Assembly: GCA_035498015.1 (NCBI GenBank)
Contig: DATKAO010000132.1
Coordinates: 1 to 35,832 of the forward strand
Reading direction: 5' to 3'
Source: Myxococcota bacterium
Lineage (GTDB): Bacteria > Myxococcota_A > UBA9160 > SZUA-336
Length of the DNA stretch: 35,832 nucleotides
This document shows positions 1 through 35,832 of the stretch, one piece after another. The notes beneath the pieces are model-generated. The model was given only the letters and a program-made list of their open reading frames with translations, made no database searches and was not told where the DNA came from. Positions within the stretch are counted from its first letter, which is position 1. Every line of letters starts with the position of its first letter. Position numbers and translations under genes: made by a program.

Positions 1-1
1 G

Positions 2-31
2 TTGACGCGGCCGCCGGCGGGGCGCGAAACT
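2..31 (+). promoter_or_regulatory. possible sigma70-type promoter for the ferritin-like pair
   Basis: A TTGACG hexamer at 2-7 matches the -35 consensus in five of six positions. Eighteen bases later comes GAAACT (26-31), a weak -10. This would start transcription close to the hairpin before the gene at 57. The -10 is poor, so the call rests mostly on the -35 and its position. Confidence 0.35.
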
Positions 32-53
32 CCCCCGAACACCTACGGGGGAG
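30..53 (+). promoter_or_regulatory. 5' leader hairpin that covers the ribosome binding site
   Basis: CTCCCCCG (30-37) and CGGGGGAG (46-53) are perfect inverted repeats of eight bases around an eight-base loop. The right arm contains GGGGGAG, the only Shine-Dalgarno-like sequence before the ATG at 57. In RNA the stem would hide the ribosome binding site. As DNA it could instead be an operator. There is no U-run, so it is not a standard terminator. Confidence 0.6.
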
Positions 54-56
54 AGC

Positions 57-1010
57 ATGAAACGCTTCATCGCCCATCACGAGCTCGCGCGTGACAGCCG
101 TTTCATCCGGCAGGACAACATCGCGGCCACCGTGCTGTCGACCCTGCCCGACGACGTGGACAAGGTCGTCGAGATGTTCGACCGACTCACTCCGATCATC
201 GAGGTCTCGGTGCGCGGCACCGCGGCCGAGCCGCTCTACGAGGAGTACGGTCCGGCGTTCGGCCTGGTCACGCTGAACGAGCCACTCAAGCACGACGACC
301 CCGCGGTCACCACGCGGCTCTTGCTGCGCATGCACGGCATCTTCGTCGGCGAGTTACAGGCGCTCGAGGGCGCCGGCCGCTCGCTCTGGGATTTCCCCGA
401 GGCGCCATGGGAGTTCAAGATGAACATGGCGCGCCAGTGCTGGGACGAGGCGCGCCACGTCCAGATCTACGAGAAGCTGCTCGTGCACTGCGGCGGCAGC
501 GTCGGAATGTTCCCGGAGTCGAGCTTCCTGTTCGAGTGCGCCTGCTCCGACGATCCCGCGCTGCGCGTGGCCGGAGTGAATCGCGGCCTCGAGGGACTCG
601 CGTGCGACGTGTTCCGCGACATGATCCGATACGCCCAGCAGTCCGGCGACGAGAAGATGCAGCAGGCCGTCGACTACGTGCTCGCCGACGAGCTCACTCA
701 CGTGCGCTTCGGCAGTGAGTGGGTCAAGGAGTTCACCAAGAACGACCCCGCGCGCTTCGAGGCGGCGCAGGAGTTCCGGCGCCAGGTCGACAAGCAGTTC
801 AGCTTCGGCGGCTCGCGCTCGGACCGCGAGGACGCGGCGATCCGCATCGCGCGCGAGGACCGGATCGAGGCCGGCTTCACCGAGCAGGAGCTCGAGGAGC
901 TGACCACGATCTCGGCGGGCGGGCCCTCGCGCGAGACCCTGCGCAAGGCGGCCGAGATGCTGCGCATGAAGCACCTGGCGCGGAAGGCCGCGGCGGAGAA
1001 GCGGGCATGA
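57..1010 (+). CDS. ferritin-like di-iron protein
   Basis: The 317-residue protein has the four-helix di-iron ligand pattern: E99 in a GEL segment, E131 and H134 in an EARH motif, E179 in a GLEG segment, and E212 and H215 in DELTH. This is the E, ExxH, E, ExxH arrangement of ferritin-like carboxylate proteins, and the surrounding sequence resembles the DUF455 group. The specific reaction is unknown; oxidase, oxygenase and metal-handling roles are all possible. No signal peptide is visible, so it should be cytoplasmic. The start follows GGGGGAG with good spacing. The stop overlaps the next ATG in an ATGA junction, so the two genes should be made together. The binding site lies in a perfect hairpin, suggesting control of translation. 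Confidence 0.75.
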   Translation: MKRFIAHHELARDSRFIRQDNIAATVLSTLPDDVDKVVEMFDRLTPIIEVSVRGTAAEPLYEEYGPAFGLVTLNEPLKHDDPAVTTRLLLRMHGIFVGELQALEGAGRSLWDFPEAPWEFKMNMARQCWDEARHVQIYEKLLVHCGGSVGMFPESSFLFECACSDDPALRVAGVNRGLEGLACDVFRDMIRYAQQSGDEKMQQAVDYVLADELTHVRFGSEWVKEFTKNDPARFEAAQEFRRQVDKQFSFGGSRSDREDAAIRIAREDRIEAGFTEQELEELTTISAGGPSRETLRKAAEMLRMKHLARKAAAEKRA

Positions 1011-1684
1011 GCGACACCCGGCTCTACCCCGGCACCGGCAAGGACGAGCGCACCACGTTCGCGCCCTATTCGGCCTTCGAGATCCCGGCCGACCTGCGCG
1101 AGCTGCACGGGCGCTACGACGTCGAGTCGATGGCCCGCCGCGTGCGGAATTTCCGCTACGCGGAAGAGTGGATCATGATGGCCATGGGCGGCTGGGTGGC
1201 CACGATCCCCGAGATCCCCGTGAAGACCGGGCTCGGCAAGATCATCTGGGAGTCCGCCCAGGCCGCCGACGCGCTGGGCAAGCGCCTGCCGGAGCTGCGC
1301 TGCGGCCGGAAGGCCGTGGCGGCCTCCGAGTCCGCGAACCAGGGCTTCGCCGACTTCGTCCAGGCCGTGACCGAGCCGGAGCGCCCGGACCAGACGATCG
1401 AGAAGCTGGTCGGGGTGTTCGACGTGCTGAAGCCGCACCTGGTCGAGGTCTACGAGCGCACCATGCGCGAGACCGACCAGATCGCCGACGCGCCCACGAT
1501 CGAGATCCTGGACGAGGTGGTGCGGAAGTCCCGGCGGCACCTGGCGTGGGCCCAGGAGGTCCTGGACCGGCTGTGCGACACCGACGCCCGCCGCGAGCGG
1601 CGCCGGACCCGCGCGGCCAGCCTGCGGGCCAGGCTGATCGCCTGCGGGGGCGTCACGGGCGACATGGCGGCCGGCTCGGCCTGA
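1007..1684 (+). CDS. second ferritin-like protein, probably metal-free partner
   Basis: This 225-residue protein starts at an ATG that overlaps the stop of the di-iron gene, so translational coupling is likely. It is helical. A helix with E53 and E54 is followed by WESAQAADAL at 81-90, which looks like a ferritin-like second helix in which the ExxH motif has become ExxQ (E82, Q85). I find no second ExxH; H178 lies in an RRHLAW segment without the expected glutamate. My inference is a degenerate, non-catalytic subunit that pairs with the upstream protein. The arginine-rich tail after residue 190 could be an interaction or nucleic-acid-binding segment. No function is assigned. Confidence 0.6.
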   Translation: MSDTRLYPGTGKDERTTFAPYSAFEIPADLRELHGRYDVESMARRVRNFRYAEEWIMMAMGGWVATIPEIPVKTGLGKIIWESAQAADALGKRLPELRCGRKAVAASESANQGFADFVQAVTEPERPDQTIEKLVGVFDVLKPHLVEVYERTMRETDQIADAPTIEILDEVVRKSRRHLAWAQEVLDRLCDTDARRERRRTRAASLRARLIACGGVTGDMAAGSA

Positions 1685-1712
1685 GCGGCCCCCAGGCCCC
1701 GCCAAACCCCAC

Positions 1713-1758
1713 GGGAAATTTCCCACAAAGCACACCCGCCGCTGGTATCCTCACGGGC
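1713..1758 (+). promoter_or_regulatory. leaderless promoter with palindrome before the first PEP-CTERM gene
   Basis: TATCCT (1746-1751), preceded by TGG as an extended -10, lies seven bases before the ATG at 1759. Transcription would therefore start at or next to the start codon, and no Shine-Dalgarno sequence is visible. A perfect 12-bp palindrome, GGGAAATTTCCC (1713-1724), lies around the expected -35 region and could be an operator or an AT-rich upstream element. Confidence 0.5.
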
Positions 1759-2508
1759 ATGAAGAAGGCCGCGCTTCTCGCCGTCGGGGCGTGCGTTTTG
1801 GCTTTGGGACGACTCGCGAGCGCTGGGTCGATCGGAACGCCCCCGCCGAGCGACTTCTCGGTCGTGGTGACGTCCAGCGCCGGGGGCGACCCGTTGAGCG
1901 TGCATCCCCCCCTGGCCTCCAATGGCGATGGCTCGTTCTCGGGTACGGCCATGGGCACGACCTCGAGCTTCCTTTTCTCGTCGACGTACACCGTGAACGC
2001 CGATCCGACGATCTCCGGCTCGTTCTCGCTCACGAACTTGAGCTCCTCGACCCAGCTCTTCAGCGTGAGCGCGACCATCTCCGGGGTGCCGCTCGCGGGA
2101 CCGACCTCGTTCACCGGCACCTACTTCGAATCGACCTACTCGGACGACAACTCCGACGGCTCCGTGAGCTTCGCCTCCCCGACGCTGGCCATGCCGGGCA
2201 CTCAGGCCTTCATGAAGGGCCTGATCGACGCCGCGGCCGTGGGCCAGATCGGCGCCTTCAACGACCTCGCCACGGGCGACGCGCAGATCTCCGGGACTCA
2301 AGGCCCGGAGACCTTCTCCGGGTCCGGTCCGGGAGTGACTTCCTCGATCGGGGTGGCTTTCGCCTTCAGCGTGTCTCCCGGAGACCGCGTTCAAGTCCCG
2401 TTCGAATTCGACGTCGTACCGGAACCGGACGGAATCGCGACCTTCGCCATGGGATTCGCACTGTTTCTTTGCACATTTGCGCAAAAAAGAGCTTCCAGTT
2501 CGAAATGA
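1759..2508 (+). CDS. PEP-CTERM sorting domain protein (divergent member of a triplet)
   Basis: This 249-residue exported protein starts MKKAALLAVGACVLALGRLASAG, a clear Sec signal peptide with a cleavage site near residue 23. It ends with VPEP, a hydrophobic stretch and a short basic tail (QKR), the tripartite PEP-CTERM signal recognised by exosortase. The body is rich in serine, threonine and glycine. A central segment (NADPTISGSFSLTNL) aligns with NPDPQITSSFTLMNL in the next two proteins, so all three look homologous. Such proteins usually end up at the cell surface or in the exopolysaccharide matrix. The tail is atypical (FALFLCTFAQKR), so sorting may be weaker. No exosortase gene is in the window. 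The ATG at 1759 is chosen because the signal peptide begins there. Confidence 0.8.
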   Translation: MKKAALLAVGACVLALGRLASAGSIGTPPPSDFSVVVTSSAGGDPLSVHPPLASNGDGSFSGTAMGTTSSFLFSSTYTVNADPTISGSFSLTNLSSSTQLFSVSATISGVPLAGPTSFTGTYFESTYSDDNSDGSVSFASPTLAMPGTQAFMKGLIDAAAVGQIGAFNDLATGDAQISGTQGPETFSGSGPGVTSSIGVAFAFSVSPGDRVQVPFEFDVVPEPDGIATFAMGFALFLCTFAQKRASSSK

Positions 2509-2524
2509 GGGTCTGGTAGGATTC
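2493..2524 (+). promoter_or_regulatory. extended -10 promoter of the second PEP-CTERM gene
   Basis: CTGGTAGGATTC (2513-2524) holds TGG-TAGGAT, an extended -10. TTCCAG (2493-2498) is a possible weak -35 at 18 bp. The same 12-mer occurs at 3446-3457 before the paralogue. A transcript from here would have a leader of about 70 bases ending in a strong Shine-Dalgarno (GGAGGGAA). Confidence 0.5.
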
Positions 2525-2601
2525 GGCCCACGGGTGAGGTTGCTGCACACCTCGTCTGGCGCGCGCAAACGCATCATGCGCGTGAAAATCGGAGGGAAAC
2601 C

Positions 2602-3351
2602 ATGGACGTGAGGGGGCTGCGAAGGGCACTGATCGGACTCAGTGCCGCAGTGGCGGTCGTCGTGGGAACCAGCGCCAACGCCGCACCGGTCGTCGGTGTG
2701 ACCATCGACTCGGCGGACGCGGCAACGGGCATCGCGAACGGTCACTACGCGGTCGATCTCGAGACCACCGCCAACGGCGACGGGAGTTACGGTCTCTCGG
2801 GCCTGGGCTACGACACGGGGTTCCAGTGCAACTGGGATCTCACGGTCAATCCCGACCCGCAGATCACCAGCTCGTTCACGCTGATGAACCTGTCGCCGAA
2901 CCCTACGAACTTCACCATGACCATCACGCTGCCGATCGCGGCCATCGGCCCGAACACGGTTCGCGGCGGTTACTACGGCGATCCGGTCACCGGTACGACT
3001 TACACGGACACGAGCGGCGACGCGAACGTGACTCTGGCGAGCGTCGGTGCCTTCTACACGGCGCTGGTCAACAACGTGGTGTCGATGTCACTCGGTTCCT
3101 TCAGCCAGAACGCGAACGGCGGCGCGGGCATCCAGGGCAACCTCTCGCAGCAGTCTTGGGGCACGCCGATCCCGAGCGCTCCGTTCGGCGCGGCGACCGG
3201 CAACATGGTGATCAAGTGGAGCTTCAGCCTGACCGGCGGCGACCAGGTCCAGACCAAGGGCTTCTTCCAGGTCGAGGCCCCGGAGCCGAGCACGGTGCTG
3301 CTGGGCCTCCTGGCCCTCGGCGGCCTGGCCCTCGCCCGCAAGCGCGCCTGA
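2602..3351 (+). CDS. PEP-CTERM sorting domain protein, paralogue A
   Basis: This 249-residue exported protein has an N-terminal signal peptide cleaved near ANA-APVVG (around residue 28). Its C-terminus is textbook PEP-CTERM: PEPST, a leucine/glycine membrane stretch, and ARKRA. The mature part is beta-rich and nearly the same as in the gene at 3542, including TIDSADAATG and FQCNWDLTVNPDPQI. One cysteine lies in the FQCNW motif. The role is probably structural or adhesive at the surface after exosortase processing; the ligand is unknown. GGAGGGAA sits eight bases before the ATG. The gene is followed by a strong hairpin terminator at 3376-3407, so it forms its own unit. Confidence 0.85.
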   Translation: MDVRGLRRALIGLSAAVAVVVGTSANAAPVVGVTIDSADAATGIANGHYAVDLETTANGDGSYGLSGLGYDTGFQCNWDLTVNPDPQITSSFTLMNLSPNPTNFTMTITLPIAAIGPNTVRGGYYGDPVTGTTYTDTSGDANVTLASVGAFYTALVNNVVSMSLGSFSQNANGGAGIQGNLSQQSWGTPIPSAPFGAATGNMVIKWSFSLTGGDQVQTKGFFQVEAPEPSTVLLGLLALGGLALARKRA

Positions 3352-3375
3352 AGTCAGTCCAGCCCGAATCACCAT

Positions 3376-3407
3376 CGAACGCCGCGTTCTTCGGAACGCG
3401 GCGTTCG
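3376..3407 (+). terminator. hairpin terminator, 14-bp stem with TTCG loop
   Basis: CGAACGCCGCGTTC (3376-3389), loop TTCG, then the exact complement (3394-3407). The UUCG-type loop makes it very stable. It lies 24 bases after the stop of paralogue A. Only a short T-run (CTTTC) follows. The same stem recurs at 4301-4332. Confidence 0.85.
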
Positions 3408-3445
3408 CGCTTTCTGCAGAAAGTTGCACGTAGGCCTGCCCATCC

Positions 3446-3457
3446 CTGGTAGGATTC
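3446..3457 (+). promoter_or_regulatory. extended -10 element of the third PEP-CTERM gene
   Basis: CTGGTAGGATTC here is identical to 2513-2524 and is followed in both places by an ACGGGTG word a few bases on. TTGCAC at 3424-3429 is a possible -35 but is 20 bp from TAGGAT, which is long. The repeated box suggests that both paralogues are switched on together. Confidence 0.5.
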
Positions 3458-3541
3458 TGACTACGGGTGGATGTTGGGAAGGTCCCCCGTGCGCACAGCG
3501 CATCCTGTGCGGGAACCGGTGCGGAGCTTGGAGGGAGACCA

Positions 3542-4276
3542 ATGGGCGCAAGGGGACTGCGAAGGGCACTCGTGTGTGCCGCCGTCGGTGTGTGCGTTGC
3601 GAGCATCGCTCACGCCGCGCCGGTGGTGGGCGTGACCATCGACTCGGCCGACGCCGCGACCGGCGCTGCCACGGGTCACTACGCGATCGATCTCGAGACC
3701 GCCGCCAACGGCGACGGTACCTACGGTCTGTCGGGCCTCGGCTACGACGCGGGGTTCCAGTGCAACTGGGATCTCACGGTCAATCCCGACCCACAGATCA
3801 CCAGCACGTTCACGCTCTTGAACCTGTCAGGGAACACCCAGAACTTCACCATGACCATCACGCTGCCGATCGCGACCATCAGCCCGAACACGGTGCGCGG
3901 CGGTTACTTCGGCGATGGGGTCACCGGCACGACGTTCACCGACACGAGCGGCAATGGCAACGTGACTCTGTCGAGCGTCGGCTTCTTCTACACGGCGCTG
4001 GTGAACAACGTCGTGTCGCAGAGCCTGGGCACGTTCAGCCAGAGCTCGAGCACGTCGGCCAGCCTGCCGCAGCAAGCGTGGGGCACGCCGATCCCGAGCC
4101 AGGCATTCGGCGCGGCGACCACCAACATGCAGATCGTGTGGAGCTTCAGCCTGACCGGCGGCGACCAGGTCCAGACCAAGGGCTTCTTCCAGGTCGAGAC
4201 CCCGGAGCCGAGCACGGTGTTGCTGAGCCTCCTGGCGCTCGGCGGACTGGCGACCGCCCGCAAGCTCCGCCGCTAG
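3542..4276 (+). CDS. PEP-CTERM sorting domain protein, paralogue B
   Basis: This 244-residue protein is a close copy of the one at 2602: the same MGARGLRRAL-type start, signal peptide ending near AHA-APVVG, the same NPDPQITSTFTLLNLS core and SFSLTGGDQVQTKGFF segment, and a PEP-CTERM tail (TPEPST, hydrophobic stretch, ARKLRR). The start at 3542 is chosen over an in-frame ATG at 3467 because GGAGGGAGACCA precedes it and it aligns with the paralogue. Compared with paralogue A it has lost a glycine-rich insert (NANGGAGIQG) near residue 170. A tandem duplication that included the upstream box and the terminator is the simplest origin. Function is surface-associated but unknown. Confidence 0.85.
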   Translation: MGARGLRRALVCAAVGVCVASIAHAAPVVGVTIDSADAATGAATGHYAIDLETAANGDGTYGLSGLGYDAGFQCNWDLTVNPDPQITSTFTLLNLSGNTQNFTMTITLPIATISPNTVRGGYFGDGVTGTTFTDTSGNGNVTLSSVGFFYTALVNNVVSQSLGTFSQSSSTSASLPQQAWGTPIPSQAFGAATTNMQIVWSFSLTGGDQVQTKGFFQVETPEPSTVLLSLLALGGLATARKLRR

Positions 4277-4300
4277 TCACTCGCCCGTCTGAGTCACTTT

Positions 4301-4332
4301 CGAACGCCGCGTTCTCCGGAACGCGGCGTTCG
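4301..4332. terminator. bidirectional hairpin terminator, duplicate of 3376-3407
   Basis: The same 14-base arm CGAACGCCGCGTTC (4301-4314), loop TCCG, then its complement (4319-4332). It lies between the end of PEP-CTERM paralogue B and the end of the convergent aldehyde dehydrogenase (stop at 4338), so it can stop transcription from both sides. Confidence 0.8.
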
Positions 4333-4337
4333 TGCGT

Positions 4338-5876
4338 TCAGGACAGCCAGCGGCCGAGCGGCGTGCCGAACAAGAAGCGGATCAGCTTCTTCATGCCCTG
4401 GTCCTTGGCCTCGCCGTACGGATAGTGAGTCGCGGCCTGCCGGCCGCCCCAGCGGTCGCGGATGATGGGCAGCGCCTGGGTGTAGCCGCGCAAGCCGTCG
4501 CGGCCGTGCACGTGACCGACGCCGCTCTGCTTGCGCCCCCCGAACGGCGCCTCGGGGACGCCGTAGGTCATGGTGAGGTCGTTGATGCACACGCTGCCGG
4601 AGTCGATGCGGCGGGCGAGCTCGCCGGCCAGACGCGCGTCGCGCGTCCACACGTTGGCGCCCAGGCCGTAGCTCGTGTCGTTGGCACGCGCGATCGCCTC
4701 GTCGAGGTCGCGCACGCGCACGATCGGCAGCACCGGCCCGAAGTTCTCCTCGCGCATCAGCGCCATGTCGTCGCGCACGCCGACCAGCACCGTGGGCTCG
4801 AAGAAGTGGCCTTTGAGCCGCGGGTTCCGTCGGCCGCCCACGAGCGCGGTGGCGCCGCCTGCGATCGCCTCGTCGACCTGGCGCGCCACGATCTCGAGCT
4901 GGCGCGGCCAGAACATGGCCCCCACGTCGAACTCGCCCGAGGCCTCCTGGCGCAGGGCCTTCGTGCGGGCCACGACCTTTTCGATGAACCGGTCCGCGAC
5001 CTCCTCCACCACGTAGACCCGCTCGGTGCCGCAGCAGAACTGGCCGGAGTTCAGGAAGCCGCCGGCGATCGCGCCGCCCGCGGCGGCGTCGAGATCGGCG
5101 TCGGCGCACACGATCATCGGGTCCTTGCCGCCGAGCTCGAGCGTGCACGGGATCAGCCGCTCGGCGCAGGCGACCGCCACGCGCCGGCCGGTGGCCACGC
5201 TGCCGGTGAACGAGATCTTGTCGACCCCCGCCTCGCACAGCGCGGCGCCGGTCTCGCCATCGCCCACCAGGAGCTCGAGCACGCCCTCGGGCAGCCCGGC
5301 CTCGCGGAACAGGTCGGCGACGATCCGGCCCGAGAACGGAGTCACCTCCGAGGGCTTGAGCAGCACCGCGTTCCCGGCGAGCAGGGCCTGCACGGTCGGG
5401 TCGAGCGACAGGATCACCGGCCCGTTCCAGGGGCTGATCACGCCCACCACGCCCAGCGGCCGGTAGGCGATCTCGAGCTTCTTGGTGAAGCGCAAAAGCC
5501 CGTGCAGCGGCACGCGCTCGGTGCGCAGCAATGCCGGCGCGCGCTTGGACCAGTAGGTCATCGAGTCACAGGCGGCGAAGACCTCCATCATGCGGGCTTC
5601 GGTCGCGGGCTTGCCGGACTCACGCACCACGACCTCGACGATCCGGTCCTGCTTCTCGATCAAGAGGCCCAGCGCGCGCTGCACGTAGCGCACGCGCTCG
5701 CCGACGCTCTGCGCCGCCCAGGCGGGCTGCGCCTTGCGCGCGCGCTCGAGCGCGGCGCGCACGTCGGAGGCGTTCTGGACCTCGATCTCGCCGATCGGCT
5801 CGCCGGTCACGGGGCTCGAGATCGCCAGGCGCCGGCGCGCGCCCGGGGCGACTTCGACGGGTGTCACGATGGCCAT
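4338..5876 (-). CDS. NAD(P)-dependent aldehyde dehydrogenase
   Basis: This 512-residue member of the aldehyde dehydrogenase superfamily oxidises an aldehyde to the acid. Visible hallmarks: PWN (149-151) for the active-site oxyanion region, LLKPSE (172-177) for the cofactor, FTGS (223-226), catalytic base E247 in LELGGKDP, nucleophile C281 in NSGQFCC, and EENFGPV further on. A C-terminal extension of about 35 residues, ending FLFGTPLGRWL, is longer than usual and partly hydrophobic; it may aid oligomerisation or membrane contact. The substrate is unknown; the neighbouring EthD and P450 genes suggest an aldehyde from an oxidised hydrocarbon. It is transcribed away from the EthD gene from a very short divergent promoter region and ends at a shared terminator. 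Confidence 0.9.
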   Translation of the reverse strand: MAIVTPVEVAPGARRRLAISSPVTGEPIGEIEVQNASDVRAALERARKAQPAWAAQSVGERVRYVQRALGLLIEKQDRIVEVVVRESGKPATEARMMEVFAACDSMTYWSKRAPALLRTERVPLHGLLRFTKKLEIAYRPLGVVGVISPWNGPVILSLDPTVQALLAGNAVLLKPSEVTPFSGRIVADLFREAGLPEGVLELLVGDGETGAALCEAGVDKISFTGSVATGRRVAVACAERLIPCTLELGGKDPMIVCADADLDAAAGGAIAGGFLNSGQFCCGTERVYVVEEVADRFIEKVVARTKALRQEASGEFDVGAMFWPRQLEIVARQVDEAIAGGATALVGGRRNPRLKGHFFEPTVLVGVRDDMALMREENFGPVLPIVRVRDLDEAIARANDTSYGLGANVWTRDARLAGELARRIDSGSVCINDLTMTYGVPEAPFGGRKQSGVGHVHGRDGLRGYTQALPIIRDRWGGRQAATHYPYGEAKDQGMKKLIRFLFGTPLGRWLS

Positions 5877-5901
5877 ACGCGCGCGAGTGTACCATCGGCC
5901 C
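5877..5901. promoter_or_regulatory. 25-bp divergent promoter with overlapping -10 boxes
   Basis: On the plus strand TACCAT (5890-5895) lies six bases before the GTG at 5902. On the minus strand TACACT (complement of 5886-5891) lies nine bases before the ATG at 5876. The boxes share two base pairs, so RNA polymerase could serve only one direction at a time. Neither gene has a Shine-Dalgarno sequence, so both messages would be leaderless or nearly so. Confidence 0.55.
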
Positions 5902-6558
5902 GTGGTCGAGATTTTCTTCCTGTGCGCGCGGCGCGCCGACCTGTCACACCTGGCGTATTCGGCGCACCTGCTCGAGCGGCACGCCCCGCTCGCCCTGCAG
6001 CACCACCCGCGGCTGCGGGGCTACACCGTGTACGACGTGGAGGAGGCGCTGCCGCCCGCCGAGCCGATCGACAGCGTGAACGCGCTGGCCTTCGACTCAC
6101 TCCAGGACTACGAGCGAGGTCTGTACGCCTCGGTCGAGGGCGAGCGCCTGGTGAGCGAGGACCACGCGCGCTTCCTGGGCGGCGCCTCGGGCTACGCCGG
6201 CCACCTGCGCGTCTTGCACGACTCCGGTCCCGCCCCCGCGCACTGGCTGTGCGCGCTGCGCCGGCGCGCGGGCCTGGATGCCCAGCGCTTCAGCGCGGAG
6301 CTCGTGCCCGAGCTGCTCGCGGGCCAGCCCGCGGCCACGCGCGTGGCCCTGCTCGAGGTCGAGCGCCGGCTCTTTCCCGACGCTGCGCCCGAGTGGGACG
6401 CCTTCCTGTGCCTGGGCTTCGCCGACGCCGCGCGCCGGCCGGTGCACCCGTTCGCCTCGCCCGACTGCGCCATGTCGCTGCGCAAGGCGGCCGCGGCGCT
6501 GTGCGCGGCCAGCGCGCTCTGGCGCGCGCAGGCGCACGTGCTGCGCCGCGCGGGCTAG
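5902..6558 (+). CDS. EthD-like dimeric alpha/beta-barrel protein
   Basis: This 218-residue protein resembles EthD-domain proteins: LSHLAYSAHLLERHAPL near the start, LRGYTVYDV in the next strand, and FDSLQDYERG followed by a second helix with EDHARFLG. EthD proteins are small ferredoxin-like barrels found with P450 and ring-degrading systems. The second half (ALRRRAGLDAQRFSAEL onward) may be a diverged second copy of the fold, which would make an internal pseudo-dimer. The start is GTG at 5902, six bases after TACCAT; the reading frame upstream crosses the divergent dehydrogenase gene and is not used. The stop TAG lies eight bases before the P450 start, so the two are probably co-expressed. 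Confidence 0.65.
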   Translation: MVEIFFLCARRADLSHLAYSAHLLERHAPLALQHHPRLRGYTVYDVEEALPPAEPIDSVNALAFDSLQDYERGLYASVEGERLVSEDHARFLGGASGYAGHLRVLHDSGPAPAHWLCALRRRAGLDAQRFSAELVPELLAGQPAATRVALLEVERRLFPDAAPEWDAFLCLGFADAARRPVHPFASPDCAMSLRKAAAALCAASALWRAQAHVLRRAG

Positions 6559-6566
6559 GATGGGCC

Positions 6567-7784
6567 ATGGCGCAGCGCCCGCACATCGATCTCGTCGACC
6601 CCGCGAGCTTCGCGAACGGCCAGCCGCACGATCAGTTCCAGTGGCTGCGCGAGCACGACCCGGTGCACTGGCACGCGGAGCGCGACGGGCCCGGCTTCTT
6701 CGCCGTCACCCGCCACGCCGACGTGACCGCGGTGGGCCGTGACTCGGCGACCTTCTCCTCGACCCACACGATCCTGATCCAGGACCCGCCGCCGGGGACC
6801 GAGCTCGACTTCGGCGAGTCGGGAATGATGCTCACCATGGACCCGCCGAAACACACCCGCTACCGGCGGATCGTGAGCCGCGAGTTCACGCCGCGCGCAT
6901 CGGCGGCGCTGGGCCCGCGCATCGGAGAGCTCGCCAAGCAGATCATCGACGCGGTGATCGAACGCGGCGAGTGCGACCTGGTGGACGACATCGCGGGCGA
7001 GCTCCCGTCGTACGTGATCGCCGAGCTCTTGGGCATCCCGCTCGACGACGGACGCGAGCTGTACCGGCTCACCGAGGCCATCCACGCCGCGCCCGAGTCA
7101 CTGCCGCCCGGTGCCGCGGGCGCGGCGGCCATGCAGATGTTCCAGTACGCCCAGGGCGTGATCCGCGAGAAGCGCGCGCGCCCGGGCGCGGACCTGGCGA
7201 CCAAGATCCTGAACGCCGAGGTCGACGGCCAGCGCTTCACGGAGATCGACTTCCAGCTGTTCTTCCTGCTCCTGGTCGACGCCGGCGGAGACACCACGCG
7301 CAACCTCGTGGGCGGGGGCATGCTGGCGCTGTTCGAGCACCCCGAGCAGCGTGCGCAGCTCGCCGCTCGGCTCGACTCACTCCTGCCGGGCGCGGTCGAG
7401 GAGATGCTGCGCTGGGTGTCTCCGGTGGTCTACATGCGCCGCACCGCCACGCGCGACGCCGAGCTCGCAGGCACGAAGATCCGCAAGGGCCAGAAGGTGG
7501 TCATGTACTACGGCTCGGCGAACCGCGACCCGCGCGCGTTCGCCGACCCGGAGCGCTTCGACGTCTCGCGCGATCCCAACCCGCACGTGGCGTTCGGCGG
7601 CGGCGGCGCTCACTTCTGCCTGGGCGCGCACATCGCGCGCATCGAGATCGAGGCCATGCTGCGCGAGATCTTGCGCCGCATTCCCGACGTCGAGCCGGCC
7701 GGCCCCACCGAGTGGCTGCCCTCGACCTTCATCTCGGGCCCCAAGCACATGCCGGTCCGGTTCAGGCCGAAGTCACTTCGCTAG
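6567..7784 (+). CDS. cytochrome P450
   Basis: This 405-residue soluble bacterial P450 inserts one oxygen atom into an organic substrate, using electrons from a ferredoxin partner not seen here. Motifs: AGGDTT (239-244) in the I helix for oxygen activation, E279 to R282 as the ExxR of the K helix, and FGGGGAHFCLG with heme-ligand C351. MDPPKHTRYRRIVSREFTPR (91-110) is the C-helix segment. The overall look is near the CYP125/CYP142 or terpene hydroxylase groups, from general resemblance only. TAGGAT (6556-6561) overlaps the stop of the EthD gene and sits five bases before the ATG. It could be a -10 for a leaderless message, although AGGA could also act as a weak ribosome binding site. The 3' end overlaps the convergent hydrolase gene by 12 bp. 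Confidence 0.93.
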   Translation: MAQRPHIDLVDPASFANGQPHDQFQWLREHDPVHWHAERDGPGFFAVTRHADVTAVGRDSATFSSTHTILIQDPPPGTELDFGESGMMLTMDPPKHTRYRRIVSREFTPRASAALGPRIGELAKQIIDAVIERGECDLVDDIAGELPSYVIAELLGIPLDDGRELYRLTEAIHAAPESLPPGAAGAAAMQMFQYAQGVIREKRARPGADLATKILNAEVDGQRFTEIDFQLFFLLLVDAGGDTTRNLVGGGMLALFEHPEQRAQLAARLDSLLPGAVEEMLRWVSPVVYMRRTATRDAELAGTKIRKGQKVVMYYGSANRDPRAFADPERFDVSRDPNPHVAFGGGGAHFCLGAHIARIEIEAMLREILRRIPDVEPAGPTEWLPSTFISGPKHMPVRFRPKSLR

Positions 7785-8846
7785 CTGGTGCAGCCGGGCC
7801 GGGTTGTCGACCAGCACCTGCTGGATCTGCGCCTCGCTCGCGCCGCAGTCGCGCAGCCAGGGCACCACGTGCTCGAGCACGTGGGCGTAGCCCCAGCCGC
7901 CGAAGGCCTTGTAACAGGTCTTCCAGCCGATCTCGTTGCCGATCAGCACGCGGTCGGCGTGACCGGCTTCGAGCAGCCGCATCACGGCGTCGATCTCCTC
8001 CTTGTCGCGCGGGAACGCGCGGCCCGGACCGACGATCTCGTAGTACTCCTCGTGCCCGAAGTGGTCGTACGACACGAAGCCCAGCCCGCGCCGCAGCACG
8101 TGCCGGGCCACGTCCGCCGAGTAGAAGCCCATGTGCGAGAGATACACCTTGGACAGGTCCGCACCCTCGGCCTCGAGCAGGTCGAGATAGAAGTCGAGGT
8201 GGTGCTTGGGTGTCTCGCGCGAGCCGTGGGTGCCACCGTTGGGGTGCACGGTGAGCGACGCGCCGGTGCGCGCCTGCGCCCGCGCGGCCCCGCGCAGCAC
8301 CTTCTCCTCGCCCGGCAGGCACGGCACGTCGGGCATGCCGCTGCAGCCGATCTCGCCGATGTTGCCGGCGCGCACGCCGCTGTCGCCGATGCCCTCCGTG
8401 AGCTCGCGCACCATGGCGTCGGCCAGCGCGCCGACGTCGAGCGCTGCGACCTCGGGCGGGTGACTCGCCTCGGTGTAGAAGCCGGTCGACGCGATCACGT
8501 GCAGGCCGGTCGCGCGCGAGATGCGCTGCAGCGCGGCCACGTCGCGGCCGATGCCCGGCAGCTCCATGTCGACCAGCGCTCCGCCGCCCGCGCGCTTGAA
8601 CTCCGCCGCTTCGCGGATCGTGAGCTCGACGTCGGACTGCACCAGGTTGTCGCGCACCACCAGGCCGTTGCGCCGCGCCAGGCCCAGGTTCTCGAGCCCG
8701 AGCGGCTTGCCCGCCACGCGCGCCACCTCCGGGTCGGTGGGCGGCGCGTACCAGCACGAGATGTCGAGCGTGAGATGCACGTGCGACATCGCCGCGCCGA
8801 GGTCGGCAGGGGCGATCGGGCCCAGAACCGTCTCGATGCGCGCCAT
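7773..8846 (-). CDS. phosphotriesterase-family metal-dependent hydrolase
   Basis: This 357-residue TIM-barrel amidohydrolase belongs to the phosphotriesterase/lactonase family. Metal ligands visible: H22 and H24 in MSHVHL, E165 in IGEIG (glutamate in the place of the carboxylated lysine, as in the phosphotriesterase-homology proteins), H201 in TVHPNGG and H238 in LSHMG. At the last ligand, where the family has an aspartate in a SHD-type motif, this protein reads GNEIGWK (303-309), so N304 and E305 replace H and D. The ending LVDNPARL is typical of the family. It begins two bases after the stop of the Rieske oxygenase gene, so they form one unit. A lactone or ester made by the oxygenase is a reasonable substrate guess; activity needs the unusual E305 to work. 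Confidence 0.82.
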   Translation of the reverse strand: MARIETVLGPIAPADLGAAMSHVHLTLDISCWYAPPTDPEVARVAGKPLGLENLGLARRNGLVVRDNLVQSDVELTIREAAEFKRAGGGALVDMELPGIGRDVAALQRISRATGLHVIASTGFYTEASHPPEVAALDVGALADAMVRELTEGIGDSGVRAGNIGEIGCSGMPDVPCLPGEEKVLRGAARAQARTGASLTVHPNGGTHGSRETPKHHLDFYLDLLEAEGADLSKVYLSHMGFYSADVARHVLRRGLGFVSYDHFGHEEYYEIVGPGRAFPRDKEEIDAVMRLLEAGHADRVLIGNEIGWKTCYKAFGGWGYAHVLEHVVPWLRDCGASEAQIQQVLVDNPARLHQLAK

Positions 8847-8848
8847 GG

Positions 8849-9805
8849 CTAGAAGCGGTCGATGCCGGCGTCGGTCGAGTAGAACTGCTTGTACCAGCGG
8901 CGGAACCGGCCCACGTCGCCGTCGTTCTCGGCGAGCAGAGGCTGCGGGCGGTAGACCTTCTGGTTCCAGAGCTTGAAGTCGAGCTCCCAGTCACTCGCGT
9001 AGAAGTCGAAGAAGCCTTCGAGCTCGGCCTTGGTCGCGGGCTCGGACTTCTTCGCGTAGTAGGTGTGCACGACCTCGCACTGCTCGTCGTCGATCGGCGT
9101 CAGCGTCTGGATCGAGACACCGGCCATGCGCCCGGTGACTCGCGTGAGCGACAGACCGGGCCCGTACATGAACGAGCGGAACGAGCTCTCGCCAAGGGCG
9201 TTGGTCTGCGCGTCGGCCTCGCGCTTCAGGTCGAGCACCAGCGTGGCGATCGCGCCCTCGCCCTGCCAGTTCACCTTCTCGATCTGCATGCCGTGCACGT
9301 GCGCGAAGTGCTGGATATCGACCGCGTTCTCGTACATCTCCTGGATGTGGGTCTGGAGCTCCCAGCGCACCCGCTTGTACTTGTAGTAGCTCGGGTCGCT
9401 GGCCTCGGGGATCTCTGGGACCTCGAACTCGGGCGCCTTGTCCTCGGCGTGGTGCCAGACCATGACGTAGCCGTTCTGCTCGCGGGTCTCCCAGGCGCGG
9501 ATGCGCGCGAGTGCCGGGATCTTCTTCGCGTAGGGCACGTCGGTGCAGCGGCCGTCGCCCGCCCAGCGCCAGCCGTGGAAGGGGCACTGCAGGTCGCCGC
9601 CGACCACCTTGCCGCCCACGCCCAGGTGCGCGCCCAGGTGCGGGCAGTAGGCGTCGAGCACGTGTGCCACGCCGTCCTCGCCGCGGTAGGCGACCAGGTC
9701 GCGGCCGAGCTGGTGGATGGGCTTCACGTCGCCGATCGCCAGCTCGTCGCTGAACACCACCTTGAACCAGCCGTTGGGCGAGTGCGGCAGGGGGATGCGC
9801 TTCAT
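8849..9805 (-). CDS. Rieske non-heme iron oxygenase, KshA-like
   Basis: This 318-residue protein is the terminal oxygenase of a Rieske system. The [2Fe-2S] site is C54-P-H56 and C74-P-F-H77. The mononuclear iron ligands are D163, H166 and H171 (DxxHxxxxH). The DAYCPHLGAHL and CPFHGWRW segments and the length resemble 3-ketosteroid 9-alpha-hydroxylase oxygenases (KshA), but sequence alone cannot fix the substrate. No reductase gene is nearby. The start at 9805 (MKRIPLP) is chosen because GGGAG precedes it; a longer frame crosses the promoter. It is paralogous to the protein at 27688, and both promoters carry the same operator. The phosphotriesterase-family gene follows after two bases. Confidence 0.9.
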   Translation of the reverse strand: MKRIPLPHSPNGWFKVVFSDELAIGDVKPIHQLGRDLVAYRGEDGVAHVLDAYCPHLGAHLGVGGKVVGGDLQCPFHGWRWAGDGRCTDVPYAKKIPALARIRAWETREQNGYVMVWHHAEDKAPEFEVPEIPEASDPSYYKYKRVRWELQTHIQEMYENAVDIQHFAHVHGMQIEKVNWQGEGAIATLVLDLKREADAQTNALGESSFRSFMYGPGLSLTRVTGRMAGVSIQTLTPIDDEQCEVVHTYYAKKSEPATKAELEGFFDFYASDWELDFKLWNQKVYRPQPLLAENDGDVGRFRRWYKQFYSTDAGIDRF

Positions 9806-9824
9806 GGGTGCTCCCGGCTCGGGT

Positions 9825-9840
9825 TTAGAACATGTTTCAG
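9825..9840 (-). promoter_or_regulatory. KstR-like operator, copy 1
   Basis: On the minus strand this reads CTGAAACATGTTCTAA. The core (9826-9839) fits TnnAACnnGTTnnA, the operator form known for the TetR-family repressor KstR in mycobacteria. It covers the predicted transcription start of the Rieske gene, where a repressor would block initiation. It matches the copy at 28693-28708 in 15 of 16 bases. Confidence 0.7.
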
Positions 9841-9847
9841 TCGCGTC

Positions 9848-9877
9848 ATTATCCCCTCCCGGCGCGGCCCGTGTCCA
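9848..9877 (-). promoter_or_regulatory. promoter of the Rieske-phosphotriesterase unit
   Basis: On the minus strand TGGACA (9877-9872) and GATAAT (9853-9848) are 18 bp apart and each matches the sigma70 consensus in five of six positions. Transcription would start near 9841, leaving a leader of about 36 bases with the operator at its start. Confidence 0.7.
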
Positions 9878-9920
9878 CGGCAGTTGTGCGCGCAGGGGTC
9901 GGCATGGCACAACCCGAGCC

Positions 9921-10709
9921 ATGGCGCTCTCGGAGCTGCAAGTCGACTCGGCGGCCACGCTGCTCGTCGCGGCGTTGCGTGCGCTGCGGCCGCGCCCCGC
10001 CCTGCCGCGTGACTGCGCGCCGTCGAGCCTGGCCGACGCGTACGCCATCCAGGACCGCTTCGTGGCCCGGCTCGCCCGGCCGGTCGGCTACAAGATCGGT
10101 TACTCGAACGAGGTCGTGCAGCGCGCGTTCGGCATCTCGGAGCCCGTGTTCGGCCGGCTGCTCGAGGGCCGGGTGCACCCGAGCCCCGCCCGGCTGCCGT
10201 CGGCGGGCTTCGCCACGCGCGTGGTCGAGACCGAGTTCGGCGTGCGCATGGCGCGCGCGCTCCCGCCGCGCGCCGAGCCCTACTCACTCGATGAAGTGAC
10301 CCGCTCGGTGGCCGCCGTGATGCCTTCGTTCGAGATCGTCGACTCACGCTTCGAGGAGTGGCGAAAGCTCACGCCGCTCGAGGCCGTCGCCGACAACGTG
10401 CTTCACAGTCAGTGGGTGACGGGGCTCGAGCGGACCGAGCTCGCGGGCCTGGACCTGGCCGAGATCGCGGTCGTGACGCGCGTGAACGGGCGCGAGGCGA
10501 CCCGCGGCTCCGGCGCGGCCGTGCTGGGCTCGCCCTACCGCGCGCTCCATTGGCTGGCCAACGCGCTCGCGCAGCAAGGGCGCGGGCTCGGCGCAGGCGA
10601 GTGGGTAACCACCGGCTCCTGCACGGCGGTGCTCGAGCTCTCGCCCGGCGACGTGGCCGAGGCCGACTTCGGCCCGCTCGGTTCGGTCCGCGTCGAGTTC
10701 CCCGTCTAA
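9921..10709 (+). CDS. 2-keto-4-pentenoate hydratase family protein (MhpD-like)
   Basis: This 262-residue protein belongs to the 2-hydroxypenta-2,4-dienoate hydratase / 4-oxalocrotonate decarboxylase family, which processes the open-chain product of meta ring cleavage. The divalent metal site is visible: E103 and E105 in VVETEFG and E138 in SFEIVD. GYKIGYSNEVVQRAFG (57-72) matches the family substrate-binding region, and the length is usual. It is transcribed away from the Rieske gene from a 115-bp shared region that holds the operator. The ATG at 9921 has no obvious ribosome binding site. Which of the two reactions it performs is not decidable by eye. Confidence 0.85.
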   Translation: MALSELQVDSAATLLVAALRALRPRPALPRDCAPSSLADAYAIQDRFVARLARPVGYKIGYSNEVVQRAFGISEPVFGRLLEGRVHPSPARLPSAGFATRVVETEFGVRMARALPPRAEPYSLDEVTRSVAAVMPSFEIVDSRFEEWRKLTPLEAVADNVLHSQWVTGLERTELAGLDLAEIAVVTRVNGREATRGSGAAVLGSPYRALHWLANALAQQGRGLGAGEWVTTGSCTAVLELSPGDVAEADFGPLGSVRVEFPV

Positions 10710-10711
10710 GT

Positions 10712-10717
10712 TAGAAT
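10712..10717 (+). promoter_or_regulatory. -10 box, leaderless
   Basis: TAGAAT lies seven bases before the ATG at 10725, with no Shine-Dalgarno between. Five of six bases match TATAAT. No clear -35 is visible. Confidence 0.5.
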
Positions 10718-10724
10718 TCGCGCC

Positions 10725-11786
10725 ATGAGCGGAAGCGAGGCCGAAGGCGTCGTTCGGGGCATCCAGCAGCAGCGCGTGTCCGAGTGGCTCTCCGCCCACA
10801 TCGCGGGCGCCCGGGGCCCGTTCGAGTTCTCGCTGATCGCCGGCGGGCACTCGAACCTCACCTACCGCGTGCGCGATGCGGCGGGCGAGCTGTTCGTGCT
10901 GCGGCGGCCGCCGCTGGGCGCGGTGCTCGCGACCGCCCACGACATGGCCCGCGAGCACAAGATCATCGCCGCGGTCGGGCGACACACCTCGGTGCCCGTC
11001 GCCCCGGCGCTCGGGCTGTGCGAGGACTCCGAGGTCAACGGCGCGCCCTTCTACGTGATGAAGTTCGTGGAGGGCCACGTGATCGCCGACTCGGCCACGG
11101 TCGCGCGCCTGTTCTCGGAAGCGCAGCGGCGCGAGATCGGCGAGTCACTGATCGACGTGCTGGCGCGTCTGCACCGGGTCGACCCGGACGCGATCGGCCT
11201 GGGTGACCTGGGGCGCAAGGACTCGTACCTGCCGCGCCAGCTCCACCGCTGGCGCACGCAGTGGGAGAACTCGAAGACGCGCGAGCTGCCGGCCATGGAA
11301 GAGGTGCACGAGGCGCTGGTCGCCATGATGCCGCCGCAGAAGGACGCGACGATCGTCCACGGTGACTACCGGCTGGGCAACTGCATCACGGGCGACGACC
11401 GGCGCATCCAGGCGGTGCTCGATTGGGAGCTGTGCACGCTGGGCGACCCGATGGCCGACATCGGGTACCTGATGAACAACTGGGCCGAGCCCGGCGAGGT
11501 CGGCGGCTCGGCCGCAGCCGCGGCCGCGCCTTCGGCGGCGGGCGGCTTCCAGTCGCGCGCCGAGATCCTCGCCAGCTACTCGCAGAAGACGGGCCGCGAC
11601 GTGTCGAACGTGGACTACTACCGCGCCTTCCAGTACTGGCGCCTGGCCGCGATCGTCGAGGGAGTCATGGCGCGTTACCTGAAGGGCGTGATGGGCGGCA
11701 AGGCCGACACCACGGCCTTCCGCGCGCAGATCGACGGCCTCGCCCAGAGCGCAGTCACTCTCGTCCGCACGCTGAAGGCGCGCTAG
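10725..11786 (+). CDS. APH-fold phosphotransferase (acyl-CoA dehydrogenase-associated type)
   Basis: This 353-residue protein has the aminoglycoside phosphotransferase / choline kinase fold. The catalytic loop is VHGDYRLGN (211-219, H212 and D214) and the metal-binding aspartate is D233 in VLDWELCTLGDPMADIGYL. The N-terminal lobe begins with IAGGHSNLTYRV (38-49), the nucleotide loop. The family is often encoded next to acyl-CoA dehydrogenases in fatty-acid and steroid side-chain catabolism (FadE36-type), and is not expected to give drug resistance. The phosphorylated substrate is unknown. The start is 15 bases after the hydratase stop but has its own -10 box. It converges on the second aldehyde dehydrogenase with a 14-bp gap. 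Confidence 0.85.
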   Translation: MSGSEAEGVVRGIQQQRVSEWLSAHIAGARGPFEFSLIAGGHSNLTYRVRDAAGELFVLRRPPLGAVLATAHDMAREHKIIAAVGRHTSVPVAPALGLCEDSEVNGAPFYVMKFVEGHVIADSATVARLFSEAQRREIGESLIDVLARLHRVDPDAIGLGDLGRKDSYLPRQLHRWRTQWENSKTRELPAMEEVHEALVAMMPPQKDATIVHGDYRLGNCITGDDRRIQAVLDWELCTLGDPMADIGYLMNNWAEPGEVGGSAAAAAAPSAAGGFQSRAEILASYSQKTGRDVSNVDYYRAFQYWRLAAIVEGVMARYLKGVMGGKADTTAFRAQIDGLAQSAVTLVRTLKAR

Positions 11787-11800
11787 GGCCGGGCTGCCGT

Positions 11801-13222
11801 CTAGAGAAACTGAAGCGCCTTCGGCTCGAGATACTCTTCGAGGCCGTACTTCCCGAGCTCGCGGCCGTTCCCCGACTGTTTCACGCCGCCGAACGGCGCG
11901 TGGGGATTGAACGGCGCCCCGTTGATGTCGAGCTGCGCCGTCCGGATCCGCCGTGCGACGCGCCGCGCGCGCTCCGCGTCGCGCGACCAGACCGCGCCGC
12001 CGAGGCCGTAGATCGTGTCGTTGGCGATGCGCACCGCGTCGTCTTCGCCGTCGTAGGGCAGGATCGTGCAGACCGGCCCGAAGATCTCCTCCTGGGCGAT
12101 CTTCATGTCGCTGCGCACGTCGCAAAAGAGTGTCGGGCGGACGTAGTAGCCACGCTCCAGGCCCGCGGGCGGCTCCGTCCCGCCGGCCAGGAGCCGTGCG
12201 CCTTGATCGATTCCAGACTGGATGTAGCCCCGCACGCGCTCGCGCTGCGTCGCCGAGACGAGCGGCCCGAGTCGCTCCTTGCCCTGCCGCGGGTCGCCCA
12301 CGCCGTTCCCGCGGCGCAGCTCGTCGAGGGCGAGCGCCGCCGCTTCGGCCTGCCGCTCGCGCGGCACCAGCATGCGGGTCCACGACGCGCACGTCTGCCC
12401 GCAGTTGATGAAGGCGTGATTCAAGCTCGCGCGCACCGCCTTCTCGAAGTCGGCGTCGTCGAGGATCACGCTCGCGGACTTGCCGCCCAGCTCGAGTGAC
12501 ACCTTCTTCACGGTCCTGGCCGCGAGCTCGGCCACGCGGCGCCCCGCGGCGGTCGAGCCCGTGAACGAGACCATGTCCACGCCCGGGTGAGAGACCATGG
12601 CTTCTCCCACCACCGGCCCCGCGCCGGAGAGGAAGTTGAACACCCCGCCCGGCACGACCGCACCCACGATCTCGGCCAGCATGAAGCACGACAGCGGCAC
12701 GACCTCGCTCGGCTTCAGCACCATGGTGCAGCCCGCGGCCAGCGCCGGACCGAGCTTCGCCACGATCTGGTGCAGCGGGTAGTTCCAGGGCGTGATCGCG
12801 GCGATCACGCCCGCCGGCTCCTTCACGACCAGTGAGTTCCCGATCCGCTCCTCGAAGGAGTATGTCGCGAGCAGGTCGGCGTAGAACTGGATGGTGTTCG
12901 CCGGGAAGTCGACCATGAACTGCTCGGTCATGGGCCGCGGCGCGCCGAGCTCGCCGATGATCACCTCGACCAGCTCCGCGCGCCGCTTGCGGATGCCCTC
13001 GGCGATCTGGCGCAGCGCGTCGGCGCGCACGGCGGGGGCGGTCTCCGCCCAGCCGACGAAGGCGCGCCGCGCCGCGGTCACCGCGCGGTCGACGTCGACC
13101 GGGCTGCCCGCCGGCACACGGCCGATCACTTCCTCGGTCGACGCGTCGTGCACGTCGAAGTGACCACGGCCGTCGGGCGCGACCCACTCGCCAGCCACCA
13201 GGAACTTGTCGAAGACGATCAT
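11801..13222 (-). CDS. NAD-dependent aldehyde dehydrogenase (second)
   Basis: This aldehyde dehydrogenase has 473 residues from the chosen start. Motifs: TPWNYPL (144-150), LKPSE (169-173), FTGS (220-223), E244 in LELGGKSA as base, C278 in NCGQTC as nucleophile, and EEIFGPV. It is clearly a different subgroup from the enzyme at 4338. An in-frame ATG four codons upstream (13234) overlaps a TAGAAT box at 13233-13238; translation from it would need a transcript starting inside the -10, so I prefer ATG 13222 (MIVFDKFL), which matches usual family N-termini. The substrate is unknown. It follows the membrane protein gene in the same direction after a short gap. Confidence 0.9.
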
Positions 13223-13232
13223 GACGCCGCCC

Positions 13233-13238
13233 ATTCTA
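13233..13238 (-). promoter_or_regulatory. -10 box before the second aldehyde dehydrogenase
   Basis: TAGAAT on the minus strand, ten bases before the ATG at 13222. It implies a leader of only about three bases. No -35 is evident. Confidence 0.4.
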
Positions 13239-13280
13239 GTCCAGACGGGCTGCCGGCGGCTGGAGGAACCGGCGTCGGAC

Positions 13281-14039
13281 TCAGCGTGCGGGCTGGGGGC
13301 GCGCGCGGGCCAGGATCAGGCGCTCGTAGCTCTCCGGCGCGAAGAACGCGAGATACCACACCCCGCTGCTCACGAGGCACGACGCGCAGATCGTGATCAG
13401 CGGCGCGGGATGGCGCGAGAAGTCGAGGCCCGCGAGGTTGTAGGCCAGGTTCATGAGGTCGAGCACGAAGCAGCTCGTGCCCCAGACCGCCCACAAGAGG
13501 AAGCGATTGCACACCACCGGGCTCGCCGCCCCGAGCGCGAGCCGCTTCTTCATCTTGGCGTGGAAGCGGAGTGACTCGAGACCGGTCCAGAGGAATGCCC
13601 CACCCCAGACGAGCACCATGATCGAGACGTACGGCCTGACCTCGGCCGGCATGGCCGTCGCTCCCGGCGCGCTCGGAGCCACGGACACCGAGCCCCACGA
13701 CGCGAACAGGGCGAGCGCCACCGCGGCGCCGACGAGCAGCCGCGCCCAGCCGGCGCCCGGCCGGAACACCCGCCAGGTGAACAGGAGCGTCGCGGTCAGT
13801 GACACGCAGTTCCCGGCCTGCTGCGAGAGCTGGAAGGCTCGCGTGAGTCCCACGGAGAGCCCGGGCAGACCCATGACCAGGAGCGACGGAAGCGCCACGC
13901 TCGAGTAGGCGAAGATCCCGGTCCCGATCAGGAGCTCGGGGGACTGGCGCGTCTGACGTGCCACGAGCAGGAGACGTCCGCCGATCAGCGTTCCGACCGC
14001 ACTGCACGACAGAACCGACAGGAGCACGAGCAGGCTCAT
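13281..14039 (-). CDS. hypothetical seven-helix membrane protein
   Basis: This 252-residue integral membrane protein has about seven hydrophobic segments, roughly at residues 1-25, 33-58, 70-90, 98-120, 133-158, 178-203 and 213-240. Short basic loops include FHAKMKKR after segment five. I recognise no enzymatic motif; two cysteines lie in the last segments. The ATG at 14039 overlaps the stop of the 104-residue gene (ATGA), so the pair is coupled. The layout of seven helices with a small soluble partner could be a sensor or transporter, but this is a guess. Confidence 0.65.
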
Positions 14040-14350
14040 GCGCTGCGCGCCTTTCCGAGCCGCTCGAAGATCCGGTCGGGCAGGCTCTCGCGCGAGCTCT
14101 CGCCGATGACTCCCAGCGCCTCGCGTATCCGCGCGCAGACACTCGCCACGTCGTCGACGTTCTGGCTCTCGAGCTGCTTCCGCAACAGCCGGTCGACGAC
14201 GATCTGCATCTCGGCGACGCTGACGCTGCCGACGTCGAAGCCGCCGTCCATCAGCGCGAGCTGGATCGCTCCGCGGGCGGCCCAGTGGTCCATTCCCGCC
14301 GAGTGCTCCAGAACCTGCTGAACAGCGTCGCATGCAGGCGAGCTGGCCAT
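14036..14350 (-). CDS. small hypothetical protein, partner of the membrane protein
   Basis: This 104-residue soluble, largely helical protein has one cysteine-containing N-terminus (SPACDAVQ) and an acidic middle section (SVSVAEMQIVVDRLL). I do not recognise the family. It is translationally coupled to the downstream seven-helix protein. Its start lies 40 bases after the VOC gene, so it may be the tail of the large operon or start from its own weak promoter: GATAGC (minus strand, 14362-14357) is six bases before the ATG and there is no Shine-Dalgarno sequence. Confidence 0.6.
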   Translation of the reverse strand: MASSPACDAVQQVLEHSAGMDHWAARGAIQLALMDGGFDVGSVSVAEMQIVVDRLLRKQLESQNVDDVASVCARIREALGVIGESSRESLPDRIFERLGKARSA

Positions 14351-14390
14351 GTCGCCGCTATCGGCCGGCGCGGGCGCAGATTGAGCGACC

Positions 14391-14867
14391 TCAGCGCGCG
14401 AGGGGCTTTCCGAACGGCGCGTACGGATCGCCCGGAATCTCGATCAGCTCGACCATCGTGCCGTCGCCGTCGGTCACGAACAGGAGCTTGGAGTTCCAGG
14501 CCGGATGCTCGATGCGCGTGTCGTCGAGGACGGGGAAGCCCGCGGCGCGGATCTTGGCGACGGTGGCGTCGAGATCGTCGACACGGAGCATCAGCGCCGC
14601 CATGCCGGTCTGGTTCATCGGCCGCGGCGCCGGGCCGCGCAGCGTGCCGGGCGCCCGAAACGCGAACAGCGCCAGGCGCACGCCGTCGCGCTCGACGAAG
14701 ACGCTGGTCTGGTCGACCTCGGCAAGGCCGAGGAGCCTGGCCGAGAGCGCGTCGGCGACCACCGTCTCGCTGAGCGGCCGGAAGCCGAGCAGATCGCAGT
14801 AGAACTCGAGCGCGCGGCCCAGGTCCGACACGCAGATCCCGATGTGACCGACGCGCAGCACGGCCAC
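14391..14867 (-). CDS. VOC (glyoxalase / extradiol dioxygenase) superfamily protein
   Basis: This 158-residue protein has two beta-alpha-beta-beta-beta modules of the vicinal oxygen chelate fold: VGHIGICVSDLGRALEFYCDLLGF at the N-terminus and MAALMLRVDDLDATVAKIRAAGF in the second half. Candidate metal ligands are H8 and the glutamate in MVELIEIP. The final FVTDGDGTMVELIE segment is typical. Such proteins act as isomerases, dioxygenases or lyases, so the reaction is open. The start is GTG at 14867, six bases after the sulfatase stop, with GGAG in the end of that gene as a likely ribosome binding site. It is the last gene of the tightly packed operon. Confidence 0.8.
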   Translation of the reverse strand: MAVLRVGHIGICVSDLGRALEFYCDLLGFRPLSETVVADALSARLLGLAEVDQTSVFVERDGVRLALFAFRAPGTLRGPAPRPMNQTGMAALMLRVDDLDATVAKIRAAGFPVLDDTRIEHPAWNSKLLFVTDGDGTMVELIEIPGDPYAPFGKPLAR

Positions 14868-14873
14868 GGCCAG

Positions 14874-17153
14874 TCACTCCGCCCGCAGCGCGGTGGCGAG
14901 CTCGCGGCTCGCATCGCGCAGCGGGCGCGCGCCGGCTTCGAGCACCACGCGCTTCAGAACGCCGCTGAACTCGAACGGCGGCACGTAGTCGTCGCACACC
15001 GGAAAGCCGCGGTCGCGCCCGACCATGAGCGCGGCGCCGCCGATCTGCCAGCGCACGGGCGGGGGAAAGGCGACCTCGGCCTCGGCCAGCACCCGCTCGC
15101 CGTGCGCGAGCGAGAGCTTGCCGCCGCCTTCGCGCCGCGTGAGCTCGAAGCGCAGGCGGTGTGCGCCGGACCCCAGTGACTCGCCGGGGTCCAGGCGCAC
15201 GAGATCGCCGCACACGTTCACCGCCACCACCGGGCGGCCGTGCAGCAGGTAGAGCGCCCAGCCGTTGGTCCAGTCACCCATCGCGGCGAGCATGCCGTGG
15301 GCGGTCGCGCGCCCGATCTCGAGCTCGGCGGTGACCGAGAAGCCGCCCAGCAGCGGCGGCAGGGCGTCCTCGGAAGTCGCTTCGGGCCCGGGCAGGAGCT
15401 CGACGCGCGGCCGGAAGCCGAACTGCGGCCGCACGATCGCGACCGCGCGCTGCAGAAAGCCGTCGGCCAGCGGCAGCACCTGGTTGCGGCCCGCCTCGGC
15501 CCACCAGAGCGACACGAGCTGCTCGAGCCGCGCCGGCTCCTCGCCCGCGAGGTCCTGTGACTCCGAGAAGTCGTCCTCGAGCCGGTACAGCGCCCAGCGG
15601 TCGCGGTCGAAGTCGTGACTGCCGGGCACGAGCTCGCGCTCGGCCTGGATCTGGCTGCCGACGTGGTCGGTGGTCGCCTTCCAGCCGGCGTGGTAGATCG
15701 CGCGGCTGCCGAGCATCTCGAAATACTGAGTGTCTCTGGGCGAGGCTGCCTCGGCCGAATCGAAGGCGGCGAGCAGGCTGGCGCCGTCGAGCGGGCGCTG
15801 TGGCACGCCATCCACCGCCGCCGGGCGGGGAACGCCGACCGCGTCGAGCACCGTCGGCAGGAGGTCGATCGCGTGACAGAACTGGCCGCGCACCGCCCCG
15901 CCCTGCGCGATCCGCCTGGGCCAGTGCGCGATCAGCGGCGTGCGCACGCCGCCCAGCCACGTGTAGCGCTTCCACAGCCGGAAGGGCGCGTTGCCGGCCC
16001 AGGCCCAGCCCCACGGGTAGTGGTTGTAGGCGCGGAAGCCGCCGATCTGGTCGAGCCGAGCCGCCGCCCGGCTCACCTCGTCGTCGCGGTTCATGAGGAA
16101 GCTGTGCTCGTTGAACAGGCCCGTGGGTCCGCCTTCGGCGCTCGCGCCGTTGTCGGAGATCAAGAGCACCAGCGTCTCGTCGAGGATGCCCCCTGACTCG
16201 AGGAACGCCACGAGCCGGCCGATCTCGGCGTCGGCGTGCGACAGGAAGCCCGCGAACGCCTCCATCAGCCGGCCCGCCACGGCGCGCTCGTCGGACGAGA
16301 GCTCCTTCCACGCCGGGACCCAGGACGGGCGCTCGGGCAGCGTGGTGCCCGCGGGCACGACACCCAATTCGAGCTGGCGCGAGAAAGCGCGCGCCCGCCA
16401 CTCCTCCCAGCCGGCCTCGAAGCGGCCGCGGTAGCGCGCGATCCAATCGGCCGGCGCGTGGTGCGGCGCGTGCACCGCCCCGGGCGCGAGATAAAGGAAG
16501 AACGGCTTCTGCGGCGCGGCGTGGCGCAGGTCGCGAATGTTCTGGATCGCGCGGTCGACCAGGTCCTCGGTCAGATGGTAGCCCTGCTCCGGAGCGCGCG
16601 GCGGAGTCACGAAGTCGTTGCCGTGCACCAGCTCGGGGGTCCACTGGTTGGTGTCGCCGCCGAGGAACCCGTAGTAGCGCTCGAACCCCTGGGCGAGCGG
16701 CCAGCGCGCGAACGGGCCGGCGGCCGTCTGCTCCCAGCGCGGCGCGAGGTGCCACTTGCCGACCGCGAACGTGGCGTAGCCCGCGTCGCGCAGCACGCGC
16801 GCGAGCGTCGCGGCCGAGGGAGGGATGCGGCAGTCGTAGCCCGGGAAGCCCATGGGAATGTCGGTCAGGAAGCCCATGCCGACCGCGTGGTGGTTGCAGC
16901 CGGTGAGCAGCGCCGCCCGCGTGGGCGAGCACAGTGCCGTGACGTGGAAGCGGTTGAAGCGCAGGCCGCCCGCGGCGAGTGAGTCGATGGCCGGGGTGGC
17001 GATGTCGCCGCCGAAGCAGCCGAGCTGCGCGAAGCCGAGGTCGTCGAGCACGATCAGCACCACGTTGGGCGCGCCCTGCGGCGCGCGCGGGTCGCGCGGC
17101 TGCACGGCCTGCGACTCCTGGACGGTCCGGCCGATGCGCGCCCGTTCGCTCAC
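14874..17153 (-). CDS. arylsulfatase-type sulfatase
   Basis: This 759-residue sulfatase hydrolyses a sulfate ester. The signature CSPTR (75-79) holds C75, which is converted to formylglycine. D37 and D38 (LDDLG) and the later SDNG pair bind calcium. KWHL and the HAPHH segment supply lysine and histidines of the active site. The length fits large arylsulfatases with a C-terminal beta-sandwich (region ending SGVLKRVVLEAG). No signal peptide is seen before APNVVLIVLDDLG, so it should act in the cytoplasm on an imported substrate. The start is GTG at 17153, sharing bases with the ligase stop (GTGA). The operon context implies that sulfate is removed from a catabolic substrate or intermediate; the maturation enzyme is not in the window. 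Confidence 0.92.
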   Translation of the reverse strand: MSERARIGRTVQESQAVQPRDPRAPQGAPNVVLIVLDDLGFAQLGCFGGDIATPAIDSLAAGGLRFNRFHVTALCSPTRAALLTGCNHHAVGMGFLTDIPMGFPGYDCRIPPSAATLARVLRDAGYATFAVGKWHLAPRWEQTAAGPFARWPLAQGFERYYGFLGGDTNQWTPELVHGNDFVTPPRAPEQGYHLTEDLVDRAIQNIRDLRHAAPQKPFFLYLAPGAVHAPHHAPADWIARYRGRFEAGWEEWRARAFSRQLELGVVPAGTTLPERPSWVPAWKELSSDERAVAGRLMEAFAGFLSHADAEIGRLVAFLESGGILDETLVLLISDNGASAEGGPTGLFNEHSFLMNRDDEVSRAAARLDQIGGFRAYNHYPWGWAWAGNAPFRLWKRYTWLGGVRTPLIAHWPRRIAQGGAVRGQFCHAIDLLPTVLDAVGVPRPAAVDGVPQRPLDGASLLAAFDSAEAASPRDTQYFEMLGSRAIYHAGWKATTDHVGSQIQAERELVPGSHDFDRDRWALYRLEDDFSESQDLAGEEPARLEQLVSLWWAEAGRNQVLPLADGFLQRAVAIVRPQFGFRPRVELLPGPEATSEDALPPLLGGFSVTAELEIGRATAHGMLAAMGDWTNGWALYLLHGRPVVAVNVCGDLVRLDPGESLGSGAHRLRFELTRREGGGKLSLAHGERVLAEAEVAFPPPVRWQIGGAALMVGRDRGFPVCDDYVPPFEFSGVLKRVVLEAGARPLRDASRELATALRAE

Positions 17154-18670
17154 GGCTGCGCCTCGAACAGCGGCTCGAGCTCGCGCTTCACCACCTTGCC
17201 CATGGCGTTGCGCGGCAGGGTCGCCACGAACGCGAACTGCTCCGGCACCTTGTATCTCGCGAGTCTCTCGCGCCCGAAAGCGGCGAGCTGCGCCGCGTCG
17301 GCGGCGGCGCCGGGCGCGAGCTGCACGGCCGCGACCACGCGTTGACCCAGCCGCGGGTCCGGCCGGCCCAGCACGGCACAGCTCGCCACCGCCGGGTGCT
17401 CGCACAGCACGCGCTCGACCTCGGCCGGGTACACGTTGGCGCCGCCGCGCAGGATCAGCTCGTTGCGCCGGCCGCGGATGTACAGGTCGCCGTGCTCGTC
17501 CACGAAGCCGAGGTCACCCGAGTGATACACGCCGCCGCGCAGCGCCTGCGCCGTCTCATCGGGCCGGTTCCAGTAGCCGAGCATCGGCGTGTAGACGCCG
17601 GCCCAGGCGCCGCTGCTCGCGGGCGCAACGCAGATCTCGCCCACCTGGCCCGGCTCGACCGGCCGGTCCTTCTCGTCGAGGATGCGGATCTCGACCTGGG
17701 GCACGGGCTTGCCGCACAGGCCGGGCCGCGGCGCCGCGCGGCCGTCGGAGCGAGTCACCGCGGTGGGCGCCTCGGTCATGCCATAGCCGATCGTGACCTC
17801 GTGCCCGAAGCGCTCGCGGTAGAGCGCGCGGAACTCCTCGGGACACTCGGCGCCGCCCACCTCGGGCCGGCGCAGCGAGGCGAGGTCCTCGCGAGTCACG
17901 TCCGGGTGGGTCAAGAGGTCGTACAGAACGGTCGGCACGGCGGCGAAGTGTCCCACGCGCTCGCGGCGCACCCAGTCGGCCACGCCGGGCGCGTCGATGC
18001 GGTCCATGCACACCAGCGCCGATCCGTCCTGGAACGCCACCAGCGGCCCGAGCACCATCAGGTTCAAGATGGTGAGCGGCAGGAGCACGCCCTGGCGCAG
18101 CTCCGGCCCGTAGCTGCCCGCGGCCGCCGCCACGGCGCCGGGCAGCAGCAGATTGTGGTGACTGTGCACGGCGCCCTTGGGGAAGCCGGTGGTGCCGCTG
18201 GTGTAGGCGATCGCGGCCGGGTCGTGCGGTGCCACGCCGGCGCTGGGACGGGACTCGTCGCCCTGGAGCGCGAAGCCGCCGGGAGTCACTTCGACGGCGT
18301 GCGCCAGCTCCGGCAGGCTCGCGCGCTGGGGCGCGAGTGACTCGAGCACGTCTTGCGGCGCCAGGAACACGCGCGCGCCGGAGTCGCGCAGGCAGAAGGC
18401 CTTCTCGGGCGGCGCGAGCGGACGCGAGATCCCGACCCAGAGCGCGCCCAGACGCGCCGTGCCCAGGAACGCGATCACGATGTCGACGTCGTTCGGGAGA
18501 CACGCGGCCACCCGGTCGCCGCGCCGCACGCCGAGCGCCGCCAGCGCGTTCGCCGCGCGGTTGGCGGCACGGTCGAGCTCGCCGTAGCTGAATCGCCCGC
18601 TGCGACCGACCAGCGCAAGCCGCTCGGGCGCGCGCGCGGCCGGGCGGTCGAGCACCTCGCCGACGGTCAC
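17150..18670 (-). CDS. acyl-CoA synthetase / AMP-dependent ligase
   Basis: This 506-residue ANL-superfamily enzyme activates a carboxylic acid through an acyl-adenylate to its CoA thioester. Motifs in order: YTSGTTGFPKG for ATP, GYGMTEAP for the adenine and acyl pocket, YHSGDLGF with the ribose-binding aspartate, GRRNELILRGGANVYPAEVE at the hinge, and NAMGKVVKREL with the catalytic lysine near the C-terminus. The start is GTG (VTVGEVL), overlapping the SDR stop in a GTGA junction. It probably sends an acid made by the oxidative enzymes of the operon into CoA-dependent degradation. Chain length or ring specificity cannot be read by eye. Confidence 0.93.
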   Translation of the reverse strand: MTVGEVLDRPAARAPERLALVGRSGRFSYGELDRAANRAANALAALGVRRGDRVAACLPNDVDIVIAFLGTARLGALWVGISRPLAPPEKAFCLRDSGARVFLAPQDVLESLAPQRASLPELAHAVEVTPGGFALQGDESRPSAGVAPHDPAAIAYTSGTTGFPKGAVHSHHNLLLPGAVAAAAGSYGPELRQGVLLPLTILNLMVLGPLVAFQDGSALVCMDRIDAPGVADWVRRERVGHFAAVPTVLYDLLTHPDVTREDLASLRRPEVGGAECPEEFRALYRERFGHEVTIGYGMTEAPTAVTRSDGRAAPRPGLCGKPVPQVEIRILDEKDRPVEPGQVGEICVAPASSGAWAGVYTPMLGYWNRPDETAQALRGGVYHSGDLGFVDEHGDLYIRGRRNELILRGGANVYPAEVERVLCEHPAVASCAVLGRPDPRLGQRVVAAVQLAPGAAADAAQLAAFGRERLARYKVPEQFAFVATLPRNAMGKVVKRELEPLFEAQP

Positions 18671-19440
18671 GGCCGCATGTACCAGCCGCCCGAGACGTTC
18701 AGCGCCTCGCCGGTGATGAACCCGGAGCGGCGGTCCGACGCCAGGAACATCACCGCCTCGACCACGTCCTCGGAACGCCCGTAGCGGCGCATCGGCGTGG
18801 CGTCGATCAGCGGCCGGAAATCGGCGTCGAACTTCTCCACGAAGCGCGACCAGATCAGTCCCGGCGCGATCGCGTTGCAGCGGATGCCGTGCGGGCCGAC
18901 CTCGTGCGCGATGTTGCGAGTCAGCGCGAACAGCGCCGCCTTCGCGGCCGCGTATGCGGGCTCGCCGTCTTTCTCGTTGGGATTGCCGATCCAGCCGGCG
19001 ACCGACGAGATGTTCACGATGTTGCCGCGGCGGCGCGCGACCATGCCCGGCAGCACGTGGCGCGCCAGGAAGAAGTTCGCGGTGAGTGACACGTCGAGCG
19101 TGCGGTCCCAGTCCATCATGTCGTAGCCGACGATCTTGCCGAGCTTGTTCTCGGCCGCGTTGCAGACCAGGATGTCGACGCCGCCCAAGGCCTTCTCGAT
19201 CTCGGCCAGCATCGCGTCCACCTTGGGCCGGTCGGCGATGTCGAGCTGGAAGGCGAGCACGCGCGCGCCGGTCTCCTTGTGGATCCGCTCCGCCATCTCG
19301 CGGTTGCGGCGCTCGTGCATGTCGCAGATCGCGACCGCCGCGCCCTCCTGCGCGAAGCGCAGCGCCGTCGGCCCGCCGATGCACGAGCCGCCCCCACCCG
19401 TCACGAGCACGACCCGGCCCTCGAACTCGCGCTCGCTCAC
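18667..19440 (-). CDS. short-chain dehydrogenase/reductase
   Basis: This 257-residue SDR is an NAD(P)-dependent alcohol or ketone oxidoreductase. The cofactor loop is TGGGGSCIGG (14-23), a variant of the usual TGxxxGxG. CNAAENKLG follows, then the catalytic serine in NISSVAG and tyrosine and lysine in YAAAK. CNAIAPGLIWSRF and NVSGGWYMRP at the end are typical of the classical family. The start is GTG at 19440, which overlaps the amidohydrolase stop. In context it may oxidise a hydroxyl group of a ring or side chain before the CoA ligase step. Confidence 0.9.
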   Translation of the reverse strand: MSEREFEGRVVLVTGGGGSCIGGPTALRFAQEGAAVAICDMHERRNREMAERIHKETGARVLAFQLDIADRPKVDAMLAEIEKALGGVDILVCNAAENKLGKIVGYDMMDWDRTLDVSLTANFFLARHVLPGMVARRRGNIVNISSVAGWIGNPNEKDGEPAYAAAKAALFALTRNIAHEVGPHGIRCNAIAPGLIWSRFVEKFDADFRPLIDATPMRRYGRSEDVVEAVMFLASDRRSGFITGEALNVSGGWYMRP

Positions 19441-20633
19441 GCCTGACTCACGAGATACTGCGCGTTCTCGCGCAAGAGCTTCACCACGTCCTGGGCCGGG
19501 AACTGCTTCTGGATGCCGGCGATGAACTCCTCGGGGTGCGGCACGCACTCGGCGTGCGGGTAGTCCGAGCCGAACACCACGTGCTCCACGCCGATCAGCT
19601 CGGCCAGCGCCTTGTGGTCCTCTTCGTGGTACGGATTCACCCAGACGTGCTGCTTGAACAGCTCGCTGGCGCGCCCGTGCACGCGGCCGCCGATCCACGG
19701 GCCGTTCCGCCCCATGCCCTTCATCTTGTCCATGGCCTTCAGCAGATAGGGCACCCAGAGTGACCCGTTCTCGACCGACAGCACCTTGATGTTCGGGTAG
19801 CGGCCGAAGAAGTTGCCCATGATCAGCGCCGTGATGGTGTCCATGATCGGCCGGTCGCCGTACATGCACACCCACTGGAAGGCCGACTGATGGTGCGAGG
19901 CCGGGTTCGCCTCCTCGCCCCAGTGAGTCGACATGAGCTCGTTGTAGCCCGCCTCGCCCACGTGGTAGGCGATCGCGAGGCGCGCCTCGTTGGCGAGCGA
20001 CCACACCCGGTCGAAGATCGGATCGGCAGGGGAGTGGCGGCCCGCCGGGCCGGTGCGCACGTTGACGAGCCGCGCGCCGCGCGCGAGGAACAGCTCGAGG
20101 TCGCGCAGCGCCTGTTCGGGATCGAGCAGCGACAGCACCGGCGAGGCGAAGATCCGGCCCTTCCAGGCGTAGCCCCAGGTCTCGTCGAGCCAGCGGTTGA
20201 AGGCGCGCAGGTTCGCGTACGACAGCTCGACGTCGCTGCGCAGGAAGTGCTCGACGCACACGCCGAGCGTCGGGAACAGGAACGCCGCCTCGACGCCCTG
20301 CTCGTCCATGCGCGCGAGCCGCGCGTCGCGGTTTTGGAACGCGGGGTCCATCGGGATCTCGATCGACTCGGGCTCGACCAGGCGGTCGCTGCCGAGTGAC
20401 TTCAGGAACTCGCGCAGCGAGCCGGGCCGCACGGTCTTGTCGAAGCTCGCGAAGGTGTCGTCGAGGAAGTGGAACTCGCGCTCGCCGATCCAGATCTGCG
20501 GCCGGCCGTCGGCCGTGTCGACCACGCGCACGGCGCGGTCGCGAAAGCGCGGCTCCACGTAGCGCGTGAAGGCGTCGCGCGGCTCGTAGTAGTGGTTGTC
20601 GCCGTCCCAGATGCCGAAGCCGAGTGGAGTCAT
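19437..20633 (-). CDS. amidohydrolase family 2 protein (metal-dependent hydrolase or decarboxylase)
   Basis: This 398-residue TIM-barrel protein of the amidohydrolase_2 group, which includes aminocarboxymuconate-semialdehyde decarboxylase-like enzymes, starts with DGDNHYYEP, a modified DxH motif (D12 or H14 as ligand). Further likely ligands are the histidine in AIAYHVGEAG and the aspartate in FGSDYPHAE, the usual final metal ligand. Relatives are common next to luciferase-like monooxygenases in uncultured soil bacteria. The reaction is probably hydrolysis or non-oxidative decarboxylation of a ring-cleavage product. The ATG overlaps the stop of the upstream hydrolase (ATGA), and its stop overlaps the SDR start. 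Confidence 0.87.
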   Translation of the reverse strand: MTPLGFGIWDGDNHYYEPRDAFTRYVEPRFRDRAVRVVDTADGRPQIWIGEREFHFLDDTFASFDKTVRPGSLREFLKSLGSDRLVEPESIEIPMDPAFQNRDARLARMDEQGVEAAFLFPTLGVCVEHFLRSDVELSYANLRAFNRWLDETWGYAWKGRIFASPVLSLLDPEQALRDLELFLARGARLVNVRTGPAGRHSPADPIFDRVWSLANEARLAIAYHVGEAGYNELMSTHWGEEANPASHHQSAFQWVCMYGDRPIMDTITALIMGNFFGRYPNIKVLSVENGSLWVPYLLKAMDKMKGMGRNGPWIGGRVHGRASELFKQHVWVNPYHEEDHKALAELIGVEHVVFGSDYPHAECVPHPEEFIAGIQKQFPAQDVVKLLRENAQYLVSQA

Positions 20634-21412
20634 GCGTTCCTCCCCAGGAATTCACTGAGCGCGCGATTGAACGGCTTGGGATGAGTCACGTTGGGCGCGT
20701 GCGCCGCTCCCTCGATCACGACCAGTCCCTTGCAATTGCCCAGCGCGGACTGAAGGCCCTTGGCCGTCGCGAGGTCGAACGCCCGGTCCGCGCTGCCGTG
20801 AATCACGAGCGAGGGACACTTGATCTCGGGCAGGCGGTGCATGAACTCGTCTCGCCCCAGCACGGTGGCCCAGGGGTGCGCGGTCTCGGAGGGCGGCTTG
20901 GCCTGCCACTTCCCGAGCCAGACCGAGGCGTCGTAGCGCTTGCCGAAGAGCAGCTCCGCCATGTTGCTGCCGATCTCTCCGACGGGCCCATGCTCGATCC
21001 ACGCCTCCGCGGTCGCGCGATAGCCCGCCAGCACCTCGGGCGGGAACAGCGCCGCGGCCGTGTCGACCAGCACGAGCGCGCGCACGCGGTCCGGATGCTT
21101 CCAGGCCGCGCGCAGCGACAGGAAGCCGCCTTGAGACATGCCGACCAGCGTCGCCGACGCGATGCCGAGCTGGTCCATCAAGCCGATGCAGTCACTCGCG
21201 GAGTCGTAGTAGTCGAACGGCCCGAGACACTCGCTCATGCCGTGTCCGCGCTCGTCCCAGGTGATGCAGCGGTACGCCTCGCCGAACTCCCTGACCTGCG
21301 CCTCCCACATCGAGTGGTCGAGCAGGAACCCGTGACTGAACACGACCGCCGAGCCGCGCCCGCGCGAGTCCTCGAAGTAGAGATGGTGACCGTTGACGAC
21401 GGCGAACGGCAC
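20630..21412 (-). CDS. alpha/beta hydrolase
   Basis: This 260-residue alpha/beta hydrolase of the meta-cleavage-product / haloperoxidase-like type has the oxyanion loop SHGFLLDHSMW, ERGHGMSE, nucleophile serine in GMSQGG, aspartate in HGSADRAFD and histidine in GAAHAPN near the end, so the triad looks complete. C-C bond or ester hydrolysis of a ring-opened intermediate is likely, as for HsaD-type enzymes in steroid catabolism, but this is inference. The start is GTG at 21412: the G of the upstream TAG stop begins it (TAGTG), a one-base overlap. The next gene overlaps by ATGA. Confidence 0.88.
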   Translation of the reverse strand: MPFAVVNGHHLYFEDSRGRGSAVVFSHGFLLDHSMWEAQVREFGEAYRCITWDERGHGMSECLGPFDYYDSASDCIGLMDQLGIASATLVGMSQGGFLSLRAAWKHPDRVRALVLVDTAAALFPPEVLAGYRATAEAWIEHGPVGEIGSNMAELLFGKRYDASVWLGKWQAKPPSETAHPWATVLGRDEFMHRLPEIKCPSLVIHGSADRAFDLATAKGLQSALGNCKGLVVIEGAAHAPNVTHPKPFNRALSEFLGRNA

Positions 21413-22650
21413 TAGCGGAACTCCGGCATGATCTGGGTCGCGAACAGCTCGAGCTGGCGGTCCTGCACGTGGCGCGGCGTGGTGCCCTGGTAGAAGAAGT
21501 TCCACGACAGCCAGTCGAGGTTCCCGTTGCCGTGGCACTTCACCAGCTTCTCGAAGTGGCGCTTCACCTGGTCCACGGTGCCGCAGATCTGGTAGCCCTT
21601 CTCGATCATGCGCTGCGTCGCGGCCTCGTTGCTCTTGAACAGGAGCGGCCGGCAGTTCGGATCGTCCTCCGGGTTGCGGAACAGCTCGAGAAAGCCGAAG
21701 CGGCCGAAATACTCCTGGTAGTCGTGACCGGTGGTCTGCGCGGCGAGCTCGAAGGCCTCGTCGTAGCTGTCTCCGATCGTGATCGCGCGCACCGCGCCGC
21801 AGTTCTCGCCCAGCGCGAACTCGCGGCCGTTCTCGGCCGACACCCGCTGGTACTCGCGGCACATCGTCAGGAACTTCTCCGGGTCCGACTCCCAGATCCA
21901 CGGCAGCCAGCCGTTCTTCGCGCAGTTCAGGAGCGACGGCATGCCGCCAGTCACCGGCACCCAGATCGGCGGGTGCGGCTCCTGGAACGGGCGCGGACAC
22001 ACGCCGATCTTGCGGATCACGTCCTGGGCGTCGATCTCGCCCGGCGCGCCGAACTGTCTGGTGTAGCCGGGCGCGCCCCAGCCCTCGATGCCCGTGTCGT
22101 GCGGATAGGGCACCTGGAAGTACTTGCCCTTGTGCTCGAACGAGTCATTCGTCCAGGCCTTCATCAGGACCTCGATGTTCTCGTCGTAGCGCTCGCGGTT
22201 CTGGCGGTCGACCTCGTCGCCCATGCCGGTGGCGATGGGCGCGCCCTGCCCCAGCACCTGCATCCAGCGCTTCTGGTAGCCGCGCGCGAACGCCACCGCG
22301 ACGCGGCCCTTTGTGAGCTGGTCGAGGATCGCCAGGTCCTCCGCGACCCGGATCGGGTTCGCGACCGTCATCACGATCGACATGGGCGCGAACTTGATGC
22401 GCTTGGTGCGCGCGGCGAAGTCCGCGAACAGCAGGATCGGATTCACCGACAGCTCGTTGCCCTCGGTGTGGAAGTGGTGCTCGGTGGTCGAGAACGCGTC
22501 GATGCCGAGCTGGTCGGCGGTGATCGCCAGGTGGCGCAGCTCCTCGAGCATCATCTGGTAGCGTTCGGTCGAGCGGCCGATCGGCCGCAGTCTCTCGCGC
22601 TCCTCCAGCGTGGCGGGAACCGCGGGCATGGCGAACAAGTCGATCTTCAT
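21412..22650 (-). CDS. luciferase-like flavin-dependent monooxygenase
   Basis: This 412-residue bacterial luciferase-like (LLM) TIM-barrel protein uses reduced FMN or F420. The sequence has DAFSTTEHHFHTEG near residue 55, SVNPILLFADFAARTKRIKFAPMSIV, RVAEDLAILDQLTKGRVAVAFARG, and HPPIWVPVTGG, all typical blocks of the family. It is longer than the F420-type protein at 32284 and belongs to a different branch. It may hydroxylate a ring or insert oxygen next to a ketone; the flavin reductase is not in the window. It overlaps the upstream hydrolase stop by ATGA and is followed by a TAGTG junction. Confidence 0.87.
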   Translation of the reverse strand: MKIDLFAMPAVPATLEERERLRPIGRSTERYQMMLEELRHLAITADQLGIDAFSTTEHHFHTEGNELSVNPILLFADFAARTKRIKFAPMSIVMTVANPIRVAEDLAILDQLTKGRVAVAFARGYQKRWMQVLGQGAPIATGMGDEVDRQNRERYDENIEVLMKAWTNDSFEHKGKYFQVPYPHDTGIEGWGAPGYTRQFGAPGEIDAQDVIRKIGVCPRPFQEPHPPIWVPVTGGMPSLLNCAKNGWLPWIWESDPEKFLTMCREYQRVSAENGREFALGENCGAVRAITIGDSYDEAFELAAQTTGHDYQEYFGRFGFLELFRNPEDDPNCRPLLFKSNEAATQRMIEKGYQICGTVDQVKRHFEKLVKCHGNGNLDWLSWNFFYQGTTPRHVQDRQLELFATQIMPEFR

Positions 22651-23918
22651 GCAAAGCGCTCCTTGATCCAGGGGACGATGCGGTCCAGCGCGGCGTTCTG
22701 GCCGCTGCGGTCGCGCATGCCGGACGGGCCGTAGCCCAGGTGATCTCCCGCGACCCGGAAGATCTGCTTGTCGCGCGCCGGCGAGCGCTCGAAGATAGCA
22801 TCGGTGTGATTCGAGAACACGGCGTTGTCGCCGAGATAGGCCACGACCAGGGTCGGCAGCGAGAGCTTGGGCAGACACTCGAGCGTGGCGGCGCGCGACG
22901 AGTGACCCGACCAGGTCGACAGCCAGGCGCGCGGCGTCTGGTACTTGCCGAACCCGCTCTCCAGGTAGTTGAACACGTCGGGGCGCGGCGAGAAGAACGA
23001 GCCGATCGCGCGCTCCGAGGGGAACAGCCCGAGGTCGGTGTACGCCGGGTTGGCCTCGGTGCGGTGGATCGCCATGTAGCGGCCCGCGAAGGCGCGCCGC
23101 TCGATGCGCTGGCGCTCGGCCAGCGGCAGTGACTCGGCCTCGGGCGTGCCGAGCTTGCGCAGCCAGTGATTCCATTCCTCGACGTAGCCGCGCGCCACGG
23201 CGTCGATGCGCGCCACGCGCGCCGACTGCGCCTGGCGGTAGCGCGCCAGGAACTCGCCCGAGTACTTGGAGTGTGCGGGCAGCGGGCGGAAGCCGTTCTC
23301 TTCGTCGTACATGTCGAGCGAGGGGTCGCGCGACAAAGGATCGCTCTCGTCGACCAGCGACGGATCGATGATCTCGAGCATGAGCTTGCCCTGCCCCAGG
23401 TGGGTGGCGAGCTGCACCAGCCCGTCGGCCTGCGGCATTTCGAGCTTGTTCAGGTCGCACGGGTCGCCCGCGGCGGTGTCTTCCAGGCGGCCGGGCGGCG
23501 CGGTCGCGGCCTGTGACTGGTAGAAGCTGAACAGCGCGCCGCCGCCGCTGTTGCCCACGAGCACGATCTTCGCGAAGCCGCGCTCGCGCAGGCGCGCGAT
23601 CGAGGCGGCCACGTCGAGGATGAGCCGCTCGTGGATCAGGTTGACGTCGTTGTTGATGAAGCGCCCGGCCTGGCCGAACGTCGCGATGCCCGCCTCGAGC
23701 AGCCGCGGCATCGCGTAGTGACGCTGCATGTCGCCGCGCGGGTGCATGAACATCGCCACGCAGCGCTCGCCGCCCTTCGCGAACAGCGTGCCGTGTGACT
23801 CGCCGCCGTCTTGCGCCAGGATCGGCATGGGCTCGATGCGCACGCCGTCGGGCAGCCGCTCGAACGACCAGAGACTCGGGCCGGCGGCGGGATATCTCGC
23901 GAGCTGCGGGAACGCCAT
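22647..23918 (-). CDS. alpha/beta hydrolase, large form
   Basis: This alpha/beta-hydrolase-fold protein has 423 residues from the chosen start. The nucleophile is the serine in VGNSGGG; PRGDMQRHY and FINNDVNLIHERL precede it in place of the usual HG loop, and VAGDHLGYGPSG near the end supplies the histidine. A long middle insertion (roughly residues 150-310) is charged and helical and may form a large lid. The substrate is unknown; a bulky ester or amide fits the lid. ATG 23918 comes one base after the upstream stop (TGACATG). An in-frame ATG at 23930 (MRPDM), overlapping by 11 bases, is also possible, and neither has a convincing Shine-Dalgarno sequence. Confidence 0.78.
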   Translation of the reverse strand: MAFPQLARYPAAGPSLWSFERLPDGVRIEPMPILAQDGGESHGTLFAKGGERCVAMFMHPRGDMQRHYAMPRLLEAGIATFGQAGRFINNDVNLIHERLILDVAASIARLRERGFAKIVLVGNSGGGALFSFYQSQAATAPPGRLEDTAAGDPCDLNKLEMPQADGLVQLATHLGQGKLMLEIIDPSLVDESDPLSRDPSLDMYDEENGFRPLPAHSKYSGEFLARYRQAQSARVARIDAVARGYVEEWNHWLRKLGTPEAESLPLAERQRIERRAFAGRYMAIHRTEANPAYTDLGLFPSERAIGSFFSPRPDVFNYLESGFGKYQTPRAWLSTWSGHSSRAATLECLPKLSLPTLVVAYLGDNAVFSNHTDAIFERSPARDKQIFRVAGDHLGYGPSGMRDRSGQNAALDRIVPWIKERFA

Positions 23919-23919
23919 G

Positions 23920-25050
23920 TCAGGTCGCATCCTTGCGTACGGTGAGCTGGACGTGGTCGCGCTTGGCGGCCATCGCCTCGGGCGCCACCGACAGCGGCCG
24001 CACGCAGTCTACGTTCACGGCCTGGATGTCGTTCGTGCCGATCTCGCTCCAGAACTGCTCGGCCATGGCGCGCGCCGCCTCGCCGGGGCCGTGCACCGCC
24101 CCGCGCGGGTGCCACATGATCGTGGTGCCCTCCATCGGCTGGCCCGCGATGCTGCCGCCGTGCAGGAAGCCGATCTCGTCGAAGTCGACGTTGCGGTGGT
24201 AGTAGGGCAGACGCGCGGCCTCGCGGTCGCGCTGCATCGGGCTGGGCACGAAGTTGCACAGCACCCAGCCCTCCGCGCAGACCAGCCCGAAGGCCGAGGG
24301 CGGCACGTGGTTGCGGTCGGCGGTCACCGGGCGGAAGTCGGTGTTGTGGAAGCGGAACGGGAACAGGTCGCCCTTCCAGCCGACCACGTCGATCGGGTGC
24401 TGGTCGAAGAAGAACGCGGTGACTCGCCCGTCGCGCTTCACGCGCACCTCGTACTCGGGGCGGCCGTCGCCCTGCATGGCCTTGGGCTCGGGCACGGCGA
24501 TGACCTCGGGGTCGTAGGGATTGTGCCGGCCCAGGTTCGGGTGCTCGATCAGGCCGATCTCGCCGCGTGACTCGAGCCGCAGGAAGTAGTTGTCGCGGCT
24601 CACCGGGACGACGCGGTGGGTGACTCCCTTGGGCAGCACCACGTAGTCGCCGGGGCGGAACTCGAGCGGGCCGAACTCGGTCTCGAACGTGCCCTCGCCG
24701 CGGTGCACGAAGTACAGCTCGTCGGCGTCGGCGTTGCGCGCGAACCAGGGCATGGCCTCGCTGCGCCGGCTCACCGAGACGGTCAGGTCGTCGTTCCAGA
24801 ACAGCCGCGTGGGCGCGCCGCGCGGGTTCGTGCGGTCGGTGGTGTCGACGCGCTCGCCGTCGACGTCGCCGGGCGCGAAGTCACCCTCCACGCGCACCCA
24901 GCCGGTCGGCTCGTTCAGCCGGTACAGGTTGGCCACGCGGCCGTGGAAGCCGCCGCGGCCCAGCTCCTCCTCCTTCAGGCCCTTGGGCACGGCCACGTGC
25001 GCCTGCTTCGGAGTGACGCCCTTGGCCAGGTGGATCCAGGAGTTCTTCAT
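23920..25050 (-). CDS. homogentisate 1,2-dioxygenase-like cupin protein
   Basis: This 376-residue bicupin is related to homogentisate dioxygenase. The N-terminal cupin spans roughly 100-160 (ELYFVHRGEGTFETEFGPL, then LPKGVTHRV). The C-terminal cupin contains LPYYHRN (282-288, H285), D291-E292 and HPRGAVHG (314-321, H314 and H320), matching the iron-binding block. In classical enzymes the glutamate ligand is six residues after the histidine; here that place is aspartate D291, with E292 next to it. The protein is also shorter than usual. It is probably a ring-cleavage dioxygenase or a relative for another substrate, so I do not call it hmgA. Its start overlaps the SnoaL-like stop (ATGA). Confidence 0.78.
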   Translation of the reverse strand: MKNSWIHLAKGVTPKQAHVAVPKGLKEEELGRGGFHGRVANLYRLNEPTGWVRVEGDFAPGDVDGERVDTTDRTNPRGAPTRLFWNDDLTVSVSRRSEAMPWFARNADADELYFVHRGEGTFETEFGPLEFRPGDYVVLPKGVTHRVVPVSRDNYFLRLESRGEIGLIEHPNLGRHNPYDPEVIAVPEPKAMQGDGRPEYEVRVKRDGRVTAFFFDQHPIDVVGWKGDLFPFRFHNTDFRPVTADRNHVPPSAFGLVCAEGWVLCNFVPSPMQRDREAARLPYYHRNVDFDEIGFLHGGSIAGQPMEGTTIMWHPRGAVHGPGEAARAMAEQFWSEIGTNDIQAVNVDCVRPLSVAPEAMAAKRDHVQLTVRKDAT

Positions 25051-25442
25051 GTGAACAACACGTCGTGGGCGTACTTGGTGTCGACGTACTCTTTCACCGC
25101 CGTGATCTTCCCGCGCCGCGTCTTGAACACGAAGTGGTAGTGATTGCGGTAGTCACGGCCCTTGGCGGTCTTCGCGCTGAGCACGAACTGCACGCACACC
25201 GTGTTGCCCTCGGCGACCATCTCCTGCACGTCGATCCGCATGGGGACCGTCTGGTCGTACAGGCCGATGCCGCTGCCCATGAGCTCGAGCACCTTGGCCT
25301 TGCCCTCGTAAGTGCCCGCCATGTCCGAGCCGGGCGGCACCCACCAGGTCACGTCGTCGGCCAGCAGGTCCGGCAGCTTCGGGTCGCCGGTCTGGATGCG
25401 CTTGAAATAGGTCTTGATCAGCTTCTTGGCTTCGCTCGCCAT
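25047..25442 (-). CDS. SnoaL/NTF2-like small protein
   Basis: This 131-residue cone-shaped NTF2-like protein begins KKLIKTYFKRIQTGD, followed by LLADDVTWWVPPG and AGTYEGKAKVLELM, and ends with strands YRNHYHFVFKTRRGKITAVKEYVDTKY. Such proteins include ketosteroid isomerases, polyketide cyclases and dehydratases. An aspartate in LLADDV and histidines in the RNHYHF strand are possible catalytic residues. A delta-5-ketosteroid isomerase-like role would fit the operon but is unproven. The ATG at 25442 is preceded by TTAGGAGC, a good ribosome binding site. The start lies inside the 3' end of the upstream hydrolase-like gene (25-bp overlap). Confidence 0.78.
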   Translation of the reverse strand: MASEAKKLIKTYFKRIQTGDPKLPDLLADDVTWWVPPGSDMAGTYEGKAKVLELMGSGIGLYDQTVPMRIDVQEMVAEGNTVCVQFVLSAKTAKGRDYRNHYHFVFKTRRGKITAVKEYVDTKYAHDVLFT

Positions 25443-25933
25443 GATTCTGCTCCTAACTCGAAGACGGGAAGGTCGGGCGGGAACTCGATCGCGTCGCTCC
25501 AGCCGGGGATGTCGGGGCGCGGGCCGTCGAGCGCGATGACCCCCGCGATCCGCTCGGGAAACGCGAGCGCTGCGCCCAGCGCCAGCGTCGCGCCCTCGCG
25601 GTGACCGACCAGGAACACCGGCGGCTCGAGCTCGGCCACGAGTGACTCGAGCTGCGCCAGACTGTCGCCGAAGCTCGCGGGCTCCGGCCGCCCCGCGTCG
25701 TCGCTCCGGAACCAGGAGTGACCCGCGTATGCACGCCAGCGCGGGTCCTCGGGCGCGGCGCTGGCGTGGAACGGGTCGCGCGCGCGCGGCGCCTGCGGCG
25801 CGACGGCGTCGCGGCCCAGCGCGTGCGCCAGCGCCCACAGCTCGCCGGCATCGGCGCCGTCGGCGTGCAGCGCCACCACGGTGCCGCCACCCCGGCCGAG
25901 CCGTTCGCGCCGCGCGAGCTGGCAGCGGCTCAT
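25418..25933 (-). CDS. degenerate, truncated alpha/beta hydrolase-like protein
   Basis: The 171-residue product has the first half of an alpha/beta hydrolase fold: VVALHADGADAGELWALAHAL as the oxyanion region and VFLVGHREGATLALGAALAFPERIAGVIALDG as the nucleophile elbow region. The expected GHSxG reads GHREG, so the nucleophile serine is replaced by arginine. The frame stops after PDLPVFELGAES, near where the strand with the catalytic acid would be, so the acid and histidine are missing. It is probably not an active hydrolase. It retains ATGA coupling to the FAD gene and normal coding character, so it may persist as a binding or assembly protein, or be a decaying remnant. Confidence 0.6.
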   Translation of the reverse strand: MSRCQLARRERLGRGGGTVVALHADGADAGELWALAHALGRDAVAPQAPRARDPFHASAAPEDPRWRAYAGHSWFRSDDAGRPEPASFGDSLAQLESLVAELEPPVFLVGHREGATLALGAALAFPERIAGVIALDGPRPDIPGWSDAIEFPPDLPVFELGAESWRAKPRS

Positions 25934-27669
25934 GCCAGCTCCTTCACCGGCTCGCGCGCCGCCGCCTCGCCCGCGATGAAGCCGAAAGTCACTGCCGGGC
26001 CGAGCGTGCCCCCGCCCGCGTAGTAGTAGGGACCGGTCGGCGAGGCCACGCAGTTGCCCGCGCCGAACAGGCCCGCGATCGGCTGGCCCAGCGCGTCGAG
26101 CACGCGCGCGCTCTTGTCGATCTCCGGGCCGCCGTTCGTGTCGAGCGTGCCGGGCGCGAGGATGATCGCGTACAGCGGCCCGGCCTCGGAGATCGGATAC
26201 AGGGTGAGGTTCTTGGCCGGCAGCTTGTGCTTCGTGCCGGGGTTCGCGAACGACCAGATCTTGGTGTGCCACTCGCGGTCGTAGACGCTGGCGCCGCGCT
26301 GGAACTCGCGGTCGACGCCGCGCTCGGCGTCGGCATTGAACTGCTTCAGGGTCGCGCCGAGTGACTCGCCGAAGGCCGCGTCGAGCCGCACGCCGCCGGT
26401 CCGCGGCGCGAGCCGCGCGAGCCGTTCGTCGAGCGCCTTGACCAGCGCGGCCCGGTTCGCCGCCTGGACCACGTAGGGCGCCGACATGCCCGCGGCGGGC
26501 AGCGGGAAGCGGCCGGCGAACAGCTCGGCGCTGCGCTGGTCGTAGACCATGAACAAAAGCAGGTTGATCCACTCGTGACGCACCGGGTCCCACTGGTAGT
26601 GGGCGCGCGTGCGCTCGTTGTAGTTCGACTTCTCGTCGACCACGCGCCGGCCCAGCCGGTTCACCAGCACCATGCTGTCGCCCGGCGGCATGAACACGTC
26701 GTCGGGCGTCGAGGAGAACTGCAGCGCCTGCTCGAGCACGATCTGCGCGCGCCAGGCGCTCGGCATGTTGCCGAGCTTCGCGCCGAGTGACTCGGCGATG
26801 CGCACGAAATCGCCCTCGTTCGTCGGCACCGCGCAGCCGCCGAACACCGGCCCGGGCTGGAAGCGCCGCACCAGCTCGGCGTCGTGCGTGAACCCCCCGC
26901 TCGCGAACACCACTCCCTTGCGCGCGCGCACGCGCAGGGGGCTGCCCTTCTGCGGCTGGACCTCGAGGCCCACGACCTCGCGCTTCGCGTTCACGAGCGC
27001 GCGCGTCGCACGGTGACCCGTCTTCACCGGCACCTTGCGCGCCTCGAGCCCCGCGCGCAGCTGGCGCACCATCTCGTCGCCCAGCCCGAACGAGCCATCG
27101 GGCTTCTTCGCCCAGTATCTGCGGTCGACGATCTTGGTCGCGTCGGGCGGCTCGAAGTAGTCGGGCATGGGCCCGGCCAGTGAGTCGGCGCCGAACGAGA
27201 CCAGCGCGCCCATCTTCTCGAGCCCCACCACCGCGTCGGCGCCGCGGTCGTAGAAGGTCTCGATCAGGTCGTACTCGTTCTGCGGCAGGCCGTAGCGCGG
27301 CTGGTCCGCCGCGTAGAGCAGCGGATACGAGGCGCGGCACATCGCGCGCAGGGTCGCGTCGCGCGGCTCCTTCAGGCCCTTGGCGCGCTCGATCGGATGA
27401 TTCGGAATCCAGTACACGCCGCCCGACTTGGCGGTCGTGCCGCCCACCAGCGGCGCCTTCTCGAGCACCACGACCTGGGCGCCGGCCTCGGCGGCGTAGA
27501 GCGCCGCGGTCGCCCCGGCGGCGCCGCTGCCCACCACGGCGACGTCGCACTCCACGTCGAAGGCGGGTGAGTCGGCGGCCGAGACGGTCAGCGCCCCGCC
27601 GGTGGCCGAGAGGGCCGCGCCCGCGGCGCCCGCAAGCTTCAGGAATTCGCGGCGCGAGACGGGGGGCAT
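25930..27669 (-). CDS. FAD-dependent oxidoreductase of the 3-ketosteroid dehydrogenase / fumarate reductase type, Tat signal
   Basis: The protein has 579 residues. The N-terminus SRREFLK (5-11) with a hydrophobic run and SAADS is a twin-arginine signal, so export across the membrane in folded form is predicted. The FAD site is VVGSGAAGATAALYA (45-59) followed by VVLEKAPLVGGTTAKSGG. The end, GNCVASPTGPYYYAGGGTLGPAVTFGFIAGEAA, closely follows the pattern of 3-ketosteroid delta-1-dehydrogenases (KstD), including the tyrosines before a glycine run. A role in desaturating a ring ketone is plausible, but substrate assignment is inference. KstD enzymes I know of are usually cytoplasmic, so the Tat signal is unusual. 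It starts 18 bases after the Rieske oxygenase gene. Confidence 0.87.
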   Translation of the reverse strand: MPPVSRREFLKLAGAAGAALSATGGALTVSAADSPAFDVECDVAVVGSGAAGATAALYAAEAGAQVVVLEKAPLVGGTTAKSGGVYWIPNHPIERAKGLKEPRDATLRAMCRASYPLLYAADQPRYGLPQNEYDLIETFYDRGADAVVGLEKMGALVSFGADSLAGPMPDYFEPPDATKIVDRRYWAKKPDGSFGLGDEMVRQLRAGLEARKVPVKTGHRATRALVNAKREVVGLEVQPQKGSPLRVRARKGVVFASGGFTHDAELVRRFQPGPVFGGCAVPTNEGDFVRIAESLGAKLGNMPSAWRAQIVLEQALQFSSTPDDVFMPPGDSMVLVNRLGRRVVDEKSNYNERTRAHYQWDPVRHEWINLLLFMVYDQRSAELFAGRFPLPAAGMSAPYVVQAANRAALVKALDERLARLAPRTGGVRLDAAFGESLGATLKQFNADAERGVDREFQRGASVYDREWHTKIWSFANPGTKHKLPAKNLTLYPISEAGPLYAIILAPGTLDTNGGPEIDKSARVLDALGQPIAGLFGAGNCVASPTGPYYYAGGGTLGPAVTFGFIAGEAAAREPVKELA

Positions 27670-27681
27670 GCGCGTGTCGGA

Positions 27682-27696
27682 GCGGAGTTACTCCGC
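27682..27696 (-). repeat. short perfect inverted repeat at the Rieske stop codon
   Basis: GCGGAG, TTA, CTCCGC on the plus strand: six-base arms around three bases, centred on the TAA stop of the Rieske gene. In RNA it could be a small hairpin between the first two genes of the operon. No U-run follows, so it is not a standard terminator. Confidence 0.4.
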
Positions 27697-28653
27697 CTCC
27701 GCCCAGTCCTTGGAGTAGAACTGCCGGCACCAGCGCCGGAATTCCGCGATCGGTCCGTCGCCGTCGCACAGCATCGGCTTGGCGCGGAAGCGCTTGTTCT
27801 CCCAGATCTCGAAGTCCTGCGTGATCGCGTTGGACTGGTCGTCCATGTAGGCCTTGAGCAGCTGCAGCGTCTCCTCCTCGCTGCGGCCGTCCTTCTTGCC
27901 GATGATCGCGGTGCGGAAGTGAGTGCGCTCGGCGTCGAGCGGAGTGAGTCCGGTCGAGATCACCGTGGTGAACATTCCGGTGTAAGTCAGGAAGTTGTAA
28001 CCGAGGCCCCAGTTCTGGGCCTCCATGTACAGGTTGTCGCTCACCCCTTCCATGGTGGACACCTGCTTGGTCGTGCCGATGTTCCAGAAAAACATCTTGC
28101 CGTCGAACTTGTGACTCTTCTCGGGCGGCATGTCCATCTTGTGCACGCTGTGGAAGTGCGGCCAGTCGATGGCGTTCTCCATGATGTCCTGCGGGCAGGT
28201 GCGCACCACCCACTCGTACTTCTGCCAGGTGCGCGTCCAGCCCGAGTCACCCCACTGCGCGAGCCGCGGGACCTCGAAGTCGGGCGGCTTCCCGTCTTCG
28301 TGGTACCAGATGAAGATGGCGCCGTTGACCTCACTCACCGGCCAGGAGCGGGTCTCGGCCTTGGCCGGGATCTTGTTCGCGTAGGGCACCGAGACGCACT
28401 TGCCCTCGCCGTTGAACTTCCAGGCGTGGAAGGGACACTGCAGGTCGGCGCCGATCACCTTGCCGCCCTTGCCCAGGTGCGCGCCCAGGTGCGGGCAGTA
28501 CGCGTCGAGCACGTGCGCCTTGCCGTCCTCGCCCCGGAACGCGACCAGCTCGCGCCCGAGATACGAGAGCGCCCGGACCTCGCCCTTCGCGAGCTCGTCC
28601 GAGTACAGCATCAGATACCAGCTGTTCGCGAAACCGAACGGGAAACGGGCCAT
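27688..28653 (-). CDS. Rieske non-heme iron oxygenase, KshA-like (first gene of the operon)
   Basis: The 321-residue terminal oxygenase has a Rieske cluster at C53-P-H55 and C73-P-F-H76 and catalytic iron ligands D163, H166 and H171 (DWPHFHSVH). It shares DAYCPHLGAHLG and the CPFHxW block with the protein at 8849, and both have the KshA-like length. The best guess is hydroxylation of a polycyclic ring, with the ferredoxin reductase supplied from elsewhere. The ATG at 28653 follows AGGAGGG at ideal spacing. The promoter carries the KstR-like operator, and the divergent SDR gene begins 69 bp away. Twelve more genes follow in the same direction with almost no gaps. Confidence 0.92.
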   Translation of the reverse strand: MARFPFGFANSWYLMLYSDELAKGEVRALSYLGRELVAFRGEDGKAHVLDAYCPHLGAHLGKGGKVIGADLQCPFHAWKFNGEGKCVSVPYANKIPAKAETRSWPVSEVNGAIFIWYHEDGKPPDFEVPRLAQWGDSGWTRTWQKYEWVVRTCPQDIMENAIDWPHFHSVHKMDMPPEKSHKFDGKMFFWNIGTTKQVSTMEGVSDNLYMEAQNWGLGYNFLTYTGMFTTVISTGLTPLDAERTHFRTAIIGKKDGRSEEETLQLLKAYMDDQSNAITQDFEIWENKRFRAKPMLCDGDGPIAEFRRWCRQFYSKDWAEAE

Positions 28654-28691
28654 GGCATCCCTCCTGGACTTCGCCGGCGTCCGGGTAGAAA

Positions 28692-28721
28692 ATTAGAACA
28701 CGTTTCAGGAGGGGCTGACAA
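28692..28721 (-). promoter_or_regulatory. promoter of the 13-gene operon
   Basis: On the minus strand TTGTCA (28721-28716) and TCTAAT (28697-28692) are 18 bp apart; five of six and four of six bases match the sigma70 boxes. The KstR-like operator fills the spacer and part of the -10, so a bound repressor would block RNA polymerase. Confidence 0.6.
28693..28708. promoter_or_regulatory. KstR-like operator, copy 2
   Basis: On the minus strand this reads CTGAAACGTGTTCTAA. The core (28694-28707) fits TnnAACnnGTTnnA. It differs from the copy at 9825-9840 at one of 16 bases. It lies between divergent genes and could control both the operon and the SDR at 28723. Confidence 0.7.
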
Positions 28722-28722
28722 G

Positions 28723-29496
28723 GTGGGCGAACGCCTGCGGGGCAAAGTCGCGTTGGTGACGGGTGCGGGCTCGGGGATCGGTCGCGCGATCGCCGTGCGC
28801 TTCGCCGCCGAGGGCGCGGCCGTGGTCGTGAACGACCTGGTCGCGGATTCGGCCGAGCGCGTCGCGAAGGAGATCGAGGGCGCGGGCGGCCGCGCGCGCG
28901 CCTTTCCCGCCGACGTGTCGGACGCGCGCCGGGTCGAGGCCGCGGTGCGCTTCGCTCTCTCGGAGTTCGGCCGGCTCGACGTGCTGGTGAACAACGCCGC
29001 CGCGGTCCTGCCCGGCGCGCTCGAGACGCTGCGCGACGAGGACTGGCGCCGCACCCAGTCGGTCACGCTCGACGGCGTGTTCTTCGGCATGCGCGCCGCG
29101 CTGCCGGTGATGGCCGCGCAGGGCGGCGGCGCGATCATCAACATCTCTTCGGGTGCCGCGGTGGCGGGCGAGCCCGGGCTCGGAGCCTACGGCGCGGCCA
29201 AGGCCGCGATCGTGAACCTGACCAAGACCGCAGCGGTCGAGAACGCCGCGCGCGGCGTGCGCATCAACACCATCCTGCCCGGCCCGATCGAGACGCCGCC
29301 GCTGCTCGCCGCGGTCGAAGCCACCGGCGGACGCGCGGCTTGGGAGCGTCAGATCCCGTGCGGCCGGCTCGGCAAGCCCGAGGAGATGGCCGCCGTGGCG
29401 CTCTTCCTCGCCTCCGACGAAGCCTCGTACGTGCACGGCGCCGCGATCGTCGCCGACGGGGGCGTGGCGGCGCGCACGAACTCGCCCCGGTTCTGA
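28723..29496 (+). CDS. short-chain dehydrogenase/reductase, divergent from the operon
   Basis: This 257-residue classical SDR has the cofactor motif TGAGSGIG near residue 14, NDLV after the second strand, NNAA in the fourth strand region, catalytic serine in INISSGAAV, YGAAKAA for tyrosine and lysine, and an NTILPGPIETP segment. It is an oxidoreductase for alcohol/ketone groups, with NAD(H) likely from the aspartate after the second strand. The start is GTG at 28723, preceded by AGGAGGGG eight bases upstream; the frame further upstream lies across the operator and is antisense to the Rieske gene. TAGAAA at 28686-28691 is a possible -10 on this strand. The shared operator suggests the same regulation as the operon. 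Confidence 0.9.
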   Translation: MGERLRGKVALVTGAGSGIGRAIAVRFAAEGAAVVVNDLVADSAERVAKEIEGAGGRARAFPADVSDARRVEAAVRFALSEFGRLDVLVNNAAAVLPGALETLRDEDWRRTQSVTLDGVFFGMRAALPVMAAQGGGAIINISSGAAVAGEPGLGAYGAAKAAIVNLTKTAAVENAARGVRINTILPGPIETPPLLAAVEATGGRAAWERQIPCGRLGKPEEMAAVALFLASDEASYVHGAAIVADGGVAARTNSPRF

Positions 29497-29505
29497 TCCG
29501 CGGAC

Positions 29506-30504
29506 TCACTGCGGCGGAATGGGCGCGATCGTTCCGCTCACGGCGGTGACCACCAGATCGGCCCAGTACACGCCACCGGCACCAGTGCGAATGAGCTCGA
29601 ACGACCCGGAGTCGCTGGTGACCGGGCTGCTAGTCCAGCAGTCGGACTGCCAGGACGTGGGCTCCGCGCTGCTCTGCAGCCACACCTTCGCCCGCAGTCG
29701 CGTGAGTCCGGAAGCCCGGGTCACCCGGTATTTGAACGAGTACCAGCTGCGGGCGGCGGCGGTCACTCCCAGCGCAGCGCCCACCCGGCACGTGAGGGCC
29801 GGCTCATTCCAGCCGCCGAGCGCCCAGGCACCGTTCGTGGCCGTTCCGAGCAGGAAATAGGCGCCGGACTGCACGCGCGCGCCGATACCGGCGCGGCCTT
29901 GGGGCCGGTCCATGCGCATGCGCCCGGAGATCTCGTACGAGCCCCAGCCCGCCGCGCTTGCGCCCGTATACTGACTCGCGACCACTCCGATGTCGGAGCC
30001 GCTGAAGTAGGCGATGCTGCCGTCGCCCAGGTACAACACGCTGAAGATGTTCGTGCCCGACGTGGTCACCGTGTCTCCGCGCAGATCGGTGAAGCCGGGC
30101 ACGTGCACGCCCGGCGCGTACTGGCTGAAGTTCGACTGCCACAGCGGCGCGCCCAGGACCTCCGTGCGGGCCGCCAGCGTCAGCCGGTTCGAGCGGCGCG
30201 ACTCGACGCCGCTGGAATCGTACGCGGTCAGCTCGACCACGTAGGACTGCGTCGGGTCGAGATTCCCGATCGAGTAACTCGCCACTCCGGTCGAGTCGGC
30301 CGTGCGCGCGCCGATGTCGACCGCGGGGCTGGTGATCGCACCGCTGGTGGCGGTGGCGAGATACAAGTTGTAGCCGCGCACGCTCTGCGGCGGCGGCTTG
30401 AAGCGGAGTAGTACCGCATCGGCTCGGGACTCCGCCGGGAGCGCGAGCAATCCGAATCCAAGACAGAGATAGACCCACCCCAACAGCAACCGCAGCAGCA
30501 ACAT
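29506..30504 (-). CDS. secreted protein with fibronectin type III-like domain
   Basis: This 332-residue exported protein has a strongly hydrophobic N-terminus (LLLRLLLGWVYLCLGFGLLALPAESRADA) as signal peptide. Residues about 30-110 look like a fibronectin type III module: SVRGYNLYLATA, then SYSIGNLDPTQSYVVELTAYDSSGVES. The rest (from LWQSNFSQY on) is a beta-rich domain resembling a concanavalin-type jelly roll, with two cysteines (TCRVG and DCWTS) that may pair. It probably acts outside the cell or at the envelope; no catalytic motif is seen. ATG 30504 is chosen; a TTG one codon upstream is also open. Two CRP-type half-site pairs lie in the 121-bp region upstream. Confidence 0.65.
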   Translation of the reverse strand: MLLLRLLLGWVYLCLGFGLLALPAESRADAVLLRFKPPPQSVRGYNLYLATATSGAITSPAVDIGARTADSTGVASYSIGNLDPTQSYVVELTAYDSSGVESRRSNRLTLAARTEVLGAPLWQSNFSQYAPGVHVPGFTDLRGDTVTTSGTNIFSVLYLGDGSIAYFSGSDIGVVASQYTGASAAGWGSYEISGRMRMDRPQGRAGIGARVQSGAYFLLGTATNGAWALGGWNEPALTCRVGAALGVTAAARSWYSFKYRVTRASGLTRLRAKVWLQSSAEPTSWQSDCWTSSPVTSDSGSFELIRTGAGGVYWADLVVTAVSGTIAPIPPQ

Positions 30505-30565
30505 CAACGGCCCCCCGAGCGATGCGGAACGGGGAGCAGGTTCGGCCGTCTAGATCGTGCCCGCC

Positions 30566-30602
30566 GTGACTCTGCTCACGCGCGTTGCGTGATTCGAGTC
30601 AC
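30566..30602 (-). promoter_or_regulatory. two CRP/FNR-type inverted repeats
   Basis: GTGACTCTGCTCAC (30566-30579) and GTGATTCGAGTCAC (30589-30602) both follow GTGA-N6-TCAC, the core of CRP-family sites, with centres 23 bp apart. They lie between the MerR gene and the start of the secreted-protein gene. Caution: GTGACT/AGTCAC words are enriched across the window. The rest of this 121-bp gap shows no clear terminator or -10. Confidence 0.4.
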
Positions 30603-30625
30603 TATGCCGGGGAGAACGCGTTTAC

Positions 30626-31108
30626 TCAGCGCTCGTCGCCGGGACCGAACAAGCCGAGGAACGTGCGAGCAAGGTTCTCGTTCACTCGGTGCGGATCGGC
30701 GGCGCCGTGCGGCGCGTCGTCGAAAGCGGAGGTCGGCGCCTCGAGCTCCTGCGGCGCGCCGTCGAGCCACTCGTCGACGCGCTCGAGCAGCTTCTCGACG
30801 TCGCGAACGCGTTCCGCCACGCGCGCGCGGTGCGCGCGGATCTTCGCGATCGCTTCGGGCCCGTCGGGTGCGCGCATCACCTCGACCACCTCGGCCAGCG
30901 GCATCTCGAGCGCGCGCAGCAGCCGCACGCGCAGCGCGTCGGGCAGCTGCTCCGGGCGGTAGTAGCGGTAGCCGCTCTCGCGGTCGACGCGCGCGGGCAG
31001 CAACAAGCCCTGACTTTCGTAGTGGCGCAGCGCGCGCACGGTGAAGCCCGCGAGCTGCGCGAAGCGGCCGATCGGGATCATGCGGGCGTCGGGCCCGGAG
31101 TCACTCAC
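30626..31108 (-). CDS. MerR-family transcriptional regulator
   Basis: The 160-residue regulator has a winged helix-turn-helix at its N-terminus: IPIGRFAQLAGFTVRALRHYESQGLL, then RVDRESGYRYYRPEQLPDALRVRLLRALEMPLAEV. A coiled-coil dimerisation helix follows (RAHRARVAERVRDVEKLLERVDEWL), then a short tail with no conserved metal-binding cysteines, so the effector is probably organic. The start is taken as GTG 31108, which overlaps the esterase stop (GTGA), as at several other junctions here; ATG 31081 is the alternative. It is co-transcribed with the esterase and may control it. Confidence 0.85.
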   Translation of the reverse strand: MSDSGPDARMIPIGRFAQLAGFTVRALRHYESQGLLLPARVDRESGYRYYRPEQLPDALRVRLLRALEMPLAEVVEVMRAPDGPEAIAKIRAHRARVAERVRDVEKLLERVDEWLDGAPQELEAPTSAFDDAPHGAADPHRVNENLARTFLGLFGPGDER

Positions 31109-32262
31109 AGACAAGAGTAGAGCGCGTCGAGCAGCGCGTGCGGCCGCGGATCGACGAGCCAGACCCCCGTGTGCATCAGGTTCATCACGTAGCCGAAGCC
31201 GAGCTTCGCCTCGGGGTCGGCCATGCCGAGCGAGCCGCCGGCGCCGCCGTGTCCGAACGAGCGAGGGTTGGGGCCCAGCGGCTCTTCGGGCGGGCCGAGC
31301 ATGAAGCCGAGCGCGGTCTTGGTCACGAGCGGCAGCACCAGGTCGCGCCCGTAGGCCTGCTGCACGCGCGCCGCGTCGATCGCGGCGCGCCCGAGCACAC
31401 GCGTGCCGTCGAGCTCGCCGCCGTTGCCGAGCGCTCCGTAGATGCGCGCGAGCGCGTGGGCGGTGGTGTGTCCGTTCGCCGCGGGCAGCTCGGCCGCGCG
31501 CCATTCGCGCGAGTTCGGAGACAGCGCGAAGATCGGCGGATTGCCGAACACCTTGGCGACCAGCCCATTGGGGTCCTGTGCCACGAGCTCCATCAGGTTG
31601 GGACCGCCGGTCGCGATCGGCCCCTGCACGAGGCTCGCCGTGCGCGCGTCGAGCTCCTCGGGCAGCCCGATCCAGAACTCCGCGCCGAGCGGCGCCGCGA
31701 CGTGCTCGCGCACGTAGCGGCCCACGCTCATGCCAGTGACTCGCCGGATCACCTCGCCCACCAGCCAGCCGTAGGTCAGCGCGTGGTAGCCGTGCGCCGT
31801 TCCCGGCTTCCACCACGGCGCCTGCGCCTCGAGCGCGCCGGTCATGCGCTTCCAGTCGAACAGGTCGGTCGCCTGGAGCGGCTCGGCGATGCCCGCGAGG
31901 CCTGCCTGGTGACTCAGCAGGAAGCGCACGGGCAGGGTCTCCTTGCCGGCGCGCGCGAACTCGGGCCAGTAGCGCGCGACCGGCGCGTCGAGCTCGATCT
32001 CACCGCGCTCGATCAGCTGGTGCGCGCACAGCGCCGTGATGCCCTTCGTGGTCGAGTACACGTTCGCGAGCGTGTCACGCTGCCACGGGCGGGCCTTGGA
32101 CTCGTCGGTGAAGCCGCCCCACAGGTCGAGCACGGGCCGGCCCTCGAGATAGATCGTCAGCCCCGCGCCGAGCTCGGCCCCGCTCGCGAAGGAAGCCTCG
32201 AAGACCTCGCGCACGCGCTTGAAGCGCGCGTCGCACTGCCCCTGGAGCACGGTGTTCGCCAT
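31105..32262 (-). CDS. serine hydrolase of the class C beta-lactamase / EstB type
   Basis: The 385-residue penicillin-binding-fold enzyme has S70-T-T-K73 as the SxxK nucleophile motif, Y159 in GYHALTYG for the YxN-like tyrosine, and FGHGGAGGSLG near the end in place of KTG. This pattern is typical of the EstB-type esterase and lactone hydrolase group, so I expect esterase, not antibiotic-resistance, activity. There is no signal peptide, so it is cytoplasmic. TAAAAT lies six bases before the ATG with no Shine-Dalgarno sequence, suggesting a leaderless message although the F420-type oxidoreductase gene lies just upstream. The MerR regulator is coupled at its end. Confidence 0.88.
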   Translation of the reverse strand: MANTVLQGQCDARFKRVREVFEASFASGAELGAGLTIYLEGRPVLDLWGGFTDESKARPWQRDTLANVYSTTKGITALCAHQLIERGEIELDAPVARYWPEFARAGKETLPVRFLLSHQAGLAGIAEPLQATDLFDWKRMTGALEAQAPWWKPGTAHGYHALTYGWLVGEVIRRVTGMSVGRYVREHVAAPLGAEFWIGLPEELDARTASLVQGPIATGGPNLMELVAQDPNGLVAKVFGNPPIFALSPNSREWRAAELPAANGHTTAHALARIYGALGNGGELDGTRVLGRAAIDAARVQQAYGRDLVLPLVTKTALGFMLGPPEEPLGPNPRSFGHGGAGGSLGMADPEAKLGFGYVMNLMHTGVWLVDPRPHALLDALYSCL

Positions 32263-32268
32263 GCCGCC

Positions 32269-32274
32269 ATTTTA
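32269..32274 (-). promoter_or_regulatory. -10 box, leaderless, before the esterase
   Basis: TAAAAT on the minus strand, six bases (GGCGGC) before the ATG at 32262. Five of six bases match TATAAT. The only other upstream candidate for translation signals is the GC run itself, so a leaderless transcript is the simplest reading. Confidence 0.5.
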
Positions 32275-32283
32275 CTCCGCGGG

Positions 32284-33153
32284 CTAGCGCAGCTTCCGGA
32301 TCACCGTCTCGGCATAGCCCTCGAGGTAGCGGCGCTTCTGGTCCAGGCTCGAGGTCGGGCCCAGCGCGTACAAGAAGGGGTAGCTGACGGTGCCGTGCGC
32401 GCCGCGGTCCTGGAGCCGGCGCAGTACGTCGGCGTCGGGCGGGACGGTCAGCGGCACGATCGCCTCGAACGGCTCGCGCGCGCGGCCGGCCTCGGCGCGC
32501 AGCCGCGCGATCTCGGCCAGATCGCGCTCGGCTTGGGCGGGGTCGGTGCCGGTGCCCAGCCAGCCGTCGCCCAGCCGCGCGGTGCGGCGCAGCGCGGCCG
32601 GGCTGTTGCCGCCCACATAGATGGGGACCGGCCGGCTCGGGGCCGGGCTCATCTGCAGGCGCGGGATGTCGAAGAAGCGGCCGTGGTGCTCGGCCATGCC
32701 CGGCTTCCAGAGCGCGCGCAGCGCGCCGATCGACTCGTCGTAGCGCGCGCCGCGCGTCGCGAAGTCGACGCCGAGCTGGTCGAACTCCTCCTTCATCCAG
32801 CCGGCGCCCGTGCCCAGCACGAAGCGCCCGTGGCAGAGCACGTCGAGGGTGGCGCACGCCTTCGCGACCGGGATCGGGTGACGCAGCGGCAGGATGTAGA
32901 CCATGGTCGCGAAGCGGATGCGCGAAGTGACTGCCGCCATCGCCGCCACCACCGAGAACGGCTCGGGCCAGGGAGTCTCGGCGTGGAACCCGGGTACACC
33001 ATCCTGTGTATATGGATACTTCGAGGCGATCTTCTCCGGGTGGAACAGGTGGTCCGAGACCAGGATGCCCTCGAAGCCGAGCTGCTCCGCGATGCGCGCG
33101 ATGTCGACCAGCTGCTCGGGCTCGCTGAAGGAAACGGCCTGCCAGAACTTCAC
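32284..33153 (-). CDS. LLM-class F420-dependent oxidoreductase
   Basis: This 289-residue luciferase-like protein is of the shorter, F420-type branch. Blocks: IARIAEQLGFEGILVSDHLF, then VVAAMAAVTSRIRFATMVYILPLRHPIPVAKACATLDVL, GRFVLGTGAGWMKEEFDQLGVDF and VPIYVGGNSPAALRRTARLGDGW. These resemble TIGR03619-like proteins. Reaction and substrate are unknown. The start is GTG at 33153, overlapping the stop of the CxxCH protein gene in GTGA. Its stop is 21 bases before the esterase start. Confidence 0.87.
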   Translation of the reverse strand: MKFWQAVSFSEPEQLVDIARIAEQLGFEGILVSDHLFHPEKIASKYPYTQDGVPGFHAETPWPEPFSVVAAMAAVTSRIRFATMVYILPLRHPIPVAKACATLDVLCHGRFVLGTGAGWMKEEFDQLGVDFATRGARYDESIGALRALWKPGMAEHHGRFFDIPRLQMSPAPSRPVPIYVGGNSPAALRRTARLGDGWLGTGTDPAQAERDLAEIARLRAEAGRAREPFEAIVPLTVPPDADVLRRLQDRGAHGTVSYPFLYALGPTSSLDQKRRYLEGYAETVIRKLR

Positions 33154-33752
33154 TTCGACTTCCCTCCCGCGGGTGCGGTGACCGCCAGCGGCGCCGGCGA
33201 AGAGCTGTAGATGCGGTCGCCCTCTTTCGAGCCGTCGGCGTTGGCCGCGTTGCCCGCCCCGTAGAAGGCCACGCGGCCGGTCGCGGCGGGCGGCGCGATC
33301 CAGTCGAAGCTCCACTGCCGCCCGCCGGCCTCGCCGACCCCGGTCCCGTAGTACGAGTGACTCACGTAGTCGCGGTTCGCCATGACCCCGTGGATCACCT
33401 CGGTGTTGGGCGAGTCGGTGATCACGAACTCACCCGCGCCCTTCCAGGTCTTGGCGGCGATGGCGGTGAGCTGGAAGCCCCAGCGCGTGCGCTCGGCGTC
33501 GGGGTGGTGCAGGGCCACGGTCAGCGTGTAGCGCTGGCCGGGCACGTAGCGCTTGGGCACGCCCATGAGCTGCAGCCGGTCGCGGCCGTCGGAGTTCACG
33601 GGGAAGCCGGTGTGACAGGCGGTGCAGACCGGCTCGGCCGGGAAGCCGCCGCCCTGGGGCACGCCGGTGGTGCCGGGCTGCGGCCCGGTCGAAGAGGCCA
33701 ACGCCGCGAGGGCGGGCGCGAGCGCCGCTGCCACCAGCCAGAACCTCCGCAA
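33150..33752 (-). CDS. exported CxxCH (one heme c) protein with choice-of-anchor V-like domain
   Basis: The 200-residue protein has a signal peptide (RRFWLVAAALAPALAALAS), then PVCTACHTGF with a single CxxCH (C43, C46, H47) for covalent heme. The following PKRYVPGQRYTLTVALHH and WGFQLTAIAA segments match the choice-of-anchor V / reelin-like beta domain found with c-type hemes. It is periplasmic or surface-exposed and probably carries electrons or binds a ligand. The start is TTG at 33752 after GGGGGGCGGGAA; no ATG or GTG fits the signal peptide. It is coupled to the F420-type oxidoreductase that follows, which is an odd pairing because that enzyme is cytoplasmic. Confidence 0.75.
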   Translation of the reverse strand: MRRFWLVAAALAPALAALASSTGPQPGTTGVPQGGGFPAEPVCTACHTGFPVNSDGRDRLQLMGVPKRYVPGQRYTLTVALHHPDAERTRWGFQLTAIAAKTWKGAGEFVITDSPNTEVIHGVMANRDYVSHSYYGTGVGEAGGRQWSFDWIAPPAATGRVAFYGAGNAANADGSKEGDRIYSSSPAPLAVTAPAGGKSK

Positions 33753-33782
33753 TTCCCGCCCCCCAACGAATCGAGCGGCGCG

Positions 33783-33788
33783 ATTCTA
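33783..33788 (-). promoter_or_regulatory. -10 box overlapping the GNAT stop codon
   Basis: TAGAAT on the minus strand; its first three bases are the TAG stop of the GNAT gene. A transcript from here has a leader of about 24 bases with a GGGGGG-type ribosome binding site before the TTG at 33752. Confidence 0.4.
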
Positions 33789-34613
33789 GAACGGGAGGCC
33801 GTAGTCGAGCCAGATGCCGAACGTATGGGCCAGCCGCATGCCGGCGCGCTCCATGTTGTTCTGACTCGTGCCCCCGTAGGCCGTCTGGGTGATCACCGTG
33901 CGGCAGCCGCGCTCCGCGGCGTCGCGCCAGCGCCGCGCGATCAGCGCGCTCTGGGCGCCCCGGCCGCGCGCCTCGGGCAGCGTGGCCGACATACACAGAT
34001 ATGCGACGTCTCCGTGCACGTAGAGCGCCGCGCACGCGACCGGCACGCCGGCGTCGAGCGCCACGTAGCGCTGGATGCCGGGCACCGTGAACCAGGCCGC
34101 GCGGATGCGCAGGACGTCGTCCCACAGAAAGTCGGGCAGGCCGAAGCCGCGGGCCCAGAGCTCGAGATAGCGCTCGAGCTCGTCGAGCGGCGACGGGCGC
34201 ACCTCGAGTGCGCCGGGCGGCGGGGCGATGCGCGCCTCGATCGGCGCGAACAGCGTGCACTCGAAGCGCTCCAGACCCACCCGCTCCGAGGCGAGCGCGA
34301 CCGCCAGCGCCGAAGTCAGTTCTGCCGGGCCGATCTCGAAGCGGCCGCGGATGCCGTGCGCGCGGTAGAACGCGAGCAGCTCGCGGATCTGCCGCGCATC
34401 TTGCTGCTCGAGCCCGACCACGCGGTTGTACCACTCGACCAGCGGCACCTTGCGCGCGATGGTGGCCGTGGCGCGGCCGAAGCGGCGCACCTCGATCTCG
34501 AACGGGTTGCCCTCGAGCGCGGCGGCCGCGCGCATGCCCTCCACGTGCAGGGCCTCGTGCGCTGCCGCCAGGTGGCGCGCGAACGCGATCGAGAGCGTCG
34601 GCGGCGAGCTCAT
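33786..34613 (-). CDS. GNAT-family N-acetyltransferase
   Basis: This 275-residue protein has a C-terminal GNAT domain: VPVACAALYVHGDVAYLCMSATLPEARGRGAQSALIARRW holds the acetyl-CoA pyrophosphate loop (RGRGAQ), and TQTAYGGTSQNNMERAGMRLAHTF is the last strand region. The N-terminal 120 residues look like a second, degraded acetyltransferase half. The acceptor is unknown. ATG 34613 is chosen because it overlaps the TruD stop (ATGA), so translational coupling is expected. TATGAT is also present nine bases before the start, inside the TruD gene, and may be coincidence. Confidence 0.82.
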   Translation of the reverse strand: MSSPPTLSIAFARHLAAAHEALHVEGMRAAAALEGNPFEIEVRRFGRATATIARKVPLVEWYNRVVGLEQQDARQIRELLAFYRAHGIRGRFEIGPAELTSALAVALASERVGLERFECTLFAPIEARIAPPPGALEVRPSPLDELERYLELWARGFGLPDFLWDDVLRIRAAWFTVPGIQRYVALDAGVPVACAALYVHGDVAYLCMSATLPEARGRGAQSALIARRWRDAAERGCRTVITQTAYGGTSQNNMERAGMRLAHTFGIWLDYGLPF

Positions 34614-35782
34614 GTGTCTCGCATCATAGGCCTCGTCGGGCTTCGGCCGGCGACGCCGCACTGATCGAGCAGCTCGGTCGCGAAGGAGCCGGGCGGCAGC
34701 GCGAACTCGAGCCAGGTGACTCCCGCGGGCTCGGGCTCGTCGAGGCGCGGAGGCTCGAGGAACGGCACCACCAGCTCGCGCCGGTCGCCGGGGCTCGCGA
34801 GCGGCGACTCGCCCGCGAACGCCTCCCAGTCGAAGCCGGTGGCGGCGCTCCAGGCGCGCTCCTCACGAGTCACCTCGGCCGACGGAGCGTACATGTCGGG
34901 GCCGGGCAGCGGGCCGGTCGCGAGCACCTCGAGCAGGCCGGGCGCCGCGCGCCGGCTGGCGTCGGCGGCGTCGGCGGCCGTGCAGCGGAAGAGGCCGCCG
35001 CCGCGCCGGCGCGCGACGTCGCCGGCGCGCAGCGCATGAGTGAGTCCAGTGGCGCGCCGGGCCTCGAGCACGGCGTTGAACACCGCGCTCTGCGCGGCCG
35101 ACGCCACGAGCTTGCGGAACGACGGACCCGCCGCGCGCAGCGCGCCGGCCGGGTCCTCGGGCGCGCGCCGCAGCGCGCCGACCACGCGGCCGAACAGCCC
35201 CGGGCGGTACTCGGACGGGAGCGGCTCACCCGCGCGCCAGGCGCCGCCCGAGTCGACGCACAGTGCCGCGGTACGCGCGAGATCGCCGGCGGCCCAGGCT
35301 CGCGCGAGCGCGAGGTTCAGCTCGCCCGAGCCGAAGCGCTGCGCGCCGAAGCGGTTCTCGAGTCCCGCGTGCGCCAGGCGCTCGAGTGACTCGCACAGCG
35401 CCGTGCGGCCTGCCGGCTCGACGTCGCCCAGCCCCAGCCGGAAGCGGTTGCCCTGCAAGTGACCCAGCCGGAGCTTGTTGCGGTGGCGCGAGACCGACAC
35501 GACCTCGAGCCGCCCGCCCGGAGCTTTCAGCTCGGCGAGTGATTTCTCGTCGCCCAGCCGTACGCTGAACCACTGGCGCGCGACCGCATTGCGGTCCTTG
35601 CGGCCCGCGTAGCCCACGTCTCTCCGCGGTCGCCGCGCGGCGCGCGCCAGCGCGTCGATCACGTCGTCGGTGTTGAGCTGCTCTTTCTCGACCAGCAGCC
35701 ACAGGTGCTCGCCCGCGCCCTCCGGCTCGTAGGCCGGGAGCTCGGTGACTCGGAAGTATTCCGCGCCGGGCAGGAGCCGCAT
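34610..35782 (-). CDS. truD: tRNA pseudouridine(13) synthase TruD
   Basis: This 390-residue TruD-family enzyme makes pseudouridine at position 13 of some tRNAs. The catalytic aspartate lies in GYAGRKDRNAV near residue 60, the family motif. NRFGAQRFG around 142-150 is the second TruD signature, and HRNKLRLGHLQGNRFRL (98-115) is the third. Length is slightly above the usual 350. The C-terminal segment EFALPPGSFATELLDQCGV is also conserved in the family. It is the only clear housekeeping gene in the window. TACCGT lies seven bases before the ATG and there is no ribosome binding site. The GNAT gene follows in an ATGA overlap. Confidence 0.95.
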   Translation of the reverse strand: MRLLPGAEYFRVTELPAYEPEGAGEHLWLLVEKEQLNTDDVIDALARAARRPRRDVGYAGRKDRNAVARQWFSVRLGDEKSLAELKAPGGRLEVVSVSRHRNKLRLGHLQGNRFRLGLGDVEPAGRTALCESLERLAHAGLENRFGAQRFGSGELNLALARAWAAGDLARTAALCVDSGGAWRAGEPLPSEYRPGLFGRVVGALRRAPEDPAGALRAAGPSFRKLVASAAQSAVFNAVLEARRATGLTHALRAGDVARRRGGGLFRCTAADAADASRRAAPGLLEVLATGPLPGPDMYAPSAEVTREERAWSAATGFDWEAFAGESPLASPGDRRELVVPFLEPPRLDEPEPAGVTWLEFALPPGSFATELLDQCGVAGRSPTRPMMRDT

Positions 35783-35789
35783 CGCCCCG

Positions 35790-35795
35790 ACGGTA
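35790..35795 (-). promoter_or_regulatory. possible -10 box, leaderless, before truD
   Basis: TACCGT on the minus strand, seven bases before the ATG at 35782. It fits TANNNT but otherwise matches TATAAT weakly. No -35 is clear in the remaining bases of the window. Confidence 0.35.
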
Positions 35796-35832
35796 GCGCG
35801 TTAAAGGGAAGGGGCCTGGACCATCCGGGGGG

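Follow-up and report, generated by a model that had tools for sequence, protein, structure and literature searches.

The 25 bp that separate a divergently oriented aldehyde dehydrogenase (ALDH) gene and EthD-domain gene in a Myxococcota bacterium probably constitute a minimal bidirectional promoter for two genes whose messages are predicted to have little or no leader. A preliminary description of this DNA had drawn attention to the gap and to its overlapping −10 boxes; that both messages are predicted to lack a leader, or nearly so, and that the layout recurs in the same genome had escaped it.

The Gene Pair and Its Intergenic Region

The window, i.e., the whole 35,832-nucleotide stretch of DNA that was analyzed, corresponds to contig C132, part of a draft genome of 4.52 Mb that is 95% complete. 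On its minus strand, the ALDH gene (4338–5876) encodes a protein of 512 aa (PF00171, E = 1e-139) from an ATG at 5876, where the residues MAIV align with codon 1 of its relatives. On the plus strand, the EthD-domain gene (5902–6558) encodes 218 aa (PF07110, E = 4.5e-5, 25 bits against a cut-off of 22) from a GTG at 5902, and a relative from G013 aligned from residue 1. A cytochrome P450 gene (6567–7784, plus strand; PF00067, E = 1.1e-22) lies 8 bp 3′ of the EthD gene, a spacing from which the two are probably one operon. No Shine-Dalgarno (SD) motif was found upstream of the ALDH start by script, and none was seen by eye upstream of the EthD start. The entire intergenic region (5877–5901) is proposed as the promoter core on the basis of its sequence, a shuffle test, and recurrence. 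The coordinates and strands of both genes and the 25 bp between their start codons, as first described, agree with the sequence.

Relatives of the EthD protein were found in 12 of 58 other genomes at E ≤ 0.001, most of them weak, and a pattern-based scan of the genome's own contigs returned none. At 14 loci with EthD homologs, tblastn placed no ALDH, P450, or phosphotriesterase of the window's type in the neighborhood, except for one weak, partial ALDH match (L016, E = 1.3e-8); the ALDH/EthD pair was not found in any relative, as judged from the EthD homologs of the 58 genomes and their loci. The P450, EthD, and ALDH proteins could act in one oxidation route.

Elsewhere in the window, two copies of TNNAACNNGTTNNA (TAGAACATGTTTCA at 9826–9839 and TAGAACACGTTTCA at 28694–28707) are present, against an average of 0.05 in shuffles of the window. 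This sequence is the published core of the KstR operator (PMC1995591). Each copy adjoins the start of a gene for a KshA-like Rieske oxygenase, the first only if its gene starts at 9805, as the caller has it. A related pattern, TNGAACNNGTTNNA, gave 33 strand hits in the genome compared with six for its reversed control, including one perfect TAGAACACGTTCTA. These observations point to a regulon for steroid catabolism in this Myxococcota bacterium, with an operator like that of KstR. In addition, two neighboring proteins (2602–3351 and 3467–4276) carry weak PEP-CTERM sorting motifs at their ends; one motif narrowly passes the Pfam cut-off, and the other narrowly misses it.

The Overlapping −10 Boxes

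Each start codon is preceded at roughly 10–15 bp by a TANNNT hexamer. The plus-strand box, TACCAT (5890–5895), lies with its first T 12 bp before the GTG, and the minus-strand box, TACACT (5886–5891), with its first T 15 bp before the ATG. As had been reported, the boxes share two base pairs, namely the TA step at 5890–5891, which forms the center of ANNNTANNNT (5886–5895). Read from the sequence, a TGG (5892–5894, minus strand) directly precedes the minus box; following the extended −10 rule, we take the resulting TGnTACACT to be an extended −10 element.

When scored with a matrix built from 81 other leaderless-type sites (training median, 10.2), the plus box reached 9.1, an ordinary value attained by 12% of 412 coding TANNNT sites, and the minus box reached 10.9, a good value attained by 1.5% of them. 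Each box matches TATAAT at four of six positions. A −35-driven sigma-70 promoter was rejected: a consensus scan over 4000–8000 found no promoter, and at spacers of 15–19 bp, the best match to TTGACA was 3/6 on the plus strand and 2/6 on the minus strand, so that no −35 element is recognizable. The arrangement of the boxes is not due to chance, as an overlapping TANNNT pair with each member 11–15 bp from an end arose in about 0.1% of 200,000 shuffles of the 25-bp gap and occurs in 102 of 370,374 genomic 25-mers.

The positions of the boxes allow the transcription start sites to be predicted. On the plus strand, the predicted start is 5902, which is 7 nt past the last T of the −10 box, the distance stated as optimal (PMC12825309), and coincides with the first base of the GTG. 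On the minus strand, the start is predicted within 5876–5879, giving a leader of 0 to 3 nt; since the 15-bp spacing lies at the long end of the range, a leader of 1–3 nt is as likely as none. From the geometry of both boxes, the predicted starts would be 23 bp apart. Among bidirectional promoters, in which opposite-strand −10 boxes overlap in a common register, the common spacings between starts are 18, 10, and 23 bp (PMC12825309).

The Leaderless Signature in the Genome

A TANNNT hexamer roughly 12 bp ahead of the start codon marks leaderless mRNAs, and leaderless genes have been recorded in 8 of 33 delta-proteobacterial genomes (PMC3160421). The positional enrichment of TANNNT in the present genome matches this published signature. 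With a simple codon-usage caller, 800 genes were called in sampled stretches totaling 0.83 Mb (18% of the genome). The first T of a TANNNT lay 11–15 bp upstream of 62 of 254 divergent genes, compared with a mean of 4.9 after shuffling (sd 2.1, at most 10 in any of 100 runs), and the position peaked at 12 bp. Among co-directional genes, the box was present at 11–15 bp in 44 of 375 with gaps below 40 bp (shuffled, 3.9) and in 5 of 123 with gaps of 40 bp or more (shuffled, 1.6; maximum 5). In-frame stops were rejected as the cause of the peak: in a larger, 1.11-Mb sample, 16 of the 34 boxes at 12 bp have no initial stop triplet, the 0.83-Mb sample has no boxes at 9 bp, and positions 13–14 bp are out of frame.

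In relatives, the signal is weaker than in this genome. Five smaller samples from other genomes comprised 254 divergent genes, of which 28 had TANNNT at 11–15 bp and nine had it at a control position of 31–35 bp, and in G001, of the same genus, only 2 of 56 divergent genes carried it. Stand-alone CarD-family proteins help polymerase at weak promoters; the genome encodes a CarD-family domain in one open frame of 238 aa, besides another within a frame of 1210 aa.

ALDH Start Regions and the Reality of the Plus Box

For comparison of the start regions, 110 ALDH loci were reduced to 84 by dropping 17 with a short flank or missing N-terminus, eight duplicates, and one without a start codon. An SD-like motif is present in 76 of these 84 regions (the window being one of the 84), and TANNNT at 11–15 bp was found in the window and in L091 only. 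Some relatives carry promoter-like boxes farther upstream of the ALDH gene, for example, TTGACA and TACCCT separated by 18 bp in L070. Given the SD motif near the start and the more distant boxes in relatives, the box in the window occupies what would be the position of a leader. In L091, two oppositely oriented sites of the TAGAACATGTTYYA type lie upstream of the ALDH start (before position 804), between the ALDH gene and a divergent gene that, by eye, resembles a short-chain dehydrogenase.

The minus box is the better supported of the two, with its higher score and its extended −10, and in L052, the promoter-like sequence TGGTACACT likewise precedes the ALDH start, at a distance of 77 bp. 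Combined with the ordinary score of the plus box, this raises the alternative that only the ALDH promoter is real, with TACCAT having arisen by chance and transcription of the EthD-P450 unit beginning inside the ALDH gene. We regard this as unlikely. The plus box lies exactly at 12 bp, the peak position in the genome, and a plus message with a leader would lack an SD motif, none having been seen by eye.

Recurrence of the Layout

In the 1.11-Mb sample, leaderless-like boxes flank 15 of 161 divergent pairs on both sides, compared with 10.5 expected if the two sides were independent. The boxes overlap in three of the 161, in all three cases as ANNNTANNNT. These make up half of the six pairs with gaps of 18–30 bp, for which the shuffled mean is 0.03.

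Across the whole genome, raw counts of the pattern alone are mixed: the version with CAT gave 15 matches, above the four for the reversed pattern, and the version with CAC, which corresponds to a GTG start, gave 11, below the 23 of its reversed control. Coding potential was then scored with a codon-usage model trained on our own gene calls; to pass, each side had to score above 8 and to extend over 60 aa or more. By this measure, 16 of 22 pattern places, the window among them, code on both sides, with gaps of 22–29 bp; the scores cover the forward-pattern places, with the reversed-pattern control places and the C242 place outside the scoring. The 22 places comprise 24 readings, and two of the failing readings are alternative registers of places that pass. 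A stricter core, chosen after the sites had been viewed, gave 14 strand hits at 12 places compared with one in the reversed control. The version of the CAT pattern with starts 18 bp apart occurs at three places in the genome, of which one codes on both sides. At L314, a pair coding on both sides has an 18-bp-type core (TANNNTA) and start codons 20 bp apart.

Apart from the window, the sites that code on both sides bring together 30 partner genes at 15 places. These genes encode enzymes, transport or binding proteins, one YscW-domain protein, uncharacterized families, and one 73-aa protein without a match; five of the 30 proteins were read only as far as the end of the locus. No regulator family was found among them (0/30). 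One sister pair consists of PaaA (TIGR02156, above the cut-off) and a PaaG-like enzyme (340.7 bits, narrowly short of the 345 cut-off). PaaA and PaaG catalyze successive steps of phenylacetate breakdown.

Conservation in Relatives

Three sister pairs keep the core in G001, a second species of the genus, at 62–82% protein identity and with gaps that agree within 1 bp. The first, a GNAT/ABC transporter pair (L283 and L294), has the cores ATGTTACCCT and ATGGTACCCT and a gap of 26 bp in both species, the gap in G001 depending on a start set by protein alignment (the best reading by script is 3 bp nearer and gives 23 bp). The second, a tRNA-methyltransferase-like/radical SAM pair (L273 and L292), has the cores AGTATAGCTT and AGTATAGCCT and gaps of 29 and 28 bp. 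The third, a glyoxalase/endoribonuclease L-PSP family pair (L285 and L293), has the core ATGATACCAT in both and gaps of 27 and 26 bp.

Across the class, the raw pattern shows no clear excess over its control: the 58 relatives contain 672 matches compared with 621, the pattern outnumbering its control in 31 genomes, falling short of it in 22, and equaling it in five. Likewise, the overlapping layout was present in none of 127 divergent pairs from samples of five relatives. With the G000 codon model applied, four of the seven pattern matches in G001, all of which were scored, are coding pairs, as are 10 of 13 matches in other genomes; because these 13 were picked by eye for look-alike cores, the combined figure of 14 of 20 should not be read as an unbiased rate.

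Switch, Operator, or Independent Outputs

The preliminary description held that polymerase binding in one direction should exclude the other and that the gap would therefore be a compact either/or switch. The first part is plausible by analogy: the −10 boxes overlap in the manner of published bidirectional promoters, where steric hindrance is said to keep two polymerases from binding at once (PMC12825309). The second part found no support. For a switch, in which a polymerase bound one way would silence the other gene and so choose between ALDH and EthD-P450, it can be argued that simultaneous binding is impossible in principle (PMC12825309) and that the overlapping divergent promoters of the EcoRV restriction-modification system are described as strongly coupled (PMC5333194). 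However, at all five E. coli promoters tested, basal transcription was too low for competition, and exclusion appeared once one direction was raised (PMC12825309). Both boxes of the window are without a −35 element, so strong occupancy is unlikely. Moreover, the EcoRV system has a regulator protein, whereas no regulator family was hit among the eight window proteins scanned around the gap (0/8) or among the sister-site partners. Where a PaaA gene and a PaaG-like gene serve one pathway, exclusion would be counter-productive; for such a pair, and possibly for P450, EthD, and ALDH if they share one route, a switch makes little sense and compact co-supply does. We therefore consider a switch very unlikely. 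An unlinked regulator acting at the gap is possible, in that coupled control with a regulator exists in EcoRV and lysG/lysE.

Another reading takes the pseudo-palindrome CGAnnGTACnnTCG (5884–5897), with five of seven symmetric pairs in its 14 bp, as the operator of a dimeric regulator of both genes. A precedent is lysG/lysE of M. tuberculosis, in which overlapping divergent promoters in a 108-bp gap contain a central inverted repeat and are served by a regulator (PMC5648196). Against this, the 1.11-Mb sample contains one further copy of the palindrome besides this one, inside a coding region; the free core positions at 16 sister sites are symmetric in 17 of 48 cases, with 17.4 expected if the boxes are independent; and no regulator family was hit among the eight window proteins scanned around the gap. 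The operator, which these observations leave with a slim chance, was rejected less firmly than the −35-driven promoter.

For the minimal bidirectional promoter, the sequence, the positional enrichment, the recurrence, and the conservation of three sister pairs lead us to infer the following course. Polymerase with the housekeeping sigma factor would recognize A-NNN-TA-NNN-T in both orientations. From TACCAT, it would fire rightward and start on or beside the GTG of the EthD-P450 unit; from TACACT, with TGG ahead, it would fire leftward and start 0–3 nt from the ALDH ATG. The start codons would be read from the RNA 5′ end of predicted leaderless mRNAs, in which case neither gene needs a leader or an SD site. 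One polymerase at a time would occupy the gap, and at ordinary strength, two weak and largely independent outputs would be expected rather than a switch. Low basal activity is the default expectation since neither box has a −35 element.

Relation to Known Systems

The symmetric −10 bidirectional promoters in the available text of two reports (PMC12825309; PMC10268837) resemble the window in that divergent starts surround overlapping −10 boxes, a 23-bp spacing is common, and one polymerase excludes the other. The window differs in that its starts, which are predicted only, lie at or beside the start codons, that the promoter is the entire intergenic region, and that the genome is high in GC. 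The leaderless genes of another report likewise have TANNNT about 12 bp upstream (12 bp on the plus strand and 15 bp on the minus strand of the window, which has no SD motif); they are described singly in the text available, and the word "divergent" is absent from that paper, whereas the window packs two of them head to head on one TA step (PMC3160421). In Deinococcus-Thermus, a different phylum, the −10 box also adjoins the open reading frame of leaderless mRNAs, and head-to-head pairs were not found in the portion of that report at hand (PMC12340547). EcoRV (PMC5333194) and lysG/lysE (PMC5648196) share with the window divergent promoters with overlapping polymerase sites, and one lysE start is leaderless; unlike the window, both include a regulator, the C transcript of EcoRV reportedly has a leader, and the lysG/lysE gap is 108 bp.

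Among the literature matches listed for leaderless genes with divergent, overlapping, or bidirectional promoters, and for leaderless starts in Myxococcota or Myxococcus, no double-leaderless head-to-head form was described in the text available, which is not proof of its absence. Both ingredients, bidirectional −10 elements and leaderless mRNA, are already known, and what may be new is their double-leaderless, head-to-head combination, which recurs and is partly conserved.

Implications

With predicted starts at or beside both start codons, the 25 bp would carry the complete core promoters of both genes. Should mapping place the starts at the predicted positions, a control region serving two genes could hardly be smaller, and the gap would join bidirectional −10 elements and leaderless mRNA, which are known but have mostly been described separately. 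The findings also suggest that gene finders reliant on SD motifs may misplace starts in this genome. More tentatively, the lineage may possess a distinct class of ultra-compact promoter units of about 25 bp, in which one ANNNTANNNT core would give rise to two leaderless mRNAs in opposite directions. In such units, less than 30 bp would supply the whole core 5′ control of gene pairs that are often unrelated, and the polymerases would have to alternate, an arrangement that may reduce noise in expression. Recurring and in part conserved, the sites offer a ready set for asking whether two genes that share one polymerase site are thereby coupled or kept separate.
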